Origin: Gordonia polyisoprenivorans
GTDB lineage: Bacteria > Actinomycetota > Actinomycetes > Mycobacteriales > Mycobacteriaceae
NCBI RefSeq assembly: GCF_017654315.1
Contig: NZ_CP072203.1
Coordinates: 1,116,001-1,180,000, forward strand
Direction: 5' to 3'
Length of the DNA stretch: 64,000 nucleotides
In this document: positions 1-64,000 of the stretch, in pieces
Numbering within the stretch: position 1 is the first letter of the stretch
Layout of the letters: each line of letters opens with the position of its first letter
The notes under the pieces: generated by a model
Told to the model about the DNA's origin: nothing
The model's database searches: none
Seen by the model: only the letters and a program-made list of their open reading frames with translations
Position numbers and translations under genes: made by a program

Positions 1-144
1 TCGCTGCCCGCCGACGCCAACTGGGGCGTGCGCATCATCGCGTTCGTCGCGCTGGTGTTCGGAACGCTCAACGTGGTCGGCGGGTTCGCCGTCACCGACC
101 GCATGCTGGGCATGTTCAAGGGTAAGAAGGAGACCACCAAGTGA
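1..144 (+). CDS. pntAB: NAD(P) transhydrogenase alpha subunit, membrane part PntAB (C-terminal end)
   Basis: The window opens inside this gene. The last 47 residues are visible: one hydrophobic segment (IIAFVALVFGTLNVVGGFAV), a loop with TDRML, and a lysine-rich tail ending in KKETTK. This matches the C-terminus of the small membrane alpha-2 subunit of the split actinobacterial transhydrogenase, which helps form the proton channel in the inner membrane. Its stop overlaps the GTG start of the beta subunit by 4 bases (GTGA), so the two are translationally coupled. The call rests mainly on the following pntB. Confidence 0.85.
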   Translation, partial: SLPADANWGVRIIAFVALVFGTLNVVGGFAVTDRMLGMFKGKKETTK

Positions 145-1685
145 GCACCACCGTCGTTGCTTCTACCTACGTTCCCTACATTCCGGCGGTTGCCAACTTC
201 AGCGGTGACTCCGGGCAGGTCTCCGAGGCCCTCGGGTACGGCGTCACCGCCCTCTACATCGTCGCGTTCTCCCTGTTCATCTACGGTCTGATGGGCTTGA
301 CCGGCCCGAAGACTGCGGTGCGCGGCAACTGGATCGCCGCGGTCGGCATGGGAATCGCCATCGTCGCGACCCTCCTCGGTGTCTACAACAACGCCGGCGA
401 CGCCGGGGTGCCGGGAATCAACTGGATTCTGATCGTCGTCGGCCTCGCGGTCGGTGTGGCGCTGGGCATTCCGCCGGCGCTCAAGACCAAGATGACCGCG
501 ATGCCGCAGCTGGTGGCGCTGTTCAACGGCGTCGGCGGTGGCACCGTCGCGTTGATTGCATGGTCGGAGTACATCGAGTCCGATGGCTTCACCCAGCTGC
601 ACGAGACACCCGACGTGCACGTCATCGTCGGGTCGCTGTTCGCGGCGATCATCGGTTCGATCTCGTTCTGGGGCTCGCTGGTGGCGTTCGCGAAGCTGCA
701 GGAGCTGCTGAACAAGAACTTCGAGAAGAAGCTGGTCAAGGCCGCCAAGGCCTTCCAGTTCGCCAACATCGTGCTGGCCATCGCGGCCATCGCGATCGCC
801 GTCTTCATCGGTGTCTCGGCCGACTCGACGTCGGCCACGCCGTGGTACTGGATCGTGGCGCTGCTCGTGGTCGCCGGCGTGATGGGCCTGTTCGTGGTGT
901 TCCCGATCGGCGGCGCCGACATGCCGGTGGTCATCTCGCTGCTCAACGCGATGACGGGTCTGTCGGCAGCGGCCGCGGGTCTCGCGCTCAACAACCAGGC
1001 GATGATCGTGGCCGGCATGATCGTCGGTGCCTCGGGTTCGATTCTCACCAACCTGATGGCCAAGGCGATGAACCGGTCGATTCCGGCCATCATCTTCGGC
1101 GCCTTCGGCGGCGGTGACGACGCCGGAGTCGGTGGCAGTGGAGCCGAGGGCGGCACGGTCAAGGCGACCTCGGCCGCCGACGCCGCGATCCAGATGGCCT
1201 ACGCCAACCAGGTGATCGTGGTGCCGGGCTACGGTCTCGCGGTCGCGCAGGCCCAGCACACCGTCAAGGAGATGGCGACCCTGCTCGAGGCCAAGGGCGT
1301 CGAGGTCAAATACGCCATCCACCCGGTCGCCGGCCGTATGCCCGGACACATGAACGTGCTTCTGGCAGAAGCGGATGTGCCCTACGACGCGATGAAGGAG
1401 ATGGACGACATCAACGGCGAGTTCGCTCGCACCGATGTCGCGATCGTGATCGGCGCCAACGACGTCACCAACCCGGCGGCGCGCAACGATCCGGGCTCGC
1501 CGATCCACGGCATGCCGATCCTCAACGTCGACCAGGCGCGATCGGTGATCGTGCTCAAGCGCGGCATGAGTTCCGGCTACGCCGGCATCGAGAACCCGCT
1601 GTTCTATCTCGATCACACCTCCATGCTGTTCGGCGACGCCAAGAAGTCCGTCGACTCGGTCATCGAGGAGCTCAAGGCTCTGTAA
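141..1685 (+). CDS. pntB: NAD(P) transhydrogenase subunit beta
   Basis: 514 residues, the usual length for PntB. The N-terminal ~330 residues hold about nine membrane helices with the AVGMGIAIVATLL and GVGGGTVALIAW segments. The C-terminal ~180 residues are the NADP(H)-binding dIII domain, with the VVPGYGLAVAQAQH and HPVAGRMPGHMNVLLAEA signatures and a GANDVTNPAARNDPGSPIHGMPIL stretch typical of the family. The enzyme couples hydride transfer between NADH and NADP+ to proton movement and supplies NADPH. It starts at a GTG overlapping the pntAB stop, and it is the last gene of the pnt operon here. Confidence 0.97.
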   Translation: MSTTVVASTYVPYIPAVANFSGDSGQVSEALGYGVTALYIVAFSLFIYGLMGLTGPKTAVRGNWIAAVGMGIAIVATLLGVYNNAGDAGVPGINWILIVVGLAVGVALGIPPALKTKMTAMPQLVALFNGVGGGTVALIAWSEYIESDGFTQLHETPDVHVIVGSLFAAIIGSISFWGSLVAFAKLQELLNKNFEKKLVKAAKAFQFANIVLAIAAIAIAVFIGVSADSTSATPWYWIVALLVVAGVMGLFVVFPIGGADMPVVISLLNAMTGLSAAAAGLALNNQAMIVAGMIVGASGSILTNLMAKAMNRSIPAIIFGAFGGGDDAGVGGSGAEGGTVKATSAADAAIQMAYANQVIVVPGYGLAVAQAQHTVKEMATLLEAKGVEVKYAIHPVAGRMPGHMNVLLAEADVPYDAMKEMDDINGEFARTDVAIVIGANDVTNPAARNDPGSPIHGMPILNVDQARSVIVLKRGMSSGYAGIENPLFYLDHTSMLFGDAKKSVDSVIEELKAL

Positions 1686-1880
1686 GGAGCCCTGACCGCC
1701 ACACCCCGACGCCCCGCCTGCGGAGCGACCACCGTGAATCCTGTGCGACGCGGTGTTCGCCACCCGGGCGGGGCGCCGTCGTGTGTCGGGGCTGTCGTGT
1801 TCCGGTGTTGTCGAACCGAGACCGACGGTTATCGAGATGAGACCGGCTCTGGCTGGCAGCCGCACCCACCTCGCCCTACT

Positions 1881-1916
1881 GTTACTCCAGTGACTGGTGT
1901 GACCAGAGTGAAAAGA
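1881..1916 (+). promoter_or_regulatory. 9-bp-phased GTGAC repeat array, MtrA-like box
   Basis: Four hexamer-like units follow each other every 9 bases: GTTACT at 1881, GTGACT at 1890, GTGACC at 1899 and GTGAAA at 1908. On the other strand this reads GTCACA-N3-GTCACT-N3-GTAAC, close to the published MtrA direct-repeat consensus of GTCACA spaced by 3. A TACTGT -10-like hexamer at 1877-1882 overlaps its left edge. The assignment to MtrA is inference. The phasing is directly visible. Confidence 0.6.
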
Positions 1917-2918
1917 AGGTTTCGTCGAACCACGGGCGTCGTCCTCGCGGCGTCGGCGATCACCGGTGTCGTCGTCGGAACCCTGCCGTCGTCATCGGAG
2001 CATCACGTGACGACGGCAGCGGTCAGCGTCGACCCGGCCACCCTCTACAACGCCGCGCAGCAGAAGTTCTCCGCCGGCGACGTGCCGGCCGGTCTCGCCG
2101 ATCTCCAGCAGGCGCTGACACTGTCGCCGGCCGACGGGCAATCCCTGGCGCTGCAAGCCATCTGGGCCGACCAGGTGTCGGACGCCGCAGCCGGCAAGGC
2201 AGCGGTGAATCGACTGTCGGTGATCAATCCGTTGCTGGCCAAGACCGCTCGGTCCATCATCGACGGCGTCACCGCGGCCGCGGCCATCGTGCCGAGCACC
2301 GAACCCACGACGGTGTCGGGGAATCCGGCCATCGTGATCCTCGGCTTCGGGCTGTCGCCACAGGGTAAGCCCGCCCCGGAATTGATCAAGCGTCTCGCGG
2401 CAGGCAAGGCCGAGGCGGCAGCGATGCCGACGGCCCCGATCGTCGTCACCGGCGGCAAGCCGCAGAACGGGGTCACCGAGGCCGCGGTGATGAAGAAGTG
2501 GCTGACCGACAACGGGATCGACGCCTCGCGCATCCTCACCGAGGACTCCTCGGTCTCCACCGTCGCCAACGCGCAGAACACCGCCAAACTCCTGGCCGCA
2601 CGCGGCATTAGCGACGTGGTCCTGGCCACCTCGCCCAACCACATCCGTCGCGCCGCAGCCGATTTCGCGGCGACCGGGTTGCGCGTGGTGCAATCCATCA
2701 CCACCGACACCGATCTCGCGAAGAACGCGACGCCGCTGCCCAAGGACAAGCAGACCGGAATCCGCGTCGAGGCAACCCGCACCGCGGGCATCCCGGCGAG
2801 CCGAAGCCCGCTGCTGCCCTCGGATCAACTACCCGACGTCGGCCCCGGTCTCATCGACGACATCGGCGGCAAGATCCTCAAGGAGCTACTGGAGTCGGGG
2901 TCGAGCGGCGGACAATAG
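1899..2918 (+). CDS. Secreted DUF218 (YdcF/ElyC/SanA-like) protein
   Basis: A short basic segment (VKRRFRR) and a hydrophobic stretch (residues ~10-28) form an export signal, so the protein should sit outside the membrane. A TPR-like helical region follows (LYNAAQQKFSAGDVPAGLADLQQAL). The DUF218 domain occupies about residues 140-300, with VTGGKP, a GVTEA..MKKWL helix, RILTEDSS.ST..NA and a LATSPNHIRRA strand typical of YdcF/ElyC proteins, which are linked to envelope polysaccharide and peptidoglycan homeostasis. The open frame extends back to 1734, but its first 55 codons look non-coding. Because of the 9-bp repeat, GTG codons at 1890, 1899 and 1908 are all in frame, so the exact start is uncertain. 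The biochemical role is unknown. Confidence 0.75.
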   Translation: MTRVKRRFRRTTGVVLAASAITGVVVGTLPSSSEHHVTTAAVSVDPATLYNAAQQKFSAGDVPAGLADLQQALTLSPADGQSLALQAIWADQVSDAAAGKAAVNRLSVINPLLAKTARSIIDGVTAAAAIVPSTEPTTVSGNPAIVILGFGLSPQGKPAPELIKRLAAGKAEAAAMPTAPIVVTGGKPQNGVTEAAVMKKWLTDNGIDASRILTEDSSVSTVANAQNTAKLLAARGISDVVLATSPNHIRRAAADFAATGLRVVQSITTDTDLAKNATPLPKDKQTGIRVEATRTAGIPASRSPLLPSDQLPDVGPGLIDDIGGKILKELLESGSSGGQ

Positions 2919-2974
2919 AGCGGTCGGTTCGACCGATGAGTTCTCGCGTGCCGAGGGGTCTGTAGTGGTACCCA

Positions 2975-2993
2975 CCCCGCCACCAGGGCGGGG
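2975..2993 (+). terminator. GC-rich hairpin between the DUF218 and DoxX-like genes
   Basis: A perfect 7-bp stem (CCCCGCC at 2975-2981, GGCGGGG at 2987-2993) with a 5-nt loop lies 56 bases after the upstream stop and just before the next ribosome binding site. It has no U tract. It may be an intrinsic terminator of the actinobacterial type or a 5' leader structure. Confidence 0.4.
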
Positions 2994-3014
2994 ATGACCA
3001 CCCCGGAGGACATC

Positions 3015-3461
3015 ATGAACACCATCGACTCGACCACCGCCGTCGGCACCACCGCCCCGGGCGCCGCCAACGGATCCCGACGACCGGCGCGCATCGTCGG
3101 GATCGTCATCACCGTCGTGGTGGCGGCGTTCCTGGTTTTCGACGTCGCGGGCAAGCTGGCCCGGCCCCAGGCCGTCGTGGACTCGATGGAGTCGCTGGGC
3201 TTTCCGCTCGGACAGGCAACCGTGATGGGAATCGTTCTCGCCGTGTGCCTGATCGTCTTCCTCATCCCGCGTACTGCCGTTCTCGGTGCCCTTGGGCTGA
3301 CCGCGTACCTCGGGGGAGCGGTCACGGCGAACATGCGCATCGAATCGCCGGTGTTCAGCTTCACCTTGTTTGCGGTGTATCTCGGGGTGCTGCTGTGGAT
3401 CGGTCTGGTGTTGCGCCGGCCCGAATTGCTCGTCGTTCTCGGACTCCGTCGACGGAATTGA
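3015..3461 (+). CDS. DoxX-like membrane protein
   Basis: 148 residues with four predicted membrane helices (about residues 27-47, 62-80, 87-103 and 112-131). The first helix ends in a FDVAGKLARPQAV motif, and an MESLGFP segment precedes helix 2. This pattern is typical of DoxX-like (PF13564) proteins, small membrane proteins of mostly unknown function that have been linked to redox or thiol stress. The start is ATG 3015, preceded by GGAGGA at 3005-3010. An upstream in-frame ATG at 2994 lacks a Shine-Dalgarno sequence. The neighbours do not suggest a specific substrate. Confidence 0.75.
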   Translation: MNTIDSTTAVGTTAPGAANGSRRPARIVGIVITVVVAAFLVFDVAGKLARPQAVVDSMESLGFPLGQATVMGIVLAVCLIVFLIPRTAVLGALGLTAYLGGAVTANMRIESPVFSFTLFAVYLGVLLWIGLVLRRPELLVVLGLRRRN

Positions 3462-3519
3462 TACAAAGCATTCTTTTGTTTGTGCGCGAAAGTGATGCCA
3501 ATGTCATATCACGCGCCCC

Positions 3520-3556
3520 AAATACGGTGACGTCGCACACAGTCGTCACCGTATTT
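3520..3556 (+). terminator. Perfect 13-bp inverted repeat before the SulP-CA gene
   Basis: AAATACGGTGACG (3520-3532) and its exact complement CGTCACCGTATTT (3544-3556) are separated by 11 bases. The A/T ends give an A-tract/T-tract hairpin that could terminate transcripts from the DoxX-like gene in either direction. Its position, 72 bases before the SulP-CA start, also allows an operator role. Confidence 0.55.
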
Positions 3557-3614
3557 CGGCTGTTCTCACCCCATTTCACACGTATCGGTCAACACGGACG
3601 TAACGCGCTATCGG

Positions 3615-3628
3615 TACTTTCGGACCCA
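3615..3628 (+). promoter_or_regulatory. Leaderless promoter of the SulP-CA gene
   Basis: TACTTT at 3615-3620 fits the actinobacterial TANNNT -10 element and lies exactly 7 nt before ATG 3628. No Shine-Dalgarno sequence precedes the ATG. Transcription would begin at the A of the start codon. Confidence 0.55.
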
Positions 3629-5895
3629 TGCCAAAAATCGGGGATCGATCGCACATACATTCAAGACCGGCCATACGAGAAGTGATTCGCTACGATCTGC
3701 CGGCATCGCTCGTCGTGTTCCTCGTGGCGTTGCCGCTGTCGATCGGAATCGCGATCGCCTCGGGTGCCCCGGTGATGGCCGGTCTCATCGCCGCAGTCAT
3801 CGGCGGTGTGGTCGCCGGTGTGATAGGCGGTAGCCCCCTTCAGGTTTCGGGTCCGGCTGCCGGGTTGACGGTGGTCGTGGCCGAGCTCGTCGCCAACTTC
3901 GGGTGGAAGGTCACCTGCGCGATCACCGTGTGCGCCGGTGTGCTGCAGATCCTGTTCGGGCTCAGCCGAATCGCCGGGGCGGCACTGGCGATCGCACCGG
4001 TGGTCGTACACGCGATGCTCGCCGGTATCGGAATCACCATCGCGCTCCAGCAGATTCATGTTCTGCTCGGTGGGAGTTCGTCGAGTTCGGCGGTTGCCAA
4101 CATCACCGGACTACCCGATCAATTGATCGAGTTGAATGTCGCGGAGGCGTCGGTGGGACTTCTCGTCATCGCCGCGTTGCTGGCCTGGCCGCGGCTGCCC
4201 GCGACCGTCCGCAAGGTCCCCGGTCCGCTCGGTGCCATCGTCCTCGCCACGGTGGTGGCGATGATCGCAGGCCTCGACGTCAAGCGAATCACACTGGACG
4301 GCAACTTCTTCGAGTCCATTGCGCTCCCCGAGCTCCCGCGCGGGAACTGGTCGGCGTTCATCCTCGGCGTGCTGACGGTGGCTCTGATCGCCAGCGTCGA
4401 GTCGCTGCTGTCGGCGGTTGCCGTGGACAAGATGCACGACGGCCCGCGCAGCAACTTCAACCGCGAACTGCTCGGGCAGGGCAGCGCGAACATGGTGTCG
4501 GGTGTGCTCGGCGGGCTGCCGGTCACCGGTGTCATCGTGCGCAGCTCCACCAACGTCGCGACCGGTGCGCGGACGCGGTGGTCGGCGATCCTGCACGGGG
4601 TCTGGGTGTTCGTCTTCGCGGTGTTCCTCACCGCGCTCGTCGAGCAGATCCCGACCGCCGCGTTGGCCGGGCTGCTGGTGGTCATCGGCATGCAGCTGGT
4701 CAAGCTCGCACACATGAAAACCGCTCTGCGGACCGGTGATCTGTGGGTTTACGGCGTCACCGTGACGGCCGTGGTGTTCCTCAATCTGCTCGAGGGTGTT
4801 GCGATCGGTCTGGCACTGGCCGTGGTTCTGGTGCTGTGGCGCGTCATCCGCCCCGACACCCACACCGAGGAGCAGCCCGACGGCCGCCACATCGTCCGAG
4901 TGCGTGGCTCGTTGAGCTTCCTGTCGCTGCCCCGGATGAACAGCCTGTTGCGCCGGATTCCGGAGGGTGCGCCTGTCACGATCGAGCTCGACACCGACTT
5001 CCTCGACCACGCCGCGTCGGAGATGCTCGAGGACTGGATTCGGGCCCGCCGCGCGGCCGGTGGTGAGGTGATCATCCTCGAACGTGGCCGTGCCCGAATC
5101 GAACACGCCTGGCAGGCTCCGCCGCGACGCCATACCGGCGGCATCGTCGGCCTGACCCCGTGGCGTAGCCGATCGACCGTCGCCGACGACGAGCAGGTCG
5201 CCGAGGTTCCGGCGCCGTTGCGCTCGATCATGGCCGGTGTCACCGAGTACCACCGCGATCATGCCGAGGTCCTGCGCGGGCACCTGTCCGACGTGGTGGA
5301 CTATCAGGAGCCCGACGCGTTCTTCCTGACCTGTGCCGATTCCCGGATCATGCCCAACATCATCACCTCGAGCGGACCGGGTGACCTGTTCACCCTGCGC
5401 AACGTGGGCAACCTGGTGCCGACCGGTGATCACGCGGACTGCTCGATCGAGGCCGCCCTGGACTTCGCGATCAGCGAGGTCGGTGTCAGTTCGGTGGTGG
5501 TGTGCGGACATTCGTCCTGCGGCGCGATGCGCGCATTGCATCTGCAGGCCGATACCGCTCCGGCCGACACGTCGATGGCCCGCTGGCTGCGCCATGGGGT
5601 GCCCAGTGTGAGCGCGATGCGTCTGGGGCATCCGGCCGGACGTGCCGCTGCCGCCATGGGTTTCACCGAGATCGACCAGCTCGCCGTGGTCAACGTCGCC
5701 AAACAGGTCGAAACCCTGAGTCGGCACCACCTCGCCGGCCGCGCCGCCGCCGAATCCTCCCTGCGAATTATCGGTCTGTACTTCGACATCCGGACCGGCC
5801 GCGTCTACGAGGTGTCGCAGACCGGTCTGCACGCCGCCGGCGTGGGCCACCACGTCAGCCGGATGCTGGAGCGGGAGCCGGTCGTCGACCACTAG
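3628..5895 (+). CDS. SulP-family anion transporter fused to beta-carbonic anhydrase
   Basis: 755 residues in three parts. Residues ~15-405 are a SulP permease with 10-12 helices, including ISGG-type loop GGSPLQVSGPAAGL. Residues ~415-500 form a STAS-like domain. Residues ~530-750 are a beta-class carbonic anhydrase with C569-A-D571-S-R573 and H628-x-x-C631, the zinc ligands and the Asp/Arg dyad. All key residues are present. Fusions of this kind are thought to import bicarbonate or sulfate and to interconvert CO2 and bicarbonate at the membrane, feeding carboxylases; that is family knowledge, and the substrate is not shown here. It has a leaderless-type promoter, stands alone, and is followed by a repeat cluster. 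Confidence 0.93.
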   Translation: MPKIGDRSHIHSRPAIREVIRYDLPASLVVFLVALPLSIGIAIASGAPVMAGLIAAVIGGVVAGVIGGSPLQVSGPAAGLTVVVAELVANFGWKVTCAITVCAGVLQILFGLSRIAGAALAIAPVVVHAMLAGIGITIALQQIHVLLGGSSSSSAVANITGLPDQLIELNVAEASVGLLVIAALLAWPRLPATVRKVPGPLGAIVLATVVAMIAGLDVKRITLDGNFFESIALPELPRGNWSAFILGVLTVALIASVESLLSAVAVDKMHDGPRSNFNRELLGQGSANMVSGVLGGLPVTGVIVRSSTNVATGARTRWSAILHGVWVFVFAVFLTALVEQIPTAALAGLLVVIGMQLVKLAHMKTALRTGDLWVYGVTVTAVVFLNLLEGVAIGLALAVVLVLWRVIRPDTHTEEQPDGRHIVRVRGSLSFLSLPRMNSLLRRIPEGAPVTIELDTDFLDHAASEMLEDWIRARRAAGGEVIILERGRARIEHAWQAPPRRHTGGIVGLTPWRSRSTVADDEQVAEVPAPLRSIMAGVTEYHRDHAEVLRGHLSDVVDYQEPDAFFLTCADSRIMPNIITSSGPGDLFTLRNVGNLVPTGDHADCSIEAALDFAISEVGVSSVVVCGHSSCGAMRALHLQADTAPADTSMARWLRHGVPSVSAMRLGHPAGRAAAAMGFTEIDQLAVVNVAKQVETLSRHHLAGRAAAESSLRIIGLYFDIRTGRVYEVSQTGLHAAGVGHHVSRMLEREPVVDH

Positions 5896-5922
5896 TGGTC
5901 CGAAACCAGCACCGTAGCAATC

Positions 5923-5967
5923 GGTCTCGAGGCTCGCCGCACGCGGCTCGCACCTCGACCATCGGGG
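5923..5967 (+). repeat. Intergenic palindromic repeat, copy A
   Basis: The unit begins GGTCTCGAGGCTCG and ends GCACCTCGACCATCGGGG. Its two ends are imperfect inverted repeats of each other, so each copy can fold into a hairpin. It lies between the convergent ends of the SulP-CA and metallophosphoesterase genes. Confidence 0.8.
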
Positions 5968-6023
5968 GTGACGTAGTGATCTACTCGGGGAGGGGCTGTC
6001 CTGCCCGGTAGTCGGTCTTCAAC

Positions 6024-6070
6024 CCGGTGGTCGAGGTGCGGAGGAGCTTTAGCGACGGAGCCTCGAGACC
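6024..6070 (-). repeat. Intergenic palindromic repeat, copy B (inverted)
   Basis: This copy is in the opposite orientation, running GGTGGTCGAGGTGCGGAGG through to GCCTCGAGACC. Its core (GGAGC...TAGCGACGGAGCC) matches the core type of the second cluster near 29.6 kb rather than its neighbours A and C. Confidence 0.75.
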
Positions 6071-6126
6071 TCTTGTGCTGAAGAGTATTCGGTGTGCGTG
6101 GTGTCGGAACCTGCTCTCTGGCAATC

Positions 6127-6172
6127 AGTCTCGAGGCTCGCCGCACGCGGCTCGCACCTCGACCATCGGGGG
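6127..6172 (+). repeat. Intergenic palindromic repeat, copy C
   Basis: Nearly identical to copy A over its whole length, with AGTCTCGAGG in place of GGTCTCGAGG at the left end. It lies about 30 bases from the end of the metallophosphoesterase gene. Confidence 0.8.
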
Positions 6173-6202
6173 ACGTCACGCCTCACCCATCGATGGCGGG
6201 GC

Positions 6203-6940
6203 TCAGAACATCACCGAGCGGAAATGGGTGATGAGGCGGTCGCCGTCGATCAGGTGGAATGCGATGCCCGGTGGCTGGCCACGGTTGATGATCTCGGTAC
6301 CTTCGAACGGGAGGTTCAGCGTGGAGGCGACGCCCGGGGCGATGGCCAGGGGCCGGTCGGCGAAGCGGGTGACGCACGCCGAATGTGCGTGACCGCAAAC
6401 GAAGCCGACGATGTTCGGGTGGGTCGCCACGAGCTCGGCGAGGCGCTCCTCACCGGTTTGGCGGATGGTGTCCATGAAGGTCATGCCGATGGTGACGGGG
6501 GGATGGTGAAAGGCCACCAGGACGCGGGTATCGGCGCCGACGGCGTCGATCTGCGCGGACATCCACGCGAGGGTGTCGTCGTCGAGGTAGCCGTCGTTGC
6601 GACCGGGGATGGAACTGTCCACCGACAGCAACAACACGTCGTCGACGAGCAACGAAGAGTTGACCGGTGCCGTGCTGCGCTCATCGCCGAGTACCTCGCT
6701 GTAATTCTCACGCAGGTCGTGGTTGCCGACGGTGACCAGCGTCGGCAGCGGCGAATCCAGGACACGGTAAGCCTCGACATACTCGCGCGGTGTGCCCTCG
6801 TCGGCGATGTCGCCGGTGACCAGTAACGCGTCGATGCCGTCGGCGCGCGCGTTGAGGTAACTCAGGGTCGACTCGATCCGGGCACGGTTGAACCGTGTTC
6901 CGTTGAAATGGAGGTCGCTGATATGGGCAACGACGAACAC
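6203..6940 (-). CDS. Calcineurin-like metallophosphoesterase (CpdA/Rv0805-like)
   Basis: 245 residues with the full set of metal-binding motifs in order: DLH near residue 10, GDIAD near 44, GNHD near 72, HHPP near 145 and GHAH near 184. This is the class III cyclic nucleotide phosphodiesterase arrangement (CpdA, Rv0805), a cytoplasmic enzyme with a dinuclear metal site. Hydrolysis of cAMP is the likeliest reaction, but relatives also act on other phosphodiesters. GTG start with GGGAG 6 nt upstream. It is divergent from the SDR gene and convergent with the SulP-CA gene, with repeats between. A class III cyclase at 35 kb could supply its substrate. Confidence 0.85.
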   Translation of the reverse strand: MFVVAHISDLHFNGTRFNRARIESTLSYLNARADGIDALLVTGDIADEGTPREYVEAYRVLDSPLPTLVTVGNHDLRENYSEVLGDERSTAPVNSSLLVDDVLLLSVDSSIPGRNDGYLDDDTLAWMSAQIDAVGADTRVLVAFHHPPVTIGMTFMDTIRQTGEERLAELVATHPNIVGFVCGHAHSACVTRFADRPLAIAPGVASTLNLPFEGTEIINRGQPPGIAFHLIDGDRLITHFRSVMF

Positions 6941-7046
6941 TCACACTCCCTTGTCGACTGACCCCTGAGGCTAGCCGCATCAGATCACGCGAGCGCGCCG
7001 AGGGGCGAACGTGCGGCGCCGGGTGTGTCGGAGAGCACCCACGTCA

Positions 7047-7072
7047 TTGACACTTGATGCACCCACTGTCAA
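7047..7072. promoter_or_regulatory. Spaced inverted repeat upstream of the SDR gene
   Basis: TTGACA (7047-7052) and TGTCAA (7067-7072) form a 6-bp inverted repeat with 14 bases between, ending 9 bases before ATG 7082. It may be an operator, or the left half may simply be a -35 element. Confidence 0.3.
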
Positions 7073-7081
7073 GGTTGCCCG

Positions 7082-7936
7082 ATGAGGCGACGTCGGCAAG
7101 CAGATAGAGACGACCACGCGCTCGCGGGCCGAACGGCCGTGGTCACCGGCGGCGGGTCGGGGATCGGCGCGGCTTTCACGCGGGCTCTCGCGAGTGCCGG
7201 TGTCCACGTGTGGTGCGCCGACATCGACGAGCAGGCTGCGACGAGAACAGCGCAATCGACCGGATCGGAACACGCCCGTGCCGTCGGTCTCGACGTCACC
7301 GACGCCGACGCCGACGCCGTACGGTCCGTCGTGGACTCGGTGGTCGCCGACCACGGACACATCGACCTGATGTTCAACAACGCGGGGATCGCACTGGGCG
7401 GCAACACCGAGGAACTCGCGGCCGAGCAGTGGGATGCGGTCATCGACGTCAACATCCGCGGCGTCGTGCACGGTGTCACCGCGGCGTATCCGCACATGAT
7501 CCGGCAGGGATCGGGCCACATCGTCAACACCGCGTCGATGGCCGGGCTCACCGCGGCCGGTTTGCTCACCAGCTACGTGATGAGCAAACACGCGATCGTC
7601 GGATTGTCGTTGGCGTTGCGGACCGAGGCCGCCGCGCACGGGGTGGGGGTGCTCGTGGTCTGCCCGGCTGCGGTGGAAACCCCGATGCTCGACGCCGACG
7701 GCGTCGGTGGCTTCACCGGGCGGACGTATTACCTTTCGGGCCAAGGGATTCGGACGCCGTATCCGGCGGATCGCCTGGCGTCGGACACCCTTCGGGCGAT
7801 CGAGCGCCATCAACCGTTGCTCGTGGTGCCCGCGCAGGCCCGGATGGCCTGGCGGTTCGCGCGGTTCTCGCCCGGGCTCATGCAGACCATGGCCACACGT
7901 TTCGTCGCCGGCCAGCGGGACCGTCAAGGCTTGTGA
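7082..7936 (+). CDS. SDR-family oxidoreductase
   Basis: 284 residues with a classical short-chain dehydrogenase core. The Rossmann glycine motif TGGGSGIG lies at about residues 22-29, an NNAG motif near 98, the catalytic serine in NTASMAG near 150, and the YVMSK active-site Tyr-Lys pair near 165. An acidic CADID after the second strand suggests NAD preference. The substrate is unknown; the C-terminal ~60 residues, which set specificity, are not diagnostic. The first 15 residues are Arg-rich and may not be translated. It is a single gene, divergent from the phosphoesterase and facing the dienelactone hydrolase. Confidence 0.85.
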   Translation: MRRRRQADRDDHALAGRTAVVTGGGSGIGAAFTRALASAGVHVWCADIDEQAATRTAQSTGSEHARAVGLDVTDADADAVRSVVDSVVADHGHIDLMFNNAGIALGGNTEELAAEQWDAVIDVNIRGVVHGVTAAYPHMIRQGSGHIVNTASMAGLTAAGLLTSYVMSKHAIVGLSLALRTEAAAHGVGVLVVCPAAVETPMLDADGVGGFTGRTYYLSGQGIRTPYPADRLASDTLRAIERHQPLLVVPAQARMAWRFARFSPGLMQTMATRFVAGQRDRQGL

Positions 7937-7950
7937 CGTTCGACGCGGAC

Positions 7951-8724
7951 TCAGTGCAGCGTACGGTCGAACAACTTCTGTAGCTCCGCGTAGTGGTACT
8001 CGGCCGCGTCGTGGTTGTACGGTGCGGTGTCGGCCATCGTGTAGCCGTGCGCCGCACCGGGATACACGCTCGCGTGATGAGTCACCCCGCTCGAGGTGAG
8101 GGCGTGCTCGAACTGGGCGATCGCCTCCGGGGGCATCGACTGATCATGGTCGGCGTGCACGGCGAGGACCTCCGCGCGCACGTCGCCCAGTGACAGATGC
8201 GGGCTGTCGGGAGCGTCGGTCACCACCCCGCCGGTGTGGAACATGCCCACGGCGGCAACATCATCGGGACGGGTGGCGGCGGCCAACAGCGCCAACCGTC
8301 CGCCCATGCAGTATCCGGTTACACCGATGGCACCGGGCCGCACCCCGGGTTGAGTATGCAGCGCATCGAGGTACGAGCCGAGATCACGCCGGGCAAGGTC
8401 GGTGGTGAGCGCCTGCATGCGGGGTCGCACCCCGGCGAAGAAGGCGGCTCGGCTGTCATCGTCGAGGAGCGGCCCGTCCGGCGAGGTCTCGGCAGCACTG
8501 CCGCTGCGGTAGAACACGTTGGGCGCCAACACCACATAGCCCCACGAAGCGATCCGATCGACCATCGTCTCGATCTGCGGACGCAGACCGATCGCGTCGA
8601 TGAGAAACAGCACTCCGGGCCAGGTGGCGTCGGCGTCGGCCGACACCGGCCGCGCCATGTACGCCTCGGCGGGCCCGTCGGCCGCAGTGATGGTGAGCAT
8701 CTCTCCGGTGGTCTCGGTCATCAT
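7951..8724 (-). CDS. Dienelactone hydrolase family protein
   Basis: 257 residues of alpha/beta-hydrolase fold. The nucleophile elbow is GYCMGG, with Cys as in true dienelactone hydrolases. Asp of VHADHDQSMP and His of GAAHGYTM complete the triad, and an early Glu-containing segment is replaced by DAIGL. Such enzymes open lactones or hydrolyse small esters in the cytoplasm. The actual substrate cannot be told. ATG start with GAAAGGA close upstream. It lies 32 bases after the ligD stop on the same strand, so it is probably read from the ligD transcript. Confidence 0.88.
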   Translation of the reverse strand: MMTETTGEMLTITAADGPAEAYMARPVSADADATWPGVLFLIDAIGLRPQIETMVDRIASWGYVVLAPNVFYRSGSAAETSPDGPLLDDDSRAAFFAGVRPRMQALTTDLARRDLGSYLDALHTQPGVRPGAIGVTGYCMGGRLALLAAATRPDDVAAVGMFHTGGVVTDAPDSPHLSLGDVRAEVLAVHADHDQSMPPEAIAQFEHALTSSGVTHHASVYPGAAHGYTMADTAPYNHDAAEYHYAELQKLFDRTLH

Positions 8725-8756
8725 CGTCCTTTCGATCGCAGTGGAGTGAGGGTGTG

Positions 8757-11204
8757 TCAGAGGTCGCCGGGGAGTTTGTCACGCCGGATTCCCCGCCAGC
8801 TCGGATGTCGGAGATGACCGGTGCTCGTCCAGTCCATGAACCGCACCTCGCCGACGATCTTCGGCAGTACCCACACCGCATTCGCCGCGACCGGCCGGTC
8901 CAGTTTGTCCAGGAACGGCGACCGCCGGATGGTCAGCGGCTCGAGTTCTTCTGCGAGAGCGCTGAGTTGGGCTTCGGTGAAGCCGGTACCGACGCGGCCC
9001 ACGTAGCGCAGGCCGGTCTCCTCGGGCAGGCCGAGCAGCAGAGAGCCGATGGTGTGTGCGCGGTTCCCGCGGCCCGGACGCCAGCCGCCGATCACGACTT
9101 CGATGTCGCTCCAGTTCTTGTGCTTGAGCCACGAATTCGATCGTCGCCCCTGCTGATAGGTCGACGAACGACGTTTTGCGACAACGCCTTCCATCCCGTG
9201 TTCCCGGCTGTACTCGGCGGCCGCCGCGCCCGGCCCGGGTAGTAGCGGCGGTACCTCGACGTAGCGGGATCGGCGGAAGGCCGGGGCCAGTTCCTCGAGC
9301 AGCTCGCGACGCTGCGACCACGGTTTGCGGAGCAGCGACGTCCCGTTCAGGTAGAGCAGGTCGAACAGATACAGCTTGAGGGTGACGTCCTCGTCGGCGG
9401 ATCTGCGTCCGGCGAGCAATGTGAAATTGGTGCGGCCGGTGGCATCGAGGGCGACAACCTCACCGTCGAGGACGACATCGATCAGTCCGAGTTCGTCGGT
9501 GATGCAGGCGAGTTCGGGAAAGTCGGCGGTCATGTCCAGGCCGGAGCGCGAGGTGAGCTTGAATTCGCCACCGATATAGCGGACCAGGAGACGATACCCG
9601 TCCCACTTGCCCTCGAAGGCCCAGTCCTTCGAGTCGAGTTTGTCGATGGATTCGTCGGTGGCCAGCATCGGCCGTGGATCGCGCAGGCTCTCCGGGAGGA
9701 TCGGTCGTGGTTCGTCGCTCATCAGGTGGGCGAGCCAGTTCTTCTCGCCGGTCTTGATCAGCGCGTACCGGCCTTGGATGCGGTCACCGTGCAGCCGGAC
9801 GATGATCTCGTCGGCGCGCCACTTCTCGGTCTCATAGGTGCCGCGATCCCAGATCTCCACATGTCCGCCGCCGTACTCGCCGGCCGGGATGTCGCCGGAG
9901 AAGTCGGCGTAGTCCATGGGATGGTCCTCGGTCTGCACGGCGAGACGGTTCTGGTCGGGATCGTCGGGCAGGTTCTTCGGCACGGCCCAACTCACCAGCA
10001 CACCATCGTGTTCGAGCCGGAAGTCGTAGTGCAACCGACGGGCGTGGTGTTCCTGGATCACGAAGATCGGCCCACCCGGCTCCTGCCCACGTGATACCCG
10101 GGCCTCGTCCTTGCCGGATCGTGACTTCGTGAATTCGGTGTCCCTGAACCTTTTGTCACCGAAGGGTTCCGGGGTGACCGCGGCGTTGCGTTTGCGGCGG
10201 TACTCGCGCAGGTTGATCACCTGACCACTCTCGGAGGTGCCCGAATCGGGCTGTACCGCAATATCAACCGCATCGCCCGAGTCGCCCGAGTCGTCGGGTC
10301 CGGCCGGCGGCCCATCGTCGTCGAGTCCGTCGAGGAGATCCCCATACTCCTCGATCCGTTCGAGGACCTCGGTGTAGAGCAACTGCGTCAGGTCGGGATC
10401 GGCCATCTCGTCCCAGGTCCGGGGTGCGGCCACCCACGGCTGCTCGCGGCCCCGCAGGGAATACGGCGCGAGTGTGGTCTTGGACGCGCTGTTCTGGCTC
10501 CAATCGATGAATACTTTGTGGGGCCGTTCGGATTTCGCCATGGTCGCGGTGACCAGATCGGGCTGCTGCTGGGCCAGTGAGGTGGCGATCTGCTTGGCGA
10601 CCGTTCGCGCCGAATCCGCCGACACCGGGGTCGGGAACCTCGCATACACGTGAATTCCCTTGCCACCACTGGTGACCGGGTACGAATCCAGTCCGGCGGC
10701 GTCGAGCATGTCGTGGATGTCGCGGGCGATGTCACCGCACTGCGCGAGAGTGACCCCGGGCCCGGGATCGAGGTCGAGGACGAGACGATTGGCCCTGGGA
10801 CCCTCGGCGGCGAAGTCGGCGAGGGCATCGTCTCGGGGCAGTCGCCATTGCGGCGTGTGCAACTCGAGTGCCGCCATCTGCGCCAGCCACACCAGTGTTG
10901 CGGGCGAATCGGCGACGACGTACTCGATGATCCGGCTGCTGTGTTCGACTCCGCGCCGGGTCACCCAGTCGGGGATGCCCTCGGGGACCGACTTCTCGAA
11001 GAACGGGGTGGAGTCGACGCCGTTGGGCCAGCGTTTGCGGGTGACGAGACGATCGGCGAGATGCGGGAGCATCACCTCGGCGATCCGCGCGTAATAGTCG
11101 ATGACGTCGAACTTGCGGGTGCCGGTCGACGGATAGAGCACCTTGGCCAGGTTGGTCACCGAGATGGTGTGCCCATCCACCTCGAGTGTCTGCCCGGACG
11201 CCAT
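8757..11204 (-). CDS. ligD: Multifunctional NHEJ DNA ligase LigD (polymerase, phosphoesterase, ligase)
   Basis: 815 residues, a little longer than the mycobacterial enzyme. Order: primase-polymerase domain (~residues 10-290) with DLDPGPG and FIDWSQNSASKTT metal/nucleotide motifs; an acidic, Asp/Gly-rich linker (~295-335); the 3'-phosphoesterase domain (~345-495) with the FVIQEHHARRLHYDFRLE motif and GEYGGG; then the ATP-dependent ligase (~515-815) with adenylated lysine K533 in EGKWDGYR. The polymerase-first order is that of Mycobacterium. The enzyme joins double-strand breaks with Ku. It is transcribed divergently from ku with 63 bases between. Confidence 0.97.
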   Translation of the reverse strand: MASGQTLEVDGHTISVTNLAKVLYPSTGTRKFDVIDYYARIAEVMLPHLADRLVTRKRWPNGVDSTPFFEKSVPEGIPDWVTRRGVEHSSRIIEYVVADSPATLVWLAQMAALELHTPQWRLPRDDALADFAAEGPRANRLVLDLDPGPGVTLAQCGDIARDIHDMLDAAGLDSYPVTSGGKGIHVYARFPTPVSADSARTVAKQIATSLAQQQPDLVTATMAKSERPHKVFIDWSQNSASKTTLAPYSLRGREQPWVAAPRTWDEMADPDLTQLLYTEVLERIEEYGDLLDGLDDDGPPAGPDDSGDSGDAVDIAVQPDSGTSESGQVINLREYRRKRNAAVTPEPFGDKRFRDTEFTKSRSGKDEARVSRGQEPGGPIFVIQEHHARRLHYDFRLEHDGVLVSWAVPKNLPDDPDQNRLAVQTEDHPMDYADFSGDIPAGEYGGGHVEIWDRGTYETEKWRADEIIVRLHGDRIQGRYALIKTGEKNWLAHLMSDEPRPILPESLRDPRPMLATDESIDKLDSKDWAFEGKWDGYRLLVRYIGGEFKLTSRSGLDMTADFPELACITDELGLIDVVLDGEVVALDATGRTNFTLLAGRRSADEDVTLKLYLFDLLYLNGTSLLRKPWSQRRELLEELAPAFRRSRYVEVPPLLPGPGAAAAEYSREHGMEGVVAKRRSSTYQQGRRSNSWLKHKNWSDIEVVIGGWRPGRGNRAHTIGSLLLGLPEETGLRYVGRVGTGFTEAQLSALAEELEPLTIRRSPFLDKLDRPVAANAVWVLPKIVGEVRFMDWTSTGHLRHPSWRGIRRDKLPGDL

Positions 11205-11267
11205 GGTTCAAGCCTGCCACGTCCGAGATGGGCGTGGGACCCGCAGAGACCGGGTGAGGATGGCACA

Positions 11268-12263
11268 ATGGCGACCATGCGCTCGATCTGGAAGGGCGAT
11301 CTGAGCTTTGGTCTGGTCAACGTGCCGGTCAAGGTCTATTCGGCCACGGAAAGCCACGACCGGAAGTCCTATCAGGTCGACTCCTCCGATGGCACCCGCA
11401 TCCGCTATCGACGGGTCCGTGAGGGTACCGACACCGAGGTTGAGTTCTCCGACATCGCCAACGCCTACGAATCCTCGGCGGGCGACACGGTGATCCTCAC
11501 CAAGGACGATCTCGCGTCCCTGCCCGTGCAGAAGAGTCCGGAGATCTCGATTCTGGAATTCGTGCCGGTCGACCAGGTCGATCCGATCTACTTCGACAAG
11601 CCCTACTATCTCGAACCGTCGTCGAAGTCACCGAAGGCCTATGTGCTGCTCGCGCGGGCGCTGCAGGAAACCGACCGGCTCGCCATCGCGTCGTTCACCC
11701 TGCGCAACCGGACCCGGATGGCGGCACTGCGGGTCATCGAGCCCGGCGTGATGACGCTGCAGACGCTGTTGTGGCCCGACGAGGTCCGCAAGCCCGACTT
11801 CGGTTTCCTCGACGACGACGTCGAGATCCGGGACCAGGAACTGACGATGGCGTCGTCGCTGATCGATTCGATGGCGCAGGACTACGACCCGAGCGAGTTC
11901 TCCGATACCTATCAGGAAGAACTGGCCAAACTGATCGACGCGAAATCCGATGGCTCCGAGGCATTCCCGGAAGCCGAGGAGAACTCCACCGAGGATGAGG
12001 ACTCCGAGGTCGCTGATCTGCTCGCCGCGCTGCGGGCATCGGTGAAGGACCGCGGGCCGGCCGAGGAGGCCGACGACGTCGGCGCATCGAAGGCGCCGGC
12101 GAAGAGGGCCGCCAAGAAGGCTCCGGCGAAGAAAACGGCCGCAAAGAAGGCGCCGGCCAAGAAGGCCGCAGCGAAGAAGGCTCCGGCGAAGAAGACGGCG
12201 TCGTCGGGATCCGACGACGAGTCGAAGACCGCGGCGAAGAAGACCTCACGCCGCGCGAGCTGA
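11268..12263 (+). CDS. ku: NHEJ DNA end-binding protein Ku
   Basis: 331 residues. The core begins MRSIWKGDLSFGLVNVPVKV and matches bacterial Ku throughout (YYLEPSSKSPKAYVLLARAL, LWPDEVRKPDF). It forms a ring-shaped homodimer on DNA ends and recruits LigD. The tail, from about residue 265, is lysine/alanine-rich with PAKK repeats (APAKKTAAKKAPAKKAAAKK), like histone-H1-type tails on some mycobacterial Ku proteins; it probably adds non-specific DNA binding. ATG 11268 is chosen; ATG 11277 is also possible. An open frame extends back to 10650, but that part is a shadow of ligD. Confidence 0.96.
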   Translation: MATMRSIWKGDLSFGLVNVPVKVYSATESHDRKSYQVDSSDGTRIRYRRVREGTDTEVEFSDIANAYESSAGDTVILTKDDLASLPVQKSPEISILEFVPVDQVDPIYFDKPYYLEPSSKSPKAYVLLARALQETDRLAIASFTLRNRTRMAALRVIEPGVMTLQTLLWPDEVRKPDFGFLDDDVEIRDQELTMASSLIDSMAQDYDPSEFSDTYQEELAKLIDAKSDGSEAFPEAEENSTEDEDSEVADLLAALRASVKDRGPAEEADDVGASKAPAKRAAKKAPAKKTAAKKAPAKKAAAKKAPAKKTASSGSDDESKTAAKKTSRRAS

Positions 12264-12320
12264 GTCGCGCGCGGCGAAAATCGGTGGCCGCCGACGCCCG
12301 GTGTCGGGCAAGCTCGTGAG

Positions 12321-13685
12321 GTGAGTTCGTCGACGTCCACCCTGCCGCGCGCGCTGCGCCCCTTCGGCGGTGGGCAGTACCGGTTGCTCGCTGCGGGCCT
12401 GATGTTCGCCCTGTTCTCCGACGGCGTGTGGACGATCACGCTGGTGTGGCAGGTTATCGGTCTCGGCGGGGGACCGGGCCAGGTGTCGCTGGCGACCGGC
12501 CTGGCCGCGGTCGGCATGGTGATCTCGACGCTGGCCGGCGGCGTGCTAGCCGACCGGGTGTCGCAGCGTTCCATCATCATCGGGCTCGAGATCGTCAAGA
12601 TGGCGGTCTTCGCGGTCGTGGCGTTCTGCGCGATCGGCGGGGTCCTGACGATGCCCATCGTGGCCGTGGCGGCCGTCTTCGGCGGGATCACCACGGGCAT
12701 GTACTACCCCGCATACTCGGCGTTGTTGCCGGGCATCGTCGCCGCCGATGAACTCCAGGCCGCCAACGGCATCGAGGGCATCGTCCGGCCGGTGCTGTTC
12801 CAGGCGGCCGGCCCGATGATCGCCGGAGCGGTGATCGCCGCGGCCGCGCCCGCCCAGGCGGCGCTCGTCGCCGCGGTGGCCAGTGTCGGCTCGGCACTGT
12901 GCTATCTGCGGATGCGTCCGGTGCCGTTGCGTCGTGACCCGAAGACCTTGCGCGGTCCCGCGATTGCCTCGATCGTCAGCGATCTGGCGGAGGGATTCGC
13001 CTACATGTGGCGCACCCCGTGGTTGTGGTCGACGCTGTTCTTCGCGACCATCCTCGTGCTGGCGACGATGGGGCCGATCGAGGTACTCATCCCGTTCGCG
13101 TTGCAGGAGCGGGTGCACGGCGGCGCCGGTGATCATTCGCTGGTGCTTGCAGCCTTCGGCGCCGGCGCTGCGATCAGCTCGCTGGTGTTCGCCTCGATCC
13201 CGATGCCGCGGCGATACCTCACGTTGATGTTCGGACTGTGGGGCTGGTCGTCGATCCCGTTGGTGCTCATGGGTGTTGCCGGGCACACGTGGGTGTTCAT
13301 CATCGCCGGATTCATCATGGGGGTGCTGTTCGACGGGCCGATGGTGTTGTGGGGCACGCTGTTACAGCGCCGCGTCCCGCCTGCGCTGCTGGGCCGGGTG
13401 GCCAGCCTGGATTTCTTCGTCTCGGTGGTGCTGATGCCGGTGTCGATGGCGTTGGCGGCCCCCGTCAGCCACGCGATCGGACTCACCGCGACGTTCGTGG
13501 TGTGCGGACTGGCGCCGGTCCCCTTCGCGGCGGTCTTCTACGTCGCGGCCCGACTGTGGCGTGACGAGATCGATCACCCGCTCGATCTGTCCACTCCCGG
13601 GCCGGCCGTCGCGGTGATGCACGACGAGATGTCGGCGTCGGCATATGTCGACGCCGACCACGTCAGGGCGTCCGATCAGGACTGA
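12321..13685 (+). CDS. MFS transporter (MFS_3/EntS-like exporter)
   Basis: 454 residues with 12 predicted helices. The loop between helices 2 and 3 carries GGVLADRVSQRSIII, the major-facilitator signature, and the central loop holds RMRPVPLRRDPKT. The proportions fit the MFS_3 group of exporters, related to enterobactin exporter EntS and macrolide exporters. The substrate is unknown. GTG start with a weak upstream GAGGT. Its 3' end overlaps the convergent lysG by 10 bases, leaving no room for a terminator between them. Confidence 0.85.
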   Translation: MSSSTSTLPRALRPFGGGQYRLLAAGLMFALFSDGVWTITLVWQVIGLGGGPGQVSLATGLAAVGMVISTLAGGVLADRVSQRSIIIGLEIVKMAVFAVVAFCAIGGVLTMPIVAVAAVFGGITTGMYYPAYSALLPGIVAADELQAANGIEGIVRPVLFQAAGPMIAGAVIAAAAPAQAALVAAVASVGSALCYLRMRPVPLRRDPKTLRGPAIASIVSDLAEGFAYMWRTPWLWSTLFFATILVLATMGPIEVLIPFALQERVHGGAGDHSLVLAAFGAGAAISSLVFASIPMPRRYLTLMFGLWGWSSIPLVLMGVAGHTWVFIIAGFIMGVLFDGPMVLWGTLLQRRVPPALLGRVASLDFFVSVVLMPVSMALAAPVSHAIGLTATFVVCGLAPVPFAAVFYVAARLWRDEIDHPLDLSTPGPAVAVMHDEMSASAYVDADHVRASDQD

Positions 13686-14596
13686 TCCGCCGCGCCGAGG
13701 AACTCCGCGGCGGCCTCGACGATCGACTCCGTCAGTGCCGAGAGCAGGGGCGAGGCGAGCTTCCAGTAATGCCAGTAGAGCGGGACGTCGACGCGCCGGT
13801 CGGTGAAGGTGACCAGGCGTCCCGAGTCGAGCGCGTCGGCGATCTGCACCCGCGGCACCGCTCCCCAGCCCATCCCGTATTCGACCGCTCGGTGGTACTC
13901 GGTGGAGGCCGGGATGTAGACCGCCGGCGGATCGGCCGGTGACGGACTGAGCATGCGCAGTACCTCGCGCTGCAGATTGTCGCTGCGGTCGTACTGCACC
14001 ATCGGCGCCCGGGCCAACGCGGCCTCGGTCGGACCGTCCGGCATCCATCGGGCCAGGTAGTCCGGGGTGGCGACCGGGATGTAGCGCATGACGCCGAGCG
14101 TCTGCATCCGGCAGCCGCGGATGCGGTCCGGGACCGAGCTGATCGCCCCCAGCACCTCACCGGTCCGCAGATGGTCGGCGTTGCGGCTCTCGTCGTCGCG
14201 GATCACCTCGACGGCGGCCAGATGGCCGTGATGAAAGCGGGCCAGCGCGGGCAGCAGCCAGGTGGCCAGCGAGTCGGCGTTGGCCGCGATCGGTAGGTGC
14301 ACGAGGGGTTGGTCGGCGTCGTGAGCGCCGTCGGAGGGCGCGCCCGCCAGCTCCAGCCGCGCCTCGGTGGCCAGCAGTTCCCACTGTTCGGCCAGACGGA
14401 GCAACACCTCCCCGTCACGCGTCGCCCGCACCGGTTTGGTGCGCTGGACCAGCACCCGACCGACGGAGTGCTCCATGGCCTTGATGCGCTGGCTGATCGC
14501 CGACGGCGTGACGTGCAACTGTGCCGCCGCGGCCTCGAAAGTGCCGGCACGCAACACGGTCGCCAGCGTCTGCAGGCCGTCCTGACTGACATCCAT
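13676..14596 (-). CDS. lysG: LysR-family regulator LysG (ArgP family)
   Basis: 306 residues with an N-terminal winged HTH (LQTLATVLRAGTFEAAAAQL, TPSAISQRIKAME) of the ArgP/LysG type and a C-terminal effector domain. In Corynebacterium, LysG activates lysE when basic amino acids accumulate. The divergent arrangement with lysE is preserved, which makes the assignment strong. A TAGAGT element (complement of 14605-14610) lies 8 nt before the ATG, so the transcript may be almost leaderless. Confidence 0.93.
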   Translation of the reverse strand: MDVSQDGLQTLATVLRAGTFEAAAAQLHVTPSAISQRIKAMEHSVGRVLVQRTKPVRATRDGEVLLRLAEQWELLATEARLELAGAPSDGAHDADQPLVHLPIAANADSLATWLLPALARFHHGHLAAVEVIRDDESRNADHLRTGEVLGAISSVPDRIRGCRMQTLGVMRYIPVATPDYLARWMPDGPTEAALARAPMVQYDRSDNLQREVLRMLSPSPADPPAVYIPASTEYHRAVEYGMGWGAVPRVQIADALDSGRLVTFTDRRVDVPLYWHYWKLASPLLSALTESIVEAAAEFLGAADQS

Positions 14597-14604
14597 ATTA
14601 AGTC

Positions 14605-14661
14605 ACTCTAATGATTCATGAGAAGCATTCGCTGGTCTTCGGATTTTGACGCTCCTAGCGT
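14605..14661. promoter_or_regulatory. Divergent lysG/lysE promoter region
   Basis: The minus-strand TAGAGT (complement of 14605-14610) serves lysG. The plus-strand TAGCGT (14656-14661) lies exactly 7 nt before the lysE ATG. LysG should bind between them. The 46-base interval between the two hexamers is unusually AT-rich for this genome. Confidence 0.5.
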
Positions 14662-14668
14662 TGTCGTT

Positions 14669-15289
14669 ATGAACGCATTCCTGCTGCCGGCGCTGGCCGG
14701 CCTGCTGACCGGCGCCGGGCTGATCATCGCGATCGGACCGCAGAACATCTTCGTTCTGCAGCAGGGTGTGCGACGCGTCCATGTGGCCCCGGTGGTGGCG
14801 GTCTGCGCGATCTCCGACGTCGTGCTCATCACCGCGGGCGTGGCCGGCCTCGGTGCGCTCGTGAACGCCCACCCGAGCGTGGTGACCGCGGCCAAGTACC
14901 TCGGCGGGGCGTATGTGATCGTGCTCGGGCTGATGGCCGCCCGTCGCTGTCTGCGCAGTCGGGAGGCGATCGTCGACAACGCCGGCGAGGTCACCACGGC
15001 GAGCCGCTGGGTGGCGATCGGCACCGCGCTGGCCCTCACCTGGCTCAATCCGCACGTCTATCTCGACACCGTGCTCACCATGGGCGCCATCGCCAACAGC
15101 CACGGAAACGGCAAGTGGGCCTTCGCGATCGGCGCCTGCTGCGCGAGCCTGATCTGGTTCTCACTGCTGGGCGGCGGTGGTCGCCGCATGGCGCCGATCT
15201 TCGCCAAACCCGTCGCATGGCGCATCCTCGACGCCGTCGTCGCCGTGGTCATGATCGGGATGGGCGCTGCGCTGGTGGGGTCGGCGTAG
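14669..15289 (+). CDS. lysE: LysE-family amino acid exporter (lysine/arginine)
   Basis: 206 residues with five to six membrane helices and the LysE signature near the N-terminus (GLIIAIGPQNIFVLQQG) plus the TWLNPHVYLDT motif. It exports L-lysine and L-arginine across the inner membrane, protecting against toxic accumulation, for example from peptide uptake. ATG 14669 is chosen because homologues begin MNxFLxPALxGLLTG and because TAGCGT lies 7 nt upstream. It is controlled by the divergent lysG. Confidence 0.93.
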   Translation: MNAFLLPALAGLLTGAGLIIAIGPQNIFVLQQGVRRVHVAPVVAVCAISDVVLITAGVAGLGALVNAHPSVVTAAKYLGGAYVIVLGLMAARRCLRSREAIVDNAGEVTTASRWVAIGTALALTWLNPHVYLDTVLTMGAIANSHGNGKWAFAIGACCASLIWFSLLGGGGRRMAPIFAKPVAWRILDAVVAVVMIGMGAALVGSA

Positions 15290-15309
15290 GGCGTCGACAC
15301 CGGTGCGTT

Positions 15310-15369
15310 TGTGTGTCGACCTCGGCGATGTGTGTCCTGCAGGACGCACAAACCCGAAGTCGGCACACA
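15310..15369. terminator. 60-bp imperfect hairpin between convergent genes
   Basis: Arms 15310-15337 and 15342-15369 are 28 bases each, symmetric about TGCA at 15338-15341, with roughly 22 of 28 positions paired. The inner eight pairs (GTGTGTCC/GGACGCAC) are almost perfect. It sits between lysE and the convergent response regulator gene and may terminate both transcripts. Confidence 0.6.
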
Positions 15370-15388
15370 TTCGCAGCGCCTCGCGGGC

Positions 15389-16030
15389 TCAGACCAGGCC
15401 GTGCCGATACGCGTAGGCCACCAGCGCCGCACGGTCGCGGCATGCGGTCTTGGCGAGCAGGTGGTTGACGTGGGTCTTGACGGTGCTCACGCCGACGACG
15501 AGGTGGGAGGCTATCTGTTGGTTCGACATCGCCTGCGCGATCAGGCCGAGCACCTCCACCTCGCGTTCGGTGAGACCGTCGGGCGCCTCGGTCGGTGCTG
15601 CCGGCGCAGCCGACCGCTCGTGGGACAAGACCGCGCGCAACGCCTTCTCGTCGAGCATCGACCGACCGCCGGCCGCGGCGAGCACCGCCGCCTCGATGGC
15701 CTCGGGATCGGCGTCCTTGTTGAGGAATCCGACGGCCCCGGCGTCGAGTGCCTCGACGATCGTGGTGTCGTCGTCGTAGGTCGTCAATGCCACTGCGGCA
15801 GTGCGTGATCCGTCGGCGCGCAGCCGTCGTATTCCCTCGATGCCGCCGATGCCGGGCATGCGGAGATCGGTGAGCAGTACGTCGGGGTCGGTCCCGGCGA
15901 CGAGGTCGAGGGCGGATTCGGCCGAGGCCGCTACCCCGAGGACCGCGATGGTGTCGAACAGCGAGAGCATCGACCGCAGGCCCTCGCGCACCACGGTCTG
16001 ATCGTCGGCGATCACCACCGTCACCGTCAC
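15389..16030 (-). CDS. NarL/LuxR-type response regulator
   Basis: 213 residues. The receiver domain (VVIADDQTVVREGL, phospho-acceptor Asp in LLTDLRMPG near residue 53, LTTYDDD) is followed by a GerE-type HTH (LTEREVEVLGLIAQAMSNQQIA, VSTVKTHVNHLLAKT). It is a DNA-binding transcription factor. The true start is GTG 16030, which overlaps the stop of the upstream kinase (GTGA), so kinase and regulator are coupled. Its likely target is the divergent membrane protein gene at 17296. Confidence 0.93.
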   Translation of the reverse strand: MTVTVVIADDQTVVREGLRSMLSLFDTIAVLGVAASAESALDLVAGTDPDVLLTDLRMPGIGGIEGIRRLRADGSRTAAVALTTYDDDTTIVEALDAGAVGFLNKDADPEAIEAAVLAAAGGRSMLDEKALRAVLSHERSAAPAAPTEAPDGLTEREVEVLGLIAQAMSNQQIASHLVVGVSTVKTHVNHLLAKTACRDRAALVAYAYRHGLV

Positions 16031-17184
16031 GTCGTCACCGCCATGATGAGCTCGAATCCTTCCTCGCACGGGCCGTGGGTCAGCCTACCGCCGGCCGCCG
16101 CGACCCGTTCGGCGAGACCGGCCAAACCGTATCCGCCGCTGTCGTGTTCGCGATCGGTGAACCCGTCGGGATCGCCGACGGAGAGCATCCGGAGGCCCTC
16201 GACCCCGAACTCGATGCGCACCGGTGCACCCGCGGCGTGGCGTAACGAGTTGGTCAGCCCCTCCATCACCACCGATCGGGCGACGGCGGTCCACTCGGCG
16301 TCGAGATCGTCGGGCGAACCCGCGACCGTCACCTGCAATCCGGTTGCGGAACCGAGACGTTGGAGCGTCGGCTCCAGCCAGGCGCTCAACGGTGCGGCGC
16401 TCGCAGCGGGTCCGTCGCGCAACGATCGGACCGCTTCTCGTGCCTCACCGAGGCCGTCCTTCGCCAAGTTCGTTGCGGTGTCCAGCTTCTCGGCGAGATC
16501 GGCGGAGACGCCCTCGCGTCGGGCGATGAGCGCGGCGCCCTGCAGGGTGATGATCAACCCGGACAAGGTGTGGGCGAGTACGTCGTGGAGTTGGGCGGCG
16601 AGCACCCGACGGTTCTCCGCCTCGACGGCACGCGCGCGCTCGGAATCGATGATCTCCTGTTGTGCCGCAGCGACTTCGGTGACCTCACGCCGGTAGCGCC
16701 GAAGATGCACCCACCCGAACACCACCACGGCGACCATCAGATTGATCGCCAGCGTCCACCCGGATTGATGCAGTTGTGACCAATGGACCGTCAGCGCGAG
16801 CATCGGGACGGCGGCCAGGGCGGCGGTCATGGGGAGGGCAACGGGCGCGAGCGCGGACGCGGCCACGCCGAGTTGGGGAACCCACACGGTCGCGCCGCCG
16901 GCGAAGGCGACGCCGACGACCGAGGCGGCCCCGATGACGATCGCCGAGTCACCGAGTGAGGTGGCGGCGAGAAAGCGCGGCGCGGTCATGGGTTGCATGC
17001 CCCCACGCACCAGGCAGACCACGAGAACCGCGGTGGCGATCCAGCCCGGCGCCACGCGCCACGGTGGCACCGACGTCGTGTCGAGCACCGCCGAGGCGAT
17101 CACCAGCGCGCAGACCGCATACCGCACCGCGAGGACGTCGGGGCTCGCCCGCCCGGGGTTGAGAACACGCGCAATGCTGGGCAC
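16027..17184 (-). CDS. Sensor histidine kinase (HisKA_3 type)
   Basis: 385 residues. About five membrane helices occupy residues ~20-160. The dimerisation box contains the phospho-acceptor His in LAAQLHDVLAHTLSGL near residue 200, and the ATPase domain ends with GGYGLAGLAERVAAAGG. This is a NarX/DesK-like kinase without a large external sensor, so it probably reads membrane state. GTG start. It is paired with the response regulator downstream. Confidence 0.92.
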   Translation of the reverse strand: MPSIARVLNPGRASPDVLAVRYAVCALVIASAVLDTTSVPPWRVAPGWIATAVLVVCLVRGGMQPMTAPRFLAATSLGDSAIVIGAASVVGVAFAGGATVWVPQLGVAASALAPVALPMTAALAAVPMLALTVHWSQLHQSGWTLAINLMVAVVVFGWVHLRRYRREVTEVAAAQQEIIDSERARAVEAENRRVLAAQLHDVLAHTLSGLIITLQGAALIARREGVSADLAEKLDTATNLAKDGLGEAREAVRSLRDGPAASAAPLSAWLEPTLQRLGSATGLQVTVAGSPDDLDAEWTAVARSVVMEGLTNSLRHAAGAPVRIEFGVEGLRMLSVGDPDGFTDREHDSGGYGLAGLAERVAAAGGRLTHGPCEEGFELIMAVTT

Positions 17185-17295
17185 GACTCACCGTATCGAG
17201 GGTGTGCCCGCTCGCGGAGTCGCACGCGCAGAGATCAACCCGGCATCCACCCCGGGGTGGACGACCTCGCCGCGAGAGTTGGCGAGAGTGGAGGC

Positions 17296-17808
17296 ATGAC
17301 CACAAACACAGCTCTGCCGATCGCGGTCGGCGTCATCGTCCTCGGCTACATCTTCTACCGCCAACTCACCGAGCGGCCCATCAAAGACAACCCGCTGAAA
17401 CTCCCGGCGATCCTGCTGGTGATCGGCGTCGTCAGCTCCGTGAACTACCTCCAACACGCACCGCGGGTGACGGTCGGGGAGGTCGTCTCGACACTGCTCG
17501 GGTTCGTGGTGGCCGCGCTCATCGCCGTGCCGCGCGCTCACACGATGCACATCTACCGCAACGCCGCCGGGGTGATGGTGCGGCGGGGCAATGCGGTCAC
17601 CATCGCGCTGTGGTTCGTCGCCATCGGCGCCCACCTCGCCATCGCGGTGTTCGGCCCCACGGTCTTCGGCGAGCCACGGGGCAGCCTCGGCGGGCTCGAG
17701 AGCGCGACGATCCTGGTGTTCCTCGGCATCAGCCTCGGGGTGCAGGGGCTCGTGGCGCGCAAGCGCGTGCTCGCCCACGGCCGGACCGCACACAGCCTCG
17801 CCGGGTGA
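17296..17808 (+). CDS. Small integral membrane protein, function unknown
   Basis: 170 residues with about five hydrophobic segments, a short N-terminus (MTTNTALPIAVGVIVLGYIF) and a basic loop with IPRAHTMHIYR-like sequence (VPRAHTMHIYRNAAGVMVRR). I do not recognise a named family with confidence; the layout resembles CcdC/DUF1453-type proteins. It is divergent from the two-component genes, a common place for the main target of such a system. ATG 17296 has GGAGG immediately before it, unusually close. Confidence 0.65.
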   Translation: MTTNTALPIAVGVIVLGYIFYRQLTERPIKDNPLKLPAILLVIGVVSSVNYLQHAPRVTVGEVVSTLLGFVVAALIAVPRAHTMHIYRNAAGVMVRRGNAVTIALWFVAIGAHLAIAVFGPTVFGEPRGSLGGLESATILVFLGISLGVQGLVARKRVLAHGRTAHSLAG

Positions 17809-17878
17809 GCGGTGCGTATCTTCGACTGCGATGCCCGACGACGGACGTCGCACGGGCTGCCGACACGAGGAGGTCGCG

Positions 17879-19162
17879 ATGACCACGCCGGGGTGGGGAC
17901 GCATCCGCCAGAACGACATCTACACCGCGGGCATTCACGACCGGCGCCCCGCGGTGCCCACCGACTTCGCCGAACTCGAGCGTCGTGCCCGTAAGGCGAT
18001 GTCGCAGCGGGCGTGGGCCTACATCGCCGGCGGTGCGGGGGAGGGCCGGACGATGGCGGCCAACCGGGCCGCCCTGGATCGGTGGGCGATCGTGCCGCGA
18101 GTGCTGCGCGACGTGTCGCAGCGCAGCCTCGAGACGGAATTGTTCGGCGCCCGGCTGCCCGCGCCGATCCTGTTCGCGCCGGTGGGGGCGGGCGGGCTGG
18201 CCATGCGTGACGCCGACGTCCACATCGGGCACGCGGCTGCCGAACTCGGTGTGCCCTACATCTTCTCCAATCAGGGCAGTGCGCCGATGGAACGGGTGGC
18301 CGCCGAGATGGATCGTGTGAAATCCGTTGCGCCACGCTGGTTTCAGCTGTACTGGTCCACCGACGACGATCTCGTCGACTCGCTGTTGCGCCGCGCCGAG
18401 AACGCCGGCGCCCAGGCCGTCGCCGTCACCCTCGACACCACGATGCTCGGATGGCGGCCCCAGGACCTGAACCTCGGTTCGCTGCCCTTCGCCAAGGGTG
18501 AGGGCATCGCCCAGTACACCTCCGACCCACGGTTCACCGAGATCGTCGCCGGCCTCGCCGCGGGTGCGTCCGGCGAGAGACCCGAGATCTCCCTCGGCGC
18601 CCTCAAGACCCTGTTCTCGATAGCCCGCAACACGCCGGGAACGTTGCTGCGCAACCTGATCCGACCCGAACCGCGCGTGGGTGTGCAGACCTTCCTCGAC
18701 ATCTACTCGCGTCCGTCGCTGAGCTGGACCGAGATCGCCTCCCTGCGTGAGCGGACGTCGCTGCCGATCGTCCTCAAGGGAGTGCTGCATCCCGACGACG
18801 CCCGCGCTGCCGTCGACGCGGGGGTGGACGGCATCATCGTGTCCAATCACGGTGGCCGCCAGATCGACGGTGAGATCAGCTCACTGGACGCGCTCACCGA
18901 CATCGCACCGGTCGTCGACGGGCGGTGCAAGGTCCTCGTCGACTCCGGGATCTACACCGGTGCAGACGTGTTCAAGGCGCTGGCACTCGGCGCCGACGCG
19001 GTGTGCATCGGTCGCCCGCACATGTACGGGCTGGCGATCGCCGGCGCCGACGGCGCCCGGGACGTGGTGGCCAACATCATCGCCGAGCTGGATCTCACGC
19101 TCGGACTGGCCGGCGTCAGCTCGGTGGACGAAGTGGGCACCGACGCGCTGCGGCGGATCTGA
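17879..19162 (+). CDS. FMN-dependent alpha-hydroxy-acid oxidase, lactate 2-monooxygenase-like
   Basis: 427 residues. The glycolate oxidase fold is clear: AWAYIAGGAGEGRT near the N-terminus, APVGAGG, WFQLYW, VTLDTTMLGWRPQDL, LKGVLHPDDA, and the catalytic SNHGGRQIDG with His and Arg, followed by an FMN-phosphate loop (VLVDSGIYTGADVFKALALGADAVCIGR). The AWRPQDL-type loop and the long loop 4 with GIAQYTSDPRF are characteristic of mycobacterial lactate 2-monooxygenase, which converts L-lactate and O2 to acetate, CO2 and water. ATG 17879 follows AGGAGG. It stands alone. Confidence 0.85.
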   Translation: MTTPGWGRIRQNDIYTAGIHDRRPAVPTDFAELERRARKAMSQRAWAYIAGGAGEGRTMAANRAALDRWAIVPRVLRDVSQRSLETELFGARLPAPILFAPVGAGGLAMRDADVHIGHAAAELGVPYIFSNQGSAPMERVAAEMDRVKSVAPRWFQLYWSTDDDLVDSLLRRAENAGAQAVAVTLDTTMLGWRPQDLNLGSLPFAKGEGIAQYTSDPRFTEIVAGLAAGASGERPEISLGALKTLFSIARNTPGTLLRNLIRPEPRVGVQTFLDIYSRPSLSWTEIASLRERTSLPIVLKGVLHPDDARAAVDAGVDGIIVSNHGGRQIDGEISSLDALTDIAPVVDGRCKVLVDSGIYTGADVFKALALGADAVCIGRPHMYGLAIAGADGARDVVANIIAELDLTLGLAGVSSVDEVGTDALRRI

Positions 19163-19177
19163 CACCCGCCCGCGACC

Positions 19178-20152
19178 TCAGACCAGCGGGCGCTTGGTCC
19201 GCATTCGCCACTTCACGTCGGCGAGCAGCAGGTTGAACGGGAAGGCGCGCAAGGGCTTCGGCAGGCGTTGGATGATCGCGCGGGCAATCGCGTTGTGCAC
19301 GTCGAAGAATCGCTGCTGCCACGGCTTCATCTCGATGCCCATGGCGGCGCGGAAGCCCTCGGGCAAGAAGCCGAGGGTGAAGATCTCCGAATGCCACCCG
19401 AACAGCCGGGAGACGATCGGGTGGGCGAACTCCATGCGAGCGATCGACATGAGGTGCTCGCGGATGACCGGATCGATCTCGAGCCGATCGATCATGCCGT
19501 TCCAGTAGTCGTCGAAGTCGGCGCGGGTCGCCGGCCACATCTCTCGTGGCATCTGCAAGGTGGTGCCCATGACGGCACCGGCCTGGTAAGCCTCCTCGGT
19601 GATCGCGTCGGGGTCGCCGAAGATGCGCTGCACGTCCTCCCAGCCCTTGTAGAGGCAGGCCGCAACCCACAGTTGCAGCTCGGGATCGAAGGCGTTGTAC
19701 TTCACCGGGCTCTCGGGTGTGGAGCGCACCTTGGCGTGCGAGCGTCCGACCGCGCGGCGATAGGCCTTGCGCACCTTGGGATCGCCGCTGGCCGCGACCG
19801 CGAGGTAGGCGAGCGTGGTGCGGGTGCGCTTGACCGGATGCTTGAACAGGTTGCCCGAATCCACCTGGCTCTCGTAGACGCCGTAGCCGACGGCCGGCAG
19901 CGCCAGCTGCATGATCACGTTGGCCGGACCGGCCAGCGTCGCGATGCCCAGCATCTCCATGTTCGCCGCGGGCAGGGCGTCGAGCTCGGCACGCGACATC
20001 CGCGCCGCGCGCGGCAGGAATTCGGTATCCGGGGCGGGAGCGGCGAGGTTGGCCTCGAGGGCGCTGTCGTGCGCCAGTGGTGAATCGCCGAGTGCCGCTG
20101 AATTACCGAGTGGCCCTGAATTGCCGAGTGCTGCGGCGTCTTGTGTGGTCAT
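19178..20152 (-). CDS. MpaB-family (DUF2236) oxygenase-like protein
   Basis: 324 residues. After a low-complexity N-terminus with repeated LGNS/LGDS units (residues ~9-26), the DUF2236 domain begins around residue 60 (AGPANVIMQLALPAVGYGV) and contains KYNAFDPELQLWVAACLYKGWED and EFAHPIVSRLFGWHSE. The family includes the fungal oxygenase MpaB and latex-clearing protein, heme enzymes that oxidise lipids or polyprenyl chains. The substrate here is unknown. ATG 20152 follows GGAGG. It is divergent from a TetR gene, which probably represses it. Confidence 0.8.
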   Translation of the reverse strand: MTTQDAAALGNSGPLGNSAALGDSPLAHDSALEANLAAPAPDTEFLPRAARMSRAELDALPAANMEMLGIATLAGPANVIMQLALPAVGYGVYESQVDSGNLFKHPVKRTRTTLAYLAVAASGDPKVRKAYRRAVGRSHAKVRSTPESPVKYNAFDPELQLWVAACLYKGWEDVQRIFGDPDAITEEAYQAGAVMGTTLQMPREMWPATRADFDDYWNGMIDRLEIDPVIREHLMSIARMEFAHPIVSRLFGWHSEIFTLGFLPEGFRAAMGIEMKPWQQRFFDVHNAIARAIIQRLPKPLRAFPFNLLLADVKWRMRTKRPLV

Positions 20153-20178
20153 GTCCCGACCTCCGATCGGACCGGATG

Positions 20179-20203
20179 TGCGCGAAACCCCTCGAGTCGC
20201 GCA
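20179..20203. promoter_or_regulatory. Candidate TetR operator between mpaB-like and tetR genes
   Basis: TGCGCGA (20179-20185) and TCGCGCA (20197-20203) form a perfect 7-bp inverted repeat with 11 bases between, in the divergent intergenic region. It is a plausible binding site for the adjacent TetR protein. Confidence 0.4.
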
Positions 20204-20273
20204 ATCTGGTAACGGATGTTTCCTGATTGATTGAACCTGTTCTCGCCGAAAGATGTCAAGGGAGGATGACAAG

Positions 20274-20990
20274 ATGGGAGCCGTGACCGACGGCTCCTCG
20301 CGCGATGAGACACCGCAGTCCGAACCGGATGCCGTGCGCGCCGACCCGCAGGCTGCCGGTGCGCCGCTGCGTTCCTATGGGGGCGTCGACGGCGACGAGC
20401 GCATCTCCCGTCGCCGTGAGGCGCTGATGGACGCGACGCTGGAGCTCCTCGATGCCGAGGGGGCGGTCACGGTGCGCGGTATCTGCCGCGCCTCCGGGCT
20501 CAACCCGCGCTACTTCTACGAGAGTTTCGAGTCGGCAGACGCGCTGGTGGCGGCCACGTTCGACCGGGTCATCGAGGAGATCTCGGAGGCGGCGCTGACC
20601 GCCTTCGCCGCCGGCGTCGGCGTGGCCGGCAAGGTCTCCGGTGCCGTCGGTGCGATCGTCGACATCGTCGACGCCGACCGGCGCAAGGGGCAGTTGCTGT
20701 TCTCGCCGTCGTTGCTGTCGCCGGTCGTGGCCGCCAAACGCAACGAATCCACCGGGTTGTTCGCGATGTTGACCCTGCACACCGCCTCCGATGCGCTCGC
20801 GACGGAGGTCGGTCCGGAAGCCATCGCCGCGGCCCAGTTCCAGGTCGGGGGGCTCGGTCGTCTGGTCTCCACATGGCTCGACGAGGAGATCCCGCTGGGT
20901 CGCGACGAGCTCGTCGCGCTGAGCGTGCGGCTGATGATGTCGCTGGTGGGTGCGGTCACCGACGGTGGTGACGATATGTTGGAGCCATGA
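20274..20990 (+). CDS. TetR-family transcriptional regulator
   Basis: 238 residues. After a ~40-residue polar tail, the HTH runs from about residue 45 (SRREALMDATLELLDAEGA..VRGICRASGLNPRYFYESFES). The ligand domain is not diagnostic. ATG 20274 is chosen because GGAGGATGACAAG precedes it. It overlaps the next tetR gene by four bases (ATGA), giving a two-regulator operon, and it is divergent from the MpaB-like gene, its likely target. Confidence 0.88.
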   Translation: MGAVTDGSSRDETPQSEPDAVRADPQAAGAPLRSYGGVDGDERISRRREALMDATLELLDAEGAVTVRGICRASGLNPRYFYESFESADALVAATFDRVIEEISEAALTAFAAGVGVAGKVSGAVGAIVDIVDADRRKGQLLFSPSLLSPVVAAKRNESTGLFAMLTLHTASDALATEVGPEAIAAAQFQVGGLGRLVSTWLDEEIPLGRDELVALSVRLMMSLVGAVTDGGDDMLEP

Positions 20991-21685
20991 GCGACGGAGT
21001 GGGTGACACAGGGGTCGAGGAGGCGGCAGCGGATTCCCGGTCGGATGTTCCCGAGGGAACACATGCCTCGGAGGGTGTGCAGACCACGTCGTCGTGGCGC
21101 GATTACGGCGAGGCCGAGCTGCCGGTGCCGCTGGCCGCCGCGCTGGCCGCCTTCGCCGAGCACGGCTATCACGGCACCTCGGTCCGGGAGATCGCCGCAC
21201 GCGCCGGCCTGTCGGTGCCCGGGCTGTATCACCACTACCCGTCCAAGCAGTCGCTGCTGCAGGGCCTGCTCGAGCGCACCATGACCGATCTGCTGGCCCG
21301 CTCCGAGCAGGCGATCCGCGAGGCGGGGCCCGAGCCGGTGAGACGCTTCGACGCCGTCGTCGAGTCGCTGCTGCGTTTCCACATGTACCGCCGCGAACAG
21401 GCCTTCGTCGGATCGACCGAGATCCGCAGCCTCGACGACTCCTACAAGCCCACCTACATCGGGCACCGGGATCGGCAGCAACACATGGTCGATGAGATCG
21501 TCTTCGCCGGGGTGGAGGCGGGCGACTTCGAGACCGAGTACCCGAAGGATGCCGCGCGTGCCGTGGCGACCATGTGCGTCGGCGTGTCGACCTGGTTCAA
21601 GCTCGACGGCGAACTCGGCGCCGACGAATTGATCCGGCGGAACCTGGTTCTCGCCCGCGAGATCGTCGGCTACCGACGGGGCTGA
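20987..21685 (+). CDS. TetR-family regulator upstream of an acyl-CoA dehydrogenase
   Basis: 232 residues. A 45-residue acidic tail precedes the HTH (AALAAFAEHGYHGTSVREIA, LSVPGLYHHYPSKQSLL). The C-terminal domain, with FHMYRREQAFVGSTEIRSLD, resembles the KstR2-like group that senses acyl-CoA. It starts with an ATGA overlap with the preceding regulator. It lies 97 bases before the acyl-CoA dehydrogenase, with an operator-like palindrome in between, so repression of the downstream pair is likely. Confidence 0.88.
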   Translation: MSDGVGDTGVEEAAADSRSDVPEGTHASEGVQTTSSWRDYGEAELPVPLAAALAAFAEHGYHGTSVREIAARAGLSVPGLYHHYPSKQSLLQGLLERTMTDLLARSEQAIREAGPEPVRRFDAVVESLLRFHMYRREQAFVGSTEIRSLDDSYKPTYIGHRDRQQHMVDEIVFAGVEAGDFETEYPKDAARAVATMCVGVSTWFKLDGELGADELIRRNLVLAREIVGYRRG

Positions 21686-21730
21686 GCGCTTGACCCACGA
21701 CCGGTGGGGTGGCAAGGTGTGGTCTCGACA

Positions 21731-21742
21731 GAGCGAACGCTC
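21731..21742. promoter_or_regulatory. Candidate TetR operator before the acyl-CoA dehydrogenase
   Basis: GAGCG-AA-CGCTC is a perfect 5-bp inverted repeat in the 97-base gap, inside a CGAACGCTCGGTCGG context. Operators of acyl-CoA-responsive TetR proteins often contain spaced CGNTCG-like arms, so this is the best candidate site. Confidence 0.45.
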
Positions 21743-21782
21743 GGTCGGCATCGGCTGATCGGGCTTCAGTTGAGGAGACCGA

Positions 21783-23000
21783 ATGCCCATTGACCTGAGT
21801 TACGGCGCCGACGTCGAGAATCTGGTCGCCAAGACCTCCCGCTTCATCAAAGAGTACGTGCTGCCGATCGAGGAGCGCTTCGCCGGTGACATCGAAGCCG
21901 CAGGCGGCGACGAGATCCGCCGGGAGATGAACGCCAAGGCCAAGGCGGAGGGCATCTTCGCGCCGCACGCGCCGGTGGAATTCGGCGGTCTCGGCCTCGA
22001 CATGTCCGATCGCGCTCCGGTCTTCGAGGCGGCCGGCTACTCGACCTTCGGCCCGGTGGCGCTGCACATCGGCGCGCCCGACGAGGGCAACGTGCACATG
22101 CTCGCCCACATCGCGAGCGAAGAGCAGCGGCACACCTATCTCGCGCCCCTGGCGGCCGGTGATGTGCGCTCGGCGTTCGCGATGAGCGAGCCGTCGCCCG
22201 GTGCCGGCTCGGACCCCAACGCCCTCGCCACCGCCGCGACCAAGGTCGACGGCGGCTGGAAGATCAACGGCGAGAAGCGATTCATCACCGGAGCCGACGG
22301 CGCCGGATTCTTCATCATCATGGCTCGCACCGCCGGCTCGCCCGGCGACCGGGGCGGTGCGACGATGTTCCTGGCTCCGGCCGACCGCGAGGGCATCGCC
22401 GTGGGCCGCCACATCCACACCACCGACCGGTCGATGGTCGGCGGTCACTGCGAGGTCCGGTTCACCGACGTCTTCGTCCCCGATGCCGACGTGCTCGGTG
22501 AAGTCGACGAGGGATACCGCTACGCCCAGGTGCGGCTCGGTCCGGCGCGCATGACGCACGTGATGCGCTGGATGGGATCGGCGGTGCGTTGTCAGGACGT
22601 CGCCGTCGACTATGTCTCGCACCGTGAGGGTTTCGGCGGCAAACTCGCCGACCTCGGCATGATCCAGCAGATGATCGCCGACAATGAGATCGACCTCGCG
22701 GCCGCCCGTGCGCTGCTGGTCAAGGCGTGTGCGGAGCTCGATCGCGGCGGCCACGCGTCCAACGAGACATCGATAGCGAAAACCTTTGCCGCCGAGGCAT
22801 TCACCCGGATCGCGGATCGCTCCATCCAGATGTGTGGAGGCACCGGCGTCTCCGACGACCTGCCGCTCGCCCGCCTGCACAACGAACTGCGGCCTTTCCG
22901 CGTCTACGACGGACCGTCCGAGGTGCACCGGTGGGCGATCGCCCGTCGCACCATCGGGCGTGCCCGCAAGGCTGCTGCGGCCGCGGAGGCCGCCAAGTGA
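21783..23000 (+). CDS. Acyl-CoA dehydrogenase
   Basis: 405 residues with all three acyl-CoA dehydrogenase domains. The middle domain has AFAMSEPSPGAGSDP and WKINGEKRFITGADGAGFF. The C-terminal part carries MCGGTGVSDDLPLARLHNELRPFRVYDGPSEVHR, the ACAD10/11-type ending. It introduces the alpha-beta double bond in an acyl-CoA and passes electrons to ETF. The position next to an APH-like kinase mirrors human ACAD10/11 and bacterial homologues that act on 4-hydroxy acids. ATG start preceded by GAGGAG. Confidence 0.93.
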   Translation: MPIDLSYGADVENLVAKTSRFIKEYVLPIEERFAGDIEAAGGDEIRREMNAKAKAEGIFAPHAPVEFGGLGLDMSDRAPVFEAAGYSTFGPVALHIGAPDEGNVHMLAHIASEEQRHTYLAPLAAGDVRSAFAMSEPSPGAGSDPNALATAATKVDGGWKINGEKRFITGADGAGFFIIMARTAGSPGDRGGATMFLAPADREGIAVGRHIHTTDRSMVGGHCEVRFTDVFVPDADVLGEVDEGYRYAQVRLGPARMTHVMRWMGSAVRCQDVAVDYVSHREGFGGKLADLGMIQQMIADNEIDLAAARALLVKACAELDRGGHASNETSIAKTFAAEAFTRIADRSIQMCGGTGVSDDLPLARLHNELRPFRVYDGPSEVHRWAIARRTIGRARKAAAAAEAAK

Positions 23001-24022
23001 GCACCGCATTCGATCCCCGGAGCGTCCTCGATCCCGCGGTTCTGCGAAAGTTCCTGGAGGACAACGACGTCGACGTCGCCGGTGATCTGCAGATCGATCT
23101 GGTCAGCGGCGGCAAGTCCAACCTGACGTTCTCGGTCACCGACGGCGTGAAGAAGTGGATTGCCCGGCGCCCCCCCACCGGAGGCCTCACACCGTCCGCG
23201 CACGACATGGCGCGGGAGTGGACGGTGACCAGCGCGCTCGGTGCCACCGACGTCCCGGTGGCGCCGACCGTCGCCTTCGACGCCGACGGTGCGGTCCTCG
23301 GTGCGCCGTGCACCATCGTCGAATTCATCGACGGAACCGTCATCCGGACCGCCGCAGAACTCGACGCGCTCTCCGATGCGGAGGTCGACCGTAACCTCGA
23401 CGGGCTCGTCGCCACCCTCGCGGCGCTGCACGCCGTCGACTTCGAGAAGGTCGGGCTCGGCGAATTCGGGCGTCCCGCAGGCTTTGCCGCTCGCCAGGTG
23501 AAACTGTGGGCGCGTCAGTGGGGCATCGTCAAGACCCGAGAGCTGCCCGATGTGGAACGGCTGTGTGGCATCCTCGCCGACCGCGTCCCACAGGAGGCCC
23601 GCGCGACGATCGTGCACGGCGACTACCGGGTCGACAACACCATCCTCGACGCCACCGACCCCGGAAAGGTTGCCGCGGTGGTGGATTGGGAGATGTCGAC
23701 GCTCGGCGACCCGATCACCGACGTCGCCCTGATGTGTATCTACCGCGAACCGGTCTTCGACACCGTTCTCGGATTCGACGCCGCATGGACCAGTCCGCGG
23801 TATCCCTCGGCCTCCGAAATCGCCCAGCGCTACGTGACCGCGACCGGAAACGACCTGGGGGACTGGGACTTCTACCTCGCGTTGGCGAGCCTCAAACTCG
23901 GTGTGATCGCCGAGGGCATCAGCCACCGCGCCCGGGCCGGAGCATCCCCCGAGGCCGGCGCCGAGAAGGCATCGGAGGCGACGGCGGAGTTCATTGCCGC
24001 GGGTTTGCGGTACGTGGGGTGA
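22997..24022 (+). CDS. APH-family phosphotransferase coupled to the acyl-CoA dehydrogenase
   Basis: 341 residues with an aminoglycoside-phosphotransferase/choline-kinase fold. The nucleotide loop is SGGKSNLTFSV, the catalytic loop is IVHGDYRVDNTI, and the metal-binding Asp is in VVDWEMSTLGDP. It starts with a GTG overlapping the dehydrogenase stop (GTGA). In ACAD10/11 proteins the same two domains are fused and act together on 4-hydroxyacyl-CoA by phosphorylation and elimination; the same partnership is inferred here. Confidence 0.88.
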   Translation: MSTAFDPRSVLDPAVLRKFLEDNDVDVAGDLQIDLVSGGKSNLTFSVTDGVKKWIARRPPTGGLTPSAHDMAREWTVTSALGATDVPVAPTVAFDADGAVLGAPCTIVEFIDGTVIRTAAELDALSDAEVDRNLDGLVATLAALHAVDFEKVGLGEFGRPAGFAARQVKLWARQWGIVKTRELPDVERLCGILADRVPQEARATIVHGDYRVDNTILDATDPGKVAAVVDWEMSTLGDPITDVALMCIYREPVFDTVLGFDAAWTSPRYPSASEIAQRYVTATGNDLGDWDFYLALASLKLGVIAEGISHRARAGASPEAGAEKASEATAEFIAAGLRYVG

Positions 24023-24039
24023 CCACTCGGAGGTAGTCC

Positions 24040-24744
24040 CTATCGGAATGTCGCTACGCCGCCGTCGCGGTCGTCGAGGTGGGTGTGCTCGTTGACCGAG
24101 ACCACCGAGACACCGCGACGCCCGACGATCAGCTTGGTCACCGACGCGTTGATCATCGCGCGTGCCACCGCGGGCCAGCGCTGCGGGGGCACATCCCACA
24201 GGTCGGCGAGCCACTGGGCGATCACGCCCGCCGAGGACACCACCAGCACCGTCTGGCCGCTGCCCGCGTGCGCGGCGGCGTCGTGCCCGGCGGCGTCCAC
24301 CCGCTCGCGGAATGCGCGGTAGGTCTCGCCGCTGCCGTCGTGCGCGGCATCCGGGGTGCCGTCGCGATCGATCCAGGCCGACAGCGAATCGTCGAGTTTT
24401 TTCTGGTAGTTGCGACCGTCGGCGAACTCGGCCGCGCTCGCCTCGCCGACCAGCGCGGGCAGCGCGTACTCGTTCCAGCGTGGGTCGACCACCGCCTCGG
24501 GCGCATCGTCGAAGCGGCTCAGCACCCCGGCGAGGGTGTCGCGCTGGCGCGGCAGATCGCCGCAGATGGCCGTGGTGATCCGCGCTGTCTGCGCGGCGAG
24601 GAGATCGCCGGTTAGGCCGGCCTGCACGATCCCGGTCGGGGTGAGCCCGCCGATCTCACCGGAGGCGCTCGAGGCCTGCGACCCGACGATCCCGTACGCC
24701 TGCGGATCGGCCTGACCGTGCCGCACCAAGTAGATGACACCCAT
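24040..24744 (-). CDS. Histidine phosphatase (phosphoglycerate mutase superfamily)
   Basis: 234 residues. The N-terminal YLVRHGQAD motif holds the phospho-accepting His. A second catalytic His would normally follow VLVVSSAG, but here the sequence continues with VIAQWL, so the HG of the usual GHG motif is absent. The substrate is not predictable. A TAGGCT element lies 6 nt before the ATG (complement of 24751-24756), suggesting a leaderless mRNA. Convergent with the phosphotransferase gene. Confidence 0.82.
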   Translation of the reverse strand: MGVIYLVRHGQADPQAYGIVGSQASSASGEIGGLTPTGIVQAGLTGDLLAAQTARITTAICGDLPRQRDTLAGVLSRFDDAPEAVVDPRWNEYALPALVGEASAAEFADGRNYQKKLDDSLSAWIDRDGTPDAAHDGSGETYRAFRERVDAAGHDAAAHAGSGQTVLVVSSAGVIAQWLADLWDVPPQRWPAVARAMINASVTKLIVGRRGVSVVSVNEHTHLDDRDGGVATFR

Positions 24745-24917
24745 GAATCGAGCCTATTGGTGGCCTCGGCGCCGGTGACCGCGAGGGTGCCGATGACTTC
24801 CCCGGCGCCGACGGGTCAGTCCTTGGTGACGATGCACAGCTGCGATCCCCCTACACCCTCCTCCGGACGGTGTGGCCCCGCACCGGGCGACTCCGCACCG
24901 GGCGGCGGGTGGTGGCG

Positions 24918-25334
24918 ATGATGTTCGTCAATCTGCCCGTCGCCAACGTGTCGCGGTCGCGTGAGTTCTTCGGTCGGCTCGGATTCGTCTTCGACGAGAT
25001 GTTCTGCGATCGGTCCACCCTGTGTATGCCGGTGAATCAACAGACCATGGTGATCATGCATCGCCGCAACCGATTTCGTGGATACGCATCGTCGCCGGTG
25101 GCCGATCTGCGTGCGGGGCGAGAGGCGGTCCTGGCGTTGTCGGCGTCGTCGCGGGCCGCGGTGGACCGATGCGCCGACGCGGCGTTCGACGCCGGGGCCA
25201 CGCCGCTGCGCGACGCCGACGACCTCGGTTTCATGTACGCGCGCAGCTTCTGCGACCCCGACGGGCACGCCTGGGAGTTCGTGTGGATGGACGGCGCACA
25301 GATCGCCGGCGCCCCGGGTTGCCGAAGCGAATGA
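24918..25334 (+). CDS. VOC-family (glyoxalase-like) protein
   Basis: 138 residues with the paired beta-alpha-beta-beta-beta fold of the vicinal-oxygen-chelate family. It starts MMFVNLPVANVSRSREFFGRLGF and ends with FCDPDGHAWEFVWMD. The metal-ligand pattern is incomplete, as in the VOC group often called lactoylglutathione lyase-like but of unknown activity. ATG 24918 or 24921 is the start. It faces away from the histidine phosphatase and precedes the diguanylate cyclase by about 115 bases. Confidence 0.78.
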   Translation: MMFVNLPVANVSRSREFFGRLGFVFDEMFCDRSTLCMPVNQQTMVIMHRRNRFRGYASSPVADLRAGREAVLALSASSRAAVDRCADAAFDAGATPLRDADDLGFMYARSFCDPDGHAWEFVWMDGAQIAGAPGCRSE

Positions 25335-25449
25335 CGGATACCTGACTCAGCGGTAACGTTGCGCTTGCTGAACACGATTCTTTGTTTCAGTGAACCGCAA
25401 TGGTCCGTTCGGGGCTCCGGACTGCGGATGCGGTGGGGAGGACTGTGAG

Positions 25450-26609
25450 GTGGAGAAGACGCACACAGGCCAGTCGCGGACGGGTCAACAACGGAGCGGG
25501 GTCGGTCGTCGTCCGGTTCGGGAACTCATCGGCGAATGGTCACGCTCCGGCGACGAGGGGCGGTGGCTACGCGAGTTCTGCGCCCGGCGCGGGTGGGGCC
25601 GATTCCTGGCCCATTGCTGCGCGCTCGGCGGGCTGGTGATGGCTCTGGCGGCGCTGCTCAACGCGATTGTGGGGGTGCAACTGGCCTACTCGAGCAGCCG
25701 CATGATCTTGTGGATCTGCGCCATGGTGGGCGTGGTGTGGGCGCTGCGGTGGCTGGGGCCGTGGCCCAGCCAGCGAGAGATCATCGGGCTGGTCATCGTC
25801 GGGGACATCACCATCGGAGCCGCCTGCCTGCAACACTCCGATCGCATCACCGGTATCGCCGGCATCTCGTTCTTCGCCATCCTCGGCGTCGTGGTCGCAT
25901 TGTTCTCCACACCGAGCGTGCAGGCCGTCCACCTCACGGTCACGGGCGCGGTCCTCGTGGTCCTGCTGGTTCTGCTGGCCCGGGAGCAGGGGTTCGCGAT
26001 CCTCGTCGGAGTCGGGTTGTCGAAGGCGCTGGGGGAGATGATGGTGTGTGCGGGCCTGCCGGTCGTGCAGTTCGGCTACTGGGTGATGCGTACCAACTCC
26101 GACGACTCGCTGTGCGATCCGTTGACCGGCGTCGCCAACCGGCGTGGCCTCGACGACCATCTCGCACGTCTCGATGCCGAGTCGGGGGCGCACCCGGTCA
26201 CCGGTGATGCGTGCGGCGTGATGCTGGTCGACGTCGACGACTTCAAACACGTGAACGACACCTTCGGACACGGTGCCGGCGACGCCGTGCTCACCCGGGT
26301 CGCTGCGGTTCTCACCGAGGTCTTCGGTCCCGAGGCACTGATCGCGCGCGTCGGCGGTGACGAATTCGTGGTGATCGGCGGGGCGGCGACCACCGCTTCC
26401 GGGCGTGCGCCCGTGCTGCCGCCCGCGCCATCAGTGCGTTTCCCGATCCGCCGATCACGGTATCGACGGGAATCGCCACCGCGGCAGAGCCGTTGTCGGC
26501 CAACCTGTTCGACGAGCTGGTGGAACAGGCCGACGAGGCCATGTACCGGGCGAAGGGCTGCGGGCGCCCGCGGCGAGATACCGGGGCGGCGTCGGAGAAC
26601 ATCGCCTGA
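25450..26609 (+). pseudogene. Membrane-bound diguanylate cyclase with a frameshift after GGDEF
   Basis: From GTG 25450 (GGGGAGGA 7 nt upstream) the frame encodes about six membrane helices and then a GGDEF domain: DPLTGVANRRGLDDHL, VDVDDFKHVNDTFGHGAGD, and GGDEF at residues 302-306. Around 26375-26390 (GGCGGGGCGGCGAC) the reading moves by one base. The original frame then gives Arg/Pro-rich sequence to 26784, overlapping the next gene, while the -1 frame continues the domain: RACARAAARAISAFPD, TVSTGIATA, EQADEAMYRAKGCGR, stop at 26607-26609. A single missing base explains this. Either the gene is broken or the assembly has an error. Confidence 0.85.
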
Positions 26610-26622
26610 CGTGGAGTGCCGC

Positions 26623-27720
26623 TCAGTCCGGCTGGTGAAAAGCGCTGGGCCCGGACGTCGCAGGAGCGTCGTACGGGGTGGGCGGCAATCCGAACCGGGC
26701 GAAGTCCTGTTCCATGGTCTCGCTGAAGAAGGCGACCACGTGGGCGACCGCACGGGCTTCGGGGTCGAACTCGAGAACCTGTAGCTGGAACGGGCGATGG
26801 ATGCCGTCGGGCTCGCGCATGTACAAACCGAAGGCCGGCTGCCCGTTGGCGATGGTGGGCAGCAGGATCTGATCACCGGCCTTCTCGGCAGGGCAATTGC
26901 CGCGGATGAGTGTGCCGATGGCATCGCCACCGAGATACCAACCGGTGAACGGCGGCATCTCCCAGATCGAGGAATCGGTGAACATGTCGACGATGGCGTC
27001 GACGTCATAGCGTTCGAAGGCTGAAACGTACTTGGCGAGTAACTCGCGCTTCGCGTCGTCGTCCAGGGTGGGTGTCGAATCCTCTTCGGCGCGAATATTT
27101 TTCAGCTGCTCCCGAGCGCGTTGGAGGAGGCTGTTGACCGTGGCGGTGGTGACGCCGATGGTCTCGGCGACCTCGGACGCCTTCCACTGCAGCACATCCC
27201 GCAGGATCAGAACGGCGCGCTGACGCTCGGGCAAGTGTTGCAGGGCGGCGATGAATGCGAGGCGGATCGACTCACGTGCGCCGACGACGTAGGCGGGGTC
27301 GGCGTCGTCGCCCGGCGTGATCTCGTCGACGGTGCCGGCGTACGGCTCGAGCCAGGGGACCTCGTGGTCCTGGGTGAGGGTGTCGGTGGGGTCGTACGCG
27401 TCGCCGCCGAGCCCGGACGGCAGCGGACGGCGCTGGCTGCTGCCCAGCGCCGTCAAACAGGTGTTGGTGGCGATCTTGTGCAACCACGTGCGCACCGACG
27501 CGCGCCCGTCGTAGTTCTCATATCCGCGCCATGCGCGTAGATAGGTTTCCTGGGTGAGGTCTTCGGCGTCGTGATGCGACCCCATCATGCGATAGCAGTG
27601 GGCGATGATCTCGCGCCGGAAGGGCTCGGTGGCCGCGAGGAACTCGGCGTCGGAGGGGCCGGAGGACAGAGTCGTCGCCTGGGGTGTCGTCGCCTGGGGT
27701 GTGGCGGGGGTGACGGACAT
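26623..27720 (-). CDS. sigG: ECF sigma factor, SigG type, with SnoaL-like C-terminal domain
   Basis: 365 residues. Region 2 (PFRREIIAHCYRMMGSHHDAEDLTQETYLRAWRG) and region 4 (LPERQRAVLILRDVLQWKASEVAETIGVTTATVNSLLQRAREQL) are followed by a SnoaL/NTF2-like domain from about residue 220 (LLAKYVSAFERYDVDAIVDMFTDSSIWEMPP). This is the large sigma-70 subfamily that contains mycobacterial SigG; the C-terminal domain probably replaces an anti-sigma factor. ATG 27720 is preceded exactly 7 nt by TAGCCT. A 15-bp duplication in the N-terminal codons gives TPQATTPQATT. Confidence 0.88.
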   Translation of the reverse strand: MSVTPATPQATTPQATTLSSGPSDAEFLAATEPFRREIIAHCYRMMGSHHDAEDLTQETYLRAWRGYENYDGRASVRTWLHKIATNTCLTALGSSQRRPLPSGLGGDAYDPTDTLTQDHEVPWLEPYAGTVDEITPGDDADPAYVVGARESIRLAFIAALQHLPERQRAVLILRDVLQWKASEVAETIGVTTATVNSLLQRAREQLKNIRAEEDSTPTLDDDAKRELLAKYVSAFERYDVDAIVDMFTDSSIWEMPPFTGWYLGGDAIGTLIRGNCPAEKAGDQILLPTIANGQPAFGLYMREPDGIHRPFQLQVLEFDPEARAVAHVVAFFSETMEQDFARFGLPPTPYDAPATSGPSAFHQPD

Positions 27721-27727
27721 GCAGACA

Positions 27728-27733
27728 AGGCTA
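27728..27733 (-). promoter_or_regulatory. Leaderless -10 element of the sigma factor gene
   Basis: TAGCCT on the minus strand, 7 nt before ATG 27720. No Shine-Dalgarno sequence is present. Confidence 0.5.
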
Positions 27734-27907
27734 CGACGCCCCTCCGACAGCTTCCAGGTGATTGACAGACTCACGACGCGATGACGGGACGCGGCGACTT
27801 TTGTGCGGCGTGCGTCAAACCCGGGTCGACGCACTGCGCTCGCCCTATCATCGCCGGTGAACGCTCATGTGTGCAGTTCAGGGCGCGTGTTGCCGGGGTG
27901 TGACGTA

Positions 27908-27917
27908 TGCACGTGCA
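27908..27917. promoter_or_regulatory. TGCACGTGCA palindrome upstream of the leader ORF
   Basis: A perfect 10-bp palindrome at 27908-27917, about 30 bases upstream of the TAGCTT element that starts the leader transcript. It is in the right place for a regulator site, perhaps autoregulation by the ROK protein. Confidence 0.35.
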
Positions 27918-27957
27918 CGCTTGCGGATGCGGTACGCCGATTGCTAGCTTGAGCTCC

Positions 27958-28065
27958 ATGACGTGCAGCGAGAACAGCCGCATCCCGGAGGTGACCTACA
28001 TGATCACCGCCCTGGGTTGTCGTCTGCCGTTCGCTCGTGTCCTGTGTTGTTGCCGAATGTCCTGA
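27958..28065 (+). CDS. Cysteine-rich leader peptide before the ROK regulator
   Basis: A 35-codon ORF with Cys at residues 3, 21 and a triple Cys run at 30-32, ending RVLCCCRMS. TAGCTT at 27945-27950 is exactly 7 nt before its ATG, so it should be translated from a leaderless mRNA. An internal ATG at 28000 has a strong GGAGGTGACCTAC before it and gives a 21-residue version with the same CCC ending. Short leaderless ORFs with tandem Cys codons act as cysteine-responsive attenuators in mycobacteria. Here the candidate controlled gene is the ROK regulator 175 bases downstream. Confidence 0.6.
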   Translation: MTCSENSRIPEVTYMITALGCRLPFARVLCCCRMS

Positions 28066-28174
28066 TCGCCAAGTCTCTCCGCGTCCTTCTCCGACGCCCG
28101 CGATCTCTATCCCCTTTCGACAACCCTTCCCACAACGCCATCGCGGTGCTGACGGCCTCGGCGCCGCACGCCCC

Positions 28175-28189
28175 GTCGAGACGCTCGAC
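28175..28189 (+). promoter_or_regulatory. Hairpin between leader ORF and ROK gene
   Basis: GTCGAG (28175-28180) and CTCGAC (28184-28189) make a 6-bp stem with a 3-nt loop, 52 bases before the ROK start. It could be one of alternating structures in an attenuator, but no competing partner was identified with certainty. Confidence 0.35.
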
Positions 28190-28240
28190 CGTTGGACGCC
28201 CATGGCAGCCTGTGGCACATTCACGAGGACACATTCACTC

Positions 28241-29554
28241 ATGACCGCAACGATCGATCACCGCACCCGCATCGCCAACGCACCGACCTCAGCCTCGCCG
28301 CGCATCGTTCGGCCCCGCCCGATCCCCGGTGCGTCCGCCCGGGTCGATCCGCGGACGCCGCGCAAGGGGGGTCGAGGTATCCACGTAGCGACCCCGCAAC
28401 TCGAACTCTCCACCAAGCCCTCCGCGCTGGTGCTGCGCACCGCCCGACTCTCGGGACCGGTGTTCCGGGACGAAGCCGCCGAACTCACCGGACTGTCCAT
28501 CTCGACGGTCAACCGCCAGGTCGGCGCACTACTCAAGGCCGGACTGCTGCGTGAACGCGCCGATCTCGCACCGGCCGGCGCCATCGGTCGGCCGCGACTG
28601 CCCTTCGAGCTCAACGTCTCGACGTTCCTGACCCTGGGCATCCACATCGGCTACAAGGTCACCTCCATCACCACTCACGATCTGCTGCACCGCGTGGTCG
28701 GCGCGATCCAGATCCCCACCCCGATCGCCGACACCCCCGAACAAACCCTCGCCGCGATCGGCGAGAGCGCCCAACGCTTCCTCGGCCGCTGGAACAACCG
28801 CCGCGTCCTCTGGGCCGGCGTGGCCGTCGGCGGACGGGTGTCGCCCGGCGGATTCGTCGATCACCCGCGCCTGGGCTGGGAGAACGCTCCGGTCGGGCAG
28901 GTCATCGCCGAGTCGGTGGGGCTGCCGGTGTCGGTGGCCTCGCACGTGGAGGCCATGGCCGCCGCCGAGCTGGTCGTGAACCCCAGCGGGTCCGACGCCG
29001 ATCAGCGGTCGAGCTTCCTGTACTTCTACGCCCGCGAGATGGTCGGGATCGCGTTCAGCGTCGACGGCACCGTGCACACCCCGGCGGGTGGGCCGCCGGT
29101 GATCGGGCACTTCCCCGCGTCGGGCACCACCCTGCTCGACCCGAATCGGACCGGCCGGCTCGAGCCGACCGTGTCCGACACCGGCATCGTCGAGGCGGCG
29201 CAGTCGCTGGGTCTGCCGGTCAACGACATCGACGCAGTGTTGGCGCTGGCTCGTGGCGGTGACGCGACCGCCCGTGCCCTGCTCGAGGAGCGTGCCCAGG
29301 TACTCGGCCGCACGGTGGCGCTGATCGCCGACATCTTCAACCCCGATCACGTGATCCTCGGCGGGCAGGCCTTCACCGACTACCCGGCGACCCTGCCCAT
29401 CGTCGCCGGATCGCTGCGGGAGACCTCGGTGGTCCCCAATCGTGATGTGCGCGTCTCGCATTCGGGCACGACGGTCCAGCAACAGGCGGCCGGCGCGGTC
29501 TCCCTCGACGCCGTCTACAGCGATCCGCTCGCCGCGCTCGCGGTCACGGAGTAG
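28241..29554 (+). CDS. ROK-family transcriptional regulator
   Basis: 437 residues. About 60 residues of basic, flexible sequence precede a winged HTH (VFRDEAAELTGLSISTVNRQVGALLKAGLLRE), then an actin-like ROK domain (AGVAVGGRVSPGGFVDHPRLGW, PVSVASHVEAMAAAEL) and a HVILGGQAF motif near the end. It lacks the usual CxCGxxGC zinc cluster, so it is a regulator and not a sugar kinase. The overall layout resembles mycobacterial Rv0485-type regulators. It sits behind the cysteine-rich leader ORF and ends at the second repeat cluster. Confidence 0.85.
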   Translation: MTATIDHRTRIANAPTSASPRIVRPRPIPGASARVDPRTPRKGGRGIHVATPQLELSTKPSALVLRTARLSGPVFRDEAAELTGLSISTVNRQVGALLKAGLLRERADLAPAGAIGRPRLPFELNVSTFLTLGIHIGYKVTSITTHDLLHRVVGAIQIPTPIADTPEQTLAAIGESAQRFLGRWNNRRVLWAGVAVGGRVSPGGFVDHPRLGWENAPVGQVIAESVGLPVSVASHVEAMAAAELVVNPSGSDADQRSSFLYFYAREMVGIAFSVDGTVHTPAGGPPVIGHFPASGTTLLDPNRTGRLEPTVSDTGIVEAAQSLGLPVNDIDAVLALARGGDATARALLEERAQVLGRTVALIADIFNPDHVILGGQAFTDYPATLPIVAGSLRETSVVPNRDVRVSHSGTTVQQQAAGAVSLDAVYSDPLAALAVTE

Positions 29555-29576
29555 TCCGGAACCAGCTTCGGCACAA

Positions 29577-29626
29577 GGGGTCTCGAGGCTTCGTCGCTAT
29601 CGCTCCTGCGCACCTCGACCATCGGG
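29577..29626 (+). repeat. Intergenic palindromic repeat, copy D
   Basis: GGGGTCTCGAGGCTTCGTCG ... GCGCACCTCGACCATCGGGG. Same family as copies A-C, with the core TTCGTCGCTATCGCTCCTGC. Confidence 0.8.
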
Positions 29627-29675
29627 GTGGGGTGGTCGCTTGTCGTTGGTCGAGGTGGTTCAGTGTTGGCGCAGG

Positions 29676-29726
29676 GGGTCTCGAGGCTTCGTCGCTATCG
29701 CTCCTGCGCACCTCGACCATCGGGGT
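29676..29726 (+). repeat. Intergenic palindromic repeat, copy E
   Basis: Identical to copy D across the core and both ends. A partial inverted copy (TTGGTCGAGGTGG near 29646) lies between D and E. Confidence 0.8.
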
Positions 29727-29788
29727 GGGGGGCCGGTCGATGGTTGGGTGGTCGGGGTGCCCCCCGGATCGATGGTCTCCCGTGATCG

Positions 29789-29834
29789 TTGGTCGAGGTG
29801 TGACGAGCCCCCTGGGGCGAGGAGCCTCGAGACC
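29789..29834 (-). repeat. Intergenic palindromic repeat, copy F (inverted)
   Basis: Inverted unit beginning TTGGTCGAGGTGTGACGAG and ending GGAGCCTCGAGACC. Its core differs from D, E and G. Confidence 0.7.
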
Positions 29835-29875
29835 GTCGTCGGCCGGTGCTGGGTCGGAACCAGCGTCGGCACAAG

Positions 29876-29927
29876 GGGTCTCGAGGCTTCGTCGCTATCG
29901 CTCCTACGCACCTCGACCATCGGGGTG
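29876..29927 (+). repeat. Intergenic palindromic repeat, copy G
   Basis: Matches D and E with one change (CTCCTACG for CTCCTGCG). It lies 40 bases from the end of the ABC permease gene, which is transcribed toward it. Confidence 0.8.
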
Positions 29928-29966
29928 AAGCGCGTCGACCATCGGCGGCGGGGTGCCCCAGCCGGG

Positions 29967-30824
29967 TCAGTTGGCCGTGCGCTTGGCGTAGTTGCGCAGC
30001 GCGAACGGGGAGAAGATCGCGGTCAGGATGATCGCCCAGATGAGCGTTGCCAGTTCGGGATGACGCAACGGCCAGGCGGCGTCGGCTGCGGCGTCGGGGC
30101 CATTGCCCCAGAGCACTCGCATGGCCTGCACCAGCGCCGACATCGGGTTCCACTCCGCGATCGCCCGCAGCCACGGCTGCATGTTCTGGGTGGGCACGAA
30201 GGCGTTGGAGACGAAGGTGATCGGGAACAGGATCGAGAACATGAACCCGTTGACGGCCTCGACGCTGCGTAGCCACGAGCCGATCAGCACGCCGAACCAG
30301 ATCATGCCGAAACCGAACAGCAACACCAGGGCGAAGCCCAGCGCCCCCTCGGCGACCGAGGTGGTGATGCGCCATCCGATGATCAGCCCGGTCAGGGCCA
30401 TCACGACGATGCCGATCGAGGAGTGGATCAGGCTGGCGATGCTGCGTCCGACCAGCACCGAGGACCGGCGAATCGGCAACGACCGGAAGCGATCGACGAT
30501 GCCCTTCTCCAGGTCGGCGGTGATACCGGTGGCGACGATGAACGCGGTGAACACGATCGTCTGCCCCATGATGCCGGGCAGCAGGTACTCCTTGTAGCTC
30601 ACCCCGGGCACGCCGAGGCTGATCGCCGGACCGAAGACGAAGGCGAACAGCACGACGAACATGATCGGCTGAATCGTTACGTCCGACAGCATCTCGGGCA
30701 TGCGACGGGTATGGATGAGATTACGGCGCACCATGATCCATGACTGCTGCGCCAGGTTCGTCTGGTGTACCGCAGGTCGATCGGCACGGGTGGTCGCGGT
30801 GGTGGAGGCGCTCGTGGTGGTCAT
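29967..30824 (-). CDS. ABC-2 type exporter permease (DrrB-like)
   Basis: 285 residues. After a Thr/Ala-rich tail, six helices form an ABC2_membrane domain with LIHTRRMPEMLSDVTIQPIMF, GIVDRFRSLPIRRSSVLVGR and FVSNAFVPTQNMQPWLRAI, the daunorubicin-exporter permease pattern. It pairs with the ATPase gene directly upstream, which it overlaps by 4 bases. Drug or lipid export is the likely role, but the substrate is unknown. Confidence 0.9.
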   Translation of the reverse strand: MTTTSASTTATTRADRPAVHQTNLAQQSWIMVRRNLIHTRRMPEMLSDVTIQPIMFVVLFAFVFGPAISLGVPGVSYKEYLLPGIMGQTIVFTAFIVATGITADLEKGIVDRFRSLPIRRSSVLVGRSIASLIHSSIGIVVMALTGLIIGWRITTSVAEGALGFALVLLFGFGMIWFGVLIGSWLRSVEAVNGFMFSILFPITFVSNAFVPTQNMQPWLRAIAEWNPMSALVQAMRVLWGNGPDAAADAAWPLRHPELATLIWAIILTAIFSPFALRNYAKRTAN

Positions 30825-31822
30825 GCTGCTCCTTCGTTGGCCGATTCATCGTCGGCAGAGGCGTCTTCGGCGCGATGGCCGGTGAGGGAGAGGAAGACGT
30901 CGTCGAGGCTCGGACGAACCAGGCCGAGGTCGTCGACGGCGATCTGTGAGTCGTCGAACCAGCCGGCGATGCGTGTCAGATCCGACAAACCCGCGGCAGC
31001 GGTGGTCACGGTCCGCGCGTTTTCGTCGACGAAGACCTCATTGCCGCTGCGTGACAACAGGTCCCGTGCTTGCGGGAGGTCGGCGTCGTCGGAGACGGTG
31101 ATCACCACGCTGGCCGCGCCTGCCTGTTGTTTCAGCTGCAGCGGGGTGCCGTGGGCGATGATCACGCCGCGGTCGATGACGACGATGTCGTCGGCGAGCT
31201 GATCGGCTTCCTCCAGGTACTGGGTGGTCAGCAACAAGGTGGTCCCGGATTTCACCAACTCGCGCAACACGTCCCACAGTTCGTTGCGGCTGCGCGGATC
31301 GAGGCCGGTGGTCGGTTCGTCGAGGAACAGCACCGGAGGCGCGGCCAAGAGGCTCACGGCCAGGTCGAGTCGTCGGCGCATGCCACCCGAGTACGAGCGG
31401 ACCTGTTTGTCGGCGGCGTCGGTCAACGAGAACTGTTCGAGGAGTTCGTCGCCGCGCCGGGCGAGGTCGCGGCGACCGATGCCGTAGAGCCCGCCGATCA
31501 TCTTGAGGTTCTCGCGTCCGGTGAGGATCTCGTCGACGGTGGCGGCCTGGCCGGTCAGGCCCATGTTCCGCCGCACGGCGTCGGGTTCGGCGATGACGTC
31601 GTGACCGGCGATGCGCGCGGTGCCGCTCGTCGGGGTGGACAGCGTCGTCATCATGCGCACGATCGTCGTCTTGCCGGCCCCGTTGGGTCCGAGCAGCCCG
31701 AGTACCGACCCCGGGGCCACGGAAAACGAGACGCCGTCGACGGCGGTGAAGTCGCCGAAGGTCTTGACCAGATCGACGGCTTCGATCGCGGGACGGTCGC
31801 CGGGGGTGGGTTCTGGGGTCAT
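30821..31822 (-). CDS. ABC exporter ATP-binding protein (DrrA-like)
   Basis: 333 residues with Walker A GPNGAGKTT, Q-loop region, signature SYSGGMRRRLDLA, Walker B PPVLFLDEPTTGLD and the H-loop replaced by TTQYLEEAD (Gln-Tyr, as in DrrA). The C-terminal ~90 residues are the DrrA-type extension. It energises the permease encoded downstream. A TAGCGT hexamer lies 8 nt before its ATG (complement of 31831-31836). Confidence 0.93.
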   Translation of the reverse strand: MTPEPTPGDRPAIEAVDLVKTFGDFTAVDGVSFSVAPGSVLGLLGPNGAGKTTIVRMMTTLSTPTSGTARIAGHDVIAEPDAVRRNMGLTGQAATVDEILTGRENLKMIGGLYGIGRRDLARRGDELLEQFSLTDAADKQVRSYSGGMRRRLDLAVSLLAAPPVLFLDEPTTGLDPRSRNELWDVLRELVKSGTTLLLTTQYLEEADQLADDIVVIDRGVIIAHGTPLQLKQQAGAASVVITVSDDADLPQARDLLSRSGNEVFVDENARTVTTAAAGLSDLTRIAGWFDDSQIAVDDLGLVRPSLDDVFLSLTGHRAEDASADDESANEGAA

Positions 31823-31948
31823 GGTGCTCCACGCTAGTAGACGGGACGGGTGGGTTGGCCAGCGAATTTCTCGGTGCCGGCGGTGCTCGAAGGTATGGAC
31901 TGCGACGGGGCCCGCAATTCATCGGTGAGCGTGCAAACACCAGTCAAC

Positions 31949-31995
31949 ATCCGTGAATACGGATAGTGGGCGGCGAATACTCCGAATCTGCGGAT
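31949..31995. promoter_or_regulatory. Pair of [A/C]TCCG-N6-CGGAT operators before the mod operon
   Basis: ATCCGTGAATACGGAT (31949-31964) and CTCCGAATCTGCGGAT (31980-31995) share the pattern TCCG-N6-CGGAT. Their centres are 31 bases apart, three helical turns. The second site touches the TAAGCT -10 element, so binding should repress. The adjacent HTH-TOBE protein is the obvious candidate ligand-sensing repressor. Confidence 0.6.
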
Positions 31996-32008
31996 AAGCT
32001 ACAGGTCA
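31995..32008 (+). promoter_or_regulatory. Leaderless promoter of the molybdate operon
   Basis: TAAGCT at 31995-32000 ends exactly 7 nt before ATG 32008. There is no ribosome binding site, and the operator pair lies just upstream. Confidence 0.6.
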
Positions 32009-32424
32009 TGTCCCCGATCCGGATTCGTGATGCGGCGCTCCTGTTGGGCGTCAGCGACGACACCGTGCGGCGATGGATTGCGGCCGGAACGTTACCCGCG
32101 AGCACCGACAGCGCAGGTGGGTCGGCCGGGGTCACGACGGTCGACGGCGCGCGCCTGGCCGAGATCGCCGTCGAACGCGCACACGCCGATGCCGCGACCT
32201 CACCGATGCTGACCTCGGCACGCAACCGGTTCACCGGATTGGTCACCGACGTCGAGATGGACGGGGTGATGGCCAAGGTGGGGCTGCAATGCGGGCCGTT
32301 CGCCGTGACCTCGCTGATGAGCGCCGAGGCGGCCCGCGAACTCGAACTGGAGCCGGGTGTCGTGGCGACCGCGGTGGTCAAGGCGACCACCGTCATCGTC
32401 GAACGTGCGGCGGCGGATCTGTGA
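32008..32424 (+). CDS. HTH-TOBE molybdate-binding regulator
   Basis: 138 residues. The N-terminus is an excisionase/MerR-like HTH (IRIRDAALLLGVSDDTVRRWIAAGTLP). The C-terminal ~70 residues form one TOBE/Mop domain (SARNRFTGLVTDVEMDGVMAKVGLQCG, ...VVATAVVKATTVIVER), which binds molybdate or tungstate. It heads the modABC genes, so it probably senses cytoplasmic molybdate and controls them. It is not a classical ModE because the HTH type differs. Confidence 0.85.
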   Translation: MSPIRIRDAALLLGVSDDTVRRWIAAGTLPASTDSAGGSAGVTTVDGARLAEIAVERAHADAATSPMLTSARNRFTGLVTDVEMDGVMAKVGLQCGPFAVTSLMSAEAARELELEPGVVATAVVKATTVIVERAAADL

Positions 32425-32476
32425 CCCGTTGCCCGTGAGCGTTCCCGTTCTTCCCCAACCCCGACAAGGAGTACAG

Positions 32477-33244
32477 ATGACCACGGTTCGACGTGTGACC
32501 CGCTTGGCGTGCCTGGCGAGCGCCGCGGCGCTCATCACCGGCCTCGCGGCGGGTTGTTCTTCCGACGACAACGACAAGACCCCGTTGACGGTCTACGCGG
32601 CGGCGTCGTTGAAGAAGACGTTCACCGAGATCGAGGCCGCGTATGAGAAGCAGCATTCCGACGTCGATGTCACACTGAACTTCGCCGGGTCGTCGGCGCT
32701 GGTGAACCAGATCAAGCAGGGTGCCTCGGCCGACGTCATCGCGACCGCCGACGAACCGACCATGGGCAAACTCGGCGATCTCGTGAACTCGCCCCAGATC
32801 TTCGCCCGCAACACCCTGGTGATCGTGACCGCGAACGGAAACCCCAAGGGCGTGCGCGATTTCGCGAGTCTGGCCGATCCGTCGATCCGCACCGTGGTCT
32901 GCGCCGTCGAGGTGCCCTGTGGTGCAGCCACCGCAGAGGTCGAGCGCGGCACCGGCGTCGACGTCAAGCCGGTGAGCGAGGAGTCGTCGGTGACCGCGGT
33001 GCTCACCAAGGTCACCTCCGGTGAGGCCGACGCCGGACTGGTGTATGTGACCGATGCCAAGACGGTGCCCGGTAAGGTGACGGTGGTCGACGACGCGGCC
33101 TTCGCCAAGGTCGTCAACAACTACCCGATCGCCACCCTCAAGGCGGGCAAACATCAGCAGCAGGCAACCGATTTCATGAGCTTCGTGCTCGGGGAGACCG
33201 GTCAGAAGATCCTCACCGACGCCGGTTTCGCCGCGCCGAACTGA
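32477..33244 (+). CDS. modA: Molybdate-binding lipoprotein ModA
   Basis: 255 residues. A signal peptide ends in a lipobox (GLAAGC, Cys near residue 24). The mature part is a type II periplasmic-binding fold starting LTVYAAASLKKTFTEIEAAY, with FAGSSALVNQIKQGASADV and LVYVTDAKT motifs typical of ModA. It captures molybdate outside the membrane for ModBC. ATG 32477 has AAGGAG upstream. Confidence 0.95.
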   Translation: MTTVRRVTRLACLASAAALITGLAAGCSSDDNDKTPLTVYAAASLKKTFTEIEAAYEKQHSDVDVTLNFAGSSALVNQIKQGASADVIATADEPTMGKLGDLVNSPQIFARNTLVIVTANGNPKGVRDFASLADPSIRTVVCAVEVPCGAATAEVERGTGVDVKPVSEESSVTAVLTKVTSGEADAGLVYVTDAKTVPGKVTVVDDAAFAKVVNNYPIATLKAGKHQQQATDFMSFVLGETGQKILTDAGFAAPN

Positions 33245-33260
33245 CCTCGCCGATCCAAGG

Positions 33261-34043
33261 ATGCGCCGCGTTCCCCGATGGATACATCTGCCCGCCCTCC
33301 TGGGGGTGGCACTGATCCTCATCGGGCCCCTGGCGATCATCGTGCGGATGCCGTGGGGGATCTTCGTCTCCTCGGTGACCTCACCGGATTCCGTTGCGGC
33401 ACTGCGGTTGGGGGTGGTCACCGCGGTGGTGTCCACCGTGGTCTGCGTGCTGCTCGGCGTGCCGATGGCCATCGTGTTCGCCCGCTACGACGGCGTCGTC
33501 GTGCGGATCGTCCGCGCACTGGTGCTGCTGCCGCTGGTGTTGCCGCCGGTGGTCGGGGGAGTGGCCTTGCTCTACGCGCTCGGTCGATACGGTCTCGTCG
33601 GGCAGTACCTCGATCGCGTCGGCATCACGCTGGCCTTCACCACTCCGGCGGTGGTGATCGCGCAAACCTTTGTGGCACTGCCGTTTCTGGTGCTCAGCGT
33701 GGAGGGCGCGTTGCGCAGCGGCGATCAGGGGTTCGAGCGGATCGCGGCGACCCTCGGTGCCTCGCCGACGCGCACCCTGTGGCGGGTGACGTTGCCCATG
33801 GCCCGTCCGGCACTGTTGGCCGGCGGCGTCCTGGCATTCGCCCGCGCACTCGGCGAATTCGGCGCCACCATCACCTTCGCCGGGAACCTTCCCGGAACCA
33901 CGCAGACCGCACCGCTCAAGATCTACCTCGACGCGATCAACGACCCCAGCCAGGCGTTGCCGCTCGCCCTGGTGTTGATGGTGGTGGCCCTGGTGATCGT
34001 CGTCGGTGTCCACCTGAGGCGCTCGAGCGAGGTGGCGACATGA
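33261..34043 (+). CDS. modB: Molybdate ABC transporter permease ModB
   Basis: 260 residues with six to seven helices and the binding-protein-dependent permease (EAA) loop, GDQGFERIAATLGASPTRTLWRVTLPMARP, ending in FARALGEFGATITFAGN, which is diagnostic for ModB/CysU-type permeases. It lies 16 bases after modA and overlaps modC by four bases. Confidence 0.94.
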   Translation: MRRVPRWIHLPALLGVALILIGPLAIIVRMPWGIFVSSVTSPDSVAALRLGVVTAVVSTVVCVLLGVPMAIVFARYDGVVVRIVRALVLLPLVLPPVVGGVALLYALGRYGLVGQYLDRVGITLAFTTPAVVIAQTFVALPFLVLSVEGALRSGDQGFERIAATLGASPTRTLWRVTLPMARPALLAGGVLAFARALGEFGATITFAGNLPGTTQTAPLKIYLDAINDPSQALPLALVLMVVALVIVVGVHLRRSSEVAT

Positions 34044-35143
34044 CCGGTGTGGCGATGAACTCGCTGGAGCAGCAGGGTTTTCGAGCGTCCGTGCGGTGTG
34101 CTGTCCCCGATCTGGTCGCCGATATCGAGGTCGCGCCCGGCGACACCCTCGGCATCATCGGCCCGAACGGAGCCGGGAAGTCGACCTTGCTCTCGATCGT
34201 GGCGGGTCTGCGTCGCACCCCGAATTCCCGGGTCGCGGTCGGATCGCGAATTCTGCAGGGCGACCGGACCTTTGTGGAGCCACACCGTCGGTCGGTGGTG
34301 TTGCTCGAGCAGAAGGCCAGACTGTTCGGTCATCTGTCGGTGCGGCGCAACGTCGAATTCGGCCCGGCGGCGGCCGGGTTGTCGCGCAAGGACATCCGGA
34401 ATCGGGCACAGCGCTGGCTCGACGCGGTCGGGGTGGCCGACCTCGCCGACCGCATGCCGTCGGGGCTGTCCGGTGGGCAGGCGCAGCGGGTCGCGATCGC
34501 GCGGGCGCTGGCCACCGAACCCGAGGTGTTGTTGCTCGACGAACCGTTCGCCGCGCTCGATGTCGATGTGGCACAACAGATGCGTTCGCTGATGCGTCGT
34601 CTCCTCGCCGACCGTGCCGGGATGACGGTGCTGGTCACCCACGATCTCATCGACGTGGTCAGCCTGGCCGATCGGATTGCGGTGATCGACGACGCCCGCA
34701 TCGTGCAGACCGGCTCGACCACCTCCGTGCTCACCCGACCCGAATCGGCGTTCGCGGCGACGCTGGCCGGAACGAACCTCATCGTCGGGCAGTTGCGTGA
34801 CGCGGGCACCGTCGTCGCCGACGACGGCATCCGGGTGGTCGGTACCGCGGCCGAATCCGCAGTCGTCGGTCGGGCGGCGGCGGCATTCTCGCCTCGCGCG
34901 GTGGCGGTGTATCTCCGGCCACCGCAGGGCAGTCCCCGCAACAGCTGGCACGGAGTCGTGGAAGACGTGATACCGCAGGGTGATCGGGTATTGGTCCGCA
35001 CTCGATGTGGTACTCACCGGATCGGCGCCGAGGTGACCTGGGCGTCGGTCATCGAGCTCGATCTGAGTCCGGGAACCGACGTCGTGCTGACCGTGAAGGC
35101 CACCGAGGTCGCGATCTACGGCGCTGCCGGATCACCCTCGTAG
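34040..35143 (+). CDS. modC: Molybdate ABC transporter ATPase ModC
   Basis: 367 residues. Walker A GPNGAGKST near residue 42, signature LSGGQAQRVAIARAL, Walker B VLLLDEPFAALD and the VTHDLIDVVSLAD H-loop. A regulatory C-terminal TOBE-like region follows (WHGVVEDVIPQGDRVLVRT, VVLTVKATEVAIYG). The start overlaps the modB stop (ATGA). The last 28 bases overlap the 3' end of the convergent cyclase gene. Confidence 0.94.
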   Translation: MTGVAMNSLEQQGFRASVRCAVPDLVADIEVAPGDTLGIIGPNGAGKSTLLSIVAGLRRTPNSRVAVGSRILQGDRTFVEPHRRSVVLLEQKARLFGHLSVRRNVEFGPAAAGLSRKDIRNRAQRWLDAVGVADLADRMPSGLSGGQAQRVAIARALATEPEVLLLDEPFAALDVDVAQQMRSLMRRLLADRAGMTVLVTHDLIDVVSLADRIAVIDDARIVQTGSTTSVLTRPESAFAATLAGTNLIVGQLRDAGTVVADDGIRVVGTAAESAVVGRAAAAFSPRAVAVYLRPPQGSPRNSWHGVVEDVIPQGDRVLVRTRCGTHRIGAEVTWASVIELDLSPGTDVVLTVKATEVAIYGAAGSPS

Positions 35144-36045
35144 TACTTGTTGGCCTCCAGGACCTTGGCCCGCAGTTTGCGATAACCGCGCACCGACAGC
35201 GGCGAGATCGACCGCAGGTGAAACGGCTCGACATCGGTGAGGTCGGCGGCCAGGGCCTCGTCGACCAGGACGGTACCCGGTCGGGCCGAACCACACAGCC
35301 GGGCAGCGATGTTGACCGGTTCACCGAACAGGTCGCCGAGCCTGCTCAGGACTGCGCCGCGGGCGAGCCCGACCCGTAGGGGCGGAATCGGCCCATTGTC
35401 GCTGAGCCGCTGGATCGCCAGCGCCGCAGCGGCTGCCTCGGCACTGTCGTCGAAGCTGAACATGACCGCGTCGCCGAGGGTCTTGACGACGTGACCACCG
35501 CGGTCGGTGACGATGTCGAAGGTGCGTTCCTCGAAGTTCTCGAGCAGATCCTCGAGTTCGCCCATCCCGATGCGTCGCGACAGGCTCGTATAGCCGACGA
35601 TGTCGGCGAAACCGACCACGAGATCGTGCTCCTCGTCGGAGTCGCGGGCGACGTCGCGCTCGAGCGCGATCTTGAGGTGACGCCGCCAGATCAACCGCTG
35701 GATGACGTCGATGGCGCCGATCATCTGCTCGCGGGTCCACGGGACGTCCGGATCGCGATCGAGATCCAGGATCTGGTCGGCCTGCCACTCGGTCAGACGC
35801 GACATCGTCTGTCCGATCGCCCGGGCGGTGGCGATCTGGGCCTGCTCCGGCAGGGTCTCCTCGGAACCGGCGAACAGCCGCAGGGCATCGACCTCGTCGG
35901 GGGTGAAGATCTTGTCCGTCGTGGTCCGATGCGCGAAACCGAAGGCGTTCCACAGCCTCTCGGCGTACTCCGGTGAGATCCCCAGTTCGGCGATGAGCTC
36001 GTCGCGGGAAAAGCGTGGCTCACCGGAATCAGCGGCGGAACTCAT
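35116..36045 (-). CDS. Class III adenylate/guanylate cyclase domain protein
   Basis: 309 residues. The N-terminal ~140 residues form a MerR-like/pH-sensor-type helical region (RDELIAELGISPEYAERLWNAFGF). The catalytic domain has LVVGFADIVGYTSLSRRI with the first metal Asp, GGHVVKTLGDAVMFSF with the second Asp, and FGEPVNIAARLCG with Asn/Arg of the transition-state site. Adenylate cyclase activity is likely. The long N-terminal HTH-like part occurs in mycobacterial cyclases such as Rv1264, where it inhibits or senses pH. Its ATG was chosen over an open frame reaching 37116. Confidence 0.85.
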   Translation of the reverse strand: MSSAADSGEPRFSRDELIAELGISPEYAERLWNAFGFAHRTTTDKIFTPDEVDALRLFAGSEETLPEQAQIATARAIGQTMSRLTEWQADQILDLDRDPDVPWTREQMIGAIDVIQRLIWRRHLKIALERDVARDSDEEHDLVVGFADIVGYTSLSRRIGMGELEDLLENFEERTFDIVTDRGGHVVKTLGDAVMFSFDDSAEAAAAALAIQRLSDNGPIPPLRVGLARGAVLSRLGDLFGEPVNIAARLCGSARPGTVLVDEALAADLTDVEPFHLRSISPLSVRGYRKLRAKVLEANKYYEGDPAAP

Positions 36046-36091
36046 CGGGGCGGGCTCCCGTCGTCGTGGTCCCGGTGAGTCTAGCAACGGT

Positions 36092-36152
36092 GGCGACGCG
36101 CTGTGACGATGGCGACGCGCTGGGACGATGGCGGCGACGCCGCTGGGACGAT
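36092..36152. repeat. Three tandem ~19-bp repeats upstream of the cyclase
   Basis: GGCGACGCGCTGTGACGAT (36092), GGCGACGCGCTGGGACGAT (36111) and GGCGGCGACGCCGCTGGGACGAT (36130-36152, with a 4-base insertion). They fill most of the gap between the cyclase and the double-TetR gene. Slippage or multiple operator sites are both possible. Confidence 0.7.
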
Positions 36153-36167
36153 GGCGGGCCGCGTCCG

Positions 36168-37337
36168 TCAGACCCCCAGGATTCCTTTCATCAGATACGC
36201 CATCCGGGCCGGGAAGTCGGGGCGCGAGGTGCCGCGTCGGACGCGGACGGCGTCGTTGACGATCGACAGCGCCGCGTGTACGGCCACGCCTGCCTCCGGC
36301 CGGTCGAGGTCGGGACGAGTGCGCGTCATCAGGTCGACCCAGCGGGCGACGTAGTTGCGCTGGACGTCGAGCAGGTCGGCGGCGTCGGACTGGCCGATGA
36401 AGACCGCCGAGTTGTTGAAGCCGACCGACAGGTCCGGGCTGGAGGTGAGCGTCGAGACGTACGAATCGACCAGCAGGGACAGGAGTTTCGCGCTGTCCGA
36501 CGTGGTCGAATGAGCGGCCATCGCGCCTGCCTCCAACCGGGTGGCGCTGCGCCGGCCGATGCCGACGAGGATGGCGAGCTTCGAACTGAAGTGCCGGTAG
36601 ACACTCGGACCGGTGATCCCCACCGCAGCACCGATATCGTCCACGCCCACACCGGCATAGCCGCGTCGGGCGAACAATTCGGCTGCGGCGTCGAGGATCT
36701 CGTCGCGGCGCGTCCGTGATCCGCCGGACATCACCGGCGCAGGCACCATCGGCGGGGCGGAGTCGGGGCGCAGGGTGATCAGCCGATGCACGAGGATCTT
36801 GAGCTCGGCCAACGACCGGGTGGCCGACAGGCGCGCGTTGTGCACGCCCAGACTTCCGGCGACGCTCAGCGTCGCCCAACACAATTCGACGGCCTCGCGC
36901 TCGGGCATGCCGGTGCCCGCGGCGAGGACCCCGGCCCATCGGTGCATGACGCCGCGGATGCGCAGGACGATCACCCGGTTCTCCTCCTCGCTGAGGTGCT
37001 GGCTGGCTGAGCGCCACAGTGACGTGGCCGCGGGCCTGCGCACCCCGATCGAACACACCGCGTCGACGAGTTCCTCCGGGCTCGAGTCGGTGCCGTCGAG
37101 CAACCGGTCGGTGCACGCCTCCAACTCGTCCACGCCACCCATCACCGCGGCCAACAGCAAGGCGTGCTTGTCGGCGAAGTGCCGGTAGACCGAGGGTGCG
37201 GTGACACCGGCGGCCCGCGCGATGTCGGCGAGGGCGACCTGGGTATAGCCGCGCTCGGCGAACAGCGTCGCCGCGTGGTCGGCGAGCTGCCGCTTGCGGT
37301 CGGCCGGTCGGGCGCGGGTGGGCTTCGGGCTAGGCAT
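36168..37337 (-). CDS. Tandem TetR regulator with two DNA-binding domains
   Basis: 389 residues, nearly double the usual length. The first HTH lies at about residues 14-60 (LADHAATLFAERGYTQVALADIARAAGVTAPSVYRHFADK) and a second at about 210-260 (ILDAAAELFARRGYAGVGVDDIGAAVGITGPSVYRHFSSK), each followed by its own ligand-type domain. A single chain would act as a pseudo-dimer. It is divergent from fadA/fadB, with a palindrome in the promoter, so it is probably their repressor and senses acyl-CoA. Confidence 0.9.
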   Translation of the reverse strand: MPSPKPTRARPADRKRQLADHAATLFAERGYTQVALADIARAAGVTAPSVYRHFADKHALLLAAVMGGVDELEACTDRLLDGTDSSPEELVDAVCSIGVRRPAATSLWRSASQHLSEEENRVIVLRIRGVMHRWAGVLAAGTGMPEREAVELCWATLSVAGSLGVHNARLSATRSLAELKILVHRLITLRPDSAPPMVPAPVMSGGSRTRRDEILDAAAELFARRGYAGVGVDDIGAAVGITGPSVYRHFSSKLAILVGIGRRSATRLEAGAMAAHSTTSDSAKLLSLLVDSYVSTLTSSPDLSVGFNNSAVFIGQSDAADLLDVQRNYVARWVDLMTRTRPDLDRPEAGVAVHAALSIVNDAVRVRRGTSRPDFPARMAYLMKGILGV

Positions 37338-37380
37338 GGTGAATCGACCATAGCGCAGAAATGCCGGTCCAGATCAAGTG

Positions 37381-37411
37381 TTGACCTCAGGGTATGGCCA
37401 AATAAGTTATT
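37381..37411 (+). promoter_or_regulatory. fadA promoter with AATAAGTTATT operator
   Basis: TTGACC (37381-37386) and TAAGTT (37403-37408) are spaced 16 bases. The perfect palindrome AATAA-G-TTATT (37401-37411) overlaps the -10 element, as expected for a repressor site. Confidence 0.55.
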
Positions 37412-37467
37412 CCGCGTTAGCCTGTCGTGGTAACCGTCTCCGGTTCATGTGAAAGGAACACAGCATC

Positions 37468-38679
37468 GTGGCCGATCAAGCATTCATCTACGAGGCGTTG
37501 CGTACGCCGCGTGGCAAGCAGCGCGGCGGAGCGCTGCACAGCGTCAAGCCGGTTGATCTCGCATCGGGGATCATCAACGAGGTTCTCGCCCGGCACGGGG
37601 GACTCGACCCGGCAGAGATCAACGACGTGATCTTGGGTGTCGTGTCGCCGGTCGGCGAGCAGGGCGGCGTCATCGCCCGCACCGCGGCTCTCAACAGCGG
37701 TCTGCCCGAGACCGTCCCCGGTACCCAGATCGACCGCTTCTGCGCGTCGGGTCTGGAGGCCACCAACATGGCGGCATCGAAGGTCGCCTCCGGCTTCGAC
37801 GATCTGGTCCTCGCCGGTGGCGTGGAGTCGATGAGCCGTGTCCCGATGGGCTCCGACGGCGGCGCCCTGTTCATGGACCCGGCGACCGCCTATGACCACT
37901 ACATCACCCCGCAGGGCATCGGTGCCGACACCATCGCCACCATCGAGGGCTTCAGCCGCGAGGACGTCGACGGCTACGCAGTGGAGTCGCAGAATCGTGC
38001 GGAAAAGGCATGGGCGAGTGGCTACTTCGCCAAGTCGGTGGTTCCGGTTCGTGACATCAATGGGGTGATCGTGCTCGATCACGACGAGCATCGTCGTCCG
38101 GGCACCACGGTCGAATCGCTCGGCAAGCTCAAGCCCGCCTTCGCCGCGCTCGCCGAGATGGCCGGGTTCGACGACGTGATCATGCAGAAGTACCCCTTCC
38201 TCGAGAAGATCAACCACGTCCACACCGGTGGCAACAGCTCTGGCATCGTCGACGGTGCCGCGGTCGTGCTGCTGGGCAGTGAGGCGGCCGGCAAGCGCAA
38301 CGGCCTGACCCCGCGCGGTCGCGTGGTGGCCTTCGCCGAGGTCGGCTCGGAGCCCTCGATCATGCTGACGGGTCCGACCCCGGCGACCGAGCTGGCGCTG
38401 AAGAAGGCCGGGCTGACCGTCGACGACATCGACGTGTTCGAGCTGAACGAGGCGTTCGCGTCGGTCGTCATGAAGTGGATGAAGGATCTGAAGATCCCGC
38501 ACGAGAAGGTCAACGTCAACGGCGGCGCGATTGCGATGGGTCACCCGCTCGGGGCGACCGGTGCGATGATCTTCGGTACCTGCCTCGACGAGCTCGAGCG
38601 CACCGGCGGTCGTTACGGCCTGGTCACCCTGTGCATCGGCGGCGGCATGGGCGTCGCGACCATCATCGAGCGTCTCTGA
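37468..38679 (+). CDS. fadA: Acetyl-CoA C-acyltransferase (thiolase) FadA
   Basis: 403 residues. The acylated Cys is in [16 protein letters not shown] near residue 92, the base His in [15 protein letters not shown] and the second Cys in TLCIGGGMG. It performs the last step of beta-oxidation, cleaving 3-ketoacyl-CoA with CoA. GTG start with AAAGGA upstream. It is the first gene of a two-gene operon with fadB, 33 bases apart. Confidence 0.95.
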
Positions 38680-38712
38680 CGGCCACCTCACCAAAGGAAT
38701 CTGCGAACAACC

Positions 38713-40884
38713 ATGAGTGACAACATGATCAATTGGGAGAAGGATGCCGACGGCGTCGTCATCCTGACCATGGACGACAAGAGCCAGGGCGCCAACACCA
38801 TGAACCAGACGTTCATGGACTCGATTGCCGCCACGGTCGATCGTCTCGAGGCGGAGAAGGACGACATCACCGGTGTCGTCATCACCTCGGCGAAGAAGAC
38901 CTTCTTCGCCGGCGGTGACCTCAAGGACATGACCGCCGAGCAGACCCAGACCAAAGAGGAGATCGCCACCGCGATCACCGAGCGCACCAACGGCATGAAG
39001 AAGGTGCTGCGTCGGCTCGAGACCCTCGGCAAGCCGGTCGTCGCTGCGATCAACGGTGCTGCACTCGGTGGCGGCCTCGAGCTCGCGCTGCACACCCACC
39101 ATCGCATCGCCGCGGACATCAAGGGTGTCCAGATCGGTCTGCCCGAGGTCACCCTCGGCCTGCTGCCCGGTGGCGGTGGCGTCGTGCGTACCGTGCGTCT
39201 GCTCGGCTTCCAGGCCGCGCTGATGAACGTGCTCCTGCAGGGTCCGCGGTTCAACGCCGCCAAGGCCAAGGAGACCGGTCTGGTCGACGAGCTCGTCGGT
39301 TCGGTCGAGGAACTCGTGCCGGCCGCCAAGGAATGGATCAAGGCCAACCCCGAAGCGGTCCAGCCGTGGGATGTCAAGGGCTACAAGATGCCCGGTGGTG
39401 CGGTCACCAATCCGTCGGTGGCGGCCAACCTGCCCGCCTTCCCGGCGATCCTGCGCAAGCAGATCAAGGGCGCCAACATGCCGGCTCCGCGCGCCATCCT
39501 GGCCGCGGCCATCGAGGGCGCCTATGTCGACGTCGACACCGCCGACATCGTCGAGACCCGCTACTTCGTGTCGCTGGTGACCGGTCAGGTCGCGCAGAAT
39601 ATGATCAAGGCGTTCTTCTTCGACCTGCAGCACATCAACAACGGTGGCTCGCGGCCGGAGGGCTACGACAAGTACACCGCCAAGAAGGTCGGCGTCATCG
39701 GCGCGGGCATGATGGGTGCGGCGATCGCCTACGTCTCGGCCAAGGCCGGTATCGAGGTCGTCCTCAAGGACGTCGACATCGAGGCCGCCAAGCGGGGCAA
39801 GGGCTACTCGGAGAAGCTCGAGGAGAAGGCGCTCTCGCGGGGCAAGACCACCCAGGAGAAGAGTGACGCGCTGCTCGCGCGGATCACGCCGACGGTCGAC
39901 GCCGCCGACTTCAAGGGTGTCGATCTGGTCATCGAGGCCGCTTTCGAGTCGGTCGAGGTGAAGAACAAGGTGTTCCAGGAGATCGAGGACGTCGTCGAAC
40001 CCGACGCGGTGCTCGGCTCGAACACCTCGACGCTGCCGATCACGATCCTCGCCCAGGGCGTCAAGCGCCAGGAGGACTTCATCGGTATCCACTTCTTCTC
40101 GCCGGTCGACAAGATGCCGCTGGTGGAGATCATCCGTGGGGAGAAGACCTCGGATGCTGTGCTGGCCAAGGTGATCGACTACACGCTGCAGATCCGTAAG
40201 ACCCCGATCGTGGTCAACGACAGCCGCGGGTTCTTCACCAGCCGGGTCATCGGCACCTTCATCAACGAGGCCATCGCGGCCGTCGGCGAAGGTGTGGAAC
40301 CGGCGCTGGTCGAGCACGCCGGCACCCAGGCCGGATACCCGGCCGCACCGCTGCAGCTCTCCGATGAGCTCAACCTCATCCTGATGCAGAAGATCCGTAA
40401 GGAATCCCAGGCCGCCGCCGAGGCGGAGGGCAAGGAATTCCCGCAGCACGGATCATTCGCCGTCATCGACTACCTCGTCGAGCAGGGCCGTCCCGGCAAG
40501 AAGGAAGGCGCCGGCTTCTACGAGTACGACGAGAACGGCAAGCGCGTACAGCTGTGGCAGGGCCTGCGGGAGAAGTTCAACTCCGGCAGCAGCCAGCAGT
40601 CGCTCGAGGACCTCAAGGAGCGCATGCTCTTCGCCGAGGCCGTCGAGACCGCACGCTGCATCGAGGAAGGCGTCATCACCTCGGTGCCCGACGCCAACAT
40701 CGGCTCGATCTTCGGCATCGGCTTCCCGGCCTGGACCGGCGGTGTGGTGCAGTACATGAACCAGTACGAAGGCGGCCTGGCCGGCTTCGTCGAGCGCTCC
40801 CGCGAACTGGCCAAGAAGTACGGCGCACAGTTCGAGCCGCCGGCCTCGCTGGTGGAGAAGGCGAACAAGGGCGAGAAGTACTGA
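38713..40884 (+). CDS. fadB: Beta-oxidation multifunctional protein FadB
   Basis: 723 residues. The N-terminal ~190 residues are enoyl-CoA hydratase (KKTFFAGGDLKDM, AAINGAALGGGLELAL, GLPEVTLGLLPGGGG, with both catalytic Glu). From about residue 325 comes the NAD-binding 3-hydroxyacyl-CoA dehydrogenase (GVIGAGMMGAAIAYVSAKAG, FIGIHFFSPVDKMPLVEII, VVNDSRGFFTSRV). Together with FadA it forms the trifunctional beta-oxidation complex. ATG start with AAAGGA. A strong terminator follows. Confidence 0.96.
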   Translation: MSDNMINWEKDADGVVILTMDDKSQGANTMNQTFMDSIAATVDRLEAEKDDITGVVITSAKKTFFAGGDLKDMTAEQTQTKEEIATAITERTNGMKKVLRRLETLGKPVVAAINGAALGGGLELALHTHHRIAADIKGVQIGLPEVTLGLLPGGGGVVRTVRLLGFQAALMNVLLQGPRFNAAKAKETGLVDELVGSVEELVPAAKEWIKANPEAVQPWDVKGYKMPGGAVTNPSVAANLPAFPAILRKQIKGANMPAPRAILAAAIEGAYVDVDTADIVETRYFVSLVTGQVAQNMIKAFFFDLQHINNGGSRPEGYDKYTAKKVGVIGAGMMGAAIAYVSAKAGIEVVLKDVDIEAAKRGKGYSEKLEEKALSRGKTTQEKSDALLARITPTVDAADFKGVDLVIEAAFESVEVKNKVFQEIEDVVEPDAVLGSNTSTLPITILAQGVKRQEDFIGIHFFSPVDKMPLVEIIRGEKTSDAVLAKVIDYTLQIRKTPIVVNDSRGFFTSRVIGTFINEAIAAVGEGVEPALVEHAGTQAGYPAAPLQLSDELNLILMQKIRKESQAAAEAEGKEFPQHGSFAVIDYLVEQGRPGKKEGAGFYEYDENGKRVQLWQGLREKFNSGSSQQSLEDLKERMLFAEAVETARCIEEGVITSVPDANIGSIFGIGFPAWTGGVVQYMNQYEGGLAGFVERSRELAKKYGAQFEPPASLVEKANKGEKY

Positions 40885-40911
40885 GCCACTTGATGAGCTG
40901 AGCGATACGTG

Positions 40912-40944
40912 AAAGTGGGGGAAGAATCTTCTTCCCCCACTTTT
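40912..40944 (+). terminator. Intrinsic terminator of fadAB
   Basis: A perfect 14-bp stem (AAAGTGGGGGAAGA at 40912-40925, complement at 40930-40943) with a 4-nt loop, followed by T. It lies 28 bases after the fadB stop. Its symmetric A and T ends could also stop transcripts coming from the other side. Confidence 0.9.
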
Positions 40945-40980
40945 GCTTTCGTCCGCAGGAAATCCCTAGGGGACGAGTGA

Positions 40981-41015
40981 GACACCCGGGGAGGAATCTT
41001 TCCTCCCCGGGTGTC
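40981..41015 (-). terminator. Intrinsic terminator of the SPFH-protein gene
   Basis: A perfect 16-bp stem (GACACCCGGGGAGGAA at 40981-40996, complement at 41000-41015) with a 3-nt loop. It lies just beyond the stop of the minus-strand SPFH gene (41038), making a back-to-back terminator pair with the fadAB terminator. Confidence 0.85.
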
Positions 41016-41037
41016 GTCGTCGGTGGCGACGGTTGCG

Positions 41038-41754
41038 TCAGTCGTCGTCGGCCACCGGCGCGGCAGCCGAATCACCCACTTGCGCAGCATCGCCCACCGA
41101 CAACACCAGCCTGGTGCCATACGGCGCTTCCTGGACCAGGCGCAACTGGGCCAGTGCCGGGTGTGCGTCGAGCACGCGTCCGGCGTTGGCGAGTGAGCGC
41201 AACGCAGCCGTCTCCGCCCGTGCGGTCTCCAGCTTGGCCAGGCCGCGTGCCTTGGCGGAGATCAGCTCGGTTGCCGCCGAACGGATCTCACTCGGCACGA
41301 TGACGTCCTTGAGCAGCGCCTCGGCGACGGTCACACCCACGGTCGCACCGACCGTTCGCGCAGCGGCGAGCACGACGCCCATGTCGACCGCATCACCACG
41401 TGCCATCAGATCCTCGAGGGACACCGACGCACAGGCGTCGCGCAGCGCGACCTGAGCCGAGAGGTAGATGGCCGACCAGGGGTCGTTGGACTGTTCGACG
41501 AAGGCGACGGGGTCGGTGATCGTCGCGCGCAGGGCCACCGTCACGCGCACCGACACTCCCTCGGCCGTGAGGATCTCCTGCGGTGCAACCGAGATGACGC
41601 GCGCACGCATGTCGAGCCAGGTGTGGGTTGCCGTCCGACGCCGACGGTACTGGCCGGGTGTCAGAGTCCGGGACAGTCGTCCACGGCGGTATTCGAGGAC
41701 GCAATGGCCGGCCGGGACGGAGACCGTGGCGAATGCGGATGTGATGATGGACAA
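41038..41754 (-). CDS. SPFH-domain (slipin/band 7) protein
   Basis: 238 residues. The SPFH domain covers nearly the whole protein: VPAGHCVLEYRRGRLSRTL, TAEGVSVRVTVALRATITDP, and SLEDLMARGDAVDMG, then an Ala-rich helix (KARGLAKLETARAETAALRSLA). No clear membrane helix is seen at the N-terminus, so it may sit on the membrane by a short hydrophobic segment (IITSAFATVSVPAG). I choose TTG 41754, preceded by AGGGAGG 6 nt upstream, because no ATG/GTG fits. It follows the response regulator in the same direction. Confidence 0.75.
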   Translation of the reverse strand: MSIITSAFATVSVPAGHCVLEYRRGRLSRTLTPGQYRRRRTATHTWLDMRARVISVAPQEILTAEGVSVRVTVALRATITDPVAFVEQSNDPWSAIYLSAQVALRDACASVSLEDLMARGDAVDMGVVLAAARTVGATVGVTVAEALLKDVIVPSEIRSAATELISAKARGLAKLETARAETAALRSLANAGRVLDAHPALAQLRLVQEAPYGTRLVLSVGDAAQVGDSAAAPVADDD

Positions 41755-42058
41755 GGCGAACCTCCCTTCGGCGGCGGTGTATGGCGGCGGACACCGCCCG
41801 CGGGCGGGTGCGTCGGTGGGGACACGCGCGAGACCTCCACGCGTGGCCGCAGGACCGAGGCCCACCGGGGTTCCCGGGGGCGGTGCCGAGTGGGGAGTCG
41901 AACCCCGGTGCCGTAGCACGGACCGTAGCCATACCTTAAATGGATGCGCGAGAGTACAACGCGCAGAACATGATCGACGGTACCCCGCGATCGGCTGCTC
42001 TCTCGTGCGGGAGTGAACTCTGCCAGGGCAGGTGGCGAGGGCGCAAGCGAATAAACGC
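41755..42058. other. Intergenic region before the SPFH gene
   Basis: 304 bases without a convincing gene. It contains a minus-strand promoter-like pair (TTGTAC, complement of 41954-41959; TAAGGT, complement of 41933-41938; 15-base spacer) and a sequence resembling a tRNA T-arm on the minus strand (complement of 41887-41905) without the rest of a tRNA. The SPFH gene therefore may have its own promoter besides read-through from the response regulator. Confidence 0.5.
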
Positions 42059-42697
42059 TCAGCGGATCAAGCCGCGCTCGAAGGCCACCCGCACCGCTGC
42101 GGCGCGGTCCTTCACGCCGAGCTTGGGGTAGAGCCGCAGCAGGTGCGTCTTGACCGTGGCCTCGCTGATCATCAGTTCGGCGGCCACCTGGCGATTGGTG
42201 CCGCCACCGGCCACCGCGCGCAGCACCTCGCATTCGCGTTCGGTCAGCGCCTCGAACCGATTGCGGCTCATCAGACTTGCCGCAGCGCTCGGGTCCAGGA
42301 CGCTCTGACCGGCCGCGGCGCGGCGTACCGCGGCGATGAGATCCGCACGAGGCGTCGCCTTGAGCAGGTATCCGTCGGCCCCGGCGTCGACCGCGGCCCT
42401 GATGTCGGTGTCGGTGTCGTAGGTGGTGAGCACGAGTATCCGTGGCGCGTCCGGGTTCTCCGCTCGCAGCACTCGGATCGCGCCCACCCCGTCGAGCCCG
42501 GGCATCCGTAGATCCATCAGTACGACGTCGGGGTGCAGTCGGGCGATCGTGGTGAGTGCCTCGGCTCCGTCGGCGGCCTCGCCGATCACCGACATCTCCG
42601 GCTCCCGCTCGAGCATGCCGCGAATACCGTCGCGTACCACCGGGTGGTCGTCGACCACGACGATGCTGATCGTCGCATCCGTGGCGTCGCGCATCAT
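42059..42697 (-). CDS. NarL/LuxR-type response regulator
   Basis: 212 residues. Receiver domain with VVVDDHPVVRDGIRGML, phospho-acceptor Asp in VVLMDLRMPGLDG near residue 60 and LTTYDTD; GerE HTH with LTERECEVLRAVAGGGTNRQVA and SEATVKTHLLRLYPKLGV. Start ATG overlaps the kinase stop (ATGA). It probably controls the linked ABC transporter and possibly the SPFH gene. Confidence 0.93.
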   Translation of the reverse strand: MMRDATDATISIVVVDDHPVVRDGIRGMLEREPEMSVIGEAADGAEALTTIARLHPDVVLMDLRMPGLDGVGAIRVLRAENPDAPRILVLTTYDTDTDIRAAVDAGADGYLLKATPRADLIAAVRRAAAGQSVLDPSAAASLMSRNRFEALTERECEVLRAVAGGGTNRQVAAELMISEATVKTHLLRLYPKLGVKDRAAAVRVAFERGLIR

Positions 42698-44049
42698 CGT
42701 GTCGTCTCCGCTCGATCCGCAGGCGGTGTGGCCAGGTGATCGGTCGGGGAGGGGAACGGTACCGCCACCGAGATGACACAGCCGGCTCCCGGTTCGGCCT
42801 CGATCTCAAGCGTCCCGTCGATCAGTGCGGCGCGTTCGGCCATGGCGGTCAACCCGAAACCGCCGTCCGGACAACGCCGCGTCTCGGCGGGGGTGAAGCC
42901 GCGCCCGTTGTCCCGGATGTCGAGCAGCAGGGTGTCGTCGAGGTAGGTCAGGGTCGTCACCACCTGGGTGGCGCCGGAATGACGGGCCACGTTGGCCAGG
43001 GATTCCTGGGTGATCCGCAGCAGCGCATCGTCGCCCACGAGAGGACGTGGCGAGCCCTCGACCCGTAGTGTCGCCGAGATGTCGTGGCGTCGGGAGAACA
43101 CCGCGAGTTGCTCCTGCAGGACGATGGCCAAAGGTCGGGCCGCCAGCGGCAACGGCTGCAGCGCGTTGACCGCTCGACGCGCCTCGCCGAGCCCTTCGCG
43201 TGCAAGGGCTTTCGCGTTCTCGACGCGATCGCGCACCGAGGACGCGAGATCGTCCTCGTCGATCGATTCGAGCTGGGTGACGACGGCGACGAAGCCCTGG
43301 GCGACGGTGTCGTGCAGCTCGCGCGCCAACCGGGCCCGCTCGTCGTGGACACCACTGCGGCGGGCCTGCTCGATGAGTTCCTGCTGGAGTTCGGCATTGC
43401 GAGAGCGTTCGGCGATCAGCTCGTCGGTGAGTTCCCGACGACGCAGCAGGGTGGACTCGCGCGCATCGATGACGGCCACCACCGCCAGGCCGATCACCAC
43501 GTTGAGCACCCAGCACAGAACCGAGGCCCACCACGGGTCGGCAAGGTTGTGCCAGCCGTTGCGCTGGGTGGCGGTCATCAGCACACACGAGCCGGCGACG
43601 CACAGCAGCATCGGCGGCCCGGTGAACAGCGAAGCGTAGAGCATGTAGCCGGCCCATGACGCGATCCCGGCCATCGGCGTCACGGCGATCGCGGCGGCCA
43701 ACAGGGCGGTGGTGATCCCGAACACCGCGAACCGACGCCACATCGGCGAGATGTCGATCCGGATCCAGAATTCGGTGAACGCCATCAACGTCAGCATCAG
43801 GACGGCACCGATCACATGGTGCAGATGTGTCGCCGGCACGAGTTGGGCGACCACCAGTCCCGCGAGGTTGAGTACGCGCAGCCCCCACACCTCCGATTGC
43901 GGCGGCAGCAACGTATCCGGCCAGGTCAGCGTGGTCGGGCGGTCGATCCACCGGCCGCGGGGCTCGCGCTCGGGAATGCGGTGCGCGAGGATGCTGCGGG
44001 GTCGGGTGCCGCCGCGCGGGCCAAGGTGTGGCGCCGCGCGGTTCTCCAC
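42694..44049 (-). CDS. Sensor histidine kinase (HisKA_3 type)
   Basis: 451 residues from GTG 44049, which has GGGAG upstream and lies 6 bases after the permease stop. Five to six membrane helices (about residues 60-230), a coiled stretch, then the phospho-acceptor His in RARLARELHDTVAQGFVAVV and an ATPase domain with NGRGFTP and GGFGLTAMAERAAL. The membrane-embedded sensor without an outer domain suggests it detects membrane perturbation or the linked ABC transporter. Confidence 0.9.
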   Translation of the reverse strand: MENRAAPHLGPRGGTRPRSILAHRIPEREPRGRWIDRPTTLTWPDTLLPPQSEVWGLRVLNLAGLVVAQLVPATHLHHVIGAVLMLTLMAFTEFWIRIDISPMWRRFAVFGITTALLAAAIAVTPMAGIASWAGYMLYASLFTGPPMLLCVAGSCVLMTATQRNGWHNLADPWWASVLCWVLNVVIGLAVVAVIDARESTLLRRRELTDELIAERSRNAELQQELIEQARRSGVHDERARLARELHDTVAQGFVAVVTQLESIDEDDLASSVRDRVENAKALAREGLGEARRAVNALQPLPLAARPLAIVLQEQLAVFSRRHDISATLRVEGSPRPLVGDDALLRITQESLANVARHSGATQVVTTLTYLDDTLLLDIRDNGRGFTPAETRRCPDGGFGLTAMAERAALIDGTLEIEAEPGAGCVISVAVPFPSPTDHLATPPADRAETTR

Positions 44050-44054
44050 CGCGG

Positions 44055-44792
44055 CTACTCCCACTGGAAGGTCCGCATCGCGATGATCGTGGCGAGTGCT
44101 CCCCACACGACCAGTGTGCCGAAGAAGCCGATCGGGGGCCAGCCCGTGGTCGCCGTGTCCACCAGTGCCTGGGTGCCCGCGCCCGACGGCGTCAGATTCG
44201 AGATCGTATGCATCCATCCGGGCATCGTCGACCGCGGAATCCACAGGCCCGCAAAGAACTGCAGTACGAAGAACGCGAGGGTGCCGAATCCTGCGGCCAC
44301 CTTGGCATTACGGAACAGCGACGCGATCACCATGCCCAGGCCCAGGAACGCCCAGCACGACAGCAGATAGCTGACGACGAAGCCGAACAGATGGTGCGGC
44401 CATTGGCCGGAGATGATGCCGGGGATCACCACGATCAGCGCGAGGCACACCAGCGACACACCCATGATGAGCACGAACTGGGCGGTCAACAGCAGGAAAG
44501 GGGAGACCGGGGTGGTGCGTAATCGTTTGAGCACACCCATTTCCCGGTACCGGGTGAGGACGTCGGGCAGCGCCTGGACGGCGAGCATCGACAGCACGAA
44601 CAGCACCAGGATGGGCTGGTACACCTGAAAGGTGCTCAGGCCACCGAAGGAGCCGACGGGCTTGCGGGCGGCCGGGATGGAGGCGATCACGATCGCCGCG
44701 GCGACCGGCAGGATCACCGTCCAGAGAACGACACCCGGGTTGCGTACGAGAAGCCGGGCTTCCGAGGCGATCATGGCAGTGGCGGCGCTCAT
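44055..44792 (-). CDS. ABC-2 type transporter permease
   Basis: 245 residues with six helices: ASEARLLVRNPGVVLWTVILPV at the start, RYREMGVLKRLRTTPVSPFLLL in the cytoplasmic loop and FAGLWIPRSTMPGWMHTISNLTP before the last helices. This is the ABC-2/DrrB-like exporter permease pattern. ATG 44792 overlaps the ATPase stop by 4 bases. It ends 6 bases before the histidine kinase gene. Confidence 0.9.
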   Translation of the reverse strand: MSAATAMIASEARLLVRNPGVVLWTVILPVAAAIVIASIPAARKPVGSFGGLSTFQVYQPILVLFVLSMLAVQALPDVLTRYREMGVLKRLRTTPVSPFLLLTAQFVLIMGVSLVCLALIVVIPGIISGQWPHHLFGFVVSYLLSCWAFLGLGMVIASLFRNAKVAAGFGTLAFFVLQFFAGLWIPRSTMPGWMHTISNLTPSGAGTQALVDTATTGWPPIGFFGTLVVWGALATIIAMRTFQWE

Positions 44793-45742
44793 CGTCGGGC
44801 TCCTTGTGTCGTGTCGGTATCGGCGTCGGTTGAGGGGTCGGGCTCGGTTGCGGTGGTGAGCGCCAGGAAGGCGTCGTCGAGGCTCGGCTGGTCGACGCGC
44901 AGCTTGCGGCAGGCGATTCCGCGCTCGTGCAGCGCGATGATGACCGCCGACGCCACGTTGTCGGTTCCGGTGACGATCACCCTCTCGCCGCTGTGGTCGA
45001 TGCGGTGGACGTCGGGTAACGCGCTCAGAGCGTCGACGTCGACAATGGCGTTGGGTACGAACGACATTCGCTGGTCGGCGTGCACCGACGCCGCCAACTC
45101 CGCCGGGGTGTCGAGCGCGACGACCCGTCCGTCGTCGATCACCGCGACGCGGTCGCACAGGCGCTCGGCCTCCTCCATGAAGTGGCTGACGAGCAGTAGG
45201 GTGACGCCGGTGTCCTTGAGGTCCTCGAGCAGGCCCCATACCTCGCGGCGGGCGCTGGGGTCGAGGCCGGTGGTGAGCTCGTCGAGGATCGCGACCTTCG
45301 GATTGCCGATGAGCGCCAAGGCCACCGACAGCCGCTGCTTCTGCCCGCCCGAGAGCTTCGCGAAGTAGGTGCGTTCGTGTGCGCGCATGTCGAGCCGCTC
45401 GAGCAGTTCCCGCCAGTCGCGCGGTGCGTCGTAGAAACTCGAATACAACCGCATCACCTCACCGACGGTCTGCTTGTCGGGAAGTCGGCTCTCCTGCAAC
45501 TGGATTCCGAGTGCCTCCCGCAGACCGCGGTCCTCGTCGGCCGGGTCGAATCCGGCGACGCGGACGTGCCCGCCGTCGCGCTTGCGAAGACCGCCGATGC
45601 ACTCGACCGTCGTCGTCTTGCCTGCGCCGTTGGGACCGAGGATGCCGAAGATCTCGCCCTGCGCCACCTCGAAATCGACACCACGAACAACCTGCTTGTC
45701 GCCGTAGCGTTTCGTCAGTCCTGCGACCTCGATCATTGCCAT
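44789..45742 (-). CDS. ABC transporter ATP-binding protein
   Basis: 317 residues. Walker A GPNGAGKTT near residue 39, signature KLSGGQKQRLSVALAL, Walker B VAILDELTTGLDP (Glu-Leu in place of the usual Glu-Pro) and SHFMEEAERLCD. The C-terminal ~85 residues form a DrrA-like extension. It powers the adjacent permease. Starts at 45754, 45742 or 45736 are all possible; 45742 is given. It heads the ABC-kinase-regulator operon. Confidence 0.92.
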   Translation of the reverse strand: MAMIEVAGLTKRYGDKQVVRGVDFEVAQGEIFGILGPNGAGKTTTVECIGGLRKRDGGHVRVAGFDPADEDRGLREALGIQLQESRLPDKQTVGEVMRLYSSFYDAPRDWRELLERLDMRAHERTYFAKLSGGQKQRLSVALALIGNPKVAILDELTTGLDPSARREVWGLLEDLKDTGVTLLLVSHFMEEAERLCDRVAVIDDGRVVALDTPAELAASVHADQRMSFVPNAIVDVDALSALPDVHRIDHSGERVIVTGTDNVASAVIIALHERGIACRKLRVDQPSLDDAFLALTTATEPDPSTDADTDTTQGARR

Positions 45743-46249
45743 GACATCCAGCATGGCCGGATCGGACGGGCAGCGGATCCACCGGATGACCACACCTGGG
45801 TCAACCGATCGGTGGACGCGGGGTGGGCTCGCCGAAGTAGTGCAGGTGGCCGGGCGGCCTTCCAAGTGCGGCAGGCCGATCAGGACGGGTTGTGGATATT
45901 CGACGTCATGGCAAAGCTGCAGACGTCGCCGCTGGTTACGAAGACCGAGGCCGACGTGTTCTCGAGTTGGGGCCGGACAAGACTGTTCGGCCACCGAACA
46001 CGTGACAATGCGAGCGATCAGAACGACAATGATCGACAGGACGGCACATGACCACAGCACGCCGCGATCTACACCCGGCGCACTCCTCTTGCCCCGGCTG
46101 CTCGGCGCGCCGCGGCACGAATGGTACTTGCCGCTGACAAAGCGGCCGGGCGACAACAGGATCCGCACATTCTCGCCATTGCGGAAGGTCGTGACGAGAA
46201 TCTCTCGCCGGAATCGTTTCCCGAGTAGATCAACAGACAAGGCCGCCGG
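45743..46249. other. 507-base region without a recognised gene
   Basis: Lower in GC than its surroundings. A minus-strand frame stays open from 46240 into the ABC ATPase frame and contains one predicted membrane helix (VLWSCAVLSIIVVLIARIV), and a plus-strand frame opens at 45741; neither resembles a known family. It may hold a small orphan membrane protein or only the promoter of the ABC operon. Confidence 0.4.
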
Positions 46250-47107
46250 TCAGCTCGCCAGGAACGCCGCCACCGTCGCCTCGAAGGCATCCTTGGCCTC
46301 GATCATCACCCAATGGCCGCACCGCGGAAAGACATGCAGTTGTGCGTCAGGGATCCACCGCATCGGCGCCAGCGCCATGTCGGGGGGACTGACCCGGTCG
46401 TCGCGGCCCCAGGTGAGCAGCGTCGGGCAGGAAATCTTGTGCATCATTGCCCAGTACGGCGGGATGTCGGCGGTCGCCATGAACTGCTGTTGCATCTCGA
46501 AAGATGCTGAGCCGTACATCGTTCTGGCCGTGGCCAAGGCGTCGGGATTCATCGCCACCTCCCAGCGCTCACTGATGAGTTCCTCGGTGACGAGGGTGCG
46601 GTCGTAGACCATCGCGGTCAGCCAACGGACGAGTTTGTCGCGATTGGGGTCGTCGGCGAACTCCTGCAGGAGACGGAGGCCTTCGCTCGGGCTGGGGCTG
46701 AACAGGTTGGGGCCGACGCCGCCGATGGTCACCAGCTTCTCGACGCGATCGGGTTTGCGGATGGCCAGGTTCACCCCGACGACGCCGCCCATCGAGTTAC
46801 CGATCATCGGCGCCGAGGCGATCCCGAGTGCGTCCATGAAGGTGATCACCGACTTGCCGGCGGTCAGCACCGGCATGCCCTCCCACGCATCGCTGACCCC
46901 GAAGCCGGGGAACTCGATGACGTAGCAGTGATGGGTCCGGGCGAAAAAGCCGAGGTTACCGCGGTAGTTGCGCCATCCGGTCACGCCCGGGCCGGAGCCG
47001 TGGAGCAGGATCAGCGGCGGTGCATCGGCGGCGCCGGCCTCGTGGTAGCGCAGCACGCCCTTGTCGGTCGTCAGCTCGCGTCGGGTCGCGTCAAAGGAGA
47101 CATCCAC
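46250..47107 (-). CDS. Alpha/beta hydrolase (HsaD/BphD-like) under a KstR box
   Basis: About 285 residues. The oxyanion region LLHGSGPGVTGW, nucleophile elbow GNSMGGVVG (Ser), Asp in TWGRDDRVSPP and His in FPRCGHWVMIEA follow the order of C-C bond hydrolases of meta-cleavage pathways, such as HsaD of cholesterol degradation. A KstR-type operator directly upstream supports a role in steroid breakdown. GTG 47107 lies 6 nt after a TAGTCT hexamer, giving a leaderless start; GTG 47113 is the alternative. Confidence 0.85.
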   Translation of the reverse strand: MDVSFDATRRELTTDKGVLRYHEAGAADAPPLILLHGSGPGVTGWRNYRGNLGFFARTHHCYVIEFPGFGVSDAWEGMPVLTAGKSVITFMDALGIASAPMIGNSMGGVVGVNLAIRKPDRVEKLVTIGGVGPNLFSPSPSEGLRLLQEFADDPNRDKLVRWLTAMVYDRTLVTEELISERWEVAMNPDALATARTMYGSASFEMQQQFMATADIPPYWAMMHKISCPTLLTWGRDDRVSPPDMALAPMRWIPDAQLHVFPRCGHWVMIEAKDAFEATVAAFLAS

Positions 47108-47115
47108 CCCCACAG

Positions 47116-47133
47116 ACTAGAACGTGTTCTAGT
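47116..47133. promoter_or_regulatory. KstR-type operator
   Basis: ACTAGAACGTGTTCTAGT is an 18-base near-perfect palindrome, and its central 14 bases fit the published KstR consensus TNNAACNNGTTNNA at every fixed position. It overlaps the -10 region of the hydrolase gene, as expected for a repressor of cholesterol genes. Confidence 0.85.
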
Positions 47134-47155
47134 TGTTTGTCATCGGGGTCGGCCG

Positions 47156-48127
47156 TCAGGTGCCGAGCGCTTCGGCCTCCTCCTCACCGAACCGCTCCTC
47201 GAGTTCGGCAGGGGAGTAGTCGAGATCGATCTCGGCGACGTCGCGACCGCGGGCCGACTCGATCGCATGCAGCCGTCGCTGCGCCCGGTCGGCGGCGTAA
47301 GCGAGGAACTCGTTGTTGTCCAAGCCGAAAGGCTGCTCGTCGAACTGCTCGTTGACCCACGTGATCATGCCCAGCGCCAACGGCATCAGCTCGCCCATTC
47401 GGGTGTTGATCGCCTCCCACAGCGAGTCGTCGGCGGCCACATGACGACGGCAGGTGAACGTCCCCCACGCCATGTGGCGCCGCTCGTCGTCGCCGATGAA
47501 CCGGATCAACCGCTGCATGCCGGGGAAGATGCCGTGCCGGGTGCACACGGTCTGCCACGCGTGATAACCCGTCAACGCCAGCGACCCCTCGATGACGTGG
47601 TTGTAGGTGACGCTGGCTCGGATCTGATTGAGCGGGGACGGATCGTGGTCGAGGACGTGCAGGCTCTGCGGCAACTCCTCGTAGAACAGCTGGCGGTAGT
47701 ACGGGTTGTCGGCGACGAAGGACTGCAGATCGTCGTCGAGCCCCACCGCATCCATCCAGCGACGGAACACCTGCGTGTGCTTGGCCTCCTCGAAGCAGAA
47801 CTGCGACAGATACATCTCGTCGCCGAAGCGCCCCTCGGCAGCCATCGCCTTCATGAACGGCTGGATGTCCTGGGTGACGGCTTCTTCACCCGCGATGAAC
47901 TGACTGACCAGAAACGTCGTGCTGCGTCGTTGCTCGTCGGTGATCTCGTGCCAGTCCTCGGCATCGCGGCTGAAGTCGATCGCGGACGGATCCCAGAACC
48001 GCCCATTGCCTTTCACGAACAGCCGCAAGGGAAACGAGTCCCAGTTCAGTCCACCGCGACGCAGCGAGGCGAAGTCCGCCCGCGTCGGGGTGGAGTGTTC
48101 GGCGAGAGTCTGTTGGCCGAGAGTCAT
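47156..48127 (-). CDS. R2-like ligand-binding oxidase (R2lox)
   Basis: 323 residues. Metal ligands can be placed: Glu in [10 protein letters not shown] and H in FEEAKH, Glu in [10 protein letters not shown], and E/H in [10 protein letters not shown]. The Val of EEAV and the Tyr of YNHVIEG are the pair that form the Tyr-Val cross-link in R2lox, so this is the Mn/Fe oxidase and not a ribonucleotide reductase R2 subunit. It resembles Rv0233. The ligand is a long-chain fatty acid in known structures; the physiological substrate is unknown. Confidence 0.92.
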
Positions 48128-48171
48128 CGGGGGGTCACCTGCTTTCCCAGTGCGGTGAATTCGACGCTATC

Positions 48172-48208
48172 GGGTTACCCGCCGGTCGGGTCCGAAATCA
48201 CGTAACCC
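48172..48208. terminator. Inverted repeat after the MMPL gene
   Basis: GGGTTAC (48172-48178) and GTAACCC (48202-48208) form a 7-bp stem with a 23-nt loop directly after the minus-strand MMPL stop. The long loop makes it a weak terminator candidate. Confidence 0.3.
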
Positions 48209-50443
48209 TCAGGAAACGCTGCCCCCCGTCGCCGATGTGCCGGTGATGATCGAATCGTCGGAGTCCTTATCGGGCTCGGATCTCTTGCGGAACAAGCTGC
48301 TTGGCCACCAGATGCGGCTGCCGATGTCGAGGGACAGGGCGGGTACGAGCAGGGTCCGCACGATCAGTGTGTCGACGAGGACGCCGAAGGCCACGAGGAA
48401 CGCGACCTGCGCGAGGAACAGCAGCGGGATCACCGCGAGGGCCGCGAAGGTGGCGGCGAGAACCACACCGGCAGAAGTGATGACGCCACCGGTAGAGGTC
48501 AACCCGCGGATGATGCCCGCGCGGGTACCGTGCCGGATCGACTCCTCACGCACCCGGGTCATCAAGAAGATGTTGTAGTCGATACCCAGTGCGACGAGGA
48601 ACACGAACGCGAACAACGGGACCACCGGGTCGGCGCCGGGGAAACCGAAGGGGCCGTTGAAGAGCAGGGCCGCCACACCGAGCGTGGTCGCGAACGACAA
48701 CACCGTGGTCGCCAGCAGCAACACCGGCGCGAGGATGCTGCGCAGCAACAGGATCAGCACCGCCAGCACGACGATGAGCACGATCGGGATGATCAGATTG
48801 CGATCGTGGATCGCGGTGGTGCGGGTGTCGAGGTCGACGGCCGTCGTACCACCGACCCTCGCGTCGGCCCCGGAGATCGCATGCACCTCGGTGCGGATGC
48901 GGTCGACGGTGTCCTGCGCGGCGAGGGACTCGGCGTTGTCCGACAGAGTGGCCTCCACCGCGACCTCGCCGTCGCGGACTACGGGCGCGCCGTTGCTGCT
49001 GAGCACACTGACCTGCGCGACACCGTCGACACCACGGGTCGCGGCGACGACCTCGTCGGCGCGATCGGCACGGGTGAGAATCCACGTCGGGGTGCCGGCA
49101 CCGGCGTCGAAATGCTGTGCCTGCAGTTGCGCGCCGGCAACCGAATCGACGTCACCGAGGAAGAAGTCGGTCTGGGCGATGCCGTCGGCCTTGAACATCG
49201 GGGCGAACGACGCACCGATGACCAGCAGGATCAACGTTGCGATCCACACGGTACGGGGGCGCGTCGCGACCCACTGGGCGATCGTGTACCAGAAGCGATG
49301 GGTGTTCGAGGTGGCGTCGTCGAAGTCGGCGTTGGTGGCGCCGGACTTTGTGTTGTCGGAGTCGGAGTCGGGGTCGGTGTTCCCGGGTTCTGCGGTCTCG
49401 ACCAGGTGCGGGCGCAACGGCCAGAACGCGGCTCCGCCGAGCAGGGCCAGTGCGGCCGGCAAGAAGGTCATCGACGCCAGGAACGAGGCGACGATCCCGA
49501 GGGCGGCGACCGGTCCGAGGCTGCGGTTGGAGTTGAGGTCGGAGAACAGCAGGCACAGCACGCCGAGAATGACCGTGCCCGCCGACGCCGACACCGGCTC
49601 GATGGTGGCCCGCCACGCCCGGCGTAGCGCCGTGTACTTGTCGGCGGTGTGCATCAGTTCCTCCCGGAACCGCGACACCAGCAGCAGCGCGTAGTCGGTG
49701 GCGGCGCCGAAGACCAGGATGAACAGGATGCCCTGGCTCTGCCCGTTGAGTTCGAGCCAGCCTTGATCGGCGGCGAAGTACACCGCCCCCGAGGCCAGAC
49801 CGAGCGCGAAGACCGCCGAGATGAGCACGACGAACGGCAGGATCGGGCTGCGGTAGACGACGACGAGGATGAGCACGACGACGGCACCGGCCACCAGCAG
49901 CAGCAGACCGTCGATGCCGGCGAACGCCTCGCCGAGGTCGGCGACCTGCCCGGCCGGGCCGGTGACCTTGACCTCGAGGCCGTTGGGTGGATTGGCCAGC
50001 GAGTCCCGCAACGTCTTGACGGTGTCGGCGGGCTCGCCCTTGGTGGAGATCGGGATGAAGACCTCGGCGGCCTTGCCGTCCTTGGAGCCGATGACCGGCG
50101 AGAACGCCGATGCGAAGCCTTCTTTGCCCTGCAGACGCTGGGTCTGCTCGGTGAGGTAGGCGCGGTCGGCGGCGGTGATCCCCGAATCGCGGACAGCGAT
50201 CACTATCGCCGGGATCTCGGTGGTGTCCTGGAACCGGGACAGTTGATCGTTGACCTGGGTCGACTCTGCCGAGGCCGGCAGGAACGCGGTGTTGTCGTTG
50301 GTCGAGACCGAGGCGAGCTTCCCGGCGAACGGCCCGAGCCCCCCGCCGATGATCAGCCACACCAGGATCAGCAGGGCCGGGATCAGCCAGCGCAGAAACG
50401 AGCGCCGGGAAGGTCGAGAGTCGGGCATTTCCGAACTGGCCAT
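48209..50443 (-). CDS. MMPL/RND-family transporter
   Basis: 744 residues with 11-12 helices and two periplasmic loops in the RND arrangement. The first helix is LRWLIPALLILVWLIIGG; the conserved AATDYALLLVSRFREEL and DYNIFLMTRVREESI segments hold the proton-relay Asp-Tyr pairs of MmpL proteins. An acidic Asp/Ser linker lies in the middle. It is shorter than mmpL3 at the window end and belongs to the small YdfJ-like group. Substrate unknown. ATG start with AAAGGA. Confidence 0.9.
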   Translation of the reverse strand: MASSEMPDSRPSRRSFLRWLIPALLILVWLIIGGGLGPFAGKLASVSTNDNTAFLPASAESTQVNDQLSRFQDTTEIPAIVIAVRDSGITAADRAYLTEQTQRLQGKEGFASAFSPVIGSKDGKAAEVFIPISTKGEPADTVKTLRDSLANPPNGLEVKVTGPAGQVADLGEAFAGIDGLLLLVAGAVVVLILVVVYRSPILPFVVLISAVFALGLASGAVYFAADQGWLELNGQSQGILFILVFGAATDYALLLVSRFREELMHTADKYTALRRAWRATIEPVSASAGTVILGVLCLLFSDLNSNRSLGPVAALGIVASFLASMTFLPAALALLGGAAFWPLRPHLVETAEPGNTDPDSDSDNTKSGATNADFDDATSNTHRFWYTIAQWVATRPRTVWIATLILLVIGASFAPMFKADGIAQTDFFLGDVDSVAGAQLQAQHFDAGAGTPTWILTRADRADEVVAATRGVDGVAQVSVLSSNGAPVVRDGEVAVEATLSDNAESLAAQDTVDRIRTEVHAISGADARVGGTTAVDLDTRTTAIHDRNLIIPIVLIVVLAVLILLLRSILAPVLLLATTVLSFATTLGVAALLFNGPFGFPGADPVVPLFAFVFLVALGIDYNIFLMTRVREESIRHGTRAGIIRGLTSTGGVITSAGVVLAATFAALAVIPLLFLAQVAFLVAFGVLVDTLIVRTLLVPALSLDIGSRIWWPSSLFRKRSEPDKDSDDSIITGTSATGGSVS

Positions 50444-50681
50444 GCGGTCATCCTTTCACGAGTCCGGAAGCCATTCGGTGCCGCGGCGGGATCGGAGGGG
50501 TCCTGGTGCCCGGCGAACCGTCCGCGTCGGTACTTGCGTACCGATCGCGGTGGGGACGACGCCGGTTGTTGTGTAGATGTTGTGCGGCGGAACCTATCTC
50601 ACGAAATCCATGCCGAGGCGTGCATGGATGGACGACGATGGCGACCGGGGCATCTGACTGTGCCGAGAAAGGGGCAGAACC

Positions 50682-51809
50682 ATGAAGACCAAGGGCGCGA
50701 TCCTGCGCGAACCCGGACAACCGTGGCAGATCGAGGAGATCGAGGTCGGCGACCCGGTCGCCGGCGAGGTCCAGGTGCGCTTGGCCGCGTCCGGGCTGTG
50801 CCATTCCGACCACCACCTGCGCACTGGCGACAGCCCGGCACCGATGCCGGTGCTCGGCGGACACGAGGGCGCTGGGGTGGTCACCAAGGTCGGTCCGGGT
50901 GTGACGCGGCTGGCCGAAGGTGATCACGTCGTCACCGCATTCATCCCGGCCTGCGGCACCTGCGAACCGTGCTCGCGCGGGTTGCAGAACATCTGCGACG
51001 AGGGTGCACGGCTGCTGACGGGACTGTCGATCTCGGATGACACCCACCGCCTGCACACTGCCGACGGCACGCCAGTGACGCCGATGTGTCTGCTCGGCAC
51101 CTTCGCGCCCTACATCACCGTCAACGAGGCATCGCTGGTCAAGATCGAGGACGACATCCCGCTGCGCGAGGCGGCGCTGCTCGGTTGCGGTGTGGCCACC
51201 GGATGGGGATCGGCTGTCGAGATCGGCGACACCCACACCGGCGACACGGTGGTCGTCATCGGCATCGGCGGCGTCGGGATCAACTCGATCCAGGGTGCGG
51301 CCGCGGCCGGCGCGCGCTACGTGGTCGCCATCGACCCGGTGCCGTTCAAACTGCAGATGGCCGAGAAGCTCGGAGCGACACACACCTTCGCCTCGATCGA
51401 GGAGGCCGCTCCGGTTCTGGGCGAGATCACCTGGGGCAAGATGGCCAACACCACGGTGATCACCGTCGGCGAGATCTTCGGTGACATCATCGCGCCGGCG
51501 TTGAGCCTGACCGGCAAGGGCGGCCAGGTGGTCGTCACCGGCATGGGTAACTTCGCCTCGATGGACGTCAAGCTCAACCTGTTCGAGCTGACCCTGCTGC
51601 AGAAGCGGGTCCAGGGTGCGATCTTCGGCGGTACCGGACCGCGTACCCAGATCCCGAACCTGTTGCGCGAGTATCGGGCCGGGCGGCTGAACCTCTCGGA
51701 TCTGATCACCACCACCTACCGGCAGGATCAGATCAACGAGGCCTACGACGACATGCTGTCGGGCAAGAACATTCGCGGCATGATCGTCTACGGCGACGAC
51801 GACTACTGA
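50682..51809 (+). CDS. NDMA-dependent zinc alcohol dehydrogenase
   Basis: 375 residues. Catalytic Zn ligands are in GLCHSDHH and GGHEGAGVV; the structural-zinc cysteines are in CGTCEPCSRGLQNIC. The nucleotide loop is GIGGVGINSIQG, with an acidic residue (AIDPV) typical of NAD specificity. The sequence follows the NDMA-dependent (nicotinoprotein) alcohol dehydrogenases, which hold NAD tightly and use mycofactocin or another external acceptor. ATG start with AAAGGGG upstream. Confidence 0.9.
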   Translation: MKTKGAILREPGQPWQIEEIEVGDPVAGEVQVRLAASGLCHSDHHLRTGDSPAPMPVLGGHEGAGVVTKVGPGVTRLAEGDHVVTAFIPACGTCEPCSRGLQNICDEGARLLTGLSISDDTHRLHTADGTPVTPMCLLGTFAPYITVNEASLVKIEDDIPLREAALLGCGVATGWGSAVEIGDTHTGDTVVVIGIGGVGINSIQGAAAAGARYVVAIDPVPFKLQMAEKLGATHTFASIEEAAPVLGEITWGKMANTTVITVGEIFGDIIAPALSLTGKGGQVVVTGMGNFASMDVKLNLFELTLLQKRVQGAIFGGTGPRTQIPNLLREYRAGRLNLSDLITTTYRQDQINEAYDDMLSGKNIRGMIVYGDDDY

Positions 51810-51845
51810 CCTGCCCGGGGTTCGACACCGAAGTTCGACACCGCG

Positions 51846-52343
51846 CTAACCGACCGGCCCGTTGTGGCCGGTCGGTGTGCGTCGTGCACTGACCAGCAGG
51901 CTCAGGAACCGGATTCCGAGGCCGAGCAGGGCAAAGGTGCTGACCATCTGGATCGACACCGCGACACGGGTTTCCTGAGCGACGGCAGCGATGTCGCCGA
52001 AGCCGGTGGTCGTGAACACCGTCAGACTGAAGTACAGCGCGTCGATCCGGGTGAGTTTCTCGGTGAAACTACCGTAATCATAGTCGGAGAAGATGAAATA
52101 CATTGTCGCGAAGGCGATCACGTAGAACGTGGCCAGCGCCACCAACATCTCGAGGGCGGTGACCACCGGGTACGGTGACCGCAGGAAGTGGTGGATCTCG
52201 TAGCCGCAGAACGCGATCAGCAATGCAACACCGACCAGGAACCCCAGGGCCTTGGAGTTGCTCGCGGCGTTGATCGGCAACAGGAAGTAACCGAACAGCA
52301 AGATCACGCCCGCCGCGATCGGCCGTACCACGCCGGCGGCCAT
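51846..52343 (-). CDS. Two-helix potassium channel
   Basis: 165 residues from ATG 52343. Four hydrophobic segments are seen, the last two flanking a pore loop with selectivity filter TTGFGD. This is the Ion_trans_2 layout, so a homotetrameric K+ channel is expected. An upstream GTG at 52409 would add 22 residues and overlap the peptidase stop. It follows the M13 peptidase gene in the same direction. Confidence 0.82.
   Translation of the reverse strand: MAAGVVRPIAAGVILLFGYFLLPINAASNSKALGFLVGVALLIAFCGYEIHHFLRSPYPVVTALEMLVALATFYVIAFATMYFIFSDYDYGSFTEKLTRIDALYFSLTVFTTTGFGDIAAVAQETRVAVSIQMVSTFALLGLGIRFLSLLVSARRTPTGHNGPVG
51849..51876. terminator. Bidirectional hairpin at the adh/channel convergent junction
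   Basis: ACCGACCGGCC (51849-51859) pairs with GGCCGGTCGGT (51866-51876), an 11-bp stem with a 6-nt loop. It lies 39 bases after the alcohol dehydrogenase stop and inside the last codons of the channel gene, so it can stop the plus transcript. Confidence 0.65.
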
Positions 52344-52392
52344 CTCGAGGCGGGTGACCTCGTGGCCGCCGATCAGCCGACGGCGATGCGGT

Positions 52393-54387
52393 TCACCAGA
52401 TCCGGACACGGTCGGCGTCCGGGAGGAACAGAGCATCGCCCTCGGTGACGCCGAACGCCTCGTAGAACGCGTCGATATTCCGGACGACCCCGTTGCAGCG
52501 GAACTCCGGCGGCGAGTGCGGATCGATCGACAGTCGGCGGATGGCCTCGGCCTCCCGGGTTTTGGTGCGCCAGATCTGCGCCCAGCTGTAGAACACCCGC
52601 TGGGTTCCGGTGAGGCCGTCGATCTCGGGCACGTCGGTCCCCGAGGTCGCGAGATCGTAGGCCACGAGTGCGATCGACAACCCGCCGAGGTCGCCGATGT
52701 TCTCGCCGATGGTGAACTCGCCGTTCACCTTGTACTTCTCGTCGAGACCCTCGGGTGTGAACTCGTTGTATTGATCGATGAGTGTGCGGGTGCGAGTGGA
52801 GAATTCGGCGCGGTCGGCGTCGCTCCACCAGTTCACGAGGTTGCCGTCGCCGTCGTACTTGGCGCCCTGATCGTCGAACCCGTGGCCGATCTCGTGGCCG
52901 ATCACCGCGCCGATGCCGCCGTAGTTGGCGGCGTCGTCGGCATCGGGATCGAAGAACGGTGGCTGCAAGATGGCCGCGGGGAAGACGATCTCGTTCATCC
53001 CCGGGTTGTAGTAGGCGTTGACCGTCTGCGGTGTCATGAACCACTCGTCGCGGTCGACCGGTGCGCCGATCTTCGCGAACTCCCGATCCTGCTCGAAAGA
53101 TGCAGCGCGCGCAACATTTCCGATGAGATCGCCACGGTCGACGGTCAATGCGCCGTAGTCGCGCCAGCGCGCCGGGTAGCCGATCTTCGGGGTGAACTTG
53201 TCGAGCTTGGTCAGCGCCTTCTCCCGGGTGGCCGGGGTCATCCACTCCAACTCGGAGATGTTCCGACGGTAGGCCTCGACGAGATTGCCGATCAATTCAT
53301 CCATCCGCGCCTTGGCCTCGGGCGGGAAATGCTTGGCCACATACAGTCGTCCGACGGCGAAGCCCATCGCGTTCTCGACGAAGCCCACGCCCCGCTTCCA
53401 GCGGTCCCGATTGGTCTCCGCGCCGGTCAGGGTGCGACCGTAGAAATCGAAGTTCTCCTCGACGAACACCGAGGACAGATACGGTGCCGCTGTGCGCAGC
53501 AACCGCCACGACAACCAGGTCGTCCAGTCCGACACGGGGGCCTGGGCGACGAGCGCCGAGACGTCGGTGACGAACGACGGCTGCCCCACGACCACCTCGG
53601 CGAAGGTGGTGTCGCCGACCGTGCCCAAACCGCCGAACCACGAGTGCAGATCGAAACCCGATGCCGCGGAACCGAACTCGCCGAGACTCATCAGGTTGTA
53701 AGTGAGCTCCGCGTCGCGACGGCGGACCACATCCCAGTGGTGGCCGGCGATCGCGGTCTCCAGACGCAGTACCGTGGCCGCCCGGTCGTCGGCATCGTCA
53801 AAGCCGGCGAGCGTGAACATCTTCGCCACATGCGCCCGATAGGCGTCCAGCGTCGCGGCGTGCTTGTCCTCGCGGTAGTAGGACTCGTCGGGCAGGCCGA
53901 GTCCCGACTGCACGACGTGCACGAGGTAGCGATCGGACTGGCGGGCGTCGGTGTCGACGTAGAACGCGAAGAGCCCGCCGACGCCGTGCCGCTGCAGGCG
54001 ACCCATGCGCGCGGAGAGTTCGCTCACGTCGGAGATCGCGGCGATGGCCTCGAGCTCGCCGGAGATCGGGCCGATGCCGAGCGCTTCGATGTGCTCGGTG
54101 TCCATGAAGGAGCCGTAGAGATCGCCGATCTTGGCGGCGTCGGTGCCGCTCTCGGGATTCGATTCGGCGGCTTCGACGATGATGTCGCGGACGTTCTCCT
54201 CGGCGCGATCGCGCAGCACGTGGAAGGCACCGTCGACCGATCGGTCCTCGGGGATGGTGTGGGACTCCAACCACTTGCCGTTGACGTGGGTGAACAGGTC
54301 GTCCTGGACGCGCACGGCGTCGTCGACCCAGTCGAGGTCCAGTCCGGAAGCGGGGAGAGAAGTATTCGACACAGTCACGCGTTCCAT
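52393..54387 (-). CDS. zmp1: M13 zinc metallopeptidase (Zmp1-like)
   Basis: 664 residues, the length of M. tuberculosis Zmp1 (Rv0198c). Catalytic motifs are present: the zinc-binding HEIGH (GAVIGHEIGHGFDDQG) and the GENIGDLGG third-ligand motif, with NAYYNPGMNEIVFPAAILQPPFF typical of the neprilysin family before it. No signal peptide is seen, as in Zmp1. It processes peptides and in pathogens affects inflammasome activation. The real start is ATG 54387; the frame remains open upstream to 54786. Confidence 0.9.
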   Translation of the reverse strand: MERVTVSNTSLPASGLDLDWVDDAVRVQDDLFTHVNGKWLESHTIPEDRSVDGAFHVLRDRAEENVRDIIVEAAESNPESGTDAAKIGDLYGSFMDTEHIEALGIGPISGELEAIAAISDVSELSARMGRLQRHGVGGLFAFYVDTDARQSDRYLVHVVQSGLGLPDESYYREDKHAATLDAYRAHVAKMFTLAGFDDADDRAATVLRLETAIAGHHWDVVRRRDAELTYNLMSLGEFGSAASGFDLHSWFGGLGTVGDTTFAEVVVGQPSFVTDVSALVAQAPVSDWTTWLSWRLLRTAAPYLSSVFVEENFDFYGRTLTGAETNRDRWKRGVGFVENAMGFAVGRLYVAKHFPPEAKARMDELIGNLVEAYRRNISELEWMTPATREKALTKLDKFTPKIGYPARWRDYGALTVDRGDLIGNVARAASFEQDREFAKIGAPVDRDEWFMTPQTVNAYYNPGMNEIVFPAAILQPPFFDPDADDAANYGGIGAVIGHEIGHGFDDQGAKYDGDGNLVNWWSDADRAEFSTRTRTLIDQYNEFTPEGLDEKYKVNGEFTIGENIGDLGGLSIALVAYDLATSGTDVPEIDGLTGTQRVFYSWAQIWRTKTREAEAIRRLSIDPHSPPEFRCNGVVRNIDAFYEAFGVTEGDALFLPDADRVRIW

Positions 54388-54492
54388 CCTGTCACCGCCG
54401 TCGCGATCCGTCAGCCGGCATGGCCGGGTAGGGGCTTCGGATGAGATCGAGTCGGGTCTTGCGTTTGGCCGGCGGCTGTCGGTGGTGCTGGG

Positions 54493-54506
54493 TAAGTTGC
54501 ACGCCA
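54493..54506 (+). promoter_or_regulatory. Leaderless promoter of the TM2-like gene
   Basis: TAAGTT at 54493-54498 ends exactly 7 nt before ATG 54506, and no ribosome binding site precedes the ATG. Confidence 0.55.
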
Positions 54507-54973
54507 TGTATCCCGAGATGCCTGATTCGCGTCCGCCCTCCGGCCAGTTCCCGTCGGGGCACCAGTCCTCGGGACAATTGCCGTCTGCAGGCGAGTGGTT
54601 TCCGGCGGCCCCGCCCGCTCCGGCACCGCCGCCGGTGGCCGGTCCGGTGTACCCGTCGCCGGCCCCGTATGGGTACGTGCCGGTTCCGGTGCCCGTCGGC
54701 CAGTACCCGCCGGTCGTTGTGGTCGGCAGTGAAAAGAGTGTCGGTGTGGCGCTGGTCTTGACCTTCTTCTTCGGCCCGCTCGGCATGTTTTACTCCACGG
54801 TCACCGGCGGGCTGGTCATGCTGGGCGTGTACGTCCTGGCCGCGCTGCTGTCGATCTTCACGGTGGGGATTCCGCTGTTTCTGGCGTGGATCGGCTGCAT
54901 GGTCTGGGCGTGCACCGCGGCGAACGAACACAACAGCCGGGTACGCGCGCAGCTGGTCGGGCGGTATTACTGA
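54506..54973 (+). CDS. Proline-rich small membrane protein, TM2-like
   Basis: 155 residues. The first ~75 are Pro/Ser/Gly-rich with a PVPVPVGQYPPVVVV stretch. Two hydrophobic hairpins follow (VALVLTFFFGPLGMFYSTVTGG, LVMLGVYVLAALLSIF, FLAWIGCMVWACTAANEHN), as in TM2-type proteins that carry a short DRF-like or polar pair between helices. It ends in RAQLVGRYY. Function unknown. It is divergent from the M13 peptidase. Confidence 0.7.
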   Translation: MYPEMPDSRPPSGQFPSGHQSSGQLPSAGEWFPAAPPAPAPPPVAGPVYPSPAPYGYVPVPVPVGQYPPVVVVGSEKSVGVALVLTFFFGPLGMFYSTVTGGLVMLGVYVLAALLSIFTVGIPLFLAWIGCMVWACTAANEHNSRVRAQLVGRYY

Positions 54974-55019
54974 GGCAGCGCCGACGCGGTTGGTCTCGCA
55001 GGCTCCTGTCGGCGGCTGA

Positions 55020-55466
55020 TCATCGAGTTCCGTTGGGGCTCGATCGCCGAGCCGCACCTGGTACGTACTCGACTATGTTGCCCTCGTTGAGCATGTAGAT
55101 CCACGGTCCGACGGGACGATCGTGGACGATCTCTTCCATCCTCGGCCAGTACCTGACGACTCGGCTCAGCCAGTCCCACGTCGACATGTCTCGCTTGCCG
55201 CCGATGTTGAAGACCCGCAGCCCACTATTCCAGAGTGCTTGTACCTCAACGGGTTTTGTACGGAGCTTCTTGTCCCGGGCAATGACTATGAGGTTGCGCG
55301 AAGCCACCGCCGGTATCCAGTCGGGGTCCAATACCCCGGGTGGACACTCCGGGATCAGTGGGTGGCCGACGTGGATCGTGTCCTTACGGGCAGCTGCCAG
55401 CGCGCGTCCGAGTCCCAGCGCACTTTCGTCGACATAGAATCGGACCAGGTGCTCCACCGCGACCAT
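55020..55466 (-). CDS. VapC45-like PIN-domain toxin
   Basis: 148 residues. Acidic PIN residues are visible: FYVDESALGLGRAL (Asp, Glu) at the start and IARDKKLRTK (Asp) near residue 85. Overall it resembles the PIN-like VapC45 group, paired with DUF433 antitoxins. Such toxins cut RNA. It starts 28 bases after the antitoxin stop, in the same direction, which fits a toxin-antitoxin operon. Confidence 0.7.
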   Translation of the reverse strand: MVAVEHLVRFYVDESALGLGRALAAARKDTIHVGHPLIPECPPGVLDPDWIPAVASRNLIVIARDKKLRTKPVEVQALWNSGLRVFNIGGKRDMSTWDWLSRVVRYWPRMEEIVHDRPVGPWIYMLNEGNIVEYVPGAARRSSPNGTR

Positions 55467-55494
55467 ACGTTCGATCCCGCGCTCGCCGCACTCG

Positions 55495-56259
55495 TCAGCT
55501 CGCTCGCGCTGAGTACGCGTCAGCAGACTTCAGCTCGTATCGCACTGCGGCTTCGACCTGGTGGGGAGACAGCTCGTATAGATCGGCGATCATATCGATG
55601 GGATCGCCCGCCGCGTAGAGTTCGCGGATGATGTCGGTCGGGACTCCCCGGGTTGTCGGTTCCCCGAATCGTTGCATGGGGTCGACGACGACCTCCCGGA
55701 TGCTGGGGTCCGGATTCAGACTGACGATCTGTCTATCGGGGTACGCGGCGTCGGTGTCCTCCTCACTCCAGTGGAGCGAATCGGCGAAGTCCTGAGCCTC
55801 CCGCGACCAGTGGAGCATTTCCTGGTCGTTGCGTATCACGACCAAGAACAGTCGCTTGTCCAACCCAACCTGCTCCTGAACCTGCCAGACCAGCTCACGA
55901 TTCTCCACGGCCAGCCACAGTTTGGCCGATGCCAACGGGTATCGCGTATTCAATCGCTCGCGCAGCTTCTCAATCGCCGGCCGCATTCTGGCGACCAGTG
56001 CACCCTCGCCTCGATACTCGGCAAGGAGCCGAGCTTCGATGAACTCTCCCCACGTCACGATCTCGTCACCGGACCGCCGTGGTCGAATGATCGGCGGATA
56101 CGTTTTTCCGCCGCGCCGATACCCATCGATCCATCGCCCCGCTGTCCCGGGTTTGAGGCCGAGGATGTGATCGACCTGGCCGAATCCGTAGACCGGACGG
56201 TCCTGAAGGGTCATCACCGTGTTCGACGACTGAGGCGGCGGGGGCATGCGGTCAATCAT
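55495..56259 (-). CDS. VapB45-like DUF433 antitoxin
   Basis: 254 residues from ATG 56259. The N-terminal part has a DNA-binding helix region (YGFGQVDHILGLKPGTAGRWIDGYRRGGKTYPP). The C-terminal ~55 residues are a DUF433 domain (RGVPTDIIRELYAAGDPIDMIADLYELSPHQVEAAVRYEL). This two-part layout matches VapB45-type antitoxins (Rv2018-like). It is expected to bind the PIN toxin downstream and repress the operon. The start could also be ATG 56247 or 56214. Confidence 0.7.
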   Translation of the reverse strand: MIDRMPPPPQSSNTVMTLQDRPVYGFGQVDHILGLKPGTAGRWIDGYRRGGKTYPPIIRPRRSGDEIVTWGEFIEARLLAEYRGEGALVARMRPAIEKLRERLNTRYPLASAKLWLAVENRELVWQVQEQVGLDKRLFLVVIRNDQEMLHWSREAQDFADSLHWSEEDTDAAYPDRQIVSLNPDPSIREVVVDPMQRFGEPTTRGVPTDIIRELYAAGDPIDMIADLYELSPHQVEAAVRYELKSADAYSARAS

Positions 56260-56420
56260 GGCAGCCGCAGGCGACATCCTGCAGCGGCAATCAGGCGCCC
56301 TGTGGATACGCGACGATCCGATCACATCACCGCTGCGAAATGGTCCGAACACCACCTCGTCGCGAGCGGTTCAGCAAGTGCCAGGATCGCCGCCGTCGCC
56401 ACCCCGGGCCCTGATCCGGC

Positions 56421-57185
56421 TCAGAACTCTCCGAGTGCCGAGTTCATCGCCCAGTACAGGATCTCGGCGTTCTCGCCGGCCGTCAGCACCGCGTCGCCGA
56501 CGTCGATTCCACGTGCGGAGTCCCCGGCGCCGAGCTCGATGGTTGCCTGCGGGGCGTCGGCGACCACCGAGAAATCCACCGACCCGGTGACGACGAACAG
56601 ATGGGTGAACCGTGCCCCGGGGAGCTGGATCGTCGAGCCCGCCGCGGGTCGGGCGGCATACAGTGTCGCGCCGGCGTTCGCGATCGAAATGGCCGCCTCG
56701 TGGGTGGGATCGCCGGAGGCCACCGTCACCAGGGCGCCGGTGGACAGCTCCGCGGAGATGTCGCGCTGGGCATAGGAGGGGGACAGACCGTGACTGTCGG
56801 GCATGACCCACATCTGCACGTAGTGCGTGGTCGAGGTACCCGACCCCGGCAGATCGGGCCAGGGATCGTTGCGCTCGGAGTGGTCGATACCGCGTCCGGC
56901 GCTCATGCGTTGGGCCAGGCCGGGGACCACCACGCCCGCATGGCCCGCGGAGTCACGGTGGACCAGCGAGCCCGAGCTCACCCATGTGACGATCTCGGAT
57001 TCTTGATGATGATGTGATCCGAAACCACAATCGGGCGGTAAAAATTCTTCATTAGATGCAATTAGGGCACCATGATGGGTGTTGGCTGGATCATAGTGAT
57101 CCCCGAAGGAGAAGCAATGGTAGGAGGTGAGCCAGGCGGTCGCCGTCAGGCTCCTGTCTCCGGCCCGAATGACCGTGTAGCCCAT
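56421..57185 (-). CDS. Pirin-like bicupin protein
   Basis: 254 residues with two cupin barrels. The first has the metal-binding pattern of pirins: FGDHYDPANTHHG, FGSHHHQESEIVTWV and GRGIDHSERN. The second cupin is degenerate. Relatives include YhhW-type quercetinases; the real substrate is unknown. Its ATG start marks the limit for the divergent PBP-like gene. Confidence 0.85.
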   Translation of the reverse strand: MGYTVIRAGDRSLTATAWLTSYHCFSFGDHYDPANTHHGALIASNEEFLPPDCGFGSHHHQESEIVTWVSSGSLVHRDSAGHAGVVVPGLAQRMSAGRGIDHSERNDPWPDLPGSGTSTTHYVQMWVMPDSHGLSPSYAQRDISAELSTGALVTVASGDPTHEAAISIANAGATLYAARPAAGSTIQLPGARFTHLFVVTGSVDFSVVADAPQATIELGAGDSARGIDVGDAVLTAGENAEILYWAMNSALGEF

Positions 57186-57809
57186 ACCCCATTATGGGCA
57201 TCCGAGAGCAGCACGGATTCGGGCCCGTCCCGCGCTGCCCGCACTCCGCAGCCCTCGCCACGGTCGCCGTCGGGTCGTCATCGCGCCGCGGACGACGAAG
57301 CCGAGGTGCGGCCCGCACCTCGCGGGCCCCGCGATCGCCGCTTCGACGACAGAACGCCGGTCCGCGCCCCCGGCCGCTCACCCGCTGTCAACAGGCGTGC
57401 GGTACCCGGAGCTCCGGCCGCGGAGCGGGCGGTCGGGCCATCCCGGCGGCAAGCGCCGCCGCCGACCCCGCGCCCCCGCGCTGGTGACATGCCCCCGCGA
57501 TCCGGTACTCGGTCCGCTGCGGCGTCGCGCCCCGACGCCGTGCGTCCAGACCCCGTGCGTCTAGACCCCATGCATACTGCCAAGCACTCGCGCGCCGACA
57601 CCCAGCCCAGGTCGCCCACGTCGACAATCGCGGCACCCACCGCACGCGACAGCGGGACGGGCGGCGCGTCCGACAAGGGCGTCGTGTCACTGACGAAGAC
57701 GGTCGCCCGCGAGAAAACCGCGGCACGAGACACGATCGTGACCGGTCCGAATCCCGACTGCAAGCCCACGGGATCGAAATCGCGTGTGACTAGAGTGAAA
57801 ATTGTGACT
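57186..57809 (+). other. Arg/Pro-rich open frame before the PBP-like gene
   Basis: About 620 bases in frame with the downstream PBP-like gene, open since 57072 and GC-rich in the third position. It encodes low-complexity Arg/Pro/Ala sequence with RHRAADDEAEV and QAPPPTPRPRAGD. If translated it would be a long cytoplasmic tail on the PBP-like protein, but no good start with a ribosome site is present after 57185. Most likely it is the intergenic region of the divergent pair; a tail remains possible. Confidence 0.4.
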
Positions 57810-57812
57810 ATG
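57786..57812 (+). promoter_or_regulatory. 9-bp-phased GTGAC repeat array before the PBP-like gene
   Basis: GTGACT at 57786, GTGAAA at 57795 and GTGACT at 57804, each 9 bases apart. The complement reads GTCACA-N3-TTCACT-N3-GTCACA, fitting the MtrA consensus. The 18-base string starting GTGTGAC at 57784 matches the array at 1897 in all but one base. TAGAGT at 57791 could be a -10 element, giving leaderless starts at GTG 57804 or ATG 57810. Confidence 0.6.
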
Positions 57813-59447
57813 GGTTCTCGTGTGAAGTGGGCGGTGCTGGCCGCGTGCGTCGTGCTGATCTGTGCGGCCGCATTCGGCATCAAGGAGTTGGTCGCACCGA
57901 CCCCCGACACCGGTGCCAAGTCGGCGATCAATGCCTTCGCCGCCGCGTGGGGACGCCAGGACGCGGCGGCGACGGCGTCGCTGACCACCGCACCCGGCCA
58001 GGCCGGTGAGTCCTTCACCCAGACCTTCCAGGCGATGAACGCCCGTGAGGTCGACGTCGAGGTCCGCAAGCCGGTCGAATACAGCGACGGCACCGCGTCG
58101 TTCTCCCTGCAGACGACGTGGAAGTTCGACGCCGACCACAGCTTCACCTCGACCACCTCCGGCGGTGCGCGGCACCTGTCGACCGGGTGGAAGGTCACCT
58201 GGGACCCGGGCGTGATCTATCCGGGGCTGCCCGCGGGCGGCAACCTGCGGGAGATCCGCACCGATGCCACACCGGCGCCGACGGTCACCAGCCGCTCCGG
58301 CAAGACGTTCATGTATCTGCAGCCGGTCAACGAGATCGTCCTCGACCCCACCCAGACCCGCAACGTCAACGCCTCTGCGGCGGCATTGGCCAACGCGCTC
58401 GCCCCGATCGCCCCCCTGATCACCACCTCGGTGATCAATCAGAGGCTGGCCCAGACGCCGGGTCAGGCCATCACCGCGGTCACCCTGCGCAACTCCGACA
58501 TGGCTGTTCTCAGTCGTGACCCGGCGTCGGTGCCCGGGGTCTCGGTGCGCAAGGCCGGCATGCTCGTCATGGCCGATCGGCGCCTGTCCTCACCGTTGGA
58601 GGCGGGTCTGACCAATTACTGGCAGGCCATTCGCGACGCCACCGCCGGCTGGCAGGTGCAGATGGTCGGGCCGGGATTGGCCCCGCAGCGGCTCGACGGA
58701 GAGCAGGGCCCGACTGGGCCTGCCGTGTCCACCTCGGTCGATCAGGGCGTACAGCTCAGTCTCGGTGACGCCGCCGTCGAGGTCGGCCAGCCGGCGACGA
58801 TCATGGCGCTCGACGCGAAGACCGGGGCGATTCTCGGTGTGGCACAGAATGATTACGCGGCCGACCGGGGCAACAACCTCGACGCCGCCTACCCCGTCGG
58901 CACCACCCTCGACCCGGTGCTCGCCGCCGTCGACAAGTCGGCCCGCGCAAACCAGGAGACCACCGATCAGGTGCTCGATCGGCTCGGCCTGGGCGTGCAG
59001 TTCACCATCCCCGGCGCCAGCGCACCGACCCAGGGGTCGGGCGTCGCGACGATCGACCTGCAGTCGGCGGCATCGCGGATGTCGATGACCAACATGGCCG
59101 CGCTCGGGGTGGCGATGGCGCGCAGTGCGTCGGGCACGATGAACTCGGTGGCGCCCTACGTCATCAACGGTGTGCCGACCAAGGTTGCGGGCGGGTCGCT
59201 GGGGAATCTCGATGCCGGACTGACCACTCCGATCTGGGCCGCGATGACGAGCACCGCCAAGTCCGGCGACGCCAGTGACCTCACCAGCGCTCCCGGATTG
59301 CGTGCGCTTGTCGGCACCAACGGGCCCGAGGGTCCCGGGTGGTTCGTCGGCGTCCAGGGCGGCAAGGTCATCGTCATCTACACCGAGGGGCCGAAGTCGG
59401 GGACAGCAGCACTGCAGGTGGCGCAGAAGTACTTCCGGATCAACTGA
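57810..59447 (+). CDS. Penicillin-binding protein homologue lacking transpeptidase residues
   Basis: 545 residues. One membrane anchor (VKWAVLAACVVLICAAAFG), then a MecA_N/NTF2-like domain (~residues 40-150), a PBP-dimerisation region (~150-330) and a shortened transpeptidase-like part. The domain order is that of class B PBPs such as Rv2864c. The active-site motif, normally S-x-x-K after YPxG, reads YPVGTTLDP (residues 361-369): serine is Thr365 and lysine is Asp368. The SxN region is deleted, and KTG is replaced by VGTNGPEGPGWFVG. It cannot be a normal transpeptidase and is probably a scaffold or sensor. Confidence 0.75.
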   Translation: MGSRVKWAVLAACVVLICAAAFGIKELVAPTPDTGAKSAINAFAAAWGRQDAAATASLTTAPGQAGESFTQTFQAMNAREVDVEVRKPVEYSDGTASFSLQTTWKFDADHSFTSTTSGGARHLSTGWKVTWDPGVIYPGLPAGGNLREIRTDATPAPTVTSRSGKTFMYLQPVNEIVLDPTQTRNVNASAAALANALAPIAPLITTSVINQRLAQTPGQAITAVTLRNSDMAVLSRDPASVPGVSVRKAGMLVMADRRLSSPLEAGLTNYWQAIRDATAGWQVQMVGPGLAPQRLDGEQGPTGPAVSTSVDQGVQLSLGDAAVEVGQPATIMALDAKTGAILGVAQNDYAADRGNNLDAAYPVGTTLDPVLAAVDKSARANQETTDQVLDRLGLGVQFTIPGASAPTQGSGVATIDLQSAASRMSMTNMAALGVAMARSASGTMNSVAPYVINGVPTKVAGGSLGNLDAGLTTPIWAAMTSTAKSGDASDLTSAPGLRALVGTNGPEGPGWFVGVQGGKVIVIYTEGPKSGTAALQVAQKYFRIN

Positions 59448-59493
59448 GTCATCAACCGCGACCCGGTGTGGACCGAGGCCCGATCGTGGCCGG

Positions 59494-60033
59494 CTACTGC
59501 GCGGCGTCGGCCGGTCGGGGCGGTTCGGCAGTCGCCGTGCGTCGCAGGATCAGAGCTGCCAGCGCCCGCCAGCCCAGGAGCACCAGGCCGAGGAACAGTG
59601 TCGCGACGATGATGAAGCTCACCTCGGTGCCCTCGTGGAGCAGATACCGCAGGATCATGCCGACGGTGACGGTGCAGAACCAGATGGCCAACCCGGCCGG
59701 TGCCAGGCGCTCCGGGCGGAAGTCGCGACCGAACCAATCGCTGGAACGGACGTGGGAGTAGACGTAGACGATCGACCAGCCGACCGCTGTCCCGGCGAGG
59801 AACGGCCACAGCGTCTGAGCCACACCGAGCGGGTTGAAACCGTTGTGGTGTGAGGCCCGTCCGATCAGCACGAACACGGATACGGCGACGATGTCGACGA
59901 GTGCGGTGACCGGCAACTGCACGTGTGCAGACGCCTGTGACTGGGACCTGGCCCCCCTGGTGGCCATGTCAGGACTCGACATGGTCATCCACGGTAGCCC
60001 GAAATCCTCGTCAGGCCGAACTCGCTCCGTCAT
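59494..60033 (-). CDS. DUF3054 membrane protein
   Basis: 179 residues with four helices and the DUF3054 pattern: VDIVAVSVFVLIGRASHHNG, AGTAVGWSIVYV, and TVTVGMILRYLLHEGTEVSFIIVATLFLG. Function unknown. The start overlaps the upstream flippase gene by 23 bases, indicating translational coupling; ATGs at 59988 and 59982 are alternatives. Confidence 0.8.
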   Translation of the reverse strand: MTERVRPDEDFGLPWMTMSSPDMATRGARSQSQASAHVQLPVTALVDIVAVSVFVLIGRASHHNGFNPLGVAQTLWPFLAGTAVGWSIVYVYSHVRSSDWFGRDFRPERLAPAGLAIWFCTVTVGMILRYLLHEGTEVSFIIVATLFLGLVLLGWRALAALILRRTATAEPPRPADAAQ

Positions 60034-61186
60034 TCGGAGGATCCGGGCGGCCCTCGGCGCGCGGTGTTTGGTCGGATGTGCCGGGCTCGTCGTGCTCCTC
60101 GAGCTCGTCGATCACCATCTCGCGTTCGCGGTCGTAGGTGGCCTCGAGTTCTCCCTTGTCGCGGATACCCGTCCGGAACTTCGCCAGGATGACGACCCAT
60201 CCGACGGCCGCGATCAGCACGTAGCTGACGATCCGATAGACCAGCACGGCGGTCAGCGCGTCCGCGGCCGGCATGCCCGCGGTGGTCAACGCCGGCACCA
60301 GGACCGCATCGACGACACCGATCCCACCGGGCAGCAGCGGCACCGCGGTGCCCACCGCCTTGCCGGCGGCGTAGGCGACCATCACCCCCGAGATCGACGG
60401 GTGCACGCCGACCGCCCAGCACGCGAACATCAGACAGGCGATGTCGGTGACCCAGTTGAACATGCTCCAGCCGAACGCGATGGTGGTGTCGCGGCGGGTC
60501 AACTGCACCGCGCGGAGCTGTTCGAGGACCTCGTTGAATCGCTCCAGGCCCGAGTCCTCGGGCTTGTTGCGCAGATGGTTGTACCAGCCCAGAACCCGTT
60601 CGCCGGTGGACTGCAGCGACTCGGGGTGGGTGGCCAGGTACTGCAGGACGAGCGCGACGGCGACGAAGCCGACGATCGAGAACATCAGCGAGAACGGGTT
60701 GGTCTTGGCGCCGGCGAGCACCGCGCCGCCGAAACCGAGGACGGCCAGACCCACGCCCGCCAGCAATCCCGACATCACCACCTGCCAGGACGCGACGACC
60801 GGCGTGGCACCCCACTTGCGGGTTTCCCGATAGGTGAACGCAGGCGCCAGCACCTGACCGCCGGGCATCGTCTGCGACAACGAGTTGGCCGCCAGCACCA
60901 CCGCCAACGATTGCAGCTGCCGGACCCGTACCCCGGCCGAGCGCAGCAGCGCCCGCTGGACCTGGGCGAAGCTGTCCATCGAGAGCACGGCCGCGACGAC
61001 GCACGCCACCAGCCACACCCAGTCCAGATCGCCGGTTCGGTGCCAGACCTGCTCGAGTTTGGGCCAGATCAGCACCACCTCGACCGCGAGAATCGCGATC
61101 ACCAACGCGAGCAATACCCATCGGAGCCACCAGAATCGGCGACGCAATGCCGGATGCGCGCCGACCGACGGATGCTCCGATGACAT
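60011..61186 (-). CDS. Flippase-like (LPG synthase TM-domain) protein, Rv0204c-like
   Basis: 391 residues with eight or more helices of the YbhN/lysylphosphatidylglycerol-synthetase membrane domain (PF03706): LSQTMPGGQVLAPAFTYRETRKWG and the PLLPGGIGVVDAVLVPAL motif near residue 295. It ends in an acidic, polar tail. It likely moves a lipid or isoprenoid-linked molecule. Its position next to the AI-2E-family gene and mmpL3 mirrors M. tuberculosis Rv0204c-Rv0205-Rv0206c. ATG 61186 is leaderless (TAGGGT 7 nt before). Confidence 0.85.
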   Translation of the reverse strand: MSSEHPSVGAHPALRRRFWWLRWVLLALVIAILAVEVVLIWPKLEQVWHRTGDLDWVWLVACVVAAVLSMDSFAQVQRALLRSAGVRVRQLQSLAVVLAANSLSQTMPGGQVLAPAFTYRETRKWGATPVVASWQVVMSGLLAGVGLAVLGFGGAVLAGAKTNPFSLMFSIVGFVAVALVLQYLATHPESLQSTGERVLGWYNHLRNKPEDSGLERFNEVLEQLRAVQLTRRDTTIAFGWSMFNWVTDIACLMFACWAVGVHPSISGVMVAYAAGKAVGTAVPLLPGGIGVVDAVLVPALTTAGMPAADALTAVLVYRIVSYVLIAAVGWVVILAKFRTGIRDKGELEATYDREREMVIDELEEHDEPGTSDQTPRAEGRPDPPNDGASSA

Positions 61187-61193
61187 AGCCATC

Positions 61194-61213
61194 ACCCTAA
61201 CGACCGCTACGCT
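61194..61213. promoter_or_regulatory. Back-to-back leaderless promoters of flippase-like and AI-2E genes
   Basis: The minus-strand TAGGGT (complement of 61194-61199) is 7 nt before ATG 61186. The plus-strand TACGCT (61208-61213) is 7 nt before GTG 61221. Only 34 bases separate the two start codons. Confidence 0.6.
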
Positions 61214-61220
61214 GACAATT

Positions 61221-62573
61221 GTGAACGATGGTTCCCCGGCGGGCTCCGCGTCCGGCGACGGTGACGACGGGTCCCAGCCAGGTGTGTCCCAGCCAGGTCG
61301 GGGTCTGGCCGACCTCGACCGGTCGTCGGTACATCCGATGGTCCGCAAGGCGGCCGAGTGGAGTTGGCGACTTCTGCTGATCCTGGCGGCGATCTACGTC
61401 GTGGGTCGGTTGTTCAAGAAGTTCGACGAGGTCACGGTGCCACTGGCATTGGCGATTCTGCTGTCGGCGTTCTTGGTGCCCGCCGTCGATTTCCTCAATC
61501 GCCGTCGGGTTCCGCGGTCGCTGGCGGTCGTCATCGTGATGCTCACTGCGCTCGGCGTGGTCGCGGGTGTGCTGACCTTTGTCGGGCGGGCCTTCGTCAG
61601 TGGGTTCCCGCAGTTGACCAATGAGGTGGTCGCGACGGTCGACCAGACGCGAAAGTGGTTGACCAACGGGCCATTGGGTATCGACCCCTCGCAGGTCAAT
61701 CATCTCGGCAACAACATCATCGACCTGATGCAGCACAATCAGGCAAAGCTCGCCAGCGGCGCACTCGCCACCGCGACCACCGCTACCGAGCTGGTCACCG
61801 GCCTGCTGTTGATGATCTTCCTGATGATCTTCTTCCTCTACGGGGGCGGTCAGATCTGGGAGTTCTGTGCGCATCTGATCCCGCGCGGCTCCCGGGAGAA
61901 GGTCGTCGCGGCCGGGGTCGCCGGTTTCGGAACGTTGGTGGCGTATGTGCGTGCGACCGTTGTGGTCGCGCTCGTCGACGCCGTCTGCATCGGGATCGGC
62001 CTGGCGATTCTCCGTGTGCCGCTGGCGCTTCCGCTGGCCACGGTGATCTTTCTGTTCTCCTTCATCCCGATCGTCGGTGCGCTGATCAGCGGGACCCTCG
62101 CGGTGATCATCGCGCTGGTCACCCAGGGTTGGTTGACCGCGGTCATCGTGCTGGCGATCCTCGTCGGCGTCATGCAACTCGAAGGGCATGTGCTGCAACC
62201 GTTCCTGATGGGTCGTTCGGTGCGATTACATCCGGTTGCCGTGGTCCTCGGGATCGGCGCGGGCATTGTCGCCTCCGGAATCGTCGGCGGTCTGCTCGCC
62301 GTGCCCGTGATCGCCTTCGCCAACACCGCGATCCGCTATCTGCGCGGCACCCCGCTGACCGAGGTGATCAAGGGCGACAAGGGGTTCGAGGCGGCACCCG
62401 ATCCGCCGATCTGGGATCGATTACATCTCGATCAGGCGATCGTCGACGCCGAACAACTCGCCGAGGAGATCGGCGACGACGATGCGGACGCCGACCGCAA
62501 CGGGCAGGAGCCCGACCGGGAGAACTCCGATCGCACGGAAGCGGGCCCGGAGGATTCCGGCCGCAAGCCCTGA
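61221..62573 (+). CDS. AI-2E family (UPF0118) membrane transporter, Rv0205-like
   Basis: 450 residues. After a Gly/Ser/Asp tail, eight helices follow the AI-2E transporter layout with VPLALAILLSAFLVPAVDFLNRR, the FFLYGGG motif, SFIPIVGALISGTLAVIIAL and GHVLQPFLMGRSVRLHPVAVV near the end. The C-terminus is acidic. The family exports autoinducer-2 in some bacteria or moves ions; the substrate here is unknown. GTG 61221 has a leaderless signal. It ends 4 bases from the convergent mmpL3 end. Confidence 0.9.
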   Translation: MNDGSPAGSASGDGDDGSQPGVSQPGRGLADLDRSSVHPMVRKAAEWSWRLLLILAAIYVVGRLFKKFDEVTVPLALAILLSAFLVPAVDFLNRRRVPRSLAVVIVMLTALGVVAGVLTFVGRAFVSGFPQLTNEVVATVDQTRKWLTNGPLGIDPSQVNHLGNNIIDLMQHNQAKLASGALATATTATELVTGLLLMIFLMIFFLYGGGQIWEFCAHLIPRGSREKVVAAGVAGFGTLVAYVRATVVVALVDAVCIGIGLAILRVPLALPLATVIFLFSFIPIVGALISGTLAVIIALVTQGWLTAVIVLAILVGVMQLEGHVLQPFLMGRSVRLHPVAVVLGIGAGIVASGIVGGLLAVPVIAFANTAIRYLRGTPLTEVIKGDKGFEAAPDPPIWDRLHLDQAIVDAEQLAEEIGDDDADADRNGQEPDRENSDRTEAGPEDSGRKP

Positions 62574-62577
62574 GGTC

Positions 62578-64000
62578 TCAGTCGCCCGTCTGGTTGCTGC
62601 GGCTGCGACGCAGCAACTCGTGCACGCTGATCCGATCGTCGTCCTCGGTGTCGCGGGCATGACGATCCGATGTCGTCCGGTCACGGCCCGGCGAGGCGGC
62701 TCGCGGGTCGTCGGCGGACGCCGCACCCGCGCGATCGGGTCCGGCACGACCTGGTGCGGCCGGATCGGGGACGTCGGCCGTGGTGGTCGGGTCCGTGGTG
62801 GTCGGGTCCGCGGTGGTCGGATCACTGACGGCGCGTGGCGGCACCAGCCGCGACGATCCCTGCGACAGACCACGATCCATGGGGGAGGGACGGTCGGGAC
62901 GTGCCTCGGTGGGGGCCGGGCGACCGCGTCGAGAGCGTTCCTCCGGGCTCAACGATGCGGCCAGCGGACGCTGGCCGGTCTGGTCGAGCTCGGGCCGACG
63001 CGACAGCGGTGATCCCGGTCCCGGTTGTGGCCCGCTCGCGCTGCCGGGTGGAGGTCCCGAGGGCGGTGGTGCTGACGGCGGTGTCGGCGGACGGCGGGTC
63101 ACGTCGGGACGTGCACGGTGACCCGGCTGGGATTGAGTGCCCGGCTGCGATTGAGTGCCCCGCTGGGGCCGGCCCGACGCCGGCGGTGCCGTTCGGGGGC
63201 GCGGCGCGTTCGGTGGTTGCGGCGTACCCGGTGGTTGCGGCCGTGCTGCGCCCGAAGCGCCCGAAGTGTTCGGCGCGCCGGGCGATTCCGTTGCTCCTGC
63301 GACCGGGCCGGGAGCACTGAGTCGGATGCCGCCCTCGCCGAGGCTCCACCCGCCGGTATCGGGGCGGTCCTGTGTGTTCGGCGAGTAACGCCGCGGCGGG
63401 ACCGGCGGTGCGTCGGCGGGTGCGGAGGCCACCGGCCGAGGTATCTTCGGGCGGGGGCCGGTCGTCACGCGCGGCGCCGGCATGTCACCCGACGGAGGTG
63501 CGGACGGACCGCGTCGAGCGGTGGCCGGCGGTGTGGGAACTTTGTGCGCCGGAACCTTCTGGGTGGAAACCCGTTGCGGCCGGGCGTGATTCGACGTCAA
63601 TGGGGATGCGGCCGATGCGGGTGCTGAGGGCCTGCGGGGTCCGCCCGGTTCCACCGTTTGCGGGGTGGCCCGACCGGCGCGGCGTCGCGTACCCGCGGCC
63701 GACGGTGCTGCGGCCATCACCGACGTCGGAACCTCCGAGACCAGGGTGCCCGCGCTGATCGCGCGCGGCGCGACGGCGTCGGGACGCTTGTCGTCGGGCT
63801 CCTCGTCGAGAATGATCTCGCCCAGACCGATCTTTCGCTGCAGCGTGCGCATCCACCGCGGTGCCCACCAGCAGTCGTCGCCGAGCAGCTTCATCACCGA
63901 CGGCACCAACAGCATGCGAATGACGGTGGCGTCCAAGATGAGTGCGGCGATCATGCCGTACGCGATGTACTTCATCATCACGATCTCGGACAGGCCGAAC
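62578..64000 (-). CDS. mmpL3: Trehalose monomycolate transporter MmpL3, C-terminal part
   Basis: The gene runs off the right end. The visible 474 residues begin in the last membrane helices (GLSEIVMMKYIAYGMIAALILDATVIRMLLVPSVMKLLGDDCWWAPRWMR) and continue into a ~420-residue Pro/Ala/Arg-rich cytoplasmic tail ending SVHELLRRSRS. MmpL3 flips trehalose monomycolate across the membrane for mycolic acid layer assembly. Both the sequence around GDDCWWAPRWMR and the gene order support MmpL3. The tail is longer than in M. tuberculosis. Confidence 0.92.
   Translation of the reverse strand, partial: FGLSEIVMMKYIAYGMIAALILDATVIRMLLVPSVMKLLGDDCWWAPRWMRTLQRKIGLGEIILDEEPDDKRPDAVAPRAISAGTLVSEVPTSVMAAAPSAAGTRRRAGRATPQTVEPGGPRRPSAPASAASPLTSNHARPQRVSTQKVPAHKVPTPPATARRGPSAPPSGDMPAPRVTTGPRPKIPRPVASAPADAPPVPPRRYSPNTQDRPDTGGWSLGEGGIRLSAPGPVAGATESPGAPNTSGASGAARPQPPGTPQPPNAPRPRTAPPASGRPQRGTQSQPGTQSQPGHRARPDVTRRPPTPPSAPPPSGPPPGSASGPQPGPGSPLSRRPELDQTGQRPLAASLSPEERSRRGRPAPTEARPDRPSPMDRGLSQGSSRLVPPRAVSDPTTADPTTTDPTTTADVPDPAAPGRAGPDRAGAASADDPRAASPGRDRTTSDRHARDTEDDDRISVHELLRRSRSNQTGD

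Follow-up and report, generated by a model that had tools for sequence, protein, structure and literature searches.

A conserved, probably leaderless, cysteine-rich leader open reading frame before a ROK-family regulator gene in Gordonia polyisoprenivorans and its relatives

The leaderless, Cys-rich upstream open reading frames (uORFs) of mycobacteria are reportedly the subject of work by Canestrari et al. from 2020. Within these genomes Rv0485 is presumably the ROK gene between Rv0484c and mshA, in an SDR-ROK-MshA locus. A conserved Cys-rich leaderless uORF before Rv0485/Msmeg_0932, with the label “putative hypothetical”, has been described (Shell et al., 2015; PMC4633059), so both the kind of leader and its ROK target are already in print. 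Cys leaders are also predicted for mycobacterial and P. acnes cys operons and for B. longum cbs, and in the LEU element of actinobacterial leuA the regulatory codon segment pairs with a downstream Shine-Dalgarno (SD) sequence (Seliverstov et al., 2005; PMC1262725). In C. glutamicum the ROK-type regulators CysR and SsuR control sulfate and sulfonate genes; the cysR and ssuR mRNAs start at the regulator’s own start codon, so that, by the transcript starts given there, they have no leader (PMC2580772). A survey of literature titles and abstract openings, covering few subscription journals, returned nothing on a ROK leader in Gordonia or Rhodococcus.

The locus described here lies in a 64 kb stretch of Gordonia polyisoprenivorans DNA, the whole of which is called the window and to which positions refer. 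The sequence contains every element named by a first-pass annotation, i.e. TAGCTT, the 7-nt spacing, the ATG, the 35 codons ending in VLCCCRMS, the internal ATG at 28000, the hairpin and the ROK gene. The features are as follows.

27921-27926, forward strand: candidate -35 hexamer TTGCGG, 18 nt 5' of the -10 element, from a by-eye reading of the upstream regions of 33 loci
27945-27950, forward strand: -10 element TAGCTT, extended by the preceding TGC, 7 nt 5' of the leader ATG at 27958
27958-28065, forward strand: leader ORF, predicted to be leaderless, 35 codons plus TGA (28063-28065), peptide MTCSENSRIPEVTYMITALGCRLPFARVLCCCRMS, C-terminal VLCCCRMS
27987-27996, forward strand: SD-like GGAGGTGACC, 5' of the in-frame ATG at 28000, found mainly in Gordonia-like genera
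27990-28008, forward strand: inverted repeat GGTGA-N9-TCACC inside the leader, GGTCAC-N4-GTGACC in many relatives
27991-28047, forward strand: conserved peptide core V-T-Y-M-I-T-A-L-G-C-R-L-P-F-A-R-V-L-C
28037-28043, forward strand: candidate anti-SD GUGUCCU in the Arg-Val-Leu codons directly 5' of the Cys codons, paired with the ROK SD in folds
28045-28053, forward strand: tandem Cys codons TGT TGT TGC
28081-28097, forward strand: hairpin GCGTC-N7-GACGC in the interval between leader and ROK gene
28226-28232, forward strand: AGGACAC, the ROK Shine-Dalgarno and partner of 28037-28043
28241-29554, forward strand: ROK-family regulator gene (winged helix plus ROK domain), ATG at 28241, 175 nt past the leader stop

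The product of the ROK gene matches Pfam PF00480 and HTH_24 over cut-off, and its NCBIfam matches all lie below cut-off. In relatives the candidate -35 is frequently TTGCCA or TTGGAC; a sigma-70 consensus scan with a stricter rule reported no promoter and missed the TTGCGG candidate. Codon constraint partly explains the inverted repeat at 27990-28008. Next to the leader, 26623-27720 holds a divergent ECF sigma factor gene (TIGR02960 over cut-off) with a SnoaL-like tail. About 100 bases 5' of the leader, at 27846-27864, stands TATCAT-CGCCGGTGAACGC, which resembles TATNNTCGCCGGTGAACGC; by eye, similar elements, some of them variants, were seen at 9 of 14 loci of the window’s genus (g1 in our numbering of genera) and at both g10 loci, with differing upstream neighbours, and this element is a candidate second promoter or operator.

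The window leader shares with the mycobacterial leaderless Cys-rich uORFs its leaderless start, the Cys codons at its 3' end and a ROK gene downstream, and it and the leader of the ROK gene in mycobacteria are homologues. The genes downstream belong to the same ROK family, presumably with Rv0485/Msmeg_0932 among them, and six mycobacterial leaders have the window’s type of core. The same genome also bears a leader before a rhodanese gene, like the cysA2 case (Shell et al., 2015; PMC4633059). The Cys leaders of the cys operons and cbs have in common with it a Cys run near the stop and no intrinsic terminator; however, the target here is a regulator whereas theirs is a biosynthetic operon (Seliverstov et al., 2005; PMC1262725). 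A codon segment that can pair with the downstream SD likewise recalls the LEU element, although the amino acid here is cysteine and the pairing is not family-wide (PMC1262725). CysR and SsuR are ROK-type sulfur regulators, and SsuD- and TauD-like neighbours point likewise here; the likeness is one of ROK type and neighbours, and their mRNAs have no leader, unlike the ROK gene of the window (PMC2580772). The first-pass annotation had called the regulator a target not usually reported for such leaders, which the uORF before Rv0485/Msmeg_0932 contradicts in the relevant passage (PMC4633059). New in the present locus are the peptide core, the breadth of the leader, the leader-free paralogue and the likely sulfur-scavenging target.

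GC-rich DNA abounds in short ORFs, and one with Cys codons could arise by chance. A leader rule was applied that required TANNNT 6-8 nt before ATG or GTG, an ORF of 12-60 codons and CC within the last 14 residues (for other leader searches, including the mycobacterial one, the allowed TANNNT distance was 5-8 nt). The leader at 27958 is the rule’s single match on the two strands of the window, and first-order Markov DNA (20 simulations) gave a mean of 0.1 match per 64 kb strand. With that expectation, the in-frame conservation across genera and the pN/pS given below all standing against it, an accidental ORF is hardly credible. The pattern TGY-TGY-TGY-CG followed by TGA within 12 bases matched the window genome 28 times at 25 distinct places (19 in the reversed control), of which two are leaderless short ORFs (sORFs), the ROK leader and one before a rhodanese gene. 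The latter, MQQRREFMLTRRRAIDFCRVADCCCRITM at G000:C1:5437770 (L056), resembles the reported cysA2 leader; its rhodanese gene is 3-mercaptopyruvate sulfurtransferase-like with a score below cut-off. Rfam at its gathering threshold gave no match, and neither did nine leader peptides searched against NCBIfam and six against Pfam at E 10.

A search for orthologues of the ROK gene in 301 family genomes gave a match at E 1e-50 in 246. Upstream DNA was then compared in 98 genomes with a leader-type ROK, a chosen set and not a random draw, which comprised all 30 g1 genomes drawn and others picked for genus coverage. Genera are numbered; the labels Gordonia-, Rhodococcus- and Nocardia-like are inferred, and g29 is Mycobacterium by the named scan described below. 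A leaderless sORF with CC or the peptide core stands before the orthologous ROK gene in 93 of the 98 chosen genomes, which bears out the proposal of a conserved leader with Cys codons; 84 have CC near the end and at least 79 the same core, the pattern having missed S-L-G versions such as those of G281 and G042. In the orthologues the -10 element is spaced as for a leaderless mRNA, like TAGCTT-N7-ATG in the window. The first-pass annotation had asked whether the ORF is absent from close relatives; the core is present at 30 of 30 g1 loci. The ROK leader is a real feature, since it is conserved. By the rule (CC or core) no leader was found in five of the 98 genomes, three from g4, one from g26 and one from g13, the last having instead a leaderless ORF with scattered cysteines. 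The three g4 genomes (L152, L171-L173) are without a leader, though an SsuD-like gene lies near the ROK gene in L152.

Two details of the earlier description fared less well. The poly-Cys run is not essential, as the core is followed by just one Cys codon in seven relatives, and the number and spacing of C-terminal cysteines vary freely. As to the dual starts, the leaderless one accompanies the leader wherever it is found, but the internal ribosome site belongs largely to Gordonia-like genera: GGAGG precedes the internal ATG or GTG at most of their loci though not at every one, and in its place the Rhodococcus-like loci inspected have CGGG, CGCG, CGAG or similar.

A named scan, in which the best 80 of 160 relatives were kept, found a leaderless Cys-rich sORF before the ROK gene in 79 of these 80 mycobacterial records, the 80th ending at a contig end; 67 of the leaders contain CCC. 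Among the same best 80 of 160, a divergent SDR gene was present at 79 loci and MshA downstream at 78. The window’s type of leader differs from these in its core, which is common to 20 genera and missing from 73 of the 79 mycobacterial leaders (best 80 of 160), mostly with a longer Cys run in its place, and in that direct SD pairing is possible in the window’s genus. Six near-identical mycobacterial leaders in that set contain GIGSRLPLARELCC and so bear the core (three records named Mycobacteroides, three Mycobacterium sp.), and they tie together the core type and the Cys-run type of leader.

The consensus of the core, drawn from 30 rows chosen for bearing it, is approximately V-T-Y-V-T-x-A-L-G-x-R-L-P-x-x-R-x-L-C. 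Over the 30 g1 loci (28 distinct sequences) its pN/pS was 0.13 in frame and 4.16 after a shift by two bases; a shift by one base was unscorable, as stops leave one sequence there. The core is thus under protein-level purifying selection in g1, and by this difference the leader is very probably translated and selected as a peptide. The 30 g1 loci are effectively free of pattern selection because all of them carry the core. The 79 core-bearing loci were chosen by a pattern requiring G-x-R-L-P, so the invariance of those residues is by construction; the Ala and the second Arg, not fixed as such by the pattern, are identical in 79 of 79 while using 4 and 5 codons. Searched with a profile of the peptide, 81 of 121 family genomes, from 20 of 31 genera, each yielded a single strong match (E below 1e-7). 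Reuse of the core before other genes was considered and rejected, as the next best match in the 121 genomes had E 0.0017 and none was better than E 0.001. A wider search of 296 genomes from the class, with up to 26 candidates scored per genome, gave no match outside the family better than E 0.01.

Codon choice within the core shows regularities of its own. The first Cys codon after the core (28045-28047) is TGT at 77 of the 79 core-bearing loci, a preference that RNA pairing or decoding speed may cause. The first core Val is encoded by GTC at 70 of 79 loci, the second by GTG at 67 of 79, and together these codons form the palindrome GGTCAC-N4-GTGACC; L062 and L073 have matching changes on both sides. 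A reading of this palindrome as a DNA operator was rejected, since its own genome holds no exact copy and the window’s own site is altered. At 1-2 mismatches it occurs at 46 places in that genome against 10 for the reversed control; several of the 46 count one palindrome on both strands, and V-T-Y-V-T codons may account for many.

How the leader might act on the ROK gene was approached through RNA folds. For about half of 83 RNAs, folds from the leader start set the ROK SD against leader bases ~76 to 100, which hold the cysteine codons and those directly 5' of them. The SD was unpaired at 0.26 in the full RNAs, 0.33 with a shuffled upstream part and 0.37 with the leader masked to mimic ribosome stalling (paired tests 3e-5 and 2e-6), and these shuffle tests, like the swap tests that follow, leave the relatedness of the genomes in. 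Among 30 g1 species, the SD arm pairs with the leader arm better than the RNA’s other intergenic 20-mers do on average in 27 (p 6e-7) and better than within-genus swaps in 23 (p 0.0012); thinned to 11 species, the swap comparison gives 8 of 11 (p 0.10). For genera near g1 the counts are 12 of 14 against 20-mers and 7 of 14 against swaps (p 0.92). Pairing is unsupported in Rhodococcus- and Nocardia-like genera, with 15 of 30 against 20-mers (p 0.48) and 20 of 30 against swaps (p 0.08), and for Mycobacterium the result runs in the opposite direction, with better pairing in 0 of 8 (p 0.008). Pooled over groups, pairing exceeded that of other-genus swaps in 66 of 91, a result discarded because it fails outside g1 when broken down by group. 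Of seven clade sets, five had the long-range helix in their consensus fold, and in four of the five it contained a two-sided change; the helix was absent from one of three g1 sets and from the Mycobacterium set. Covariation in one fixed register is weak because the register shifts, and whole-RNA folding energy is unremarkable (z -0.40). No intrinsic terminator was found in 27721-28300, so the locus does not have the form of a classical transcription attenuator. Masking of the SD by the leader segment has about an even chance of being a step in g1; we do not extend it to Mycobacterium or the Rhodococcus-like genera, where Rho or a different structure may act instead.

Taken as a whole, the ORF is probably a leader through which the ROK regulator gene responds to cysteine. 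This is the cysteine attenuator suggested earlier, and it stays the simplest account of a leaderless Cys leader conserved in 93 of 98 chosen genomes, the responsiveness itself being what we infer. From spacing and conservation, transcription would begin at, or directly beside, the ATG at 27958, and ribosomes would start on the leader without a 5' UTR. With ample Cys-tRNA the leader would be read to its stop, GUGUCCU (28037-28043) would pair with AGGACAC (28226-28232) and ROK translation would be held down. With scarce cysteine a ribosome would stall at the Cys codons and cover 28037-28043, leaving the ROK site free. The regulator, once made, would presumably act on genes for organic-sulfur scavenging.

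Two other readings overlap with this one. The same cysteine sensing could drive a transcriptional switch in which Rho cuts the RNA short downstream and stalling alters Rho access or coupling; the lack of an intrinsic terminator, the restricted range of SD pairing and a weak suggestion of Rho for the Cys leaders before the cys operons of mycobacteria (Seliverstov et al., 2005; PMC1262725) speak for it, but the SD-specific complementarity in the window’s genus does not, and we hold it as a tentative alternative. Slightly more doubtful is an arrest peptide, in which nascent A-L-G-x-R-L-P-x-x-R-x-L in the exit tunnel would stall the ribosome at the next Cys codon, so that one Cys codon suffices. 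The strong selection on the core in g1, the identity of Ala and the second Arg at all 79 core-bearing loci and the seven single-Cys versions agree with it; however, the absence of the core from 73 of 79 mycobacterial leaders (best 80 of 160) makes the core dispensable in places. An extended form, a cysteine-sensing arrest peptide that would gauge cysteine supply by nascent chain and one Cys codon together and that Mycobacterium has mostly swapped for a plain Cys run, with ROK as a family-wide organosulfur controller, is unlikely as a whole. Peptide-level selection would also suit a small functional Cys-rich protein, e.g. a metal- or redox-binding one whose place before ROK is only operonic. 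That is very improbable given that C-terminal cysteines vary freely in number and spacing, that most mycobacterial leaders (best 80 of 160) retain the Cys run only, and that the leader accompanies the leader-type ROK and is missing from paralogues.

The likely role of the regulator can be read from the neighbours of its relatives. An alkanesulfonate monooxygenase-like (SsuD-like) gene lies near the ROK gene in L152, L161 and L164 (the L164 protein scoring 438 bits, below the 518 cut-off), and a taurine dioxygenase-like (TauD-like) gene, at 220 bits under a cut-off of 313, is also found near it. In three Rhodococcus-like loci (L157, L158, L162) the leader lies between a divergent TauD-like gene and ROK. 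MshA occurs near ROK in relatives (682 bits, over the 462.5 cut-off), being downstream at four (L148, L150, L157, L159) of seven 18 kb loci from Rhodococcus-like genomes. An earlier suggestion of a link to mycothiol is weakened at this locus: MshA is downstream in most mycobacterial and in those four Rhodococcus-like loci, but no mshA lies beside the window gene. In R. qingshengii IGTS8 the ROK regulator peg5940 stands beside tauD/atsA1, with mshA at peg5948, and peg5940 is 18-33-fold more abundant with dibenzothiophene as sulfur source (PMC8557817). Its orthology rests on neighbourhood, not sequence; the direction of change fits derepression under scarce cysteine, and transcriptional control alone could give it too. 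From these neighbours a link of the ROK regulator to organic-sulfur scavenging is likely.

A second ROK copy in g1 and g10 genomes forms a separate long branch (support 100/100, with a warning of the tree tool on long branches), and by the same rule a leader was found before 0 of 19 such paralogues; a third ROK of G068 (L156, without leader) and the ROK kinase-like L003 were not counted. The paralogue of the window genome (C1:1625290-1626435) adjoins an SDR gene, the position of the single ROK found in mycobacteria and some Rhodococcus-like genomes. ROK copies with and without a leader in one genome provide a natural pair for testing.

A leader type known from mycobacteria thus precedes the same regulator across much of the family. 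Its peptide core appears too conserved for a plain codon-counting attenuator, and the leader may do more than count codons. Control by cysteine of a regulator with a likely role in sulfur scavenging would be relevant to biodesulfurising Gordonia and Rhodococcus.
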